64,000 nucleotides of DNA, taken from assembly GCF_019646055.1 (NCBI RefSeq), contig NZ_JAESFE010000002.1:62001-126000 (forward strand). The letters run 5' to 3'. The stretch's first letter is position 1. The number at the start of each line of letters is the position of its first letter. Source of the stretch: Sodalis sp. CWE. GTDB taxonomy: Bacteria; Pseudomonadota; Gammaproteobacteria; Enterobacterales; Enterobacteriaceae. Positions 1 through 64,000 of this stretch are shown here, piece after piece. A model generated the notes under the pieces. The model did not search any database. It was not told the origin of the DNA and saw only the letters and a list, made by a program, of their open reading frames with translations. The position numbers were made by a program, and so were the translations under genes.

Positions 1-182
1 TGGAAGCAGTAGAAAGAAAAATGTTAATTTTTGTTCCAAATGAATTCAAGATAAGCTGTCATCATTGGTTTGTTTTGCATGGACGCTATACTTGTAGGGC
101 CTACAAACCGCGTTGCGATTCTTGCTTAATTGAAGATTTATGTGAATATAATCAAAAAAACAATAAAAAAGATGAGTTTTAG
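1..182 (+). CDS. nth: Endonuclease III, C-terminal part (5' end outside window)
   Basis: The last 59 residues of the DNA glycosylase/AP-lyase that removes oxidised pyrimidines in base excision repair. The frame opens at base 3 after two bases of a split codon and ends at the TAG at 180-182. The tail carries the [4Fe-4S] motif Cys-X6-Cys-X2-Cys-X5-Cys (C-RAYKPR-C-DS-C-LIEDL-C), preceded by CHHWFVLHGRYTC, which matches E. coli Nth closely. The catalytic helix-hairpin-helix and Lys/Asp residues lie outside the window. In E. coli nth is the last gene of the rsx operon and lies near tyrS, as here. The cluster would be supplied by the Suf system encoded further along. Confidence 0.93.
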   Translation, partial: EAVERKMLIFVPNEFKISCHHWFVLHGRYTCRAYKPRCDSCLIEDLCEYNQKNNKKDEF

Positions 183-194
183 CAAATTTGCTAA
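179..194. repeat. 16-nt perfect palindrome over the nth stop codon
   Basis: TTAGCAAATTTGCTAA is a perfect inverted repeat whose left arm contains the nth stop codon. It is followed by T-rich sequence, so it may act as a weak terminator, but the stem is AT-rich and has no loop of its own. Confidence 0.4.
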
Positions 195-346
195 TTAATT
201 TTCTTAGATTTAAGAAGGTCAACTATTTAACGTATCAATAATACATTTTTTTATTTAAAAAATCTCACTCTGAGAGAGATGGTACATGCTTAAATCTACT
301 TTTATTGTTTTTGATTAAAGTTGGAATTTTGTCTATCTAAACCTTC

Positions 347-1627
347 TTAAACCCAATTAAGAAGACAAAAATGCTTTTTTCCACGACGTATCAGTGTATA
401 TTTTTTGTAAAGTCTATCAGATTCTTCGAATATATAATTTTCTGAGATTTGTTTTTTTTCGTTAACCGAGATAGCGTTAGACCTTATTAAGGTACGTGCT
501 TGTTTTTGTGAAGGCGCAAGCTTTGCCGCTACCAGTGCAAGCTGTAAATTCATATCGTGTTTAAGTTTAACTGTCGGTATTCCGTCTTTTGCTAGTTGAA
601 TGAAATCGTTTTCAGTTAGATCTTTTAATGTTCCTAAAAATAAACTTTTAGTAATACGCTTCGCCGTTGTCAATCCATGATCACCATGCACAATACGAGT
701 TACTTCTTCTGCAAGAAGACGTTGAGCAAATAACGGTGTATCTTTATTATAATTTTTTTGCAAAAATTCATTGATTTCATCAGGGTGAAGAAAAGTAAAA
801 AATCTTAAAAAGCGGAATACGTCACTATCAGCAACATTAACCCAAAACTGATAAAATTTATAAGGACTGGTTTTAGTTGAATCTAGCCAAATAGTATCAT
901 TTTCAGTTTTTCCAAATTTAATACCATTCGATTTGGTGATCAGAGGAATCGTTAAGCCAAAGACTTTTTTATGGCATAATCGACGCGTTAAATTAATTCC
1001 AGAAGTAATGTTTCCCCATTGATCAGAACCACCAATTTGTAGTCTCACTCCATAATATTTGTTTAAATAAGCAAAATCGTAACTCTGCAGAAGGTTGTAT
1101 GAAAATTCAGTAAATGAAATTCCTATACCATCGCGATTAAGCCGATTTTTTATTACATCTTTATTAATCATTTGGTTAACAGAAAAATGTTTACCAACCT
1201 CTCGTAAAAATGAGATAACATTTATCGATCTGAACCAATTATAATTATTGATTATCATAACGTTTTTTTTATTGCAGCTAAAATCAAAAAACGTCAATAT
1301 CTGACGCTCAATTTTTTCTGTCCATTCTTGAATAATTTCGATACTATTAGTTTTACGTTTGCCAATTTTAAAACTAGGGTCTCCAATAAGACCGGTTGCA
1401 CCTCCAATTAATATAATTGGTTGATGCCCAGATAATTGAAAACGTTTCAAACATAATAACGGCATCAAATGTCCCAAGTGCAAACTATCTGCAGTAGGAT
1501 CAAAACCACAATACAATTTAATTGGTTTAACTGCTAATCTTTCAGATAAAAGTTTTTCGTTGGAAATTTGAACAATTATCTCACGGTTTTTTAATTCTTT
1601 TATTAAATTAATTTTAGTGTTTTTCAT
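347..1627 (-). CDS. tyrS: Tyrosyl-tRNA synthetase
   Basis: Class I aminoacyl-tRNA synthetase that charges tRNA-Tyr in the cytoplasm. The protein is 426 aa (E. coli 424). The HIGH signature is HLGH at residues 50-53, just after the tyrosine pocket [13 protein letters not shown]; the KMSKS-type loop is KFGKT near residue 240. The last ~70 residues form the S4-like tRNA-binding domain, containing the run [19 protein letters not shown]. The ATG start at 1627 gives full family length. It converges with nth, 164 bases away. The E. coli neighbours pdxY and pdxH are absent. It is essential and looks intact. Confidence 0.97.
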
Positions 1628-3247
1628 TAAAAAATTACTTAATGCGAAGTTTTCAAAAAGAAAATCAAAATAAATAGTACTTATTTAAATTCTAAATTAT
1701 AGAATGGTCCTTCTAGATTTCATCTAGGATTATGATGAATATAATTAAAAAAATGCAAGCTTACACTAAATTTGATAGTAATTATTTTCAATTCAATGGA
1801 TAACTTGTCGTATAAGGAATTGTACTCCATTCAAAAACTTTTTATATTTTACACTTGTTTTTTTAGAAACTAAAAAAATAAGCTCACTTTGAGTTTAAAT
1901 TAATTCTAAATTTAGAAGTTATTTTCAATATGCAGCTTATGATGACATAATCAAATTAATACGAAATAAAAATATTAATCTGACTTTTAAAAAAGTAAAA
2001 ACGTTATAATCATTACTGTTTGACTATTTTTAGTTCTTCTTTACCAAGAAGACACATGCCAAAATTTAATAAAAAGACATAATCTGTTTAAGTGTTTTAT
2101 CAAATCAACATCTAACTTACCATTTAATTTCTATCTAAAAATCAATGTCGATACGGATAACATCAAAAATATTTTATTCTAATATTAAACAAGTAAATTT
2201 TCATAAAGAACTATTAATAATACTTTATGATAATGAAGAACTAGCTGCTACTGATTGTAGTTATTACAATTTTCTATATTCATATCAATAAAAAATTGAT
2301 AGTCTAACTTGTATATATTTTATTAGAAGTAATTTTCTATTAAAAACTAAATTAATTGATACTTAATCAAATAAAAATAAAGAACTTTAACTCAAGCAAT
2401 TTTTTATAAAAAAAGTTGTATAATTATAATTTTTATTTTCCTAATCTTTAGAGTTTATTAAAAATTAAAATTTTGATTTGGAATAACGTTACTTTTATTA
2501 TAAATAAGCAAGAGCGCCATCTTCTATTTCCAAATTATAACTTATTTTTAACTATAAAAATTTTCTAATTTTTAATGAAGTTTTAACAGTAAAAAATAAT
2601 TTCATTATGAATATCACAGATAATGTTACTTACTTCTTTTAAGAAAGAATTCATTATACTTGATTAAAATCAATTCAGTTTAATCTTTATTAATAAATAA
2701 ATTCATTAATTAAATTCTTATTTAAAGAAACTCATACACGATCCTATAAAAATTATGTGATATCAATAATTATTATTAATTGAACTACAGCTATTTAAGT
2801 AGAATATAATTAAGATCTAATTTATTTTAGTAAGTTAATTTAATTCTGTAATAAAATTGCTAGTGATAGGACAAACTTAATATTAAAAATATGTAATGTT
2901 CGCTATTCTAAATAGAATATAGATAGATTTTAAATTCAATCATTAAAAATAGTTAGATATTTTTTTATGGCTTATTATGAATAAGATCGGTAATATAATT
3001 ATTATTAAATAATAGTTTCTTTTAAGATGAAGAATTAAAAACATAATTCAAATTTTTAATTAAAAACTTTTTAAAAAGTTGTTTTAAAGCAGAAATTAAA
3101 GATTTTATTTCTAATTGATTACCTATAAGATAATGATAATTTTTCAATAAAAACAAAAAATTATTTTCTTCATAGAAGAAATTAATAAATACATTACATA
3201 AATGAACATTTATAATAATTTCATGAAAATATTTATAGAGTATAAAT
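1628..3247. other. Gene-less AT-rich spacer, 1.6 kb
   Basis: No reading frame resembling a known protein and no RNA gene seen. It lies upstream of tyrS, so the tyrS promoter should be near 1640-1720. E. coli has pdxH beside tyrS; no trace of it could be recognised. Confidence 0.6.
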
Positions 3248-3505
3248 TTACCTGTAATCTTTTGATAAGCAACCCCGTGAAGCTAAAGTTGATGAATTTA
3301 TTTTAATACAGTCGGTAGGACAAGGAGTTATGCAAAGCTTACAACCAGTACATAAACTGCTCACTACAGTATGTACTGTATGTTTACTTCCAATAATTGC
3401 ATCTACTGGACAAACTTGAGAACATTTAGCGCATCCAATACAATTGTCCTCATCTATCCATGCTACTTCAGCAGTTGAGGAAAAAAAAGTGGTCTGAATT
3501 TCCAT
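3248..3505 (-). CDS. rsxB: Truncated RsxB-like protein: stand-alone 2[4Fe-4S] ferredoxin
   Basis: An 85-aa protein that matches only the C-terminal ferredoxin half of RsxB/RnfB, the electron-transfer subunit of the Rsx (Rnf) membrane complex. Two clusters are visible: [12 protein letters not shown] and [12 protein letters not shown], each Cys-X2-Cys-X2-Cys-X3-Cys-Pro. Flanking runs ([26 protein letters not shown]) follow E. coli RsxB almost without gaps. The N-terminal membrane anchor and the first Cys-rich Fe-S domain (about 105 aa in RsxB) are missing. A TGA lies in frame seven codons upstream of the ATG, so the short form is not a start-site artefact. All eight ligand cysteines are kept, suggesting selection on a soluble ferredoxin. 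No other rsx gene is in the window. It could also be a pseudogene frozen at this stage. Confidence 0.8.
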
Positions 3506-4475
3506 TATATCAATTTAGCTTTTCTTCAAAAAGAAAATAAACCTGAAAAATGAGCATTTTTAAAATTATTTATTTTTCTACCACAAAGCATGTGATGTGC
3601 TTTTTAATTTAATAAATCAATAGCTTTCAAAAAAATAAAACGAAAAAAGTAATATATTGAAACTTGCTTGCTAGCAAGCAATAATTTCTTTCTAAAAGAA
3701 TTCTGATAATAATGTTTGAGCTTTAATACTTTAAATCAAAGATCCAAACTATTTTTATTATAGCAATATCATAATTAACGATTTATTATTCGGAATAATA
3801 AGCAAATAAAAAAATAATGGTTCATTGAAAATGAACACACAAGTATAAAAAATATCCTATTTGTAGTAAAATAGAATTTTTTTCTTTCTTAAAAAGAATC
3901 TCCTTAATTATTCATTGAATCGTGGCTAACTGATATACTTCATAATCTTTCTAAAAAAAATTTCTAAGAAAATTAAAAGAATTTTTTTATGCTGTATCGC
4001 TAATTAACCAAGAAATATATTTATGAATATAAAATGAAATTTAGTAGAAAAATTTCTTCGTTTTAGAACGTTTAATATTTAAAAAGTTTTCTAGAAAAAT
4101 AATTTTATTGTTTTTAAACTTTAATATAGCAATAACATTATTTATTGCATAAAGTTGATTAGTTAAAAAAAATAAAGTGAGTTGAAAAAAAATAATTAAT
4201 CTCTTTTTTTTAATTAAAAATTGAATTTGAATATATTAATTGTTGTCAACTTATTCTATTTAAATAGCAAAGAAGAAAGCGAAAGGCAGAATCGTATTCT
4301 TTATGCAGAAAAATTTTATTACATTTTTTTAAAAATTAAAAAATTTTAAATAAAGCGCAAAATATAGACGGCATTATATTTTAAATTTACTTGATTTATA
4401 TCAAATTATGTAAATTAATTACGATTAACTAACTTGTTACTTGTAAGCAACATAGGCAACAGGATAAATTTCTTT
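3506..4475. other. Gene-less spacer with two palindromes, about 1 kb
   Basis: Lies between the rsxB fragment and ribE. It is where the missing 5' half of rsxB would have been, but nothing recognisable remains. It holds the palindromes at 3664-3681 and 3882-3898; the latter has a TTCTT arm facing AAGAA and belongs to the dispersed pyrimidine/purine family. Confidence 0.55.
3664..3681. repeat. 18-nt perfect palindrome TTGCTTGCT/AGCAAGCAA
   Basis: Nine-base arms with no mismatch and no loop. A related core (CTTGCTAGCAAAG) recurs near 41388, upstream of gapA. Function unknown. Confidence 0.6.
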
Positions 4476-5093
4476 CTAAGTAAAAGTATGTGATGTCAGA
4501 ATTCTTTCTGTAGTATCAACAATTGCTTTTGTTTGCGCGTCAATCTCGATATTTACTTTATCGTTAATTTTCCTTTTTCCAAGTGTAGTACGTGATAACG
4601 TTTCAGGTATTACGTGTACAAGAAAAGAATTACTAAACACACTTCCAACAGTGAGGCTAATACCATCAACTCCGATATAACCTTTATATAAAATATATTT
4701 CATTAATGCTTGATCTGTTATAGAAAACAACATTTGGCAACATGTTTCTAAATGCAAGATCTTATTTATTTTCGCTGTACATGTAATATGTCCAGACATA
4801 AGATGACCACCAACTTCTGTTTGTAAACTAACTGCTCGTTCTATATTTACTTCATCTCCAATAGAAAGTTCCCCTAGATTAGTTAAATTAATTGTTTCCT
4901 GTATTAAATCAAAGCAGATAATATTATCTGAAATTTTAGTTACCGTTAAACAACAACCGTTATGAGCTACTGAAGCACCGACGATCAAATTCGATAGTAA
5001 CGATCTCGGAAATTTAACAAAATGCGTTTGATAATGATTTTTTTTATCAATAAAGACGATAGGTGCAATGGCCTGAACGATTCCTGTAAACAT
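4476..5093 (-). CDS. ribE: Riboflavin synthase alpha chain
   Basis: Catalyses the last step of riboflavin synthesis, dismutation of two 6,7-dimethyl-8-ribityllumazines (the gene is ribC in E. coli). The 205 aa (E. coli 213) consist of two tandem lumazine-binding barrels. The hallmark N-terminus MFTGIVQ is intact. The first barrel ends near residue 95 (VGGHLMSGHITCTAKI) and the second carries YIGVDGISLTVG and VHVIPETLSRTTLG. With ribA at 18 kb, two steps of the pathway are in this window; lumazine synthase and ribB/ribD would lie elsewhere. No FMN riboswitch is visible upstream. It stands alone between large spacers. Confidence 0.96.
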   Translation of the reverse strand: MFTGIVQAIAPIVFIDKKNHYQTHFVKFPRSLLSNLIVGASVAHNGCCLTVTKISDNIICFDLIQETINLTNLGELSIGDEVNIERAVSLQTEVGGHLMSGHITCTAKINKILHLETCCQMLFSITDQALMKYILYKGYIGVDGISLTVGSVFSNSFLVHVIPETLSRTTLGKRKINDKVNIEIDAQTKAIVDTTERILTSHTFT

Positions 5094-5903
5094 TTTATTT
5101 TATCTAAATTATTAAAATAAGAGGTAATTTCATTAACTTTTTTATATTATACATCTTATCATTTTATTTAAAAAAGTTTAAAAATACCTTTAAAGAAATT
5201 TTTTACGGATATTTTTGGTAAAAATCATATTTAAAATTTTTTAAATTCAAATAATTAAAATTATCATAACGATATGACAATCTTTTTATTCATCATTTTT
5301 AATCAAAATCGGGATTTTCCTATTTTAATTTCTCTTTTCTTTACTCAATTTTGCATTAAATCGATAGTTCTTGCGAACAAGAAACTAAACATCTATCTTA
5401 TGGGTTTATAGTATTGTTCAAAAGTATTGCTTAAATTTAAATTTATCATCTTTTTGTAGTAAAGCCTATATAAGGATTGTTTTATCTTTAATTTTTTATA
5501 AAAGTTAGTTAAGCTCACGAAAAATAAATTATTTTAATCCAATAGAATTAAAATGTGCCAAATTATATATTTATATTTCTCAATGAATAATGCTTCCCAA
5601 GCGAAATGGAATACATAATACAAATTATCAATCAAATAATAAATATTCTTAAAAATTTTACATAAGGTGTTTGTTAGCAACAAACTTTGATTGATATACG
5701 CACGAACAAAGATTAATTTAATTTTTAATGAAAATTGTCCTTGAAAAGATACATTTATCTTGCAAAAATTAACCTAGTTCATTAAAATTCTATATTGTAT
5801 TCATCCACAAAAAATTTTTATCGCTACTAAGAAATAGAAAAAATGTATTTTGCAAACAAAATTTTTATCGATCATACAATTAAGGGTAGAAATTATTGTT
5901 TTT
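5094..5903. other. Spacer between ribE and tRNA-Val, about 0.8 kb
   Basis: No gene seen; E. coli has mdtK here. It contains a hairpin with 7-bp arms at 5669-5685 (GTTTGTT, loop AGC, AACAAAC) and, at its right end, the putative tRNA promoter. Confidence 0.55.
5850..5880 (+). promoter_or_regulatory. Putative promoter of tRNA-Val
   Basis: A -10-like TACAAT (5875-5880) lies 23 bases before the tRNA. A possible -35 TTGCAA (5850-5855) is 19 bases upstream, slightly longer than ideal. Assigned by position and similarity only. Confidence 0.35.
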
Positions 5904-5977
5904 GCGTCCGTAGCTCAGTTGGTTAGAGCACCGCCTTGACGTGGCGGTGGTCAGTGGTTCGAATCCACTCGGACGCA
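5904..5977 (+). tRNA. tRNA-Val, anticodon GAC
   Basis: A full cloverleaf: acceptor GCGTCCG/CGGACGC, D stem GCTC/GAGC, anticodon stem CCGCC/GGCGG enclosing TTGACGT (anticodon GAC), T stem AGTGG/CCACT, discriminator A at 5977. The next three bases are TCA, so CCA is not encoded and must be added by tRNA nucleotidyltransferase. E. coli carries a tandem pair (valV, valW) at the corresponding place between ribC and lpp; only one copy remains here. Confidence 0.97.
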
Positions 5978-6325
5978 TCAGTCTTCTATTTTCTATTTTA
6001 AAGTAGTCCAAATTTTCAGTCAAAAAATTATAGATTTTTTATCTAAAAATTCAATTTCAGCATTACCTAATAAAGAGAAATATTGGTATTCTATTTAGTG
6101 AAGTAAATTAACTAAAAAGAATTAATTTTCCTTAAAAATTAAGTCATCCTTTAGTTTATTTTTATAAATTATATTCATAATTTATGAAATGTATATATAC
6201 GTAAGGATTTAATGTAAAACAACCTAGCAAGCTTGATTTTTATTATCAAATCATTATAAAATCATTGAAAAGGAAATTTTCTAATATAATTTTAGAAATT
6301 AATTTATTGAAGAGGTACTTAATTA
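5978..6325. other. Spacer tRNA-Val to lpp
   Basis: 348 bases with no gene; the right part is the lpp promoter and leader. Confidence 0.6.
6233..6260 (+). promoter_or_regulatory. Candidate lpp promoter
   Basis: TTGATT (6233-6238), a 16-base spacer and TATAAA (6255-6260) form a plausible sigma-70 promoter and would give a leader of about 60 bases. A second -10-like TATAAT at 6285-6290 would give a 30-base leader, nearer to that of E. coli lpp, but its upstream TTGAAA is only 14 bases away. Confidence 0.35.
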
Positions 6326-6565
6326 ATGAATCACACTAAATTAGCACTAGGAACAGTAGTAACGCTTTGCTCGATTCTGCTGATTGGTTGTTCCAATAGT
6401 TCTAAAGTTGATCAACTATTCTCTGACGTTCAGACTTTGAATGCTAAAACTGATCAAATGAATAATGATATAAATGCTCTTCGTTCAGATGTACAATCTG
6501 CCAAAGATCACGCTACTCGAGCTAATCAACGTTTGGACAACCAGGTAGCATCTTATCGAAAATAG
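6326..6565 (+). CDS. lpp: Major outer-membrane (Braun) lipoprotein
   Basis: Tethers the outer membrane to peptidoglycan. The 79-aa precursor has a lipoprotein signal peptide ending in the lipobox LIGC, with the lipidated Cys at 22. It continues with [10 protein letters not shown] and heptad repeats that form the trimeric coiled coil, and ends in YRK, whose Lys is the residue joined to peptidoglycan. Everything matches E. coli Lpp (78 aa). A ribosome-binding site GAAGAGG lies upstream of the ATG. A strong hairpin terminator follows. Retention implies an intact outer membrane and peptidoglycan with L,D-transpeptidase activity. Confidence 0.97.
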
Positions 6566-6598
6566 AATAGAAAATAAGAAGTTTTGCTTTGCTTTTTT

Positions 6599-6637
6599 GG
6601 AAACGGGCGCGAAGTGAGTGCTCGTTTCCTTGTTTTC
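6599..6637 (+). terminator. Rho-independent terminator of lpp
   Basis: Ten-base-pair stem GGAAACGGGC (6599-6608) with GCTCGTTTCC (6620-6629), one G-T pair, an 11-base loop, then TTGTTTTC. It is the most GC-rich hairpin in the left part of the window and sits 34 bases after the lpp stop, in the convergent gap with sufE. Confidence 0.8.
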
Positions 6638-6657
6638 ATAAGTCAGTGAAAAGAAAA

Positions 6658-7077
6658 TCAACTCTGATGAGTAGAAATCATGCTGCGAATGCTTTCTACT
6701 ATAGCTCCTAATCCTTGCGAGCGAGACGGAGTTAAATGTTGCGTCAGCTTTAGTGAATCAAAAAAAGGTTTTACATTATAAGAAATGATTTCTTCTGACG
6801 TAAGATCATGATAAATGGAAAATACTATAGCGATTAATCCTTTTGTAATAGAAGCATTGCTGTCACCATATAATTTTACTTTACCATTCTTTTCTATTTT
6901 TACAACAATCCATGTCTGACTTTGGCAGCCAGATATTAAGTTTTTTGAGTTTCGCATGCTTTCTTGAAAAGGTAACAAGCATTTGCCAAGTTCTATAATA
7001 TAGAGATATTTTTCTTCCCAACTGTTGCAATGAGAAAAATTCAACAAAAGTCTTTCTTTGCTTGGTAACTGTTTCAT
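6658..7077 (-). CDS. sufE: SufE, cysteine desulfurase activator and sulfur acceptor
   Basis: Accepts persulfide from SufS and passes it to SufB in the SufBCD scaffold. The 139 aa are typical (E. coli 138). The active Cys is C51 in SGCQSQTW, the same number as in E. coli, and the C-terminal motif SRSQGLGAIVESIRSM is present. It is the last gene of the sufABCDSE operon, starting 33 bases after the sufS stop. It converges with lpp and the terminator between them. Confidence 0.96.
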   Translation of the reverse strand: MKQLPSKERLLLNFSHCNSWEEKYLYIIELGKCLLPFQESMRNSKNLISGCQSQTWIVVKIEKNGKVKLYGDSNASITKGLIAIVFSIYHDLTSEEIISYNVKPFFDSLKLTQHLTPSRSQGLGAIVESIRSMISTHQS

Positions 7078-7110
7078 TTTTATACAATTTTTTTGTGAGC
7101 TTTTTATTTA

Positions 7111-8343
7111 TTATCCTAATAACTGCTGAACTCGATTTAGACCAATTGCTAATTGATCAATATCATTATGATCAGAATACATTGCAATAGAAGCGCGACA
7201 CATATTTGTTACTTGAAAGTAGGTTATTAACGGCATAGCACAATGATGTCCAGTTCGAATAGCAATACCGCTTTGGTCAAGAAAGCTACCTACGTCATAC
7301 GCATGGTGTTTTCCTAAATTAAATGCTACAATGCCAATGCGGTTATCAGAATTACATGGTCCATATATGACCATGTTTGGAATTTGCTGCAACATTTCGA
7401 GCATATATTCCGTTATTTGTTTCTCATAAATCTGAATATTTTCTAGTCCAGTTTTTTCAATATATGTGATCGCAGATCCTAATCCCATTATTCCAGCAAT
7501 GTGTGGAGTGCCTGCTTCAAAACGCCAAGGAACTTCATTGAAGGTAGTTTCTTCAGTAAAACTTACAATACGGATCATTGAACCACCACCTTCCCATGGC
7601 GGCATGGATTCTAAAATTGCTTCTTTTGCATAGAGTATTCCAATACCGGTAGGACCGTAAATCTTATGACCTGAAAACACATAAAAATCACAATCAAGTG
7701 CTTGTACGTCTACTTTTTTGTGCGTAATGGCTTGAGCACCATCAACTAACACCATTGCATTACAGGATTTACGTATTTGGTCAATCAACTCTAGTAGAGG
7801 GTTAACAGTACCAAGTACATTAGAAGCCTGAGTAACAGCAAATAAACGAGTCCGTTCATCAATTAATGTTGGCAGTAAACTGATATTAAGTGTACCGTCT
7901 GGTAATAATGGCAAAAAACGTAAATTTAGTTTTTTTTCTTTAGCCAGGATTTGCCATGGAACAATATTAGCATGATGCTCCATTTGTGAAATAATGACAT
8001 TATCTCCTGATTTAAGATAATGTCGTCCCCAACTATTAGCTACTAAATTAATAGATTCAGTAGCTCCTTTTGTAAATACGATTTCCTTGGATGAAGTAGC
8101 ATGAATAAAATTCGCAACTTTCTGACGCACATTTTCCATATGAGCTGTAGCTGTGTTGCTTAATGTATGCACACCTCGATGTACCGTAGCATATTCTTTA
8201 CGATAAAAATCTCTTTCACGATTAATAACAACATTAGGTTTTTGCGTGCTTGATGCGTTGTCAAGATAAATTAACGGTTTTTTATTTATTTGTTGCGTTA
8301 GAATTGGGAAGTCAGATCGAATCTGAATGATAGGATAAGTCAC
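7111..8343 (-). CDS. sufS: SufS cysteine desulfurase
   Basis: PLP enzyme that takes sulfur from L-cysteine for Fe-S cluster assembly. It is 410 aa (E. coli 406). The Schiff-base Lys lies in [13 protein letters not shown] near residue 230 and the catalytic persulfide Cys is C368 in [10 protein letters not shown]. The PLP-site runs [13 protein letters not shown] and VDGAQA are intact. The start is GTG at 8343, twelve bases after the sufD stop, with a GGGAG ribosome site, and the product begins [13 protein letters not shown] like family members. It partners SufE, encoded next. Confidence 0.96.
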
Positions 8344-8355
8344 TCCACACTCCCG

Positions 8356-9633
8356 TTACAATACTTCAGTAATACGTGAGAGTATAATATCACGTATCTC
8401 TTTGTAAAAGACTGTTTCCGTTATTTCTTCCGCAAAAGCACGGATTATCATTTTTTGAGCATCTTTGTAGACAATTCCGCGAGAACGTAGATAAAAAACT
8501 TGCTCTTCGTCAATTTTTCCTATTGTGCTTCCATGACTACATTTTACATCATCAGCATAAATTTCTAGTTGTGGCCTAGTATTTATTTCTGATAGATGAT
8601 CAAGTAATAAATTACGATTATTCATCTGTCCATCAGATTTTGTTGCATATTGAGCTACCTTAATGAGTCCGCTAAAAACACCTTTTCCTTGGTCACGTAC
8701 AATGATTTTGTGTAATTGGCGACTTAAACAATGTTTCTTATTATGTTCAAGATAAGTGCAAATATCATTAATATTTTTTTTTGTTGAAAAAAGCAAACTG
8801 TTAATTACTAAATTGGACTTTTCTCCGTTTAGTTGAGAGCTAATCTGTTGTCGAGTAAATCCTGTATCAAGAATAAAAGTATTACTATGAACTATTGCAT
8901 TATGTTTAATAACAATATCATTGTGGCTAACGTGATAACTTGAATGATTTTCAAAAATCAGCTTCATGTGATTTAAATGAACATCACCAGATACTTCTAT
9001 ACTAGTACGTGTACCAGTAAAATGGCCTAGACTATCTGCACTAACAAAATGTTCAATGACTTGACCCTGCGAACTAGGTTCCATTTTAATATGATGGCGA
9101 TAGTTTATTGTATTTAGAGCTTCTTTATCTTCGTTTCCATAGTCAATATGTAATAAATAAAGAGGACGTTGTTCTATATTTTTTTCAGGAAGTATAATAT
9201 AGATAATTTCTCGACTTAAGCTTTCGGTCAAATGTAAAAATACTTCCGATTGAATTGGAGATGGTAAAGGTTGATGCACAGTTTCTTTATCTATTTTTAT
9301 CTGCCAAAATCCAGTATTGCTGTCGCTCAATACAGGAGAAAAAAGACCGTTAACAAAAACTATTCGATAGGAATCTAAATTCAAGCTAAAACCATCCCGA
9401 ATGTCGGGAGAAATCTCTCGATGCATTGCTGACAAAAATCTGTGCGATAGCAGTTTATCTAGGGGTGTATATTTCCAATGTTCATCTCTTCTGGTAGGCA
9501 AACCGATTTTTTTTAAATTATTCCAGTGATTATAAGCTTCTTTGGAACGTCTAATGCTTGGATCAAAAAATAAACGAGCCCATTGTTTCAGTATTTTACG
9601 TTGAGAAATTTTACTCTCCAGTAAGCCAACCAT
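8356..9633 (-). CDS. sufD: SufD, Fe-S scaffold subunit
   Basis: Beta-helix partner of SufB in the SufBC2D scaffold. With the Met at 9633 the product is 425 aa beginning MVGLLESK, which aligns with the E. coli start (MAGLPNSS); an upstream Met five residues earlier is possible. Conserved blocks include LPTRRDEHWKYTPL, TAxYRHH-like NYRHH, STQLNGE-like SSQLNGE, and the C-terminal LEIYADDVKCSHGSTIG with the conserved Cys and His. The start lies inside the 3' end of sufC (23-base overlap), an overlap also seen in E. coli, so translation is probably coupled. Confidence 0.95.
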   Translation of the reverse strand: MVGLLESKISQRKILKQWARLFFDPSIRRSKEAYNHWNNLKKIGLPTRRDEHWKYTPLDKLLSHRFLSAMHREISPDIRDGFSLNLDSYRIVFVNGLFSPVLSDSNTGFWQIKIDKETVHQPLPSPIQSEVFLHLTESLSREIIYIILPEKNIEQRPLYLLHIDYGNEDKEALNTINYRHHIKMEPSSQGQVIEHFVSADSLGHFTGTRTSIEVSGDVHLNHMKLIFENHSSYHVSHNDIVIKHNAIVHSNTFILDTGFTRQQISSQLNGEKSNLVINSLLFSTKKNINDICTYLEHNKKHCLSRQLHKIIVRDQGKGVFSGLIKVAQYATKSDGQMNNRNLLLDHLSEINTRPQLEIYADDVKCSHGSTIGKIDEEQVFYLRSRGIVYKDAQKMIIRAFAEEITETVFYKEIRDIILSRITEVL

Positions 9634-10354
9634 AACCTCGCTCCTCAATTTGATTTGCTAAAGATAAGTCACCGGTTTTTATAATACTTCCACGATGTAA
9701 TACATGGACAAAATCTGGTCGGATATAATTTAAAATTCGTTGATAATGAGTGATGACAATAAAAGATCGATGACCATCGTAAAGTGCGTTGACACCATGA
9801 GTAACAATTTTTAATGCGTCTATATCTAAGCCGGAATCAGTTTCATCCAATACACATAAGTCTGGTTCTAGTGCTGCCATTTGTAAAACATCATTACGTT
9901 TTTTTTCTCCCCCAGAGAAACCAACATTGACTGATCTAGTCAAAAGATCAGCTGGCATTTTTAATAGTTCAATTTTTTTTTCAATAAAATTAGCGAAATC
10001 AAAACGGTCTAGCAAAGGTAGATTTCGATACTTGCGAACAGCATTAACAGCTGTTTGTAAAAACAGTTGGTTACTAATACCTGGAATTTCCACTGGATAT
10101 TGAAATGCCACGAATATACCTTCTCCTGCACGCTCTTCTGGTGTCAACATCATTAGATTACGTCTTTTAAATAGAAAATTTTTAAAAGAAACTTTATAAT
10201 TTTCATACCCTGCTAATGTTGCAGAAAAAGTACTCTTTCCTGATCCATTTGGTCCCATAATAGCATGAACCTCTCCAGGTTTAACTTCTAAATTTAATTG
10301 TTTCAAGATAACGCTATCTTCCACGTTGACATTTAAATTTTCGACCAACAACAT
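9611..10354 (-). CDS. sufC: SufC, ABC-type ATPase of the Fe-S scaffold
   Basis: Soluble ATPase that drives the SufBCD complex. The 247 aa carry Walker A GPNGSGKST, the Q-loop region FQYPVEIPG, the signature FSGGEKKR, Walker B LCVLDETDSGLD and the H-loop THYQR. An AAGGAAA site precedes the ATG. It is separated from sufB by 88 bases, longer than the usual tight spacing, with no gene in between. Confidence 0.97.
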   Translation of the reverse strand: MLLVENLNVNVEDSVILKQLNLEVKPGEVHAIMGPNGSGKSTFSATLAGYENYKVSFKNFLFKRRNLMMLTPEERAGEGIFVAFQYPVEIPGISNQLFLQTAVNAVRKYRNLPLLDRFDFANFIEKKIELLKMPADLLTRSVNVGFSGGEKKRNDVLQMAALEPDLCVLDETDSGLDIDALKIVTHGVNALYDGHRSFIVITHYQRILNYIRPDFVHVLHRGSIIKTGDLSLANQIEERGYGWLTGE

Positions 10355-10442
10355 GCATTTTCCTTATACTAGATCCATTAAGATTTGTTAATTGAGATTT
10401 AGCGATATCAAGTGTTTTTAGTATGGTAAATTCGAAGCTTTT

Positions 10443-11975
10443 TTAACCTATACTTTGTTCTAAATTAATAGCCAATAATTTTTGCGCCTCTATGGCGAAT
10501 TCTAGTGGAAGATTAGTAAATACATCTTTGCAAAATCCATTAACAATCATCAAAATTGCATCGTCATTACTAATTCCACGCTGTCGGCAGTAAAAAAGTT
10601 GATCATCGCTAATGCGAGAAGTAGTCGCTTCATGTTCTAATTGAGCAGTATTTCCATGTACTTCTATATATGGAAATGTATGTGCACTACACTTGCTGCC
10701 AATTAGCATTGAATCACACTGAGTAAAATTACGTGCGTTAGTAGCAGTTGGAGTAATTTTTACTAATCCGCGATAGGTATTTTCACTACATCCAGACGAA
10801 ATCCCTTTAGAAATAATAGTAGAATGAGTATTATTTCCAATATGGACCATCTTAGTTCCGGTATCGGCTTGTTGCTTACCATTTGTAAGTGCAACTGAAA
10901 AAAATTTTCCAATCGAATTATTTCCAAGAAGAATTACACTCGGATATTTCCAAGTAATAGCTGAGCCAGTTTCAGATTGAGTCCAAGACATCTTAGAATT
11001 TTCTCCTTTGCATAAGGCGCGCTTGGTTACAAAATTTAAGATACCTCCTGCTTCTTCAACATTTCCAGCAAACCAATTTTGTACCGTAGAATATCTTACC
11101 TCAGCGTTTCTTAGGAGAATGACTTCCACCACTGCTGCATGCAACTGATAACTATTACGAATTGGTGCTGAACACCCTTCAATATAACTAACAAAGCTGT
11201 CTTCGTCAGCAATTAAGATTGTTCGTTCAAATTGACCAGTTTCAGTGGCGTTAATTCGAAAATAAGTAGATAATTCCATTGGACAACGAACACCCTTTGG
11301 AACATAAACAAATGTCCCATCAGAAGCAACTGCCGCGTTAAGTGCAGCAAAAAAATTATCATTGGAGGGTACTACACTTCCAAGATATTTACGAACTAAT
11401 TCGGGATGCGTACGGATAGCTTCGTTAAATGAACAAAAAATAATCCCGTGTTTTGCTAATTTGTTACGATAAGTAGTGGAGACCGATACTGAGTCAAATA
11501 TTGCATCTACCGCTACTTTACTACCTTCTCGTACTGGTATACCAAGTTGATCGAACGTTTTTTCTACTTCTGTAGTAAGATACTGTTTTACTTGCTTTGT
11601 CTTATACTTGACATCTTCTTGTGTTGCAGCGTCCGACTGTAAATCAGGAGTGTCATTACAAACATCTTTACACAGTGGTGCCGAGTAATAGCTGTAGTTA
11701 TTATAATCTATTGGTTTGTACTTTGCTTTTAACCAATGCGGTTCTTTCATATTTAACCAAGATCGATATGCATTAAGACGAAACTCTAACATCCATGTTG
11801 GTTCGTCACGTTTTTCTGAAATTGTTTTTATTACTTTTTCATTAATACCACATGATAATTTATCAGTAGCTAACCGAGTATAGAAACCTTCTTTATAAGA
11901 AGGAGAACTCCCTTTCGCTACAGATCGTGTTAAATTAATTATTTCTTGAATTTTCACATCGTTTTTTTTTGACAT
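10443..11975 (-). CDS. sufB: SufB, Fe-S scaffold subunit
   Basis: Main scaffold on which Fe-S clusters are built by the Suf pathway. The Met at 11975 is preceded by AAGGGG at good spacing and lies 13 bases after the sufA stop, giving 510 aa (E. coli 495); a longer in-frame start would overlap sufA and lacks support. Strongly conserved runs include [49 protein letters not shown] and the region [10 protein letters not shown] holding the conserved cluster Cys. The ends of the protein match closely ([11 protein letters not shown]). Confidence 0.97.
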
Positions 11976-11988
11976 AAAAACCCCTTGC

Positions 11989-12369
11989 TTAAAGAGCAAA
12001 ACTCTCTCCGCAACCACAAGCGTGTTTAGCTTTTGGATTATTAAATTTGAACATATGGTTCAATCCTTCTTTTACATAATCTAATTCTGTACCATCAACA
12101 AAAAACATTGCTTCTATCGGTACATACAACTTAGCGCCATCGTATTCATAAATTTGATCATTTTTATCAATATTAATCACTTTTTCTATTTTGTAACTAA
12201 AACCTGCACATCCAGATTTTTTAACGTTAAGTCTTAATCCTAATACATTTGGTTCATTTTTTATTAATTTTTTAATTTGATGAGCAGCTGAATGAGTCAT
12301 TTTTAAACCACACCAGCTGCTTTTTTTAGAAGAAAATATTTTGATTTTTTCATTATTTATTTTTTGCAC
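11989..12369 (-). CDS. sufA: SufA, A-type Fe-S carrier
   Basis: Carries clusters from SufBCD to target proteins. The 126 aa contain the three ligand cysteines of the A-type family: C54 in GCAGFSY and C118/C120 in HACGCGESF. The start is GTG with GAGGA upstream at normal spacing. It is the first gene of the operon, so the suf promoter should lie in 12370-12480; no clear IscR, OxyR or Fur site could be recognised. There is no isc gene in the window, so Suf may be the only Fe-S system left. Confidence 0.95.
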
Positions 12370-14896
12370 TTTTATTCCTCACAAATACTAGTACTCTGAT
12401 GAGTTCACAATCTATTAAAAATACACTGCTTAAATATCAACTTCTAAAGTTAACCGTATTTTAGAGACTGTTAAAGCGTAATTATTATTTTTTGGACAAT
12501 AAAAACACGTAACAAAGATGCATACTCAATCATTATTCATTAAATAATAGTGGTCTTTTTAAGAAAGTGTCAGTCTTGTTTTCTATCTTACTAGCTTTTT
12601 ATTAAAAAATTTAGTGAAATAAGTTGCTTCTTTGGACTTTCATATAATCATTTTTATATTTTATTTTAAAGTTTAAAATCATCACACTAGGTAGACTGTA
12701 CGCATTTATTGTATTTTCTTTTTAAGAAGGGATCATTATAACGATTATTTGTAAGTTTAATGTCATTCTAACTGAAGTCTTTATACTAGCACGATAAAAA
12801 TATCAAGTCAACAATACGACTGAATTGTTAATCTTCATCAAAATTTGACAGATAAAAAAATTGAAGTAGATTTACTGCATTTGAATTGAAGCTTGTCGAA
12901 AAATTTAGGTATTACCAACAGTATGATAACATCATAATTGAACTATAAACGGAAAAATATTACCAATAAAATAATCTAACGTGGATACTGTTTATACTGT
13001 TTGGTAGTGACTATAAATCCTGTTAATAACAATCTTTATTAGAAAGAATTTGAATAGAAACACTAACTCCTTCTTCTTTAGAGAAAAAGGAGTTAATTTA
13101 TTATCAATGTTTTAAAAACTGTAAAAACTTATATGATTCTATCCTTTTTTTTGCTACATAAGAGTTTTATGCTTTTTCCTTATTGCAAGTAAAAATACTA
13201 CCACCCATAATTATTAACTCAATTTCTATATTGTCATATATAGTTGTTCATCTAAGTTCTTAAGTTTGTACATAGTACAAAACTTGTAAGAGAAGAGCGT
13301 TACAGATAAAAAATCTGGCTAGCAATAAACATTCTTCTAATAATTTTAGAAAAATCGCTTCTTAAGAGTTACATATAAGCATATTAAAATGTAACTAATA
13401 ATAACTATAAACCAGACTTCTTCTTAAGAAGAGTTTATTGTAATAAATAAAAAGAATAGTACAAATTGTCTTTACAATAAAAAAAGTGCTAATCAAAAAT
13501 AGAATTTTTGACGAATGTTTTTCTTTGCATAAAGAACTAGTGATGTTTTATTTATGATAAGTTTTTTCATACATTCATAAATAAATAATTTTATTAACAA
13601 TTTTTCGAATCGAAACGGTTCAATAAAGAATAACATAAACTGTAGATGTGTTTTTTGATTAAAGTGTATGTTTGGACAATAGTTATGTCATAGTCACACG
13701 AAATTTTTTTTGAAACAAACCTTCTAACTGTGGATTTTTGAACAAAAAGCAATCAAACTGAAATTAATAAAATCTCATTAATGCATATTCTATACCTGCA
13801 TTTTTCTAAATTCTAACTGGAAAATATTAGAATATTTCAGTAATAATTTTTATGTAAAAATGTACATTCAAAGTTCGTAAAATTTAGTTTATAACGAAAA
13901 TCTGTTTTCTTAAAAAGAAGAAATACCATTATCAATTAAGAATTTAAATAAATGTTAGTTTGATTACTTATCCTTTTTTCCAACAAAACTGAAAGGTTTA
14001 TTTCTATAAATAGAAAATAAATTTTAATTTTCTATGCGTTAAGGCTAATTTTTGTTAGTCACGAAAAATATATGCAAATTAAAAAAAAGAAATTAGAATA
14101 GAATATCTTATTGTAAATAATTGAGTAACAAGTAAAATTACTTTCTAAAAGAAAAATCATTAAGAATTATATATTCAGTAGTGTGAAAAATTTAGTTGAA
14201 TTTGCTTACATTGTACTAATAGTAAGATTCATATAAATTTAATTTGAATAAAAATTTGCAAATACAAAATAAATAAAGTAAAGCATTAAAGGATGTTTTT
14301 AGATTTAAAAATTTTTCTAGAAAAATTAGCATAAAATAAGTAACATTGTTAATAATAATTGTTTACTGTATAAACTTTCAATGAATTTATATTCAATATT
14401 TTATCACTTTTTATCATAAAAGAGTTTAAGATCATCGAAATAAAGCTTTGTCTTTAAGATTGTGTTTTTCTGCATAGAAAAAGGATCCCTAACTAATTTT
14501 GAAAGGTCGCCAAAATCAAACTACGTTTCATGTATTTTATTGCACAAGTCGTTCTGCTATGAAAAATAGAATTATTAGTTTTTAATTAAAAAAAATATGC
14601 ATAATTGTTTTAGTTGATATTAACTATTTATTTCTTAATAAGAGTAATACTTATTTGATAAATTTTATTACCTCTTCCTTCACTTTTTTTGTTCATTAAT
14701 TTTTCTATGCAGATAGTTAAATAGGTAAAATTTAACATCTTAATTTATGTACAAAAATAACTTTAACTGTTAGAATAAAAGAATGTGTATGCATCCTTTC
14801 TTCTAAAAACGAATTTACTTTATTAAGATTTCAGTCGAACTTAAGGTAATTTTTTTAAAAATTGCATTTTGAATAAAATGCTATCGAGATAATAAA
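12370..14896. other. Gene-less spacer, 2.5 kb
   Basis: No protein or RNA gene recognised on either strand. It contains several members of the dispersed pyrimidine/purine palindromes (13065-13094, 13417-13434, near 13911). Its left edge must contain the suf promoter and its right edge the fabI promoter. Confidence 0.6.
13065..13094. repeat. 30-nt imperfect palindrome (AACTCCTT...AAGGAGTT)
   Basis: Two 15-base arms, 13 positions paired, starting AACTCCTT and ending AAGGAGTT. Largest member of the pyrimidine/purine family and a potential hairpin on either strand; no adjacent gene uses it as a terminator. Confidence 0.55.
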
Positions 14897-15685
14897 ATGG
14901 GTTTTCTCACTGGTAAACACATTCTAATAACTGGTATTGCTAGTCACCGTTCGATTGCGTATGGCGTTGCTCAAGCTATGCATCGAGAAGGTGCACAATT
15001 AGCTTTTACTTATCAGCATGAGAAATTAAAATCCAGAGTAGAAGAAGTTGCTGCTAGTTTTGGGTCCAAAATAGTATTATTGTGTGATGTGACCAAAGAT
15101 ATTAGTATCAGCAATTTATTTATTTGTTTAGCTGAAGTTTGGCCGACTTTTGATGGTTTTATACATGCTATCGCTTTTGCACCTAGCGAACAATTATGCG
15201 GCGACTACGTTAAAACAGTAACTCGAGAGGGTTTCTCTATCGCACACGAAATCAGTGCCTATAGTTTTGTTGCCATGGCCAAAGAAAGTCAAAAAATGCT
15301 TAGTGCGAAGTCCTCTCTAGTCACTTTGACATATCTTGGAAGTAAGCGCGTCGTTCCTAATTATAATGTTATGGGTCCAGCTAAAGCTTCCTTAGAAGCT
15401 AATACTCGATATATGGCTAGCTCTATGGGGCCAAAAGGTGTTCGGGTAAATGCTATTTCTTCAGGCCCCATTCGAACCTTAGCAGCTTCCGGAATTAAAA
15501 ATTTCAAGAAAATGTTATCCCATTGCGAATCTGTTGCTCCTATCCAGCGTACCGTAAATATTATAGATATTGGCAATGTTGCTGCTTTTTTATGTTCTGA
15601 CCTGTCTGCGGGTATTACAGGGGAGATAATTCATGTAGACGGTGGCTTTAATATTACCGTTATGAACGAATCTTTCTCAAATTAA
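14897..15685 (+). CDS. fabI: Enoyl-[acyl-carrier-protein] reductase (NADH)
   Basis: Last reduction step of each round of type II fatty-acid elongation. At 262 aa it has E. coli length. The nucleotide-binding start is [16 protein letters not shown], and the catalytic pair is Y156 and K163 in [13 protein letters not shown]. The SDR-family motif [13 protein letters not shown] and the end [12 protein letters not shown] are intact. It stands alone with 2.4 kb or more of empty DNA on each side and has only a weak purine-rich ribosome site. Confidence 0.96.
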
Positions 15686-18131
15686 CAAAAACAAAAGTTT
15701 TTATAACAAAAATAAATAAGAAAATTTATATTTTTAATAGCTACTATTATTTCTAATAGAGGTTTCACTTCGCGCATAAATATTGAAAGCGATGCTTGTT
15801 AAATTATAATTTGTTTAATTAAATTTTATTGATTTTTTATTAAAGTTTATGAAGTCAAAAGATCTTTTATTTTCAAAATCAAAATTTATCACTTTAAGGA
15901 TAGATTTCAAAAAAAAATATTATTAGTGTAATTTGCTATATAAATAATGATTGTTATGATTTCTTATATTGAAGGAAGATATGATCTTACGTTTTAAATA
16001 TAATCTGCACGTATACACTTGTATTATACTACTAATAAATTGTATCATTCATTCATTGGTTATTAACATAATAGTATAGGGATATTACAAAAAACAAACT
16101 TCCTTATTAGGAATTAAACTGTTCATAAGTTAATCGTATTAACATGCATCTATATTTTATAATCAGAAAAATATCCTCTTTTACTGGGAAAAGACAGTTC
16201 TTCAAAACATAGCCAAATGACTTTTCTCTATCTTTTTTATTGAGTATTTATTCAAATAAATGCTCTTACTTCTACAGTAGTAAGATAAAATCGTTACAAT
16301 GATGATGACATATTTTAAATTGAAGATAGCGTATTTTGTTTGGTAGGACTTGCAAATAAAAATATCTTTCTTTCAGAAAGAAATCCTCTAATCTAATTTT
16401 TAATTAGATAACGGCAATTAGTGTATTGTTGGAATTTTTTATAAAATAGTTTTATTTTCAATAATTTTATTTATTTCAAGATTTTTTACAACCTCAAACA
16501 GTCTCAGCTTTTTTACAAAAAGTAATATTAAGGTGTTCATAAAAGGAATTAAATAACATTTATTGTTGATAAAAACTGTTTTTACAGAGTAAATAACTTA
16601 ACAATTTTTTAGAAAAAGTATTTGTCAATAATGTATAAATAATATTTGAAAGTTTCACTTTGTTCAATGAATTTGCTAGGAAACGATTTTTTATTTAATT
16701 TTTTATTTACTTATTTAAGAATGTAGGTCCTTAAAATCTTACCGAAGTAGATATACTATTATTTTGATAAGTTAGGTTAGATTTTTAGTATTGTAACTTT
16801 CATTTAATCATGAAAAATCCTATTGTAAAATTTACGTTTGATCAAAAAGGTAACCTGAGAGTTTTAAAATTTCTTTCTTAAAAAGAAAAACGTGAACGTA
16901 AATAAAAAAGTTTTTACGCAATGCAAAATTCTCATCTATAACTTCTTCTTTCAAAGAAAGCTTGGAATAAAACTGGATCTCCTCCGTGATAACAGAGATT
17001 TATTACTTTTTCAAGTAAAATGAAAGAATCTCACTCATCTTTACTTCTCTTTAATGAAGAGCTAGCTTTTTTTAAAGCCTATTGTACTTAGTTATTTTTT
17101 TATTATTAGATGAGTCTACAATGGTAAATCTAACATATTGATTTTTAAATCATTTCTGTTTTTCCAATTAGTTAAAAATAATCTAAAGCAATTGTTAATT
17201 TTTTAATTTGTATACATGGCGAAAAAAAAAGATACTGTAAATGCAACCTAATTCTTTTAGATCTATCAACTTTTTAAGTACTAAAAATAAAGTATTTATT
17301 TGTTTTAAATTAATTTATTTCATTAAGAATTAATTATTTTCTCTATATTTTTTCTATTAAAAATCTTTACTGTCATTGATTTTTTATCAAATTATATATA
17401 GCAATTCGTAAGAATTTGACTATAGGTTGATACTAACAACATCTCTTTTAAAGAAAAGAAAAGGATTAGCTTTTTTAAAGTCAGAAATAGAAATATAAAA
17501 AACCTCTTAATAAAATAAGCTAACCATCAGAAATGTGTTTCTAAACATTTTCTTGATTAATAGACGAAGAAAAAAGACTTATTATCCTATAATAAAAACT
17601 AAAATAATTCAATCATTGATTTAAAACAATTATAAATTGTTTCTCGACAATTTATTTATTCTTGAATGTACAAATAAGTATTCATCGCTTTAAGGGTTAG
17701 TTTTTTTATTTAGTTTTTTAATTAAAAAATTTTTTATAAAAACTTTGTCGTCAATTAGATAGCAAAAATTCAGCATTTAGTAATTCTTCTGATTTGCGGA
17801 AGAATTTCATATTAAGAATAATTAGACTTATTTATTTGACTGTTAAAATTTATTAATCAAAATTCTTTCACTAAAGTAACTATCAACCAACATAGAATTC
17901 TCTGTTTTTTTAATAAAAATTACTTAATAACATAGTTAAAAATCACCTTCTAAATTACATAAAAGTTTATTGATTGTATCAAGTAGCCATACAAAATTCC
18001 TCTTTATTAAAGGATCTTGTGGCAAGATATAGCTAATAAGAGACATTAGATTTGTTTTCTATTCGTTATTATTTCAACTAATAGCGAATTAAGTCAATTT
18101 AAAAATATTGTTTTTGATGATGGAGAGTAAC
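15686..18131. other. Gene-less spacer, 2.4 kb
   Basis: No gene recognised. Contains palindromes of the dispersed family at 16367-16383, around 16871-16888 and around 17442-17458. Just before ribA the sequence TGGAGAG provides its ribosome site. Confidence 0.6.
16367..16383. repeat. Perfect palindrome TTTCTTTC-A-GAAAGAAA
   Basis: Eight-base perfect arms around one central base; member of the dispersed pyrimidine/purine family. Confidence 0.6.
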
Positions 18132-18734
18132 ATGCAACTTAAACGTTTAGCAGAAGCGAAACTACCAACATCTTGGGGTGATTTTTTGATGATTGGATTT
18201 GAGGAAATTGCTACCGGAAATAATCATTTAGCGCTTCTTTATGGTGATATTAGTGGTTCATCTCCTGTATTAGCTCGTATTCATTCTGAATGTCTTACTG
18301 GAGACGCTTTATTTAGTTTGCGATGTGATTGTGGTTTCCAATTAGAAGCAGCGTTTAATTACATTACTAAAGTAGGAAGAGGAGTTTTATTATATCATCG
18401 TCAAGAAGGTCGTAATATTGGTTTATTAAATAAAATTCGAGCGTATGCTTTGCAGGATAGAGGAGCTGATACAGTCGAGGCAAACCAGCAGCTTGGTTTT
18501 GCTGCAGACGAGAGAGATTTCACTTTATGTGCGGATATGTTTAAATTGTTAAATATTGAAACGATACAATTGTTAACAAATAATCCGAAAAAAATTGAGG
18601 TATTAGCTAAAGCTGGAATTAATATTAGTGAGCGACTGCCTTTGGTAGTCGGTCGAAACTCGAAAAATACTCGTTATTTAGATGCAAAAGCCACCAAGAT
18701 GGGACATTTATTTAATATTCCTCCTATTAAATAA
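18132..18734 (+). CDS. ribA: GTP cyclohydrolase II
   Basis: First committed step of riboflavin synthesis: opens GTP to a diaminopyrimidine. The ATG at 18132 is preceded by GGAG at seven bases and gives 200 aa beginning [13 protein letters not shown], exactly like E. coli RibA; an ATG 24 bases upstream is in frame but less likely. Zn ligands are the cysteines in [16 protein letters not shown]. The GTP-binding and catalytic runs [22 protein letters not shown] and LTNNPKK are intact. Not fused to RibB. Confidence 0.97.
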
Positions 18735-21700
18735 ATAGAAAATTTATTGTTCACTAATTAAAATTTATATAATTGTATAGAAAAAATAATAACATTACTT
18801 TCATAGCGAAATAAATTTATTCTCTTTCCCTGAGAGGGGAAATTGATTTTTTAGTTTCTAGCAACTCCTTGTTTAAAAAGGGACATTTAAATTAAGTAAA
18901 ATCTCCTGTTAAGGGATTTCAATATATTGAAAATCTATAATGAATTTAAAAATCTCTAATTCTGATAAAAAGATTTATTTTCTTTTTTTATATTAAAGTA
19001 TATCGATTTTCCAAAAAGAATTTTTTGTCTAAATAAGATATAAACAGAAATAGTTTTAATGAAAAAATTTAGTTATTTCATTTTTACTATGATTAAGTAA
19101 TTTTTAATTTTTATAACTAAATAAATGCTTAAACAACAAAAATTATAAAAATTGTTGTAGATTGCGTACTTTTTTTTGAACTTCTTAATTGAATTATTAC
19201 TCAAAGAGCTAAAAATTTAGATCTTTCATATTTTTTCAATGTACCGTGGTAGAATTTTTGTCGACAGTTATCGGTCTCGCCTATAATTTAGGTTATTTCT
19301 AATGAAAATAACAAAGCAAGTATTCAAAACTTTTAAATTTTTAAATTAATTAAAATTTATTGTTATTAACAGCAATTCTCTAGTGAAGAGATTTTATTAA
19401 AGATTTCTTTGCAACCATTTTATGGCAAATCTCTCTTTTTTGTAAGGGAAAAGTAACAATTATCAAATATTAAAAATTTTAACTAAAAATACTTCCAGTT
19501 CTAATTAGAATTAAGACTATCAAATGGTTAAATAGATAAACAGGCCTTAATTTTTATCTTTATCAACTGATGAAACTAAATTTATTTTTATATTATTAAA
19601 ATATATGGGCCATTTATGCAGTAAATACTCTCTTTTGGTGTCCTTCTTAATGAAGGTATTTTTATATTTAATAAGTTAGTAATCAATCAATTAATAAATA
19701 TCCATAAATATTAGGGTTTAAATTTTTCAAGCATTAAACCTATTTACTAAATTTTATTTTTAGTTCTTTCATAAGGAACTTTTTGCTTTCAAAGTAAAAG
19801 ATCTTTTTTTGAGAGAGAATAATTTTTCGCTATGATTCATATATTTAATTCAATTAAAACAATTTTTAAATAAAAATAATTCAATTAACCTGTCTAATAA
19901 ATAAGTTAAATTGATCTTTATAATACTTCTAAATAAAGTAGCTTCTATTTTAGAGTACCTAATAACAAATAATTAAAATATCTGCACTTGAACGAAGATA
20001 AATAAAATGCTCGTCACTGTTGATCATCTGATGAAGTAGAAAAATCGATAAATTTTTAAATTAAGATAATTAAAAAAATTTTATATTGTCAGGTTTAAGA
20101 GACTATATTAAAAATTTTTCAACTGAGCAGCATAAGAATCATAAAAAAATTGATGTTAACAAACAAATTAAATCTATCCTTTAATATACAATTGTAAACT
20201 AAATCAGAATTAATCTTTTTTATGATTGGAAGTTTATTATAAGATTTCACCAGAAAAATAATTTTTGATCTAAAATTTTAGTAAAGCAAGTAAATTATAT
20301 CTATCTTGCAAAGGATTATGGTTAGGAAGAAAAGATATTGACTTGCGTTTAAAAAAAATAGATTGCTAAGATGATTAAAATCATCTCAGCCTGATTGAGT
20401 AGTGAAATTACGTATAGTGTGATCATTCAAGTTTTTTAAACAACTGAGTAAATTTAATATTAATCAAGTTGATAATCAATAAGCTAAGCGATCCACCAAG
20501 TACGTATGGCAAGACATGATACTTTCTATTCTGCAAAGAAGAATTTCTTATAACTTTTCATCAAAAGAGTGTAATTAGTTTTTGTTTTATTAAAAGTAAT
20601 AACACGAGCAGAAAATCAGAAATTTTATCCAAAAAAGATATTGAACGCTTCCTATTAATCTGTAAATAAGAAAAAATAGAAGCGCTGATTATGCATAACT
20701 AATGAGAAAAAACCTTTTATTTTAATTAAAAAACAAAAAACCCACGTGATAATTTAGACACTAAAAATGCAAAGGACATAGTTAGTTTTTATAATAAGAA
20801 GTTCATTTTGTAAACTACTTATATCATTGGTCACATCAATATTACAATAAGAAAGGAACAAAAAGTTAAAACAAAGTATAAAAATAACGACATTGGTACA
20901 ATATTTATAAGAAATCTACATGTGCATTGAGCAAATTAGATTAAGTTAAAATATTTATTTATGGTAATAAATACGTTTTAAAGAATTAAAGATTCTTTAA
21001 CAACTTATATAAGTAAGATAAACTATTTAGAAATAGCTTATGAAGCAATATTTTATCACATAGTGTACAATGCAAAATTTTATTTTTTCTTTAGAAAGAG
21101 AAAAAATCAGAAATATCATTCTCACAAACAGAGAAAAAGAATTTTTCTAAGTTCTTATCTATTATTAACATTTCCTAAAAACATATAAATTAATTTCATA
21201 ATTATAACATCTAGAAAAAATAAATTCCTTTTAAGAACAAAAGGAAAGTGGCAATTATTAACCATCTTTAATCACTTTTAAAATAAAGAAACACTTCACA
21301 AAAACTTAGTTTTTAAGATAGAATCTTTTTTCTTAACCAAGAAGATATACAAAACAACAATTAGTAATTTTCATCTTCTATACTAACAAGATTTCTTTTT
21401 TATTTTTTATTAAAATTAAAAATGACGATAAATCAGTACTATTAATCTAATTGTTTAATTTGTTTGGATAAAACAAAAGCTTTGATTTTTAACTAGTGAA
21501 ATAAGCTTTTCAAGTAAAAAGGCTATCTACTTTAGTATCGACTATATTGTCAATGCTGAAATTTTTCAGTAAAACTAAGTTTATACGTAGTACGTCATAT
21601 GCTTTATTAAGTTACAATTTAACTGGTTCAAATTTTTACATATTTTTAAATATAAATTTAACAACTAATATTTTTAATACTAACATCTAGATAATAAAAT

Positions 21701-22188
21701 TTTCTAACAGCAAAGCTTTTTATGTAAATAAAGTTTACAGGATAAACATGCTTACTGGTTATAAGTAAATTTTTAGAATTAATAAATTTCAGAATATTAA
21801 ATTTTAATTAGTTAAAAAATTAACGAACCTCTTTGTTTAAGATAGACTTAGCTTGAATTTCCTAGTAAGATGTTTTATGCATTGAACATTTTAAATTTTT
21901 AATTAGTTAAATATATTCAGTTACATATCAATTAAATAATAAACAGTTTTTCTATTAATTGTTTTTTTTGAAACACAAACTGTGTTTTGTTTGTTTTTGA
22001 CTAAAAATTATTGTTAACAACTGTTTGATGCAAGTTATATAGCGATTTTTTGCTTAATTTTTTAAAAAAGTTTATCTTTTGCGCGATTAACCGTAAACGA
22101 AGACTGAAATAGGTTTCAAGAAATAAGTTTTAATTATAAAAAAATATTACTGAAACTAATAATAATTAATAAGAAAACATACAATATT
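18735..22188. other. Largest gene-less spacer, 3.45 kb
   Basis: Between ribA and yciK, where E. coli has acnA, cysB, topA and sohB. No remnant of these could be read. Pyrimidine/purine palindromes occur (for example near 18829-18850 and 21094-21116), and a 12-bp hairpin lies at 20365-20390. Confidence 0.55.
20365..20390 (-). terminator. Possible orphan terminator hairpin
   Basis: GCT-A-AGATGATT, centre AA, AATCATCT-C-AGC: 11 of 12 positions pair. Read on the minus strand it is followed, after a few bases, by a run of eight T. No gene is left on that strand to terminate, so it may mark the end of a lost gene. The two-base centre means the real loop must open the inner pairs. Confidence 0.35.
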
Positions 22189-22956
22189 ATGGGTTACTAT
22201 CCAAAACATAATTTTTTAAAAAATAAAAACATTCTAGTAACCGGTGCAGGAGCTGGTATTGGTCGCGAAGCTGCTTTGACTTATGCTTTTTATGGTGCAA
22301 CTGTTCTTCTTCTTGGTAGAACAGAAAATAAATTAAATGAAGTAAAAAGAAAAATTGCTAAAATGGGAGGCAACGAAGCACATGTATTAGTCTTTGACTT
22401 ATCTTGTAATAATCCAGAGTCTTATCAATTTCTTGCTGAAGATTTATTCAATAGTCATTCGTATTTAGATGGTTTGTTAAACAATGCTGCTCTATTGGGA
22501 GAAATTGCTCCAATGTCTAAACAGACCCCTTCCCGTTGGTTAGAAGTTATAGCAGTAAATGTTAATGGAACCTTCATGCTAACACAGGCGCTTTTACCTT
22601 TATTGCTTAATAGCAATAAAGGGTCATCGATAATTTTTACCACTTCTAGCGTAGGTCGAAAAGGTCGTGGACATTGGGGGGCTTATTCAGTATCCAAATT
22701 TGCTACTGAGGGTATGATGCAAGTCTTTGCAGAAGAATACTGTGCACATACACTACGAGTTAATTGCGTTAATCCTGGAAGAACTCAAACCAATATGCGT
22801 GCTAGTGCTTGTCCTACGGAGAAAAGTAGTCAACTGAAAAACCCAGCTGATATTATGTCTATTTATCTCTATTTAATGGGAGATGATAGCCAATCAAAAA
22901 CTGGAATCAGCTTTGATGCACAGTCTTTCGACTGTGATTTAAGCAAATTTATTTAG
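22189..22956 (+). CDS. yciK: YciK-family short-chain dehydrogenase
   Basis: SDR-fold oxidoreductase of unknown physiological substrate. The 255 aa align along the whole E. coli YciK. The cofactor loop is TGAGAGIG (residues 19-26), the structural NNAA motif follows, the catalytic Ser is in TTSSVGRKGRG and the Tyr/Lys pair in AYSVSKFATEGMM. NPGRTQT and the C-terminal LMGDDSQSKTG are also family features. It stands alone; the usual neighbours sohB and btuR are absent. Retention in a reduced genome hints at a needed but unassigned role. Confidence 0.93.
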   Translation: MGYYPKHNFLKNKNILVTGAGAGIGREAALTYAFYGATVLLLGRTENKLNEVKRKIAKMGGNEAHVLVFDLSCNNPESYQFLAEDLFNSHSYLDGLLNNAALLGEIAPMSKQTPSRWLEVIAVNVNGTFMLTQALLPLLLNSNKGSSIIFTTSSVGRKGRGHWGAYSVSKFATEGMMQVFAEEYCAHTLRVNCVNPGRTQTNMRASACPTEKSSQLKNPADIMSIYLYLMGDDSQSKTGISFDAQSFDCDLSKFI

Positions 22957-23934
22957 TTAAACTGCTTATTATTTCTAATAAGCCATAGTTCTTCTCTATA
23001 AAGAGACTTTTTTTTAATAAAACTGATGCATTTAAAATTCATTATTTTTTAGCTTAATGATTTTCAATCTTATTTAAATATTAAGATGATTTGGTTTTTG
23101 ACGTTGCACATCTTCATGAAAATCAAACTTTAACTTAAGTTTAGTAAGACTAGACTTAAATAATCTTGAGCATTGATAGGTACTTATTTTTACATTGGAC
23201 TAATGTTTTACTTTCTTAAAAAGAATTTAGTTTTGACGATTGAGTCAGTGAATACTTTATTTTTTTATTTTGGTTAGCTTGATAAATTAATTAAAAAAAT
23301 CAAAAACGTATTATACCTGATTTAACTTTTCGAAATCTATATGATCCCGTTCTTTTTTTAGGAAACAATAACTCTTAATGTTAGCAGAGAATAAAATAGC
23401 TGCCTTTAAAAGTAAACAACAAATAAAGGCAGCTGCAGCGAGAGAGTTCTTCACTAAAAGAAGAAATCTCGATAAACAAATTAAATTAATTATTTTGCAA
23501 TTACAAATGTGTTTTCTTTTTATAAAGAAAGAAAATAAATCAATTGGCTAAATTGTTTGTAACTAAATAAGATTTAATTTAATTAAGAGTTGTTTTTTTC
23601 TACGAAAAATTTTAAAAACAGCTCGTAATTTACATTACGCGCTCTTAGCGGAGAGATTATTTTTTCTAAAATCTGACTTTTATGTTTTATTTAATCTGAA
23701 AAATCACTAAGGGAATGATGTATCAGCATAAATGATATATATTATCAGCGTTAAATTAAATTTTTTAAGCTGTTTTATAAATTTAGTTAAATTGAATTGA
23801 AAATTGGATTAACAGTACTTTTACTAGCTCAAAAGCAATAAGTTTATTTTCAATAATTAAAATTTTAACTTAAATTAAGTTATAAACTTATTGCTTGTTA
23901 AATTAAAAAAATTATTTTTTTTGAGGAATTTTAT
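22957..23934. other. Spacer between yciK and yciC, about 1 kb
   Basis: No coding sequence seen. It contains the conspicuous pair of hairpins at 23398-23471 and a family palindrome near 23211-23225. E. coli has btuR, rluB, trp genes, ompW and others in this interval. Confidence 0.55.
23398..23471. ncRNA. Two adjacent stem-loops, possible terminator pair or small structured RNA
   Basis: The first hairpin has 11-bp perfect arms (AGCTGCCTTTA at 23398-23408, TAAAGGCAGCT at 23424-23434) around a 15-base loop. The second has CGAGA/TCTCG outside (23439-23443 and 23467-23471) and TTCTTC/GAAGAA inside (23447-23452 and 23460-23465). On the minus strand the first is followed by ATTTTATT, as in a terminator. 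The stems are far more GC-rich than their surroundings, which argues for selection or a recent functional past. No gene on the minus strand is left nearby. Confidence 0.4.
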
Positions 23935-24696
23935 TTGCTAATTACAGCGAAAATTTTGTGTTACGATATGTTAAATTTCTTTCGTAACCAATTTACGTAC
24001 GTTTTTTCATGCGTTCTACTAACATCACTGGCGAGCACTGCATTAAGATATATTTTTTCTCCATTATACGAACAGTTAGTAAATATAGACATACAATCGT
24101 CTGCGGTTAATGTTAACGTTATTAACATTAGTTTTATACAGTCCGTACGACAATTGTCGTTGGAACAACAATTGATACTCCTAAAGGCATCTTTAGCTAG
24201 TTTTTTTTCAAATTTAGTTGGGAGTGCTTTATTGATAGGCGGATTATTGACAGTGATACATCAAATATCTAATTATCATATCTTCGATATACGCAGAGTT
24301 ATTATTCTATCAGTAAAAATAATCCCTCGACTAGTATTGCTTATTTTTCTTATTACTTTGTTGGTCCAATTTGGTCTTTTGCTAATTATTGTACCAGGTA
24401 TCTTTTTAGCTATTGTTTTTAGTTTAGCGCCAATCATTTCTATCAGGGATAGTTTAGGTATTATTAAATCAATGCATTTGAGTTTTTATTTAGTAATTAA
24501 CAATTTTCGACTGTTGTCACCGGCGATTTTATTTTGGTTATTAGCAAAAATTATAGTATTAATTTTTGCTATGCAATTTACTTTATCGCAATCATTAACA
24601 GGCCTCTTTTTATTAACTGGACTCAGCAATTTAGTTTCTTCTTTACTATTAATCTACTTATATCGTTTATATATGCTATTATGTCCAGCAAAGTAA
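23935..24696 (+). CDS. yciC: YciC-family inner-membrane protein (UPF0259)
   Basis: Polytopic membrane protein of unknown function. The 253 aa align with E. coli YciC from end to end, including NFFRNQF, VPGIFLAIVFSLAP and the final IYLYRLYMLLCP. About six hydrophobic segments are visible. The start is TTG, supported by GAGGA at seven bases and by the alignment (MLITAKILCYD against MSITAQSVYRD). It precedes yciB by 36 bases, and the two are likely co-transcribed as in E. coli. Codon use is very AT-rich, like its neighbours. Confidence 0.92.
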   Translation: MLITAKILCYDMLNFFRNQFTYVFSCVLLTSLASTALRYIFSPLYEQLVNIDIQSSAVNVNVINISFIQSVRQLSLEQQLILLKASLASFFSNLVGSALLIGGLLTVIHQISNYHIFDIRRVIILSVKIIPRLVLLIFLITLLVQFGLLLIIVPGIFLAIVFSLAPIISIRDSLGIIKSMHLSFYLVINNFRLLSPAILFWLLAKIIVLIFAMQFTLSQSLTGLFLLTGLSNLVSSLLLIYLYRLYMLLCPAK

Positions 24697-24732
24697 AAAC
24701 TAGTACATATTTAGTTGGATTATATTTATTTT

Positions 24733-25272
24733 ATGCAGCAGCTTTTTGATTTTTTATTTTTAGGATGTTTTTTCCTTATTTATAAGTTTTACGGCATCTA
24801 TTATGCAACTGGCTCATTAGCTATTACTTCTTTGATGAAATTAATATATATGAGTTTTCGCTATCAAAAAATAAAAAAAACGGCTTTAGTCGTATTTTTA
24901 ATAGTGATAATTTCAAGTTTGCTAACGCTGTATTACCATAATGAAGATTTTATTAAATGGAAGGGAACAGTAGTTTGTTTTTTTCTATCTATAATTTTAT
25001 TAATTAATCAGTTTATATTTAAGAAGCCATTTATTCAATTTAAATTAAATAAGGAAATCCATCTACCGATTTATATCTGGACTAATTTAAGTATTCTTTG
25101 GGCGATATTCTTTTTTATTTGTGGTGCAATAAATGCCTATGTTGCATTTTATTTTTCACAGAATGTATGGGTTAATTTTAAAGTTTTTGGTATCTCTGGA
25201 TTAACACTATTATTTTCATTGATCAGCGGAGGTTATATTTATATTCAAATGAAGAAAAATAAAAATGGATAA
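24733..25272 (+). CDS. yciB: YciB (IspZ) inner-membrane septation-related protein
   Basis: Membrane protein implicated in cell-envelope synthesis and septation. From the ATG at 24733 it is 179 aa, the E. coli length, beginning MQQLFDFLF (E. coli MKQFLDFLP). A TTG 18 bases upstream is in frame but not needed. Family marks are HNEDFIKWKGTV, KKPFIQ and QNVWVNFKVFG. Five hydrophobic segments can be seen. Second gene of the yciC-yciB pair; yciA and tonB, which follow in E. coli, are not recognisable. Confidence 0.93.
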   Translation: MQQLFDFLFLGCFFLIYKFYGIYYATGSLAITSLMKLIYMSFRYQKIKKTALVVFLIVIISSLLTLYYHNEDFIKWKGTVVCFFLSIILLINQFIFKKPFIQFKLNKEIHLPIYIWTNLSILWAIFFFICGAINAYVAFYFSQNVWVNFKVFGISGLTLLFSLISGGYIYIQMKKNKNG

Positions 25273-26331
25273 CATTTATCACTAATTTTATTTTAGTGTT
25301 AAATTATAACAAACGCTTAATGCCTTTTTCAAAGGGATCTTAAAAGTAAATTTTGATTTAAAGTGCTCGATATCTGTTAGGCTTGTCTAAACGTGTAGAT
25401 TAACTGTCTTAAAAAGATTTAATTTTTTAGTAAAAAAGCTTTCCTGGAACAGGAAGGCGAATTGAAATTCAAATTTCAACTGATTTGATTTAATATCTAA
25501 ACTTAAATTTAGTTGGAGAAACTTCTGTTATTAATAATAATTAGGAGACAACTTGGTTATTAAGTAAGTTATTAAAACCATGTATTCTTTAGGTTTTTTA
25601 ATCGACAAATTTAATGAAATCTAACTGATTAGAATCAATCTTACAAGAAAGTTCTGAAATGAAAGTTAATACTTTATTAAAGTCGGTAATCTTTTTAAAA
25701 AAAGCATATGGTTAATGTCTCTATCTATTACAGCTATCGTTAAATTGGTACATAGTTAAAGTGTTTAAAAATTCTAGCTAAATTGAAATTTACTAAATTG
25801 GTAGAATCATGATCGCATTAACTCATCCATTTTAAAAACTAGCTATTTTGAGTCTTACCTTAAAAAGGGATTTTTTTGTCTTCCACAATGATTAATTAAT
25901 TTATAATCTGCATCAAATTCTTTGATAAGAAAAAATGGAAATTTTGGTTTATGTAATGACCCTTCTAGGTTAGAAAGATTTTTTCTTCTGATTTAAAGAA
26001 AAGCATATAAATAAAATCGTCACTATCGTACGATTACCATAATTTTTCCTCTGATGCTATTTTTCACAAAGAGAAACCTACATTAAAAATCCAAAAGTAA
26101 AAACATATTATTAAATATTAATCAATTTTTTTAAAATTCACGTACAGTTATCTTATTTTAACTGTCCTTTCTTATCATGTATTTGTTGTAGTTATAGCTT
26201 AATCGAAATACATGTGTAACGTTTTACTACATACAACATCAGAAATGAATAATCTATACTTCTTTCTTTTAAAAGAAAATGTTTCAAAACATTAGGCAAG
26301 CTAAGGTTCCGTGAACGGGATTTTCGCGATT
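25273..26331. other. Spacer between yciB and clsA, about 1.05 kb
   Basis: No gene recognised. E. coli has yciA, tonB and yciI here. It contains an 8-bp hairpin at 25439-25457 (TTCCTG, GAA, CAGGAA core) and the perfect palindrome at 26263-26278. Confidence 0.55.
26263..26278. repeat. 16-nt perfect palindrome TTTCTTTT/AAAAGAAA
   Basis: Eight-base perfect arms with no loop, about 54 bases before the clsA start; family member. Confidence 0.6.
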
Positions 26332-27792
26332 ATGACAACGCTTTATGTGATAATTAATTGGTTACTATTATTTAGTTATTGGTCATTAATTTCAGGAATT
26401 ACTTTAAGAATAATGATGAAACGCCGATCAGTTCCATCCTCCATGGCATGGTTATTGATAATTTATATTCTCCCTTTATTAGGAGTTATTACTTACATTC
26501 TTTTTGGTGAACCTAATCTAGGAAAACGTCGTATTAAACGCAGTAAAGCTCTTTGGCCATCAACTGTCAGATGGATTAAAAATCTTAAAAGATATCAACA
26601 AATTTTTTCCGATAAAAATAGCGAAGTAGCTCGAGCTTTATTTCAACTTTGTGAACATCGCCAAGGCATACGTGGGCTAAAAGGTAATCAAGTAAAATTG
26701 TTGTCTAAAAGTGAAGATGTTTTACATACATTAATTCAAGATATTGGTTTAGCTAAAAATAATATTGAGATGGTATTTTATATCTGGCAAGCAGGTGGAT
26801 TAGTAGACCGGATAATAGAATCATTAGTGGAAGCGGCGTGGCGTGGCGTATATTGTAGATTAATGCTTGACTCTGTTGGAAGCATAGATTTTTTTCGTAG
26901 TTCCCATCCTACGCTAATGCGTGCCGCTGGCATTAATGTTGTAGAAGTTTTGCATGTAAGTTTTTTACGAAGTTTTTTACGTCGTATGGATTTACGTCAA
27001 CATCGAAAAATGGTACTCATCGACAACTATATTGCCTATACTGGCAGTATGAATATGGTAGATCCACGATTCTTTAAGAAGAATTCTGGTGTTGGTCAAT
27101 GGATTGATATTATGGTACGAATGGAGGGACCTGTAGCAACTGCTATGGGAGTAATTTTTTCCTGCGATTGGGAGATAGAAACTGGAGAACGTATTCTTCC
27201 TCCAGTAAATATTAATGATATTGTATCATTTGAAAAGAAATACAGTCATATCATTCAGGTAATTGCCTCAGGTCCAGGTTTTCCTGAAGGCGTCATCCAT
27301 CAAGCGTTACTTACTTCAATTTATGCAGCGCGTAAAAAATTGGTAATGACAACACCGTATTTAGTTCCAAGCGATGATTTGCTTCATGCCATTTGTATTG
27401 CAGCGTATCGTGGAGTAAAAGTTCATATTATTCTTCCAAGAAATAATGATTCAATACTAGTAGATTGGGCTAGTCGAGCTTTTTTTTCCGAACTTTTAAA
27501 GGCTGGCGTATTGATTCATCAGTTCAAAGGTGGATTATTACACACTAAAAGCATACTAGTTGATGACCAGTTAAGTTTATTGGGAACAGTGAACCTAGAT
27601 ATGAGAAGTCTATGGCTAAATTTTGAAATAACATTAGTTATTGATGATGACGATTTCGGTAGGAACTTGGCCAAAGTACAAGAAGAGTATATTGCTAATT
27701 CGCATCTTATTGAAGCTAAATCCTGGTCAAACCGACCTTATTGGCAACGTATTCTAGAAAGATTTTTTTATTTTTTTAGTCCATTCCTATGA
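26332..27792 (+). CDS. clsA: Cardiolipin synthase A
   Basis: Makes cardiolipin from two phosphatidylglycerols at the inner membrane. The ATG at 26332 gives 486 aa starting [10 protein letters not shown], the same length and start as E. coli ClsA; a GTG seven codons upstream is in frame. Two N-terminal membrane segments are followed by two phospholipase-D catalytic motifs: [18 protein letters not shown] (near 225) and [18 protein letters not shown] (near 405). It ends FYFFSPFL like the family. No good ribosome site precedes the ATG. Confidence 0.96.
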
Positions 27793-28120
27793 GGAAGAAA
27801 AAGTACTTTTTATCTCTTTTTTTAAATTAGCTATTATCTAGTAATAACAAAAAGAATTTTTATATCAGCAAACAACCTAATGATTAAAAAAAAAGAAACA
27901 TTTTGACAAGATAAAAAGTGACAAAAATGTACTTGTCTTTTTTAAGAAAGAAAAAACCTTTTTCACTGTATGTAAGGTTACTTATTTTTTTAGCGTTTAA
28001 TTGTTTACAGTTAATCAAACTTAATTGAATAACCATTATAACTATAATCTTTGTAGATTTATACGATTTTTACAGGCAAATTTAAGTTTATTACTTTTTT
28101 ATGCTAATTAATTTCTTTTA
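27793..28120. other. Convergent gap clsA/oppF
   Basis: 328 bases between converging genes. A pyrimidine/purine palindrome (TCTTTTTTAAGAAAGA) lies near 27936-27951. No clear terminator with a T-run. Confidence 0.5.
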
Positions 28121-29137
28121 TTACTGAGTAAGCTTTGATGTATTTATCTTGATACATGAACAAGAGTGAAGTAAATTTCCTTGTAGAATTGGTTTTGTTT
28201 TTTTACAAATTTCATCAGAAAGATAACAACGGGTACGAAAAACGCATCCTGATGGCGGATTGATTGGAGAAGGTAAGTCTCCTTCTAGTAAATGAGTAAT
28301 TTTATTGTACTCACTATCTGGATCTGGAATTGGTACTGCAGATATTAGCGCACGTGTATAAGGATGTTGTGGATTGTGGTAAATGCGGTCATAAGTACCA
28401 ATTTCCATAATATGACCGAGATACATAACTAAAATTCGATCAGAAATATGCTTAATAATTGCTAAATCGTGCGCGATAAAAATCAAAGAAATTTTCATAT
28501 CTCGTTGTAATTGCTTTAATAAGTTTACTACTTGCGCTTGAACAGATACATCTAGTGCTGAAACCGGTTCATCACAAATGACTAACTTTGGCTCAAGAAT
28601 TAATGCTCTAGCAATCCCAACACGCTGGCATTGTCCGCCAGAAAGTTCATAAGGATAATGATTCATTAAGTTTGGCAGTAGCCCAACTTTTTTCATTATA
28701 TTTCCTACTTTTTCTTTTACGCTTTGATGGATCATTTTTGGAAAATAGGCGCGTAATGGTTCAGCAATGATATCGCCAATTGTCATACATGGATTAAGAG
28801 AAGCTACTGGATCTTGAAAGATCATTTGAATATCATTACGTATAATACGCCATTGTTTCGCACTTATATTCTGCAATTCTTTTCCAAACCAAGTGATACG
28901 TCCACTAGTGATTTTGACTAAACCAATTAATGCTCGAGCAAAAGTCGATTTACCACAGCCAGATTCACCGACTATTCCTAAAGTTTCACCTTCGTAAAGC
29001 CACATAGACAAACCGTCTATTGCTTTTAAACTTCTAGTAGATTTCCAGAACCATCGATCTTTTACTTTTATATGAAAATAAACCTTTAAATTTTCGACAT
29101 TTAGAATAATTTTCTTTCTAGTTAATATATTTTTCAT
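28121..29137 (-). CDS. oppF: OppF, oligopeptide ABC transporter ATPase
   Basis: Second ATPase of the oligopeptide importer. The 338 aa carry Walker A GESGCGKST, the Q-loop FQDPVASLNP, signature LSGGQCQRVGIARAL, Walker B LVICDEPVSALD and H-loop IAHDL. The C-terminal Cys-containing oligopeptide/dipeptide extension (GCVFRTRCYLSDEIC) is present. Its ATG follows the oppCD stop by a single base, so translation is almost certainly coupled. Last gene of the operon. Confidence 0.96.
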   Translation of the reverse strand: MKNILTRKKIILNVENLKVYFHIKVKDRWFWKSTRSLKAIDGLSMWLYEGETLGIVGESGCGKSTFARALIGLVKITSGRITWFGKELQNISAKQWRIIRNDIQMIFQDPVASLNPCMTIGDIIAEPLRAYFPKMIHQSVKEKVGNIMKKVGLLPNLMNHYPYELSGGQCQRVGIARALILEPKLVICDEPVSALDVSVQAQVVNLLKQLQRDMKISLIFIAHDLAIIKHISDRILVMYLGHIMEIGTYDRIYHNPQHPYTRALISAVPIPDPDSEYNKITHLLEGDLPSPINPPSGCVFRTRCYLSDEICKKTKPILQGNLLHSCSCIKINTSKLTQ

Positions 29138-29138
29138 A

Positions 29139-31046
29139 TTAGAGTTCCTTCATCGGCTTATAACAAGCGCGTAAGCGTTGATCACCAAAGTGATCTATCG
29201 GAGGAAATGTAATGGTACAAATATTCATTGAGTAACGACATCGCGGTTGAAAAGGACAGCCTTTAGGTAAATGAAATAAATTAGGTGGGTCACCAGGAAT
29301 AGTAGTTAAATTAATATTATTTTCTACATCTAGACGCGGTACTGCTGATAATAAACCAATGGAGTAGGGATGACTTGGATGATAAAATACGTCGCGTGCT
29401 TTTCCGTATTCCATAATGTGTCCGGCATACATTACCAGTAATCGATCACAAATGCCGGCTACGATACCGAGATCGTGAGTAATCATTATAATGGTAGTAT
29501 TAAATTTAGATTTAATTTCTTTGAGTAAACTCATAATTTGAGCTTGTACTGTTACATCTAACGCTGTGGTAGGTTCGTCAGCAATAAGTAATTTTGGACG
29601 ACATAATAATGCCATGGCGATCATTATACGTTGGCGCATGCCTCCTGATAGCTCATGAGGATACATATACATTCGTTTATTTGATTCAGATATTTTTACC
29701 GCGTTTAGCATACGTACAGATTCATCAAAAGCTTCATGTTTATTGATTTGTTTATGCAACCGCAGCACCTCTATTAACTGATCGCCTATACGCATATATG
29801 GATTTAAGGAGGTCATAGGGTCTTGAAAAATCATTGAAATTTTTTTGGAACGAATTTTATTTAAATATTTTTCCGGTAAATTAAGAATTTCATGACCATC
29901 AAACTTAGCACTACCACTAATACAGCCATTAGTTGCCAATAATCCCATCAAAGCAAAAGCTATTTGAGATTTTCCAGAACCAGATTCGCCGACTATTCCG
30001 ATAGTTTCACCAGCATTAATAGAAAAACTTAAGTTATTAACCGCAGTTAATATTTTATTTTGAATGAAAAATGTAACATGTAAATTATTTACATCTAGCA
30101 GTATCGGAGGAGCGATATCTGCTGGTATTTTTATGTTTTTTCTAAAAGTTTCACTCATTTTTATTAAGATATCTTCTTCTTTTAGATTAATCGCGTTGCG
30201 TAATCCTTCACCAATGAAATTAAAACAAAGTAATGTTGTTACTAAAAAAATAGTTGGAAAGATTAACAACCATGGAAATTCTTCCATAGAATTTACACCA
30301 TCGCTAAGTAATGATCCCCAACTTGGAAGTGGTTCCTGAACACCTAAACCTAAAAAACTTAAAAAAGACTCAAATAAAATCATGTTAGGAGCTAAGAGTG
30401 AGGCCTGCACTATCACTAGACCAAGTAAATTTGGCACAATATAGCGTAGGAGAATATTTCTAGTAGATACACCATTGATAATAGCTGCCTCAACGAATTC
30501 TTTACGCTTCAAACTTAATGTTTGGCCTCGCACAATACGAGCCATATCTAGCCAAGAAACTAACCCAATAGCCAAAAAAATTAAAAGAATATTCTTCCCA
30601 AGAAAAGTTATTAGCAAAATAACAAAAATTATGAAAGGAAACGAGTTTAAAATTTCTAGAAATCGCATCATCATAGAATCAATTCTACCACCGAGATAAC
30701 CAGATAAAGCTCCGTAGAATGTGCCTACTATTACCGCTATTACTGCAGAAAAAATTCCAATTAAAATAGAAATACGTCCACCAATTGCAATTCGTACTAA
30801 TAAATCTCGTCCAAACAAATCAGTGCCAAAGTAATGCTGAGAAACAATGCTTGGCGCGTTAGATGTCATACACCAATCAGTGTCGTCATAACGAAACATG
30901 GAAAACATTGGAACCAATATGACAAACAAAATTATCAATAATAAGATCAGTAAGCTTGTTAATGAAATTTTATTTTGAATAAAACGCTTTCCAGTTCTTT
31001 CTAAGAGACTACGGGTTTTTCTTATCACCTTAGATTTCTCTAGCAC
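29139..31046 (-). CDS. oppCD: OppC-OppD fusion: permease joined to ATPase in one frame
   Basis: One 635-aa frame covers two proteins that are separate in E. coli. Residues 1-296 are OppC, the inner-membrane permease, with [15 protein letters not shown], the EAA loop [12 protein letters not shown] and [20 protein letters not shown]. Residues 297-635 are complete OppD: Walker [11 protein letters not shown]-loop [12 protein letters not shown], signature LSGGMRQR, Walker [18 protein letters not shown], and the Cys-rich tail GCPFQPRC. The OppD start Met is still there in frame (ATG at 30158-30156). In the next frame, just before it, stand two adjacent TAA codons, so one lost or gained base has removed the oppC stop. 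Both C- and N-termini at the joint are cytoplasmic, so a fused protein could work; independent initiation at the inner ATG is also possible. Start is GTG. Confidence 0.9.
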
Positions 31047-31088
31047 TTATAGATTTTATTTTATAAAAAGTTAGATGCTTTAAATTTA

Positions 31089-32009
31089 CTAATAGCGAAT
31101 TTTTGGATTAATGGTTGCATAAAGAATATCAACGATAGCATTAAAAAAAACAGTAAGACTACCCATTAATATTGTTAGACTTAATATTAAAGAATAATCT
31201 CGATTAAGTGCTCCGTTGACAAATAATTGACCGATTCCGGGTAATCCATAGATTGTTTCTATCGTCATTGATCCAGTAATGATTCCAACAAATGCAGGTC
31301 CCATATAAGAAACAACAGGCAGTAAAGCTGGCTTTAGAGCATGATTAAGAATGATTTTTTGCATTGGCAATCCCTTAGCACGCGCTGTTCGTATAAAATT
31401 AGAGCATAATACCTCAATCATAGAAGATCGAGTGATACGAGCAATACTGGTAATATAAGTAAGTGAAAGCGAAATCATAGGCAAAATAATAAATCTAGGC
31501 TCACCTCCGTTCCAGCCTCCACCTGGTAGCCAGGTTAGCGTAACAGAAAAAATCAATACCAAAATTGGAGCTATTAAAAAACTGGGAGTGACTGCCCCAA
31601 TCATCATTAACCCCATAGAAATATAAGTACATTTACTATGTGGTTTTAATGAAGTTGCAATACCAATAGAAACACCGGTTATAATTGCTAATAAGAACGC
31701 TATTGATCCTAGTGTTGCTGAAACTGAGAATGAACTAATAAGTAAATCATTAACTGAATAGTCTTTATATCTAAATGATAGACCAAAATCTCCATGCGCA
31801 AGTTGCAATAAATAATTTTCATATTGAATAATTATAGGGTCATTCAAATGATATTTAGCTTTGATATTTTCTATTACTACTTGTGGTAGATTTTTCTCAT
31901 TAGTAAATGGACTACCAGGTGCTAAACGCATCATAAAAAAAGAAATAGTGATTAATATAAACAATGTTGGAATTGCTTCCAGAAACCTTTGAAGAATAAA
32001 TTTTAGCAT
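31089..32009 (-). CDS. oppB: OppB, oligopeptide ABC transporter permease
   Basis: Inner-membrane permease that pairs with OppC. It has the E. coli length of 306 aa, six hydrophobic segments, the early motif ISFFMMRLAPGSPF, the EAA loop FIRTARAKGLPMQKI and the end IVDILYATINPKIRY. It starts 131 bases after oppA; a small hairpin (TGCTT, loop TTAG, AAGCA on the minus strand) lies in that gap where E. coli also has a hairpin that dampens expression of the distal genes, though this one is weak. Confidence 0.95.
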   Translation of the reverse strand: MLKFILQRFLEAIPTLFILITISFFMMRLAPGSPFTNEKNLPQVVIENIKAKYHLNDPIIIQYENYLLQLAHGDFGLSFRYKDYSVNDLLISSFSVSATLGSIAFLLAIITGVSIGIATSLKPHSKCTYISMGLMMIGAVTPSFLIAPILVLIFSVTLTWLPGGGWNGGEPRFIILPMISLSLTYITSIARITRSSMIEVLCSNFIRTARAKGLPMQKIILNHALKPALLPVVSYMGPAFVGIITGSMTIETIYGLPGIGQLFVNGALNRDYSLILSLTILMGSLTVFFNAIVDILYATINPKIRY

Positions 32010-32140
32010 TATTACCGGACTCGTATAATATTCTAGTAGAACCTGTGTTTAGATCTAATTTCTAATAAAAAGTACAGTGATGCTTCTAAAAGCACTTGAA
32101 AAGAAAATTTCTTTTACAAAAGTAAATTTATCCAATTGAA

Positions 32141-33778
32141 TTAATTTTCGCATTTGATGTAAAGATCTTTTACATATATGTTATTAAGTAGGTTATCGGT
32201 ATAGCCCCCTACATAAGGTTTTACCAGACGAGTACTAACGTAATGGTATACTGGAATAATTGCTGAATCTTCATCTAATTGTTGTTCTGCTTTTTGATAA
32301 AAGTTAGCTCGCATATCTTCGGAGTAGATTTTTAGTGCCTGGGTTAATAATTCATCAAAAATCCGGCTCTTGTAATGTGCACTATTATTGCTACTATTAG
32401 ATTGCATAATGTTCAAGAAAGAAGTCGGTTCATTATAATCTGCACACCATCCAGCACGGGCAATATCAAAATTGCCTTGATGCCTAGTATCTAGGAAAGT
32501 TTTCCATTCTTTATTTTCAAGTTGAACATTAATGCCTAAATTCTTTCTCCAAATAGAAGCCACAGCGATAGCTAGTTTTTTATGTAAATCAGAAGTGTTG
32601 TATAATAAATTAAATGTCAATGGTTTTTCTTTAGTAAAACCCGCTGCAGCCAGCAATCTACGTCCTTCCTTATTTCGTCTTTCTTGCGACCAACCGAACC
32701 ATTCAGGTGCATTCAATTTAGCTCCTTCGGTATAAGGTGGTGTGAGACTGTAAGCTGCTAGGTCGCCCTGAGCTTTTACTCTATTAATAATAAGATCACG
32801 ATCTAATCCAAGTTTTAACGCAGTACGTACACGAATATCAGTAAATGGTTTTCTTTGATTATTAATTTCATAATAATACGTACAAAGATAAGGACTCGTA
32901 TGAATTTCTTCAGGAATTTTTTTTTTAAGTTTCTGGAAAAGTTCGATTGGTAAGCTATTATAAGTCATATCATTATTGCCGGAGCGATAGCGGTTTACGT
33001 CAGAAATTTCGGAAGAAATCGGAAGATAAACAACTTTATTAATGACAGTTTTATCGTTGTTCCAATATTTTTGATTTCTTTCTAAGATAATTTGTTCATT
33101 AATAATCCAATCTTTAACAGTATAAGCGCCGTTACTTACCAAATTTTTAGGTCTTGTCCATCTGTCGCCAAATTTTTCTACGACTTTTTTTGGTAGTGGT
33201 GATAAGGAAGGATGAGCTAAAATTTTAATTAAATAACTTACTGGTTCAGCTAGGGAGATTTCCAAAGTACATTCGTCTAGCGCCTTAATCCCTAAAGTGT
33301 CCGGATTTTTTTTTCCATTAATGATATCGTCAATATTAACAATCCTAGCATATTGCAGATAGCTCTCATAAGGAGAGGCAGTTTTTGGATCAGCTAACCG
33401 TTGCCAGCTATATACAAAATCTTGCGCAGTAATTGGGTCTCCATTGGACCACTTGATATTTTTCCTTAGATGAAAAGTCCAAATCCTAAAATCTTTATTT
33501 TCCCAACTTTTCGCTACACCAGGTTGAATATCTCCCTGTAAGTTATAAATAACGAGGCCTTCGAATATATCGCGATTAACATTCCACTCGGGCATCCCCT
33601 CTATCTTGTGCGGATCCAATGACTGTAGCTCAGCTCCATTACCTCGCACTAACTCTTGCCTGTTGCTTAATTGTATATTTAACGGAACATCTGCTGAAAA
33701 AGTTCGCTTAGTAACAACAGTTGTATTTAAAGCAGTCACTACGATTAAAGAAAAAATTTTTTTTTTGATATTAGTCAA
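32141..33778 (-). CDS. oppA: OppA, periplasmic oligopeptide-binding protein
   Basis: Binds peptides in the periplasm and delivers them to OppBCDF. The 545 aa (E. coli 543) align throughout: RGNGAELQSLDPHKIEG, FVYSWQRLADP, GAYTVKDWIINEQIILERN, DVNRYRSG and NEPTSFLN. The start codon is TTG at exactly the E. coli initiator position (MTNIKK). The signal peptide is somewhat worn, with charged residues (TKR) close to the predicted cut near residue 28-29 before DVPLN. First gene of the leftward opp operon. Peptides are a likely nitrogen source from the host. Confidence 0.96.
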   Translation of the reverse strand: MTNIKKKIFSLIVVTALNTTVVTKRTFSADVPLNIQLSNRQELVRGNGAELQSLDPHKIEGMPEWNVNRDIFEGLVIYNLQGDIQPGVAKSWENKDFRIWTFHLRKNIKWSNGDPITAQDFVYSWQRLADPKTASPYESYLQYARIVNIDDIINGKKNPDTLGIKALDECTLEISLAEPVSYLIKILAHPSLSPLPKKVVEKFGDRWTRPKNLVSNGAYTVKDWIINEQIILERNQKYWNNDKTVINKVVYLPISSEISDVNRYRSGNNDMTYNSLPIELFQKLKKKIPEEIHTSPYLCTYYYEINNQRKPFTDIRVRTALKLGLDRDLIINRVKAQGDLAAYSLTPPYTEGAKLNAPEWFGWSQERRNKEGRRLLAAAGFTKEKPLTFNLLYNTSDLHKKLAIAVASIWRKNLGINVQLENKEWKTFLDTRHQGNFDIARAGWCADYNEPTSFLNIMQSNSSNNSAHYKSRIFDELLTQALKIYSEDMRANFYQKAEQQLDEDSAIIPVYHYVSTRLVKPYVGGYTDNLLNNIYVKDLYIKCEN

Positions 33779-34489
33779 AATGATCTATTCCATACAACTT
33801 AAAATCCTTAAGAAAAAATTTGATATGCTTATCGCTATTTACCAATAGACTCGAATTGAGTCAATTTTTTATTTAGAGAGCAGTTTTTCTAGATTAGACA
33901 ACTTTTTAATAGTAAACAGACATTTACTAACCATATTATAACAGTATTTACTAGAAAATTTCACTCAGCTCCTTTTTAAGGAGAAGACAATATAGTATTG
34001 TTCTTTAAAAATCGGCAACCTATTAATCTATGAAATGTCATGTTAATTATAACGAAATATTCATTATAGTTAGTTACTTTGTTTTTAACTTAAAATTAAA
34101 AAGCGGGTCTTAGAAAGAAATTAACAGTGTAACCAATATGGTTTCATTTAAGAATGTTTTCTCAAAAAACCATTATATTAAAGCGATTGGGAAGAAAAAA
34201 TACTCATCAATTTGAATAATTAAAATAACAACCTACGCTCCAAATCTCAAAGAATGAATGCAGCCTATCTACGCAATTAATTAAAATTGACCTATATTCA
34301 TATATTATCTTTAATATAAAACAAAAGCTTTTAAACAATGCAAATTTTATTTATAGACTGATAGTTAAATCAGTACTGTATGCATCATAGTAGAGGATTA
34401 GTTTTCAAATTGAACCAAATGAGCTGACTAAAATCTTATACAATATATTGATTTTAATCAAAACATTTATTGAAAGCAAAAGGCCAAAA

Positions 34490-34570
34490 AAACATCCACA
34501 AATGTAAGTTTCTGCGTGGATGCACGAAACGAGATGTTGGAAAGGGATGACTATAGTCATGTTTTATATA
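34490..34570 (+). ncRNA. Candidate structured RNA (two hairpins then T-rich)
   Basis: CATCCAC (34493-34499) pairs perfectly with GTGGATG (34516-34522) around a 16-base loop. Then ATGACTATAGTCAT (34547-34560) is a perfect palindrome followed by GTTTTAT. The block has noticeably more G and C than its surroundings. It matches no RNA family I recognise, and no promoter was identified, so this is a low-confidence call. Confidence 0.25.
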
Positions 34571-34921
34571 AATTCTAGCAATGAACAGTTCTTAAAGCAA
34601 TTTGCTTATAACATTATTATGTACCGCATCTCATAGGCGTTTTTCTCAAGTATTTGTTTTCGTATTTATGCATAAAATTTATATATTTTAATCTTTTAAA
34701 GAAGTTTAGTTTTTTATACTTAACTATTGATAATAGCGACTTAATTTTAGATTAGGTGCAATTAAGTTTTTCAAAAACGACCATTCTCTTAGAGAAAGAA
34801 TTCTATGAGAAAGCTACCCTTGAATAATTTTTTATTTATCATCTAATGATCTAAAATAATTGATTTTGTTTGCTATCTTTAAAATTAAGCCTATTGTTTA
34901 TTCAAAACAAAGATAGAAAAA

Positions 34922-34941
34922 TCTTCTTCGGTAGAAGAAGA
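34922..34941. repeat. Perfect hairpin TCTTCTTC-GGTA-GAAGAAGA
   Basis: Eight-base perfect arms with a GGTA tetraloop; clearest hairpin form of the dispersed family. It lies about 250 bases beyond the 3' end of tdk. Confidence 0.65.
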
Positions 34942-35192
34942 CATAGATTATACGCCCAAAACATGGCACCTGAGAGATATAAATCTTTCGCATCGAGAAT
35001 ATGCTCTCATTAAGATTAAAATTCTTTAATGTAAAAACTATCTGGAACTTAGCATAAAAATGTTGAAACTGCTAGTTTTTTTAAAAATTAATCCAAACTA
35101 TAGAGGAAGAAAAATCTGTTTGCTTAGTTTTTGAAAAAAATTCAGCTTCACTATAAATATTAGAAATTCTAGAGTAACAATCTGCATTGTTA

Positions 35193-35813
35193 TTACTCAT
35201 AAAAATGAGGTGTACTTACTTTTGGCACAAAAGTTAAATATTTTTTTGCTTCAATAAAATGTTTTCGACAAACTGAAACATAGTGATCATGATTACCAAT
35301 CATAATTTGTTCTCCGTCTTGAACAACTCTTCCTTGATCATCAAGTCGAAGCACATGATTGGCTTTACGACCACAATGACAAATAGTTTTTAATTCTATT
35401 AATTTATCTGCCCAGATTAGTAAATATAAACTACCTGTAAACGGTTCAGCGCGAAAGTCAGTACGTAATCCATAACATAAAACTGGTATGGCTAAATTAT
35501 CTACAATGGAGCAAAGTTCAGCAACTTGTTTTTGACTTAAAAAGTGACATTCGTCTACTAGAATACAATGCACGGCTTTTTGATTATGTTCAGATTCTAT
35601 AATTGAATATATGTTGGTGCGTGAAGAAAAGGTTCTCACAAAAGTAGTTAATCCAATACGTGAAGATATCTGTCCATGTCCATTTTGACCTTCCAATTTA
35701 GCTGCAAATACGATAGTATGCATGCCGCGTTCTCGATAGTTATAAGAAGATTGAAGTAATGAAGTCGTTTTGCCAGCGTTCATTGCAGAATAGTAAAAAT
35801 AGAGTTGTGCCAT
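35193..35813 (-). CDS. tdk: Thymidine kinase
   Basis: Salvages thymidine to dTMP. The 206 aa (E. coli 205) begin with the P-loop [14 protein letters not shown], have the Walker B-like ILVDECHFL, and carry the zinc site CHCGRK (near 144-147) with a distal VCRKH. The lasso region [16 protein letters not shown] is complete. Divergent from hns as in E. coli, 584 bases apart. A small ATG-proximal AAGGAAAAG-type ribosome site is present on the minus strand. Confidence 0.96.
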
Positions 35814-36397
35814 ATTTAAAACTTTTCCTTAAAATGGTTAGTTAGTTAATTTGATCTAGTTTACTGCATTTTAACATATTTCCGAGGAAATAAAATTTCT
35901 TCAGCTTAATAACTTTAAGTTAATTAATTAACTTTTCAATGAAATTGAAACTCTTTGTGAAAATTTTAATTATTTAATAATCTAATAATTAAAACGTTCT
36001 TTATTAATCGGTTTGCTCATCGTTATGATTAATAAAATAAATATATCTTAATATTTACAGACATCCTAAATTGTAAAAAAAAGGAAACATCTAGGAATTC
36101 TTATTTAGATTTTTACACATTAAAAATTTTTAATTTTGAAAATAAATAATGCTTTATTGTCAATAAAAAAAGAATTTATATGTTTTTAAAATTTAAAAAG
36201 AACAGTAAATTCTTTCTACAAAATGATAACCATCTAAAAATAACACTAAATTAATAAACTTTATTTCTGATACTGTATTCTAAAAATTTAGAAGATGTAT
36301 TAAAGATATAATTTTTTAATTATCCTAGTTTAGGTATTGCAGAAAAGAAATTAGCAATTTATGATTCGAAATATTTTATTTTTTTCGAGAAAACGTA
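35814..36397. other. Divergent tdk/hns promoter region
   Basis: 584 AT-rich bases that must hold both promoters. No distinct operator was recognised; AT-richness makes promoter-like hexamers too common to choose between. Confidence 0.5.
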
Positions 36398-36805
36398 ATG
36401 AGCGAGGCACTAAAAACTCTTAATAATATTCGTATTCTGCGTGCACAAGCAAAAGAATGCAGTTTAGAAACTCTTGAAGAAGTGCTAGAAAAGCTTGAAG
36501 TTGTTGTTAACGAACGACGAGAAGAAAATAGTCAGGTTCAAGCGGAAATTAAAGAACGTACACGCAAACTGCTTCAGTATCGTGAGATGTTGATCGCAGA
36601 TGGTATCGATCCAAATGAACTGCTCCAATCGATGAGTTCTTCTAAGGCTTCAGGAAAGGCAAAACGCACTGCTCGTCCAGCTAAATATCGATACGTTGAT
36701 GAAAGTGGAAATCTTAAAACATGGACTGGTCAAGGACGAACTCCAACAATAATAAAAAAAGCAATAGATGAAGATGGTAAAGTGTTAGAGGATTTTTTAT
36801 TTTAA
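36398..36805 (+). CDS. hns: H-NS nucleoid-associated silencer
   Basis: DNA-binding architectural protein that coats AT-rich DNA. At 135 aa (E. coli 137) it has the N-terminal oligomerisation coiled coil (residues 1-64, [25 protein letters not shown]), the second dimer site, a linker rich in Ser/Lys, and the C-terminal DNA-binding domain with TWTGQGRTP at about 108-116 (QGR hook). It appears fully functional. GAG lies upstream of the ATG. Its base composition is visibly less AT-rich than the DNA around it, which fits strong constraint. Confidence 0.97.
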
Positions 36806-39341
36806 TTTTTTAAAAGTAAAAATTTAGACAAGCTTAATTGATTAATTAACTAGGTAAGATAGATCAATTGTTTTATATATTTTTAATGATTTCCAGTTGA
36901 ACTAATTAAATAGAAATTTTATTTTTCAATTGGATTCTAGACATTGATCGACACAACTTTAATGCAGTTGTTTAAATATGAAAAGCAAAATAATCAAAAA
37001 ATTAAAGCTAATGTTAGAACAACAACTTACCCTTTTTGATGGAAGATTCCCACACTCCATTAAGGCTATTTATTTTAAACAAATCATTTAGCGTTTATAC
37101 CAAACGGGTATTGATTTTTTAAATAAATTTGATTTAGAAGTATTTTTATTGCTTAATAATTAACAACTCTAAATTAATAATATTAAAATTCTGCGTTATC
37201 AGCCGAAACTAACCAAAACTTATTTGTTACGCTTACTACGTATTAGTACTTACTAAGCAGTAAGATATTTAATTAAAATTTCTAATAAAGATAAATGTTT
37301 ATTTTATTTAAACAGTATAAACTTACAACTTTACTTTTAACACAGTAAGAAAAAATTTGTATTACCAACAGATTCGACCTATTCAGATGATACTGCTAAA
37401 AACAGAATTTTTTTAATCAATTTTCCTTTTAAGAACTTTTTTAAAAACCCTACAGTATACTTTTTAAGTTAACTAATTAATTACGATGAGTATTTATAAT
37501 AGATTTTATTCTAAATTTGTATATTTGTGTTATTATTTAGAATAAATTGATACTTTTTATGAGTATTCGAAAATCTTCTTAAAAGAAGAATATTAATTTC
37601 TTTACGACTTATAATATTGACTACTAACTTACTTGTTGAACAAGTTTTATTTTATTGTTTATAGACAAAATTCTAGCTTTATAGAAACGCGCTCAATCAT
37701 TTTTGAAATTAATTTCAAAAATACTTTTTTAACTATTTGACCTTTTTTAGTAAAAATTCTCAATTTTCAATTGAGGATAATCTTTATTGAGAATCATCTT
37801 TTTACTATCATGTTTTATTAAACCTTGACGTTAGTGGACAACTAACAATAAATGTTTATTTATCTGATAGATAAAAGTATATCGAAAGTTCAAAAGTGCA
37901 ATAGAGTTATTTTTCTTGACACAGAATAGCTGTTTGATGAGAAATAATATTACTTAATAAGTATGAAAAATCATTTTGATATGAAGTAATTCTATCTTTT
38001 AAATAATCAATAGCTTTTAGAAAATAGAGACTAAATAATCAATATTTAGACAGTTTTTATTTATATGAAAGTATTAATAATAAGTCACTGAAAAAAATAA
38101 AAAGTTAAATTAATTATTTTTTAGCTTTTACAGTGAATTGTCAAACTAAACGTCCCATTTAGAAAAACCTTCTAAAAATCATAAAAAGAAGAACAAATGT
38201 ATTTACATACAAGATTTCTTTTTTTTGCATGGAGCAAAAAATTAAACGTTTCCCAAAAATTAAATATATATTAGCATTTGTATACTACACCCTCATTGTT
38301 CTAGAAAATCTTAGCGTTATGAATTTGATTTTGATCAATCATTATATCTCTCTCCCTGCATTTCTCTCTTTCCTGCAAGGAAGAACAGTGTTTTGGAACT
38401 ATATTTGCTTGCCAACTACACTAAGATAGCTTTCCTAACTTGAGAGTTAGAAGAGAGTAATTTTTGCATAAAATGCCATTAAATTTTTAAGTGGATTTTT
38501 TTGATGTCTGTATTGATCAAATTGGAACCGCTGGTCATAGGTTTATAGTCCAAAAATAAGTTTATTTATATTCTGCAATTAAGTTAACTAACATTCTTTC
38601 TTATAAAAGACGAGATCATTAATTAATAACATCCTTTGCATTAAGATTTAATTAGTTTATGATTTCTAACTTTACCTAAAAATCGATAATATTTCTCAAG
38701 ATTAAGATCTTGCAGTAAATTTTTAATTTTGACTATTCTAAAAATAGGATCTGGAATTAAATGCTTTAAAATTAAAAACATCATTTTTTTTATTAACTAT
38801 AAAGGTTCAAGCAAGTAAAACTTAAAACGAAAACTCTGAATTACACAAATAGTGAAATACAGTAATTTTTGGACCAAAACTTTTTCTTTAGAAGGAACTT
38901 TATTGCATTTGTCAAATAAACTGCTCTCTGATAAAATATCCTGGTCAAAATTAACGAACTTAAAAAGTTCCTTACCTACTTTTATTTGTCTATAATTTGT
39001 TTTTTTAAAAATAAAAAAATTCTTTATTAATTAATATATAAGTACTCAAAAATTACATACTTGTAATACCACTTTTTAATATTTCTTTATAAGAACTTTA
39101 TAAAATTATATGATAAGTAAAATCTTTCAAAGAAGAGCAGATAATGGAAACATTTAAAAAATACATTCTGCGATATAGAATATCGACTTTTTATTTGGAT
39201 TAAATGTAGTTTTTTTTGTGCATTGGAGACAGCATCTCCTATTTTTTTTGTGTAAATATTACACTCATAATTGGAGGAGCAAATTTTACAATAAAGACTG
39301 TAAAAAAATATACCTGAAGTAAAACGAGTGATATACCTTAT
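36806..39341. other. Gene-less spacer, 2.5 kb
   Basis: No gene recognised. A stretch at 36978-37161 reads as two short frames broken by one in-frame TAG (starting MKSKIIKKLKLM) and could be a decayed gene, but I cannot name it. The block 38340-38450 is less AT-rich and has stem-loops, for example CTAACT, TGAG, AGTTAG at 38435-38450. The palindrome at 37574-37589 belongs to the dispersed family. Confidence 0.5.
37574..37589. repeat. Palindrome TCTTCTT-AA-AAGAAGA
   Basis: Seven-base perfect arms around two bases; member of the dispersed family. Confidence 0.55.
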
Positions 39342-41213
39342 ATGATTTTAAATTCTTTTATTCTAATTAGAGATTTTATATGCAGAATATTGCGAATTAT
39401 TTCTGCTCCGTTTATATGGTTATGGTGTTTACTAAATTTTCTTCGAAAATTTATTTTTAATGCACTTTTTTTAATTTTTATTATTCTTTTTATTTACTCA
39501 CAAACGTATCAAGCAACTCCAATAAAAGGTGCATTAATAGTTGATTTAGTTGGTTCTATAATAGACAAACCAATAACGAACCAAAAAGTTTACCGACTTA
39601 ATCGAAAATTATTTGGTAATTCTACCAATCGATTACAAGAGAATTCATTGTTTGATATTGTGAGTTCCATACGACAAGCAAAAGAAGACATGAATATTCA
39701 AGGATTGGTTCTTCTGTTAAAAGACTTTTCAGGAGGAAGCTTAAGCTCGCTGGAATATATAGGCAAAGCACTTCGCGAATTTCGTGACAATGGAAAGCCC
39801 ATTTACGCTGTAGGGGATAGTTACAGTCAAGCACAGTATTATCTTGCTAGTTATGCAAATAAAATATATCTTACTCCTCTCGGAGGAGTAGATATACATG
39901 GTATAACAACAAATAATTTTTACTACAAAACTTTGCTTAAAAAGTTAGGGATAAGCACCCATGTTTTTCGTGTTGGTACCTATAAATCTGCGGTAGAGCC
40001 ATTTCTCCGTGATAATATGTCTGATAATGCTCGAAAAGCTGATACTCGTTGGGTACACCAACTTTGGAAAAACTATCTAACTGTTGTAGCAGCTAATCGG
40101 AAAACAACAATAGAAAAATTTTTTCCAGATATTCAGATCATGCTCAATAACTTACGAAAAGTGGGAGGTAACACCGCACAGTTTGCACTTAATAACAAAT
40201 GGGTGGATGAGGTTGCATATCGAGGAAAAATTGACGCAGCGTTAGTTCAAAAATTTGGATGGAATAAGCAAGAAAAGACATTTAATGGGATTAGTATTTA
40301 TGATTATCCACCAATAACCTCAACATCAAAAAAACAAAACAATCAAATTGCTGTGATATTTGCTAACGGGACAATTATTAACGGATCGAAAAAAAATTCT
40401 AGATCAGTTGAAAGTAATGCGATTCTTAATCAAATTCGATTTGCACGCTTGGATCCTAATATAAAAGCTATTATATTTCGAATAAATAGTCCTGGAGGCA
40501 GCCTCAATGCTGCCGAGATGATTCGTTCTGAACTAGCTGCTGCACATGCTGAAGGTAAACCAATAGTAATTTCAATGGGTGGTGTGGCAGCTTCAGGTGG
40601 ATATTGGGTGTCCACTCCAGCTGACTATATCATAGCTAGTGCTAGCACTTTAACTGGATCAATTGGTGTTTTTTGGATTGTTAATACATTAGAAAAATCT
40701 CTTGACATTATTGGAATACATGCTGATGGTGTTTCTACTTCGCCACTTGCTAATGTGTCTTTCACAAAAGCCTTGCCTAAAGAATTCTCGCAAATGATTC
40801 AACTAAGCATTAAAAACAGTTATCGCGATTTCATCGCTATGGTTTCTCAATCTAGAAATAAAACTTTTAAAGAAGTTGATCAAATTGCACAAGGCCGTGT
40901 CTGGATTGGTACTGATGCTGTTCAAAATGGATTGGTTGATCAACTAGGTGATTTTGATGACGCCGTAAATAAAGCCGCCAACTTGGCACAACTTAAACAA
41001 TATCAGTTGTACTGGTATCTCGATGATTTTCACTTTTTGGAATTATTGCCCCCGTGGACTAACGCTCTAGCATTAAATCTTGTCCGATTGTTTTTACCAA
41101 CATCCATTATAGAAATAATGGACGAATTAAATGTTCGCGATAAGTTAAACTACAACTGGAATGATCCGGAGCATCGCTATGCTATTTGCTTTTCATGTAA
41201 ACAATTTTTATAA
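39342..41213 (+). CDS. sppA: Signal peptide peptidase SppA (protease IV)
   Basis: Inner-membrane serine protease that cleaves leftover signal peptides. The 623 aa (E. coli 618) have one N-terminal membrane anchor (near residues 30-48) and two tandem ClpP-like domains. The catalytic Lys is in RVGTYKSAVEPF in the first domain and the Ser in MGGVAASGGYWVS in the second, the usual Lys/Ser dyad. GSIGVFWI and GRVWIGTDAVQNGLVDQLGDFDDA are also conserved. It stands alone with large spacers on both sides and no clear ribosome site. Confidence 0.95.
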   Translation: MILNSFILIRDFICRILRIISAPFIWLWCLLNFLRKFIFNALFLIFIILFIYSQTYQATPIKGALIVDLVGSIIDKPITNQKVYRLNRKLFGNSTNRLQENSLFDIVSSIRQAKEDMNIQGLVLLLKDFSGGSLSSLEYIGKALREFRDNGKPIYAVGDSYSQAQYYLASYANKIYLTPLGGVDIHGITTNNFYYKTLLKKLGISTHVFRVGTYKSAVEPFLRDNMSDNARKADTRWVHQLWKNYLTVVAANRKTTIEKFFPDIQIMLNNLRKVGGNTAQFALNNKWVDEVAYRGKIDAALVQKFGWNKQEKTFNGISIYDYPPITSTSKKQNNQIAVIFANGTIINGSKKNSRSVESNAILNQIRFARLDPNIKAIIFRINSPGGSLNAAEMIRSELAAAHAEGKPIVISMGGVAASGGYWVSTPADYIIASASTLTGSIGVFWIVNTLEKSLDIIGIHADGVSTSPLANVSFTKALPKEFSQMIQLSIKNSYRDFIAMVSQSRNKTFKEVDQIAQGRVWIGTDAVQNGLVDQLGDFDDAVNKAANLAQLKQYQLYWYLDDFHFLELLPPWTNALALNLVRLFLPTSIIEIMDELNVRDKLNYNWNDPEHRYAICFSCKQFL

Positions 41214-43120
<1,907 letters not shown>

Positions 43121-44226
43121 ATGCAACGAATAGGGAAATTATAAGAATATCTCTGTCGCTTCTTATTAAGCAGTTCTTCAATTATGAAAGGCTAGATCTT
43201 TTAAAGAACATCACAGAGGACAATGTTTATAAAAAAACGAGCGATTAGGTGGTCCGCTTTTCTCTATTCTTGAATCGTAAAAGCGTGAATAATGTTTGTA
43301 TGTATTTAATATTCGAGAATAGCAACAGCGGGTCTGCCTTGGATCTTTCTTTTTTATTGGTTTTATTTTCTTAAAATCAAGTTGTACTATTTAACACGAA
43401 GTGATAGATATCAATTTATCATATTTTATATCTATTATGGATTTATGTTTAGTTCTAATTTCGTTGGAATTCTTGTAGTCAATTGATTGTCTAATAACTA
43501 ATTAATATGACGGTTCTAATCAAAAAAAAACTAATAGAGTATTGTGTTAAGGAACTTATCCTACTTCCATACAACATACCATAAATTCTGAACAAAAAAT
43601 GAACAAGAGCAATTCAACTCACAAGTCCTAAAAGGATTTTATATCTCAATTACTTTTTTTTCTACTCGTCAAAATCCCAACAAAAAAATTCATTTTATGA
43701 ATTGATATTAATTTTGATAGCTAAATAAATGTATTTGGATATTACATCTATCCTATTTTGGAACCATATTTAAGTAGTTGAGGCTTTTTGAGTAAAATCA
43801 CTGATAATTGTTCATTTGCAATAATCCAAAATAAAAAGGAATAATATTATAAATTATGTAAGTAAATAAATTATTTGAGAATAATGGAAACGATTTTTGA
43901 TATATCCAATTTTTTCATGGTAATTAAGACGAAAAAACACTTTTTAGTAGGAACTAACAATAATCCCTTACGAAGGGAACTTTGATTTTATGTTTGATAC
44001 AGATCAAGCAAGTAGTGAACCAGTTTTGGTTTCTCGCCTCTATTTTCATGACGATTTCTTTCGAGAATTTTAAAAGATAATGTATCAAAATAATATAACT
44101 AAATTCTCCTTTTTTCAGATAAGCCACCGCAACCAAATTTAATTAAATACCAATAAAAGTTATAAGATTGCGATATCTGTATTGTAAGGTGCAGATTAAA
44201 AGACTTAAAACTTAAGGAGATCATGT
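43121..44226. other. Spacer gapA/nhaP2, 1.1 kb, with traces of lost genes
   Basis: Holds the probable yeaD remnant (43220-43350). Further on, an open 27-codon frame at 43990-44073 (starts MFDTDQASSEP) looks protein-like in composition but is too short to name. The hairpin at 43965-43977 (CCCTT, ACG, AAGGG) precedes it. A good ribosome site for nhaP2 lies at the right edge. Confidence 0.45.
43220..43350 (+). pseudogene. yeaD: Probable remnant of yeaD (hexose-6-phosphate mutarotase-like)
   Basis: E. coli yeaD follows gapA directly. Here one frame reads TMFIKKRAIR, with the same spacing as TPFKNGVAIR of YeaD, and then runs into GGTGGTCCG and later CAACAGCGGGTCTGCC, matching the codons for GG(V)P and QQGLP with frameshifts and about 38 extra bases between. 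There is no intact frame. The match is short and degraded, so the call rests on position as much as on sequence. Confidence 0.35.
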
Positions 44227-45957
44227 TTGAACAGTAGCACCATGATAAGTTTGTTTATTATAGGTTCAATGCTAGTAGGAGGAAGTATTCTACTCAGCTC
44301 TTTCTCTTCTCGACTTGGTATTCCTATATTGGTGATTTTTTTAGCTATTGGTATGTTAGCAGGAATTGATGGTCTTGGGGGCATCGCATTTGATAATTAC
44401 CCTGTAGCGTATCTCATTAGTAATCTTTCGCTTGCAATAATTTTATTAGATGGTGGTATGCGAACTCGTGGCAATGCATTTCGAGTTGCACTGTGGCCAT
44501 CACTATCGTTAGCTACGGTTGGAGTTATCATTACTGCTGGTTTAACCGGCATGGTTGCAGCTTGGCTGTTTAGTTTAGATAAAATTGAAGGGATACTTAT
44601 TGGTGCCATTATTGGTTCTACTGACGCTGCAGCAGTATTTTCATTGTTAGGTAATAAAGGATTAAATGAACGTGTTACTGCTACACTTGAAATTGAATCA
44701 GGCAGTAATGACCCAATGGCAGTATTTCTTACAACGACACTTATTACTATGATTCAAAATGAAAAAACTAGTCTTGACTTGCTTTTTTTAGTACATCTTA
44801 TCCAAGAATTTGGATTAGGAATGGTAATTGGTTTAGGAGGGGGTTGGCTATTACAACAAATAATCAATCATATTACATTGACTAGCGCGTTATATCCTTT
44901 GTTAGCAGTCAGTGGTGGTATTATGATTTTTGCTTTAACTACCGCCTTGGAGGGAAGTGGTATTTTAGCTGTTTATCTATGTGGCTTTGTGCTTGGTAAT
45001 AGACCAATACGCAATCGATATGGAATACTGCAAACTTTTGATGGTATGGCCTGGCTTAGCCAGATTTGTATGTTTTTAGTGCTTGGATTGCTAGTTACAC
45101 CAAGTGATCTATGGATAATTGCCATTCCAGCATTAGTCTTATCATTCTGGTTAATGTTATTTGCTCGTCCATTATCAATTTTTATTGGTTTACTTCCATT
45201 TCGAAATTATACAACTCGTGAACGAATCTTTCTCTCTTGGGTTGGTCTTCGTGGGGCGGTGCCGATTATTTTAGCTGTTTTTCCAATGATGGCGGGTTTA
45301 AATAATGCACGTTTATATTTTAATGTTGCATTTTTTATTGTCCTAATTTCCTTGCTTTTACAGGGCACTTCTCTTAGTTTTGCTGCCAAAATGGCAAAGG
45401 TTGTAGTACCTCCAACTGCATCACCAATTTCTCGAATAGGAATGGATATTCATCCAGAAAATCCATGGGAACAGTTTATTTATCAATTAGGAAAAGAAAA
45501 TTGGTGTGTAGGCGCAACATTACGTGATTTGAAAATGCCTCGTCATACGCGTATTGCTGGTTTATTTCGTGCAAACATGTTACTTCATCCTACTGCTAAT
45601 ACAAAGTTATGCGAAGGAGACGTGCTTTGTGTAATCGGTCGTGAACGAGATCTTCCTTCTCTTGGAAGATTATTTAGTCAATCACCACCAATTGCGTTAG
45701 ATCAACGGTTCTTTGGAGATTTTATTTTAGAAGCCACCTCTCGACTACGTGACATTTCTTCTATCTATGGATTAAAATTTACTAGTGAAATTGACGAAGA
45801 ACTGACTCTTGGTCAGTTCGTCGTATCTTTGCTCGGAGGAGGTGAACCAGTGATTGGTGATAATGTTATCACCGAAGGAATTATGTTAACTGTTGCAGAA
45901 AAAGATGAACATCAAGTTAGCAAAATTGGCATTAAGATTGCTAATGATTTGACTTAA
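44227..45957 (+). CDS. nhaP2: K+/H+ antiporter NhaP2 (CvrA)
   Basis: Inner-membrane cation/proton antiporter of the CPA1 family with a role in potassium and volume homeostasis. The 576 aa (E. coli 578) have about twelve hydrophobic segments (residues 5-390), with ESGSNDPMA and [15 protein letters not shown] in the transport core, followed by a cytoplasmic TrkA-C-type regulatory domain ([24 protein letters not shown]). The start is TTG preceded by AAGGAG at normal spacing, and the N-terminus lines up with E. coli ([10 protein letters not shown] against MDATTIISLF). The adjacent dad genes of E. coli are missing. Confidence 0.95.
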
Positions 45958-47193
45958 TTGACTGCTTAATTGTCAGTGGTTGTGATTCTGATAAAAAAGT
46001 TAATAAAAATCATAATTTTCCTTCCAGGAAGAAAAATAGTGAAAACAGAATTAAATTCTGATTGACAATCAATTGTTATTATTGAAACTAACTTAACTTA
46101 AAAAATTTTAAATAAAAATTTATTATAAATACGTAAATATTTTAGTTTTGAAAAATCTATTGAGCTTCTTATTAGTTAAATTTTCAAACTATTTGCATAA
46201 GTTATTTAATCTAAGAAATAGAAAGAATTATGAGAGATATGCAACTTTTTCTTTTTAGTAAAATTAAGTCTAGACTGAGCTAAATTAAATAGAATAGACT
46301 TCTTACGATATAAATAAATAAAAAATATTATTGTTTTATTTTACTGTTTATCATTTTTTTGATTTTTTAAAAAGCAAAAAAGAACTTTAATTAATTTATT
46401 AAGTAAATTATACATCTGCTTTTTAGAAGAAGAAATTGAATAATTATTTATAATTAGTATCATTATTAAGATGATTAGGAATCATCTTTAATTATTTTTT
46501 TTAAATTTATCTATTTTGTTCAGCTTAAATGATGAAATGATTTCAAAAATCAAAATAATATAATCTTTAGCGTATTTTCTTTTGATTATAATTTTTAATC
46601 ACAAGATCATGTATGCAACTTGCTTCAAGTTAATAAGGATTTTCTTGAAAAAGAACACAATAACTTTTATTTAAAAAATAAATTTTTAACCAGCAAGTTA
46701 CATTTGTTCAAAAATTTTTTTCTTAAATTAGTCAGAAAAAGAATAAATAATTCATTTCATGAATCTAGTAATACTTAACATTTATATCTTTTTGATCTGC
46801 CAATATTACTAATTAGTTTTAGTTATTCACTCTATATCTAGGTTTAATTTTTTAAATAGATTAATATTTTGTTTATATGACTTTTAAAAGTAAAATATTC
46901 ATTTTATAAAAATTATATAGGATGTGAGAGTAATAATGGAAAGCATCTCTATTTCTGTTTATTAATCAAATTAATTAATCTTTATTCTTTGTGCGAGAAA
47001 CTATATTATCCATTAGATAAATAATGATAGATCTTCTTAAGAGGATTATTAGATTAGAGATTAGTTTTACACATAAAAAAAATAAATTATAGAATTCACT
47101 TGTGTTGATTTTAAGATAAAAGATGTTGATTTCTATATGATGTAAGTTACAATTTACGTTGCAAAAACTTGTTGGTTCAGTCTCTGTTTAATT
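45958..47193. other. Gene-less spacer, 1.2 kb
   Basis: No gene recognised. Palindromes of the dispersed family occur near 46018-46032, 46419-46434 and 47031-47047. Confidence 0.55.
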
Positions 47194-47724
47194 ATGATAC
47201 AATTGCTAAATTTTTTATCAAAAAAACGCATAACATGGCTGTTATTAGCTTCTACTGCTTTTATACTGGAGTCGATTTCACTTTATTTGCAACATGTTTT
47301 GCTCATTAAACCTTGTGTTTTGTGTATATATCAACGTTGCGCCTTGTATGGAATCTTTTTTTCTGGATTAATAGGTGCGATTTTACCTAGAATCTTGTTA
47401 TTACGTTTTTTTGGTTTAATAACATGGCTGTATAGTGCTTGGCGTGGGCTTCAATTAGCAATAAAGCATGTTAATGTCCAACTGAATAGTTCACCTTTCT
47501 TTACTTGCGATCTTTTTGTTAGTTTTCCATCATGGTTGCCGTTAGATCATTGGTTACCTTCTTTTTTTAGTGCTAGTGAGGATTGTTCCATTTCCCAATG
47601 GCGTTTTCTATTTTTAGAAATGCCTCAGTGGATGATAATTATTTTCAGTATTTACTTAATAGTTGCAATATTTTTTATATTTGCACAATTTTCTCGCATC
47701 AATCGAAATATTCACTCTTATTGA
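47194..47724 (+). CDS. dsbB: DsbB, disulfide bond formation protein B
   Basis: Inner-membrane protein that reoxidises DsbA with quinone. The 176 aa (E. coli 176) have four membrane segments. The first redox pair is C41/C44 in KPCVLCIYQRC, and the second is the cysteines in FFTCDLFV and SEDCSISQW (about 104 and 130), separated by the periplasmic loop FPSWLPLDHWLP. The family Arg is present at QR. DsbA would have to be encoded elsewhere. Start ATG as in E. coli (MLRFLNQ aligns with MIQLLNF). Confidence 0.96.
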   Translation: MIQLLNFLSKKRITWLLLASTAFILESISLYLQHVLLIKPCVLCIYQRCALYGIFFSGLIGAILPRILLLRFFGLITWLYSAWRGLQLAIKHVNVQLNSSPFFTCDLFVSFPSWLPLDHWLPSFFSASEDCSISQWRFLFLEMPQWMIIIFSIYLIVAIFFIFAQFSRINRNIHSY

Positions 47725-48882
47725 AAGATAGATAGCAGATGCAAGAGTCTATTCGATTTTATTTTTAATAGAGGGTTTTTTCTCTGTCTGTCCTGTTTGA
47801 CAGATTTCTATGTGGTATTTTAATTTTTTAAATTTTGAAAAGAAATAAATTTTCTTTTTGTAAAAAAACTCTTTTTGTTAGAAAGCAAAATATTGTTATT
47901 AGTGATTGAAATTATTAATTGAATATTTTTATGTTTATATTTTCTTTATAAGAAATTACCTATTAAAAGTATTAATCACTGCAATTAATAAACTTTATAA
48001 TTAATTTCATAATTTTTTAAAAAATTTTACGCAGAAATTATTTTGTTTATTTTTAGTGGTCCTCATTAATCAAAAAATAATTAAGGATTAACCTTTTAAG
48101 AAATTATTGCTATTTGAATGATGTTAGGTATCCTAGCAATAATTAAATTTGTTTAATTAAAAATTAATAATACTTTTTATTTTAACTCGATGAATTGTTT
48201 TATTATTAAAAAATAACCAACTACAATTTGTTTTTATCCTCAGATAAGATTAATCAGCTTAATAAAATTAAGTAATTTAATAAACTTTTAAGAATATATT
48301 ATTTAATAATATGTCAAAAAAATATTTTGTTATAAAAATTATTCGATAAATGTTTATACCAAACGGCCTATAATAAAGAAAAATAAAAATTCTTTCTATT
48401 AAGTTTTTCTTATTTAAAAGGCAGATCATAGTAATTCTAGTTACAATTAGAAAGATCGAACGTACCGCCTTATTTTTCTCTGGAAAATGAAAACAGTTCA
48501 CTAGTTAAATTAGTGTATTTATTTAAACTAAATAAATAACTATCAAAATTAATAAAATTAATCCATTGATAAATTCTCTCTTGAGAGAGAACAGCTCTTT
48601 TTTAGAGAGAACTCAAATAATATTTTTATATAAAAATTTCTAAACAGAAAATTTATATGTCTAACTATCAAAAAAATAGAATGCAAAATATGAATTTTTA
48701 ATAAAAAAATATTCATTCCCCTATTCAAGGAATGCGTTTCTTATTTATACTTTCTAAAAAATTTATTTATATATTATAAGTGTACTGATCAAAACATTCT
48801 CATGATGTTGTAATATACAAATTATTTAATGAAATTAAATATCTATATTTAATTCACATCAAAACAGGACATTATTTTAAAA
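47725..48882. other. Gene-less spacer, 1.16 kb
   Basis: No gene recognised. Shortly after dsbB, TCTATT and AATAGA bracket an AT-rich loop followed by GGG and six T (about 47749-47780), a possible weak dsbB terminator. A family palindrome lies at 48574-48591. Confidence 0.5.
48574..48591. repeat. Palindrome TTCTCTCTT/GAGAGAGAA
   Basis: Nine-base arms with one mismatch, followed within 10 bases by another CTC/GAG run (to about 48612). Confidence 0.5.
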
Positions 48883-49581
48883 ATGCCAATTAAGTTAAGA
48901 GACGGCAATTTTACTTTATTAGTAATTCATATATATAAAGCACAATTAGATGAAATCTGTCAGGCTATAGAAAAAAAAATTAAACAAGCACCTAATTTTT
49001 TCAAAAATGCGCCAGTAGTCATTAATATTTCTGATCTTGATGGAGATTTTTCAAAGAAAGTATTATTGCAAGTAATGTTAAATACTAATTTACGTATTAT
49101 AGGAATTAGCGGATGCAATAATAATAAGCTTAAACAGTTGGTTATTTGTAGTGGATTAGCGTTGTTAACAGAAAAAAAAGCACTAAAAGTGCACAATAAC
49201 GCTGATACTAGCGCTAATGCTAATTTTATTTCTATGAATTCTACATTAAAAAAAACAAGATTCATTAGCACGCCAATTCGTTCTGGTCAACAAATTTATG
49301 CAAAAGATAGCGATTTAATAGTTACTAATAATGTAAGTGTAGGTGCAGAACTGATTGCTGATGGTAACATACATATTTATGGTATAATGCGAGGTCGTGC
49401 TCTTGCTGGAGCATTAGGTGATCAAGATTGCCAGATTTTTTGCACTCACCTCTTTCCTGAACTTGTATCTATTGCTGGGCAATATTGGTTAGGTGATCAG
49501 ATTCCAACTACCTTTTTAGGTAAAGCAGCACGTTTATGTCTACGACACGGTAACGTATTTGATATCTATCCTCTTATTTAG
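48883..49581 (+). CDS. minC: MinC, septum-site inhibitor
   Basis: Inhibits FtsZ polymerisation away from midcell. The 232 aa (E. coli 231) have the N-terminal FtsZ-inhibiting domain ([17 protein letters not shown]... to about residue 105), a variable linker, and the C-terminal beta-helix that binds MinD ([43 protein letters not shown]). First gene of the minCDE operon, 32 bases before minD. No good ribosome site is seen beyond a purine-poor AAACAGGA. Confidence 0.96.
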
Positions 49582-49613
49582 AAAGAGTTATTTTAAATAA
49601 AGGAAATCAGTCT

Positions 49614-50426
49614 ATGACACGTATTATAGTTGTAACCTCAGGCAAAGGAGGTGTTGGTAAGACAACATCAAGCGCAGCTATTGCTTTTGGTTTAGCTTGT
49701 AAAGAAAAAAAAACAGTAGTAATTGATTTTGATATTGGATTAAGAAACCTTGATTTAATTATGGGATGTGAACGTCGAGTTGTTTTTGATTTCATTAATG
49801 TTATTCAAGGAGATGCTCTGCTTAATCAAGCGTTAATAAAAGACAAAAGAACAGAAAATTTATTTATTCTTCCTGCATCACAAACAAAAGATAAAGATAT
49901 TTTGACTCGAGATAATGTAGAAAAAGTACTAAATAATTTATGTTCAATGAAATTTGATTTCATTATATGCGACTCACCAGCCGGTATTGAAACCGGCGCA
50001 TTAATGGCATTATACTTTGCAGATGAAGCTATTGTTATTACCAATCCAGAGGTCTCCTCGGTACGAGACTCTGATAGAATTCTAGGCATTCTTTCATCTA
50101 AGTCAAGACGAGCAGAGAATTATTTAGAACCAGTTAAAGAACACTTATTATTAACTCGCTATGATCTTGAACGGGTCATTAAAGGTGATATGTTAAGTAT
50201 TGCAGATGTAATTGATATTTTGCGCATTCCATTAGTGGGTGTAATTCCCGAAGACCAAGCAGTACTGAAAGCATCCAATCAAGGAGAACCAGTAATTCTT
50301 GATCGAAAGTCCCAAGCTGGTCAAGCTTATTTAGACGTGATTAATCGTTTGTTGGGTGAAAATTTACCATTCCGTTTTATCGGAGAGGAAAAAAGAGGTT
50401 TTCTAAAACGCCTCTTTAGAAGATAA
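49614..50426 (+). CDS. minD: MinD, septum-site ATPase
   Basis: Membrane-associated ATPase that recruits MinC and oscillates with MinE. At 270 aa it has E. coli length. The deviant Walker A is GKGGVGKTT (10-18, with the signature Lys11), followed by IDFDIGLRNLDL, the switch-II-like CDSPAGIETGA and the C-terminal amphipathic membrane helix GFLKRLFRR. An AAAGGAAA ribosome site precedes the ATG. Middle gene of the operon. Confidence 0.98.
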   Translation: MTRIIVVTSGKGGVGKTTSSAAIAFGLACKEKKTVVIDFDIGLRNLDLIMGCERRVVFDFINVIQGDALLNQALIKDKRTENLFILPASQTKDKDILTRDNVEKVLNNLCSMKFDFIICDSPAGIETGALMALYFADEAIVITNPEVSSVRDSDRILGILSSKSRRAENYLEPVKEHLLLTRYDLERVIKGDMLSIADVIDILRIPLVGVIPEDQAVLKASNQGEPVILDRKSQAGQAYLDVINRLLGENLPFRFIGEEKRGFLKRLFRR

Positions 50427-50448
50427 GAGATAGAGGATATTATATTTA

Positions 50449-50712
50449 ATGACACTGCTTAACTTTTTTCTTTCTCGTAAAAGAATGACGGCTCATTTAG
50501 CTAAAAAACGACTGCAAACCATAGTAGCTGAACAACGGAGAATTGATAATGAAATACCTTATTTGAGGCAATTAAAACATGAAATTATCACAGCAATCGA
50601 AAAGTCTGTACAAATCAATTCGAAACTTTCTTTCTTACAAATAGAAAGAAAGGATAAAGATACTTTAATTATTGCATTAAACCTTACTTTGCTTAAAACG
50701 AAAAAATCTTAA
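50449..50712 (+). CDS. minE: MinE, topological specificity factor
   Basis: Releases MinD from the membrane and confines division inhibition to the poles. The 87 aa (E. coli 88) begin MTLLNFFLSRKRMTAHLAKKRLQTIVAEQRR, covering the membrane-targeting and anti-MinCD helix, followed by the dimerisation domain with VQIN and LEL/ALNLTL strands. It follows minD by 22 bases. A 7-bp hairpin (TTGCTTT at 50728-50734, AAAGCAA at 50741-50747) lies just after it but lacks a T-run. Confidence 0.95.
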   Translation: MTLLNFFLSRKRMTAHLAKKRLQTIVAEQRRIDNEIPYLRQLKHEIITAIEKSVQINSKLSFLQIERKDKDTLIIALNLTLLKTKKS

Positions 50713-52097
50713 AAGAGAAAGATTCTTTTGCTTTCATATAAAAGCAAGTAAAAAAGTAGCGATTCGATAATTTGTTTTAAAAAACTAATAAATCGTCAAA
50801 ATTAATATAGTTATTTTTTTTGTTATATGTTTGGATAATTCCTCTTGAATGGGATTGGTAAGAACATTTTATTTCAATACATTTTTGTACTCAATTAACT
50901 TTTCTATTACTGCTTATTTTAATTCGGATTTTTATCTTTTTTAAAAGCAATTTTGTTAATTAATTGTCAAATTAAGATTTCTCAGAAAAAATGTCGTTTC
51001 GAGTGTTATACTAATTAATTATTTTTATATAACGATATAATGAAAGGTTCATTTTCCTTTTATAAAGAGTTATAGACTAAATCTTTTAGTATGTTAGGAA
51101 AGAAGACATAAAGAAAGTGTGAATGATGAATGAATTTTGCATTGATGGATACTTTTTTTTAAAAAATTTAGTTTTTTATCAAATTGTAGAAGAAATTTTA
51201 TTAAACGTACTTTCAAATTTATGCACTCTAAGTTATTTTGGTTAGATGCACTTCTTTAGTAAGAAGAATTCTCTATCCTATAGATGTGCAATAATAAATT
51301 GATGTTATATATTTTTCAAGTTGCAGTTTGCACAAGCTAGAAGAATATTCTGGCATATACAATTATCTTACAAAATATTATAGTCTAATTCTATGTTATA
51401 ATCATTAATGGAAGACCATCAAGTAATATTAATATGTGTATTATCGTTATTAGCATCATCATGAAATTTTCAACCATAAAATAAACATATATGTTTAGTG
51501 TTTTTTTTTGTTTATTTGAAAATAAAAAAAAAATTGTCGATCTTATTATTATATAGGTTAGTAAAAGATTAATTAACGTTGAAATGTTTAATAAGCTAAA
51601 TTTAGGTGGCAAAAACTTTAACGGCTAACAAATTTTGATACTTAGGTTAGTTTTAGTGCTTTCCAATAAAATCTAGTACTGCAATTATTTCTCTGAATCT
51701 TTATCTCTTTCCCTTTTAGAGAATTTTAGTTTGTGATTTTTAGTTAGATTTAGAACTTTTTTTCAAAATCAATAAATGCATATGTATATTATGGATTTTT
51801 TTCAAGATAGAAACGCAAATAAAGAAGTTTTTCTGTTAAATAACAATTATATAAAAATCGAATCTATAAAGTTATAATTCAAATTTTTGATTATCTTAAT
51901 GATAAGAACACTTTGTGAAACGAAAAATATGAAGGAAACAATACTTCAATATCGTATGAAGTTTCATTTTTCCCTTATTTTTAAGTAGTTAGACTTTATC
52001 ATAAAAAAAATAAATTTTTCCGTTGCAACATTCAAAAAAAAATAAAAAATCTACTAAGTGGATTATTCTTTTTGCATTAATGCTCTTGCTCAATTTT
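50713..52097. other. Gene-less spacer, 1.4 kb
   Basis: No gene recognised; frames seen here are short and biased only by AT content. Contains a hairpin directly after minE and weak family palindromes near 51055. Confidence 0.55.
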
Positions 52098-52805
52098 TTA
52101 TGTTATTTCTTGTTGAAACAAATAAGACAATTCCGCACACCATGCTGTTTTAATTTTACCATGACGATAATCACTAATTGCTAAAGGTAGCATGTCTATT
52201 GCGTTTGGAAATAACGATTTTCCTGAAATTAAAGTACACTTATTAAATGATTGATTTAATTTTTTACAATAAAAAAGATTCGAATAAGATTGCCAAGCTG
52301 TTCCAGCAGTTGCCCAACAACCAGTTAATCTCTCTCTAAGAGATTCTACAGTTTTCTTCCATGGTACTATTGATTCGTTTTCTTTCTCAATCCAAGTATT
52401 TTCTTGTCGCTGATATGAAGCCCAATAAACCTTATCGTTGATGTAAGTATTCATTGCAACAAGTACTTGACAAGCACCAGTTTGACGCCAAGCGCCTTCT
52501 GCTAAAGTAGCAAGCGTAGATATACCAATTAGTGGAAGATCGGCTCCCATAGCAAGTCCCTTTGCAACACTGATACCTATGCGCATACCGGTAAAGTTTC
52601 CTGGACCACGACTAAATGCTAATGCGTTAAGATTGTTAAGTTTGATACCAGCTTCTGTTAATAAGCTATTTACCATAGAAAGAATGTGTTTTGTATGTTG
52701 ACGTGGTGAAAGAGTAAATCGTTTTATTAAAATATCCTTATTGATCTTTAATGCAGCAGAACAAGCATCAGTTGCTGTGTCAAAAGATAAAATTCGGATC
52801 GACAT
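52098..52805 (-). CDS. tsaB: TsaB (YeaZ), tRNA threonylcarbamoyladenosine factor
   Basis: Partner of TsaD and TsaE in making the t6A37 modification of ANN-decoding tRNAs. The 235 aa (E. coli 231) start MSIRILSFDTATDACSAAL and contain SPRQHTKHIL, FSRGPGNFTGMRIGI and PLIGISTLATLA, all typical. The ASKHA fold lacks the metal site of TsaD, as usual. t6A is directly relevant to the tRNA-Thr(CGU) encoded in this window. It stands alone, diverging from pabB. Confidence 0.94.
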   Translation of the reverse strand: MSIRILSFDTATDACSAALKINKDILIKRFTLSPRQHTKHILSMVNSLLTEAGIKLNNLNALAFSRGPGNFTGMRIGISVAKGLAMGADLPLIGISTLATLAEGAWRQTGACQVLVAMNTYINDKVYWASYQRQENTWIEKENESIVPWKKTVESLRERLTGCWATAGTAWQSYSNLFYCKKLNQSFNKCTLISGKSLFPNAIDMLPLAISDYRHGKIKTAWCAELSYLFQQEIT

Positions 52806-53372
52806 TTAAATTTACCGTAGTTCAAATTGACTTTGCTTAACAGTTTAATAAAAATTAAAAAAATATATTTATCGAAAATAACTAACTCGGATAATCACTC
52901 ACTTTAAAAAATTAAATTATTTTAACTTAAACATGCAAAGACATGAATCTCAACAGAATACTAAAAATTAGCCATTCCTTGTTAAGGAGAGAGAATCTAT
53001 TTATTTACTATATAAAACATACATTATCATCTTTCTATATCAGTTCTAAATAAAAAAACATTCATTTCTCATTTTTGCATTGTTTTATTATCTTACGCTT
53101 TTAACCCATTTATTATTAGCTTTCTATCACAAGTCGCATTTTTATAGACGGTAGCATAAGTATAAATAGTTCTTCATTTCATCTAACCATCGTAATAAAT
53201 GAAGTTTAAGAATACACATTTTTTACTTAAATGGTGTTACATCTAATTTTTAATTAAATTTATCAAATCTTTACAAAAGGCAAGGTTGCTTTTGCAGCAA
53301 AGGAAAATTACAATCTAACAATGAAAGAAAATACAACTTGGTATTCAAAATAAATAATTTTATAATCGTATC
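52806..53372. other. Divergent tsaB/pabB region
   Basis: 567 bases holding both promoters; no gene and no distinct regulatory site recognised. A short family hairpin (TCCTT, GTT, AAGGA) is at about 52977-52989. Confidence 0.5.
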
Positions 53373-54743
53373 ATGTATCCTCAATTAACAACATTACCAT
53401 ATCAACAAGATGCCGCTTTACGCTATTTTGCATCTTTCGCTAATAAACCCTGGTCAATGTTATTGCATTCCGGTTATAGCGGTCATTCCAGTAGCCGCTA
53501 CGATATTTTTGTGGCTTTACCAGAAGTTACTCTTATAACATATAATGGAGTTACTAGGATTTGTTCTGGAAACGAATGTAAGTGGAGTAAAGATGACCCT
53601 TTCTTATTAGTACAAAAGCAATTAGAAAAAATGCACGGGATAGTACCTGTTAACAATGAGTTACCGTTTCAAGGAGGAGCGCTTGGATTTTTTAGTTACG
53701 ATCTTATCCGTAGTATTGAAATTTTACCTGCGCTTGCAAAAAACGATCTTTCTCTACCGGAAATGGCGATTGGAATTTATAAATGGGCAGTAATAGTTGA
53801 TCACTTCCGTCGTTTAGTAACTTTAGTTAGCTACGATAAAAGGATAACATCTTCTTTATTAACTCAATTAACTGCTGAAATATTTCTATCGCCAATGCCA
53901 TTTAATATTCTTGATAATTGGAAGCTCAATATGAGCCGCAGTGAGTATAGCGATAAATTTTTTCAAGTACAAAGACATTTGCTAGCGGGAGATTGTTACC
54001 AAGTGTGTTTGTCTCAACGTTTTAGTGCTCCTTATAGTGGAGATGAATGGACAGCATTTCTTCATTTGTTAACTTACAATCAAGCGCCTTTTTCAGCGTT
54101 TATTCGTTTAAAGGAACATATAGTTATTAGTTTCTCGCCGGAGCGTTTCTTGCATGTTCAGCATGGAAAGATTCAGACTTGTCCGATCAAAGGAACACTA
54201 CCCCGTCTTAAAGACATTGATGAGGATCATCAGCAAGTTTTTCATTTAGTTAATTCTGCTAAAGATCAAGCAGAAAATCTTATGATAGTAGATCTATTAA
54301 GAAATGATATTGGTCGTGTAGCTAAGCCAGGAAGTGTACATGTACCATCTTTATTTAAAATAGAAACGTATGCAACAGTACACCATATGGTTAGCACTAT
54401 TAGTGCTGTCTTACCTAAAAATCGTACTCCTTGCGATCTTCTACGCGCTTGTTTTCCTGGTGGATCTATTACAGGTGTACCTAAGATAGAAGCAATGAAA
54501 ACCATCGAAAGATTAGAACCACAAAGAAGAAGTGTCTGGAGCGGAAGTATTGGTTATATTAGTTATTGCGGAACAATGGATACTAATATTGCTATCAGAA
54601 CACTATTAGTTTTAGATCAACATGTTTACTGTTCTGTTGGAAGCGGTCTTGTTGCTGACAGTAACGAAAAAAAAGAGTATCAGGAGATATTAGCAAAAGC
54701 TGCGTCATTGCTACCTCTCTTAAAGAGGTTGAATCATGTCTAG
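53373..54743 (+). CDS. pabB: Aminodeoxychorismate synthase component I
   Basis: Converts chorismate to aminodeoxychorismate for p-aminobenzoate and folate. The 456 aa (E. coli 453) include the N-terminal domain (MLLHSGY, LPFQGGALGFFSYDL) and the chorismate-binding domain with SFSPERFL, PIKGTLPR (Lys of the PIKGT motif), DLLRNDIGRVA, CFPGGSITGVPKIEAM and the end VADSNEKKEYQE. The glutaminase PabA and lyase PabC are not in the window. Its survival points to folate supply as one of the services of the bacterium. Confidence 0.95.
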   Translation: MYPQLTTLPYQQDAALRYFASFANKPWSMLLHSGYSGHSSSRYDIFVALPEVTLITYNGVTRICSGNECKWSKDDPFLLVQKQLEKMHGIVPVNNELPFQGGALGFFSYDLIRSIEILPALAKNDLSLPEMAIGIYKWAVIVDHFRRLVTLVSYDKRITSSLLTQLTAEIFLSPMPFNILDNWKLNMSRSEYSDKFFQVQRHLLAGDCYQVCLSQRFSAPYSGDEWTAFLHLLTYNQAPFSAFIRLKEHIVISFSPERFLHVQHGKIQTCPIKGTLPRLKDIDEDHQQVFHLVNSAKDQAENLMIVDLLRNDIGRVAKPGSVHVPSLFKIETYATVHHMVSTISAVLPKNRTPCDLLRACFPGGSITGVPKIEAMKTIERLEPQRRSVWSGSIGYISYCGTMDTNIAIRTLLVLDQHVYCSVGSGLVADSNEKKEYQEILAKAASLLPLLKRLNHV

Positions 54744-55394
54744 CTTATACAATACACTTAATGTACTAAAGATATTTAAGTGCTCATGTTGTTTTTTAAT
54801 TGATTTGATATTGTAATTTCTGTCCATTTGGACCTATCAAATAGGATCACAAACGCAATAATAATTTATTTTTTAATGTGCTCCACATATCTATATAAAT
54901 ATGTGTATCATAAATTATTTTTTATAAAGTTAAAAATCATGTCTTCCTTCTTAAGGAGAAGGATTTTTAATATATATAATTACTGATAATGGTTGTTAAG
55001 AAACAATCATATAAACAGTATCATTTAGTAAACAAACAATACATTTTGTCAAAAAATTTACTGCATAAGGAGGTACCCACGTAACCTCATTTTTGTTGTT
55101 ATATAGCATGAAATTAACTTCTTCTTAAGAAGAAGATTGTTTTATTTGTCACTTTTAAAAAAATTTTTTTAAAGTTCTTTCTTTGTTGAATAAAGAAGTT
55201 TTCTCTTCTTATTAAAGAATAATTTTTGTTTCTGTTTATGGTTGAAATTAACGACCCAAAAAGCACTTGGAATAAAAAATAAATATCATTTTTAGATATT
55301 TTTTATTCGTTTTCATAAGAAAAGTTAGCTTCATTTTGGTTACTTAATCCAATTTCTTAGATATTTGGATGCATTTTTTAAAGGAGGTGTTTAG
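54744..55394. other. Spacer pabB/manX with terminator-like hairpin
   Basis: No gene seen. GAGGT (55070-55074) and ACCTC (55084-55088) bracket nine bases and are followed by ATTTTT, which resembles a terminator, perhaps of a lost gene. A perfect 18-nt palindrome follows at 55118-55135. E. coli has yeaB and sdaA here. Confidence 0.5.
55118..55135. repeat. 18-nt perfect palindrome CTTCTTCTT/AAGAAGAAG
   Basis: Nine-base perfect arms without a loop, about 260 bases before manX. Best symmetric example of the dispersed family. Confidence 0.65.
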
Positions 55395-56369
55395 GTGAGT
55401 ATTGCTATTGTTGTTAGTACTCACGGATCAGTAGCTACACAACTGCTAAAAACAACCGAAATGATTTTGGGAGTACAAAATAATTTTTCTTGTGTTGACT
55501 TCTTTTCAGAAGAAAATACCGAAATTTTAGCTAAAAAATATTTTGCTGAGCTAGAAAATCTTGATACTAAAGAAGGAGTATTATTTCTTGTAGATATTTG
55601 GGGTGGAACTCCGTTTAATGCTGCAAGTCAAGTCATCTTTAATAAAAAGAATTACGGAATTATTACTGGTGTAAATATTCCTATGTTAATAGAAATTTTT
55701 ATAACTCGTGACGATCATTCAACTTTTCATGAGCTTATGAAAATTGCAGTAGCAGCTGGACGTTCTGAAATCAAAGCGCTAGAAACAACTTCTCAGTTTA
55801 AAAATGAATCTTCTGTTGTTTCCACAACATTAACGTCAGATAAACAGATTAAAGATTTGACTGAAAACAATCATGAAGGTCATATGAATATTGTTTTAGT
55901 TCGCATTGACGATCGTTTGATTCACGGTCAAGTAGTTACTCGTTGGGCAAAAGAAAGCAATGTTAAACGTATTATTGTTGTTAATAATGAAATTGCTCTA
56001 GACTTGTTACGTAGTAATTTGATTAAACAGGCATCACCTCTTGATATTAAAGCCCATGTGGTTTCCATAGAAAAAGCGATTCGTGTTTACGAAAATCCAA
56101 AATATGCCAATGAACGTATTATGTTTTTGTTCACTAAACCGGAAGATGTTTTACATTTTATAGAAGGAGGTGTTACTATTAATTCAATTAATATTGGTGG
56201 TATGGCCTTTTATCAAGGTAAAATTCAAATTAATAATGCTATTTCTGTAAACGAAAAAGACATTGAAGCATTCAAAAAACTTGACGCTTTGGGAATTGAA
56301 CTGGAAGTTCGCAAAGTTCCTAGCGATTCTCCATTAAAATTGATGGATTTAATTAAAAAAATTAGATAA
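55395..56369 (+). CDS. manX: Mannose/glucose PTS component IIAB
   Basis: Cytoplasmic phosphocarrier of the mannose-family phosphotransferase system, which imports glucose, mannose and amino sugars. The 324 aa (E. coli 323) carry both phosphorylation sites: H10 of the IIA domain in VVSTHGSVA, and the His of the IIB domain in RIDDRLIHGQVVTRW (about 175). A linker (about 135-160) joins them. The start is GTG, preceded by a near-perfect AAGGAGGT ribosome site, unusually strong for this window. First gene of manXYZ; EI and HPr must be encoded elsewhere. Confidence 0.97.
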   Translation: MSIAIVVSTHGSVATQLLKTTEMILGVQNNFSCVDFFSEENTEILAKKYFAELENLDTKEGVLFLVDIWGGTPFNAASQVIFNKKNYGIITGVNIPMLIEIFITRDDHSTFHELMKIAVAAGRSEIKALETTSQFKNESSVVSTTLTSDKQIKDLTENNHEGHMNIVLVRIDDRLIHGQVVTRWAKESNVKRIIVVNNEIALDLLRSNLIKQASPLDIKAHVVSIEKAIRVYENPKYANERIMFLFTKPEDVLHFIEGGVTINSINIGGMAFYQGKIQINNAISVNEKDIEAFKKLDALGIELEVRKVPSDSPLKLMDLIKKIR

Positions 56370-56454
56370 CTAGTATAGTTTCTCAAATTTTTTCACAGTC
56401 CCATAGATAGCTTTAGAAGCGCTTAGAGGAATTGCATATTTAAAGAGGAAGTAT

Positions 56455-57270
56455 ATGGAGATTACTACACTTCAGATTACGCTAATATTTTTTATTGCAT
56501 GCATCATTGGTATAGAATCAATTCTTGATGAATTTCAATTTCACCGTCCACTTGTAGCTTGTACCTTGGTTGGCTTAGTGCTTGGGGATATAAAAACTGG
56601 TATCATTGTAGGCGGAACATTGGAAATGATTGCGTTAGGTTGGATGAACATTGGTGCTGCAGTAGCACCAGACGCTGCTCTAGCATCTATCATTTCCACG
56701 ATCCTTGTTATTATAGGTAATCAAAGTATTGGAGCCGGCATTGCTCTTGCAATACCATTAGCTGCTGCCGGTCAAGTTTTGACTATTATCGTTCGTACTA
56801 TAACTGTTGCCTTTCAGCATATTGCAGATAGTATAGCTGAACGTGGAAACTTGACAGCACTAAGTTGGATTCATATTTTAGCGCTATTACTCCAGGCTAT
56901 GCGTATTGCTATTCCAGCATCGATTGTTGGTGTATCAATTGGTACAGAAACGGTTCATAACGCTCTCAATTCAATTCCACCAGTTATTGCTAATGGATTA
57001 AATATAGCTGGAGGAATAATTGTAGTTGTTGGGTATGCCATGGTAATTAACATGATGCGTGCAGGTTACTTGATGCCATTTTTTTATCTTGGTTTCGTTG
57101 TAGCTGCTTTTAGTAGCTTGAATCTGGTAGCGTTAGGAATCGTTGGTGTGATTATGGCTATTCTTTACATTCAACTTAATCCGTATTATTTTCAATTAAA
57201 CGAGAGTAAAAATTCAAAAATAAGTGTTAAAAACAATCTAAATAATAATATTGATAATGAATTGGATTAA
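56455..57270 (+). CDS. manY: Mannose/glucose PTS permease component IIC
   Basis: Membrane channel subunit of the mannose PTS. The 271 aa (E. coli 266) have multiple hydrophobic segments and the family runs VACTLVGLVLGD, GGTLEMIALGWMNIGAA and GAGIALAIPLAAAGQ. A GAGGAAG ribosome site lies before the ATG, 85 bases after manX. The C-terminal tail after LNPYYFQLNE is rich in Asn/Lys and differs from E. coli, as is common in AT-biased genomes. It ends at or inside the start of manZ. Confidence 0.96.
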   Translation: MEITTLQITLIFFIACIIGIESILDEFQFHRPLVACTLVGLVLGDIKTGIIVGGTLEMIALGWMNIGAAVAPDAALASIISTILVIIGNQSIGAGIALAIPLAAAGQVLTIIVRTITVAFQHIADSIAERGNLTALSWIHILALLLQAMRIAIPASIVGVSIGTETVHNALNSIPPVIANGLNIAGGIIVVVGYAMVINMMRAGYLMPFFYLGFVVAAFSSLNLVALGIVGVIMAILYIQLNPYYFQLNESKNSKISVKNNLNNNIDNELD

Positions 57271-58147
57271 TCTGGACAAGAACGTGAAAAAAAAAACTAG
57301 TTTTACAACAACTTTAAATAGAAAAAAAATAACATCCAGTGACATAAGAAATGTTTTTATTCGTTCTAATCTTTTTCAAGGCTCTTGGAATTTCGAACGT
57401 ATGCAAGCGCTTGGTTTTTGTTTTTCTATACTTCCAGCGATTCGTCGTTTGTATCCAGAAAATAACAAAGAACGAAAACAGGCAATTAAACGCCATTTAG
57501 AGTTTTTTAATACACATCCTTATGTGGCAGCGCCAATTTTAGGTGTTACCATAGCTATGGAAGAAAAGCGTGCTAATGGTGATGATATTGATAATGCTGC
57601 TATTAATAGTTTGAAAGTTGGCTTAATGGGTCCATTAGCAGGTGTTGGCGATCCAATATTTTGGGGAACAATGCGGCCAGTTTTTGCTGCTCTTGGTGCA
57701 GGAATTGCAATGAGCAGTGGTAGTTTATTAGGTCCAATATTATTTTTTATTTCCTTCAATACGGTTCGTCTTATTGTTCGTTATTATGGTTTAACATACG
57801 GATATTATAAAGGTATCAATATAATAAAAGATATGGGTAGTGGTTTTCTTCGAAAACTAACAGAAGGAGCGTCTATTCTAGGTTTATTCGTAATGGGAGC
57901 ATTAGTCAATAAGTGGACTCATATCAACATTCCGATTACAGTATCTCGTACTACTGATGCAAATGGACAAATTAACATTACAACTATCCAGTCTATTCTT
58001 GATCAACTGATGCCAGGTATAGTGCCATTACTTCTTACCTTTGGATGCATGTGGATATTACGACGTAAAATTAACGCTTTATGGATTATTACAGGTTTTT
58101 TTATAGTAGGAATTTTTGGTTATTGGACGGGATTTTTGAGTTTATAA
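57257..58147 (+). CDS. manZ: Mannose/glucose PTS permease component IID
   Basis: Completes the membrane channel with ManY. Typical runs are SNLFQGSWNFERMQALGF, PAIRRLYPENN, HPYVAAPILGVTIAMEE, GLMGPLAGVGDPIFWGT and GASILGLFVMGALVNKWTH. From the ATG at 57257 it is 296 aa and overlaps manY by 14 bases. A GTG at 57284 would give the same distance to the conserved SDIR motif as in E. coli (283 aa) and no overlap, so the true start is uncertain; neither has a strong ribosome site. Confidence 0.95.
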   Translation: MNWINLDKNVKKKTSFTTTLNRKKITSSDIRNVFIRSNLFQGSWNFERMQALGFCFSILPAIRRLYPENNKERKQAIKRHLEFFNTHPYVAAPILGVTIAMEEKRANGDDIDNAAINSLKVGLMGPLAGVGDPIFWGTMRPVFAALGAGIAMSSGSLLGPILFFISFNTVRLIVRYYGLTYGYYKGINIIKDMGSGFLRKLTEGASILGLFVMGALVNKWTHINIPITVSRTTDANGQINITTIQSILDQLMPGIVPLLLTFGCMWILRRKINALWIITGFFIVGIFGYWTGFLSL

Positions 58148-58615
58148 AACAAGTAATTAAAAATATTTAACTTTCTTTTATAAAGAAAAAGATCCTTAAC
58201 TAAATTGCCTTAGTCGCTCTTTTTTCTATATTTCAAATAGATATGATGAAAATAGCCAATGAAGTTAATTATTGCACGTAAAAATGACTTTTTATAAAAA
58301 CGTTCATATCATACAAATAATTTATTATAAAATTGCATACTAATTTCGAAAAATTATAGTTTTTTCTTTCTTTAAAAAAAGAAAATAAAAAACTATTTGT
58401 TAAGCTATTTATCGAGAATGTTTATTCAAGAAACTGCTCACATATTGACCTCTTGAATAAGAAATTTACGATATTTGTATTTAATAAAATTTTATTTAGA
58501 AAACAAATTAAATTTTGATTTGATTAAGATTGACTCTATAAAAATGATTTGCCATTATTTATAGAGTATGTAACAGCAGTAAAAAGCTAAGAAAAACGAA
58601 ATAGAGTTCTGTAAT
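58148..58615. other. Spacer manZ/yobF remnant
   Basis: 468 bases without a gene. A CTTTCTTTTATAAAGAAAAAG palindrome-like run lies 20 bases after manZ (about 58170-58190) and may serve as its terminator, though no T-run follows. A related run is at 58361-58384. Confidence 0.5.
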
Positions 58616-58761
58616 ATGAGTGGCATTTTTAGTTATGAGTAGCCTTTTTAGTAAAGGAAGTTTCGCATGTAAGAAATTACGTTGCAGACCACTTCTTTGC
58701 CGATCACTATCTTAGCGTCTCAAACAGTGACAACTCCATTTGGCTCTATATCATCAATTAA
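58616..58761 (+). pseudogene. yobF: yobF, broken by a duplication and a one-base insertion
   Basis: In E. coli the tiny gene yobF sits directly before cspC in the same transcript. Here, reading from the ATG at 58635 and dropping one G in AAAGGAAG (58653-58660) gives a 41-aa product beginning MSSLFSKEVSHV and containing [16 protein letters not shown]. coli has MCGIFSKEVLSK and RFSAEPYIGASCSN, the same spacing. A 19-base tandem duplication of the start (58616-58634 and 58635-58653, three mismatches) adds a second, out-of-frame ATG that stops after eight codons. It is most likely a recent pseudogene; a translated regulatory leader for cspC is the alternative. Confidence 0.65.
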
Positions 58762-58784
58762 ACATTTCAAAGGAAACTAAAAAG

Positions 58785-58994
58785 ATGACAAAGATCAAAG
58801 GTCAGGTAAAGTGGTTCAACGAATCTAAGGGTTTTGGTTTTATTACTCCTATTGATGGAAGTAAAGATGTATTCGTTCATTTTTCTGCTATTCAAGGAAA
58901 TGGATTTAAAACTCTAACTGAAGGCCAAGAGGTTGAGTTTGAAGTTCAAGATGGGCAAAAAGGGCCTTCAGCAGTTAATGTAATAACTTTATAA
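58785..58994 (+). CDS. cspC: Cold-shock-family RNA chaperone CspC
   Basis: Small OB-fold RNA/DNA-binding protein that modulates mRNA stability and antitermination. From the ATG at 58785, preceded by AAAGGAAAC, it is 69 aa and almost identical to E. coli CspC in [22 protein letters not shown] and [23 protein letters not shown]1 (KGFGFI) and RNP2 (VFVHF) are complete. An in-frame TTG 45 bases upstream is inside the yobF remnant and not expected to be used. Base composition is the least AT-biased of the region, a sign of high expression. Confidence 0.97.
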
Positions 58995-59010
58995 GACGAC
59001 CGTATTATTC

Positions 59011-59034
59011 GTTCTTTTCTTAAAAGAAAGAAAA
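59011..59034 (+). terminator. Hairpin after cspC
   Basis: GTTCTTTTCTT and AAGAAAGAAAAC-type arms form an imperfect AT-rich stem 16 bases after the cspC stop. It belongs to the dispersed pyrimidine/purine family. There is no T-run directly after it, so terminator function is uncertain. Confidence 0.35.
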
Positions 59035-59175
59035 CTTAGTAAAACAAATGCGGTTTTTTACTTAAACCGTTAATCGCTAAATCCCTGCCAGTTAGTCGTA
59101 CAGATAAAAAAAGAAAGATTGGTAGGGATTTGCTCATATTGAAAATTTTTTCAAAAACTAAAAAATTTTTGAGAA

Positions 59176-60063
59176 TTATTTTAAATAAATCCCAGAGCGA
59201 AGTGCTTCAATGCGTTTATCTAGCGGTGGGTGGGACATGAACAATTCACCAATAAACGTTTTATTTCTTTTTCCATTAATGCATAGGGCCATTAAACTTT
59301 CAGCTTCTTGTGGTTCAAGACTAGTTTTTAATCGTTCTAGAGCTGCGATCATCTTTTTACGGCCAACTAGTTTAGCTGAACCAGAATCAGCATAGAATTC
59401 TCGATAACGTGAAAACCATAATGTAATAATATTCGCTAATATACCAAATGTTATTTCCAAAACTGTAGAAACGAAAAAATACACCATTTGACTTCCATTA
59501 TTATTCTCTTTTTCATTACGACTCGAAGATGCAAATCCTGATGCAAGTTGCGCTAGTGCGCGAGACAAAAAAATAACAAACGTATTTACTATTCCTTGAA
59601 TTAGAGTCATTGTAACCATATCACCATTAGCAATGTGACTAATTTCGTGTGCAATTACTGCTTCAATTTCATCATGATGCATATTTTTTATAAGACCGGT
59701 GCTGATAGCTACTAAGGAAGCATTACGACATGGACCTGTAGCAAATGCATTAATATCATCTGCTTGATATAAAGCGACCTTTGGTGTAGAGATATGTGCT
59801 TTTTTAGCATTTTGATTTACAGTACTAATTATCCAGCTTTCAATTTCATTTTGAGGTTTCTTAATTATTTTTCCATTAACTAAACGCAAAGCTGTAGATT
59901 TTGAAATTAACAATGAAAAAAAGGATCCACCAAAGCCAAACAATCCAGCTATAATCATCATTCCAATTATACTAGAAGGTTGAAACTGAGTGAAACTCAA
60001 TATAATACCAAATACTGTCATAACAGCCAAGTTAGTAAGCAAAAATAAAGCCATGCGCATCAT
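59176..60063 (-). CDS. htpX: HtpX, membrane zinc metalloprotease
   Basis: Inner-membrane quality-control protease (M48B) that acts with FtsH. From the ATG at 60063 it is 295 aa (E. coli 293) and begins [19 protein letters not shown], as in E. coli; a TTG nine bases upstream is too close to the GAGGA site. The zinc motif is AHEISH, with the third ligand Glu in [17 protein letters not shown]. Two N-terminal and two central hydrophobic segments are visible. The C-terminal [15 protein letters not shown] is intact. Confidence 0.96.
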
Positions 60064-60457
60064 AGATTTCAAGTCCTCTAAAAATTTATTCTAAGATGTC
60101 CAGAAAAATTAACCTAAGGCATATATTCAAATTTCAAGATAGTTTACGTTATTATAAATAATATTTGTCAACAAATTCACAGCAACCAATATCAGTTAGT
60201 TTTATAGAGAAATTTTTAGTTGATCATTCAATATATAGTTCAAATACAAAAGAAAAATTTATTGGTAATAACTTTATTTTGAGTAAGCAATTAAATCCAA
60301 AATCTTTGAAAGATTGAAGAATTATACCTTATTTTTAGATAAGTCCTTATTAAAATAAGGATTGACTATTCGTTGATTAAAAATTTTACCAAAATTGAGG
60401 TTGTTTTTTTAAGTTGATTTAAAAAATCGAATTTTTTCTATAAAATTAATGCAATTA
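60064..60457. other. Gap between ftnA and htpX
   Basis: 394 bases with the htpX promoter. A perfect hairpin TCCTTATT-AA-AATAAGGA lies at 60344-60361, about 100 bases after ftnA, with no T-run; it could still help end ftnA transcription. Confidence 0.5.
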
Positions 60458-60949
60458 TTATTTTGTTACGTTTTTTAGATCTCGATCAATGAAAAACAAA
60501 CCATTTGCTTCAATATTGACCAAAGAAATCTTATCAAGAATAGACTTAAATACTTTTTCTTCTTCGTGTTGTTCAGAAACAAACCATTGAAGAAAATGAA
60601 ATGTTGAATAATCTTGAAGAGATATTGCCATATGAACCAATCTGTTAATTTTTTCAGAAATCATTTTTTCGTGTTCATAAGAAAATTTAACTAGTTCAGT
60701 TAAAGAAGAAGCTAAAATCAATGGCTTTGCGACCGCTTCTAATTCTGGCATACTTCCAGAATCACTCAAATAATCGAAAAATCGTCGCATATGATTCATT
60801 TCTTCATTAGAGTGTGTTTTAAAAAATTGACTGACACCATTTAGTCCTTTCCCTTTGCACCAAGCGCTTATTTGAAGATAGAGATTGGAAGAAAATAACT
60901 CAATATTTAGTTGTTTGTTAAGTTTATCGGTCATTTCTTTTTGAATCAT
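60458..60949 (-). CDS. ftnA: Bacterial non-heme ferritin
   Basis: 24-subunit iron-storage protein. The 163 aa (E. coli 165) keep the ferroxidase ligands: E17 in LNIELFSS, E50 and H53 in NEEMNHM, the Glu in YEHEKMISEKIN (about 94), and the Gln/Glu in FVSEQHEEEKVF (about 127-130). AWCKGKG and YSTFHFLQWF are family features. A GGAGACAA ribosome site precedes the ATG. In a blood-fed insect iron load would make this gene useful, which is inference. Confidence 0.96.
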   Translation of the reverse strand: MIQKEMTDKLNKQLNIELFSSNLYLQISAWCKGKGLNGVSQFFKTHSNEEMNHMRRFFDYLSDSGSMPELEAVAKPLILASSLTELVKFSYEHEKMISEKINRLVHMAISLQDYSTFHFLQWFVSEQHEEEKVFKSILDKISLVNIEANGLFFIDRDLKNVTK

Positions 60950-61963
60950 TAGTTGTCTCCTTGTCAGGAATTCTGTCGTTTTACGTTATGTTAAGTTGAT
61001 AATAACAAAGAAAGATAAAAAGATCTATTTATAGTAAATATATAATAATTGATTTTGACTACCGTGATAACATAAGAACATATTATAATGTTCTATGATA
61101 GAAAAATAAATTATCAGTAAATTAGTTAGTTTATATCACTAAATATATTTAGTTTTAGATGCATGAGTGTTTATGCATTGCTGATAATTTTCTATTGGAA
61201 TGTGTTTAAAAAATTTTTTGAATAAAATGAATAAAAGAAGTTTATGGCACTATTTATAGTTTATAAATTAGTATTCACTTTTAGAAGGTTTCTCTAGTCA
61301 AATGAATAACTTCAGATCAGTAAAATATGAAAATTTTACCGAATTGCTAAGGATTTCTTAAGAAAGAAGTACTATTATGTTATAGTTTTGATAAAACTAA
61401 TTAAAAACAGTAGTTGCCACCATTGAGATTTTGTGTCTTAAGTTATCAAAAAAAACAATTGTACATTAGCATTTTTTAATATAAAGTTCTGATCCTTAAA
61501 TCAATATATGAATTTTTCTCTATTGTGTCTATTGTTTTATAAAACATGTTAATTCTCATAGCTTTTTCCTTAACTTAAGGCTTAGCTAAACACTTTTTAG
61601 CAATTCATCTAAGTTTTTTAGAATTTCTCTAGCTAAAGAATTAATTCAAAGAAAATCTAATAAGATCTGGAAATATATTAATTATGATGTATAGAGTTAA
61701 AAGAGACACATAATTAAAATTTAAAAACATCTATCAATATTTTGTTATTCTTTTTATTTTCTTCTCTTTCAAAATTTCAAAAAGTTTCTTAATTTTGACA
61801 CAAGAATAGATTGTAGTACAATGTCAGCATTAGTAGTAGATCATTAAGATTCTTTTTGATTTATTAGACGCTTGCGAAGATTTTTTAGTTGATTAGTTAT
61901 TTGGTTTTTTATAAGATTGATGTGTAGTTTATTCACTGCTACTGCTGATATGATTTTATCACG
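60950..61963. other. Gene-less spacer, 1 kb
   Basis: No gene recognised. It must hold the ftnA promoter (left) and the tRNA-Thr promoter (right). TTGATT at 61889-61894 with TATAAG at 61910-61915 is a poor candidate for the latter (15-base spacing). Confidence 0.5.
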
Positions 61964-62036
61964 GCCGACATAGCTCAGTTGGTAGAGCAGCGCATTCGTA
62001 ACGCGAAGGTTATAGGTTCAATCCCTATTGTCGGCA
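61964..62036 (+). tRNA. tRNA-Thr, anticodon CGT, with imperfect anticodon stem
   Basis: Acceptor GCCGACA/TGTCGGC, D stem GCTC/GAGC, T stem ATAGG/CCTAT and discriminator A at 62036 are all sound. The sequence follows E. coli thrW. The anticodon arm is GCGCA-TTCGTAA-CGCGA: position 31-39 is A opposite C (61994 and 62002), where E. coli has A-T, and 27-43 is G opposite A. Only three of five pairs remain. CCA is not encoded (CTT follows). It decodes ACG, a rare codon in an AT-rich genome that the UGU-anticodon tRNA can also read, so it may be drifting. Confidence 0.93.
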
Positions 62037-62393
62037 CTTAACTAAATCAAACAAGCATCATACGTATCTTAAATTAATTTCAATTAAACTGAAAATTAAG
62101 GTGAACTTAAGTAAGTATTAATTATTAAAATTAATGAATTCTTTCAGAAATTCAGTACTCTGAATGTAGAAATTTAATTTTTAAATGATCTTTTGCTTAA
62201 CTGATTTAGTTTTTTCTAAATTAAATCATCGGGACATGTCGTTCATTTTATATCGATTTCTTTCTTTTTATTACTCTATAGATAATAGTTAATTTAAACA
62301 ATTCATCCTTATTATTTTTCAATTCAAATAAGTTTCCTAAATCTTTACAGTCAAATATTCAGAAAAAGTTTTTCCTCCTTTCCTTTTAAGGTC
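62037..62393. other. Convergent gap tRNA-Thr/thiY
   Basis: 357 bases with no gene and no clear terminator; a small CTCCTTTCCTTTTAAGG run is next to the thiY stop (about 62377-62392). Confidence 0.5.
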
Positions 62394-63332
62394 TTATTTA
62401 TTTTGTTTGTAGATATAGTTTGCAATAGTTTGTCTTTTAGAGATCAAGTGATTCTTAGCAAGAAACTCATGATAAGCTTGATATCGCTTTAAATCAAAGC
62501 GCATTGGATCGCGTCTAAAAAGTGGAATTGTCTCATTCCATGCAAGTCGAAAAAACGTACTATCTAAACTAGGGTACTTTTTTGCAAAGAGCTGCCAACT
62601 ATCATTTGGATTAGATAATAGATAATTAATGCCATTTTCAAGAGCAATAAAAAAACGGTCAATGTTTTGTTTTTTTAATGTTCTTTTGTTTGCAACAATA
62701 ATCAGTTCATCATAAACTGGTACACCGTAATCTTCAACGTTGAATAATATTGGATTTTCACCACATTGTTTTAGGGCTAAAACCTCAATGTTACGATATC
62801 CGCCAATTATTGCATCCACTTTTTTTGCTATTAGCGCATGAATTAATTGAAAATTGACATTGACCATTTTAACATCTTTTATACTCAAACGATTGTGGCG
62901 CAACATGGTGTCTAATATCGTTTCTTCTAAACCACTAACTGAAAATCCAATTTTTTTCCCTTTTAAATCAGACAGGGAGCGAATTTTTTTATCTAAAGTT
63001 ATTATTGTATTGAGCGGGGTATCTATGAGAGTTCCTACGTGTATCAAGGGAAATCCTTGATCAATATAGAAATGTAATTGCGGTTGATAGGTGATAGCTA
63101 GATCAGCTTTTTCGGCAGCTACTAATTTCATTGACAAGGATGGATCAGATGGAGAAATGATCTCAATATCAAGATTTACCGCTTTAAAAGCACCAATTTG
63201 TTGTGCAATTACTATTGGCGCATGATTTGGATTAATATGCCAGTCTAAAACTAATGTAATTCGATCTATAGCACGTACATCAAAAACTGTAAAAAATAAA
63301 ATTATTATTGTGTTTTTGATTATTGTAATCAT
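62394..63332 (-). CDS. thiY: ThiY-like substrate-binding protein (pyrimidine/thiamin precursor ABC importer)
   Basis: Periplasmic binding protein of the NMT1/THI5-like family, which binds formylaminopyrimidine or hydroxymethylpyrimidine precursors of thiamin. The 312 aa have a signal peptide (ITIIKNTIIILFFTVFDVRA, cut near residue 21), then the family runs LVLDWHINPNHAPIVIAQQIGAF, AADLAITYQPQ-like KADLAITYQPQ, and GTLIDTPLNTII. GYRNIEVLALKQ and DYGVPVYDELII follow. It lies 42 bases after a permease gene on the same strand. Substrate is assigned by family; a taurine/sulfonate role is less likely from the WxxNPNH motif. Confidence 0.82.
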   Translation of the reverse strand: MITIIKNTIIILFFTVFDVRAIDRITLVLDWHINPNHAPIVIAQQIGAFKAVNLDIEIISPSDPSLSMKLVAAEKADLAITYQPQLHFYIDQGFPLIHVGTLIDTPLNTIITLDKKIRSLSDLKGKKIGFSVSGLEETILDTMLRHNRLSIKDVKMVNVNFQLIHALIAKKVDAIIGGYRNIEVLALKQCGENPILFNVEDYGVPVYDELIIVANKRTLKKQNIDRFFIALENGINYLLSNPNDSWQLFAKKYPSLDSTFFRLAWNETIPLFRRDPMRFDLKRYQAYHEFLAKNHLISKRQTIANYIYKQNK

Positions 63333-63374
63333 TGTTGATTTTTTCGGGATTATAGTGCATATAAAATTGTTTAT

Positions 63375-64000
63375 TTATGTTTTTTCCCAAAAAATGAAAT
63401 GTTTTATTAATCTATTAAATAGATTCCATAAAAACAGTGTTATTAAAATAAGAATAAAAATAGCAGCAAAACATAAATCGGTTTGCATGCGCGCATTAGC
63501 GTTAAGCATAATATAGCCAAGCCCTTTTGCCGACCCGACCCATTCTCCAATAATAGCCCCAGTAGGTGCGGAAGCAACAGCCATACGAATTCCAGAACTA
63601 AAAGCTGGAAGTGCAGCCATGAGGCGAACGTGACGAAACTGCGTATAAGACGATGCTCCTAGAGTAATCGCTAAGTCTAAGTAATCACTGTTCACACGAC
63701 GTAATCCATCAAAGAAAGAAGATGTTACCGGAAAAAAAATAATAAGGGACGTCATCGCTATTTTAGCGCTCATGCCGTACCCAAACCACAACACTAGCAA
63801 AGGAGCTAAAGAAAGAGCTGGAATTATTTGGCTGATTAACACAACTGGAACTAACCAATGTTCTAAAACAGGAAAAAAGATCATTCCTATTGCTAGTAAG
63901 CTTCCTAGTAAGATACCAATTAATAGCCCTGCTATCATTTCCAATACTGTAATAAGGCCATGATGAGCCAGCGTATAACGTTCGTGCCACAGTGCCAGCA
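63375..64000 (-). CDS. thiX: ThiX-like ABC permease, partial (5' end outside window)
   Basis: Inner-membrane permease of the SsuC/TauC/ThiX type, partner of the adjacent binding protein. The open frame continues to the window edge (first full codons read LALWHERYTLAHHGLITVLEM), so the gene is cut, not truncated. About five hydrophobic segments and the ATPase-contacting EAA loop (LDLAITLGASSYTQFRHVRLMAALP) are visible, followed by GAIIGEWVGSAKGLGYIM. The ATPase ThiZ and perhaps thiamin salvage genes are expected just beyond the window. Confidence 0.85.
   Translation of the reverse strand, partial: LALWHERYTLAHHGLITVLEMIAGLLIGILLGSLLAIGMIFFPVLEHWLVPVVLISQIIPALSLAPLLVLWFGYGMSAKIAMTSLIIFFPVTSSFFDGLRRVNSDYLDLAITLGASSYTQFRHVRLMAALPAFSSGIRMAVASAPTGAIIGEWVGSAKGLGYIMLNANARMQTDLCFAAIFILILITLFLWNLFNRLIKHFIFWEKT

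Follow-up and report, generated by a model that had tools for sequence, protein, structure and literature searches.

A small gene in the window, by which we mean the whole 64,000-nucleotide stretch of Sodalis sp. CWE DNA that was analysed, encodes the C-terminal half of RsxB as a free-standing 2[4Fe-4S] ferredoxin (Table 1). The N-terminal half of RsxB and the membrane subunits RsxA and RsxE are gone from this genome, the same outcome was reached in at least three lineages, and the gene is under purifying selection in the two genera where this is measurable. We consider it probable that the rsxABCDGE operon was lost in genome reduction and that the 2[4Fe-4S] module of RsxB was retained as a small gene, the product of which would be a putative soluble electron carrier. 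That several bacteria with reduced, symbiont-like genomes gave up a membrane machine for electron transfer and kept one Fe-S piece of it suggests that the piece has a job of its own. By title and opening abstract we found no published description of such free-standing genes for the C-terminal part of RsxB, in a literature mostly outside subscription journals.

Table 1. Features at the left end of the window, in window coordinates.
Coordinates	Strand	Feature	Basis
1..182	+	3' end of nth, the gene for endonuclease III (215 aa overall, start in left flank), CX6CX2CX5C cluster motif kept	
347..1627	-	tyrS, adjoining the ancestral rsx-nth block	
1628..3247	.	Spacer downstream of the gene (19% G+C); no remnant of rsxC/D/G/E found	tblastn, composition
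3248..3505	-	Free-standing RsxB-C ferredoxin gene, 85 aa	ORF, profile matches, constraint on equivalents
3302..3463	-	Fer4_21 2[4Fe-4S] module, residues 15-68, eight cysteines	Profile match and motif
3506..4475	.	Spacer upstream of the gene (20% G+C); no remnant of the RsxB N-terminal part found	tblastn, composition
3515..3517	-	TAA in frame, three codons before the ATG; a longer frame cannot be read through	Sequence
4476..5093	-	ribE (riboflavin synthase), first gene upstream of the ferredoxin gene	

The frame is intact from ATG to stop over 85 codons, within an open frame of 88 codons. In profile searches its residues 11-73 matched positions 104-166 of the 190-position RnfB profile TIGR01944 (E = 2.1e-28; 99.2 bits, above the cut-off of 68.7), which marks it as an RnfB-type C-terminal 2[4Fe-4S] module, and the Fer4_21 module matched with an E-value of 1.5e-18, both well outside what chance would give; the full-length RsxB equivalog NF003475 scored only 97.9 bits against its cut-off of 203. 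These matches bear out the preliminary description, which had read the gene as a free-standing ferredoxin derived from the C-terminal half of RsxB. All eight cluster cysteines are kept, as it had also claimed, in two CX2CX2CX3C motifs with the 41-residue spacing retained, and the small frame has no other domain, which is the form of a free-standing 2[4Fe-4S] ferredoxin. Its statements that the membrane anchor and first Fe-S domain are missing and that an in-frame stop lies just upstream were equally accurate: the frame begins 14 residues before the Fer4_21 module, no N-terminal membrane helix is seen by eye, and the TAA is in frame, 9 bases upstream of the ATG. This stop closes the frame, so the ferredoxin is not the tail of some larger product.

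Composition by codon position (G+C of 0.37, 0.51 and 0.21 in the frame, against 0.19-0.20 in the flanks) is what one would look for in a coding frame when the genome is AT-biased. No promoter stands out between positions 3000 and 3900 (7 sites, 7.2 expected), and by eye there is no strong ribosome-binding site upstream of the ATG. Among solved structures the top scores went to repeat-rich polyferredoxins (FwdF, E = 2.3e-21), and the best RnfB chain was 8ahx_B (E = 1.4e-13). An AlphaFold model of the ferredoxin was poor (mean pLDDT 49, 15 rows) and gave no support from structure. A DNA search of window positions 1-8000 in plasmid records returned nothing on the ferredoxin gene. Upstream of the gene, at 3664-3681, a perfectly palindromic stem-loop with a T-rich run behind it scores like a terminator for the + strand (1 found, 0.2 expected).

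The ferredoxin frame is the sole RsxB-type match in the assembly, which has 797,418 bases in 2 contigs. PF04060, the first RsxB Fe-S domain, has no match in the whole 797 kb (it matches in 5 of 14 control genomes), and neither does PF02508, the profile for the Rnf-Nqr membrane subunits RnfA and RnfE. The genome thus holds no full-length rsxB elsewhere, an eventuality that the preliminary description had named as one that would undo its reading. With RsxA, B, C, D, G and E as tblastn queries (E up to 0.05) against window positions 1-8000 and 18 kb to the left, only the C-terminal RsxB piece was recovered; the lone RsxC match (E = 0.005) falls on the same ferredoxin. The earlier remark that the window has no other rsx gene therefore stands for window positions 1-8000, and genome-wide for RsxA and RsxE. 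Left of nth, where it had been suggested that a complete rsxABCDGE set might lie, we found rnt (-) and grxD (+) instead.

To see how far this arrangement recurs we scanned 392 genomes of the family (E up to 1e-12), and 301 of them have an RsxB-type match. Frame lengths are known for the best matches listed and for 22 genomes that were searched again (including G000 and the four genomes of genus g55). Among the matches listed, at least ten genomes in four genera have a short frame: the window's own genome, four in g55, one in g132 and four in g137. All ten keep the eight cysteines. The open frame has 88 codons in the window's genome, 79, 65, 83 and 94 in g55 (G054, G190, G271 and G338, all four genomes sampled), 80 in g132 (G235), and 118, 117, 119 and 112 in g137 (G136, G239, G310 and G369). 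A second g132 genome (G131) is implied in the sample, with no match among those listed. In other reduced genomes, for example G013, G063, G074, G176 and G193, the frame is full-length, at 179-196 codons. Fer4_21 without PF04060 is the pattern in the window frame and in the five of the other nine free-standing genes that were scanned; PF04060 is also unmatched in all four g55 genomes, and by tblastn no RsxB N-terminal domain was found in g132 or g137 in the surroundings of the gene, covered by stretches up to 20 kb long. The G235 gene (L170:9887-10057) has CNHN at the fourth cysteine where most relatives have CPVD or similar, so the cysteine is kept and the usual proline lost.

PF02508 is unmatched in nine of the ten short-frame genomes. 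Its only two matches, both in G235, adjoin a 412-codon Fer2/NAD-binding frame and by inference belong to Nqr. Fer4 modules often serve as subunits, and the apparent Nqr cluster of G235 would suit a module that had become part of another complex (Nqr, Nuo or another oxidoreductase) instead of a free carrier. However, the other nine genomes lack PF02508 and hence Nqr, and the free-standing genes have no conserved neighbour beyond the ancestral block, so we judge membership in another complex to be quite unlikely.

The short genes lie where the rsx operon used to be. In Citrobacter (L064) and Biostraticola (L041) an intact rsx operon stands just upstream of nth, near tyrS, and in the nine comparison genomes the short frame is beside nth or tyrS, which is the old rsx site. 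(The names given to neighbouring genes, here and in the comparison genomes, are presumptive.) In all four g137 genomes the ferredoxin gene is adjacent to nth, upstream and on the same strand, followed by tyrS, pdxH, rnt, grxD, ribE and suf; in the g132 genome G235 it lies between fumC and nth, on the same strand as nth; and in all four g55 genomes it adjoins tyrS, nth having gone from the site. At this g55 site beside tyrS (L166-L169), there are cysU/W/A-like genes upstream in G054, G190 and G338, and an EmrE-like gene in G054 and G338. The order in the window's genome is grxD (+), rnt (-), nth (+), tyrS (-), ferredoxin gene (-), ribE (-). Between tyrS and ribE, where genes are otherwise sparse and G+C is about 20%, lies the ferredoxin gene, on the far side of tyrS from nth, as first described. 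Judging from gene order, two nested inversions, first of the block from the ferredoxin gene to grxD and then of nth-tyrS alone, would turn the g137 order into this one and would explain that position. Farther along the window (29139-31046, - strand), a single 635-aa frame appears to combine a presumptive permease of OppC type with a presumptive ATPase of OppD type, and may be a fusion of genes in the opp operon.

Proximity to nth might mean that the product is a dedicated redox or cluster-maintenance partner of Nth, itself a [4Fe-4S] enzyme, and not a general carrier. Besides the same-strand adjacency in g137 (4/4) and g132 (1/1), with nth as the next gene downstream of the module, the Nth cluster motif is kept in the window's genome, g137 and g132 (6/6), and a solitary RnfB-like gene lies directly upstream of nth in one record each of Acinetobacter baumannii (L319:5749-7233) and Legionella adelaidensis (L321:3276-4509). 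No other rnf gene is annotated near these solitary genes, in 12 kb and 7 kb respectively, and by title or abstract we found no literature linking rnfB with nth. In the window, tyrS lies between the two genes. Against a partnership, the g55 site is without nth and the Nth motif is absent from the 6-20 kb stretches there (4/4), and no nth occurs in the 4 kb around a Neisseria RnfB-like protein. Moreover, nth is simply the next gene in the operon, so adjacency may be inherited. A dedicated partnership with Nth is therefore unlikely in our view. A wider reading is that across many Proteobacteria the RsxB module serves a client independent of Rnf, possibly endonuclease III, and is kept alone for that client after the pump is lost. 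It draws on the company of nth and the module in the rsx operon, where a solitary rnfB is paired with nth, and in two of the four genera whose module is free-standing; we hold it to be rather doubtful, but if it were true, reduced genomes would reveal a second function of RsxB.

To count the origins of the short gene we made a tree of RpoB and RpoC (2,745 columns and 24 rows in a careful search, with a quick tree of 31 rows, from 40 genomes). The ten short-frame genomes fall in three places, each with full-length RsxB relatives: the window's genome and g55 group with G119 (100/99), g132 groups with G008 and G063, G196 and G007 (100/99), and g137 groups with G013, G110, G074 and G193 (95/100). 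Since the lost half is not expected to return, this implies at least three truncations; the starred branches force at least three changes, and the tree itself needs four. On the quick 31-row tree, a single clade of all ten genomes is rejected (nominal P = 1.4e-7), as is a union of g55 and g137 (nominal P = 1.8e-74). A joint clade of the window's genome and g55 is acceptable (P = 0.63), and these two may share one truncation. A TyrS tree of nine rows, in which the short row L084 was dropped and G235 had no TyrS, did not reject one clade (P = 0.099); this single-gene tree was too weak and was replaced by RpoB and RpoC.

Could the short gene be a leftover of a decaying rsxB, a final stretch that merely happens to be open still? 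The loss of the operon, the long AT-rich spacers on both sides, the want of a convincing promoter and the several reduced relatives without any match would all fit a pseudogene remnant. Against it stand the retention of the same piece with all eight cysteines in ten of ten genomes, the codon-position composition given above, and the constraint on the equivalents. We calculated dN/dS within genera by the NG86 method on a 51-codon module in g55 and g137 (four genomes each; the window's genus and the g132 copy are represented by one genome each). The six g55 pairs have dN of 0.08-0.22 and dS of 0.50-1.00, the six g137 pairs have dN of 0.15-0.26 and dS of 0.85-2.5, and dN/dS is 0.08-0.28 in all 12 pairs. 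YN00 returned a value in 1 of the 12 pairs (dN 0.22, dS 0.69). In four non-overlapping pairs on separate branches, third positions hold 79 of the 136 differences (P = 2.9e-9). In the closest pair, G054 and G338, the module is identical at 150 of 174 bases (86%), while the flanks, at 82 of 126 and 57 of 93, are within the shuffle range (means 0.60 and 0.59) and so at background. The low dN/dS together with these background flanks shows that the module is maintained and is not debris, and for g55 and g137 we reject the pseudogene reading on these grounds. Accumulated stops or cysteine losses, which the preliminary description had said would reveal a pseudogene, are missing from the g55 and g137 equivalents, and the dN/dS check that it proposed gave the range above. 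Overall we regard a chance remnant as very improbable.

Because the window's genus is sampled by one genome, selection on the window's own gene was judged by comparison with other genera. Against full-length RsxB of seven relatives, the window frame has a third-position excess in all seven cases (P = 1.4e-7 to 0.0027), with dS saturated in five, and part of the window branch may predate the truncation. Against the four g55 genomes the excess has P values of 0.0008, 0.002, 0.004 and 0.063, and the g132 copy against seven full-length relatives gives P = 0.00014 to 0.0079. The proposal that gene reduction turned a complex subunit into a separate gene is thus well supported, the more so as the same outcome recurs in other genera.

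Apart from the resetting of SoxR, the role of Rsx in bacteria is, to our knowledge, unsettled. If the pump is lost separately in several reductive lineages and each still keeps the same soluble module under selection, the module must serve something besides the pump. We propose that genome reduction removed the rsxABCDGE operon, and that the part of rsxB encoding the cytosolic, partner-facing 2[4Fe-4S] module was retained with a new start codon. The product would bind two [4Fe-4S] clusters, would probably be soluble, and may hand low-potential electrons to one or more proteins formerly served by RsxB. Given the protein family and the half that survived, a soluble electron carrier with the partner-facing half of RsxB is the most likely identity. 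A point against the carrier explanation is that many genomes do without the module, 91 of the 392 being unmatched at 1e-12. Reports on the Rnf complexes of Clostridium tetanomorphum and Acetobacterium woodii propose that the N-terminal Fe-S domain, which is mobile, moves to RnfA/E in the membrane, and place the probable binding site of soluble ferredoxin on the ferredoxin core behind that domain (PMC9588780, PMC11889175). Loss of an engine-facing half and survival of a client-facing half would fit these structures. E. coli RsxB is described as part of the SoxR-reducing system (PMC11729352). The smallest form, 62 residues in g55, would make a convenient bait for the client and suggests a minimal working unit of RnfB.

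Several redox partners were considered. Flavodoxin-length frames are present in 24 of 24 genomes checked, so retention of the module is not explained by a missing flavodoxin. Replacement of a lost Isc-type ferredoxin is not general either, since Fer2 is unmatched in all four g137 genomes and matched in the window's genome and all four of g55. The window's genome, g132 and g137 (4/4) have an Fpr-like reductase, Fpr and Fre being told apart, presumably correctly, by E. coli sequences. Among the PF00175 frames of g55 none looks like Fpr; those frames look like Fre (4/4) and CysJ (3/4), the latter called from frame length and a PF00258 match. Fpr is thus rejected as the universal reductant, and the donor must differ or be unspecific; it probably differs between lineages, with Fpr possible in the window's genome, g132 and g137. 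All four g55 genomes (G054, G190, G271 and G338) keep flavodoxin, yet show no Fpr-like reductase.

Among known systems the free-standing genes most resemble RsxB/RnfB of the Rnf/Rsx complex (TIGR01944, NF003475): the matched part of the C-terminal 2[4Fe-4S] module is 54-73% identical at 19 named-record loci, and the genes of the comparison genomes stand at the rsx site before nth or tyrS. They differ in having no membrane helix, PF04060 or RsxA/E, and in their length of 62-119 codons versus about 190. With bacterial 2[4Fe-4S] ferredoxins they share size and the two CX2CX2CX3C motifs, but the sequence here is clearly RnfB-derived. The solitary RnfB-like proteins of Acinetobacter (263 aa), Legionella adelaidensis (202 aa) and Neisseria (279 aa) are similar in that the stretches shown have no other rnf gene (PLSDB annotation is incomplete, and Neisseria was read from ORFs). 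They provide a precedent, and the first two, which lie beside nth, make a link to Nth possible for the free-standing module. However, all three keep PF04060 together with Fer4_21, whereas the free-standing genes scanned have Fer4_21 only, and the free-standing genes are therefore a further reduced form.
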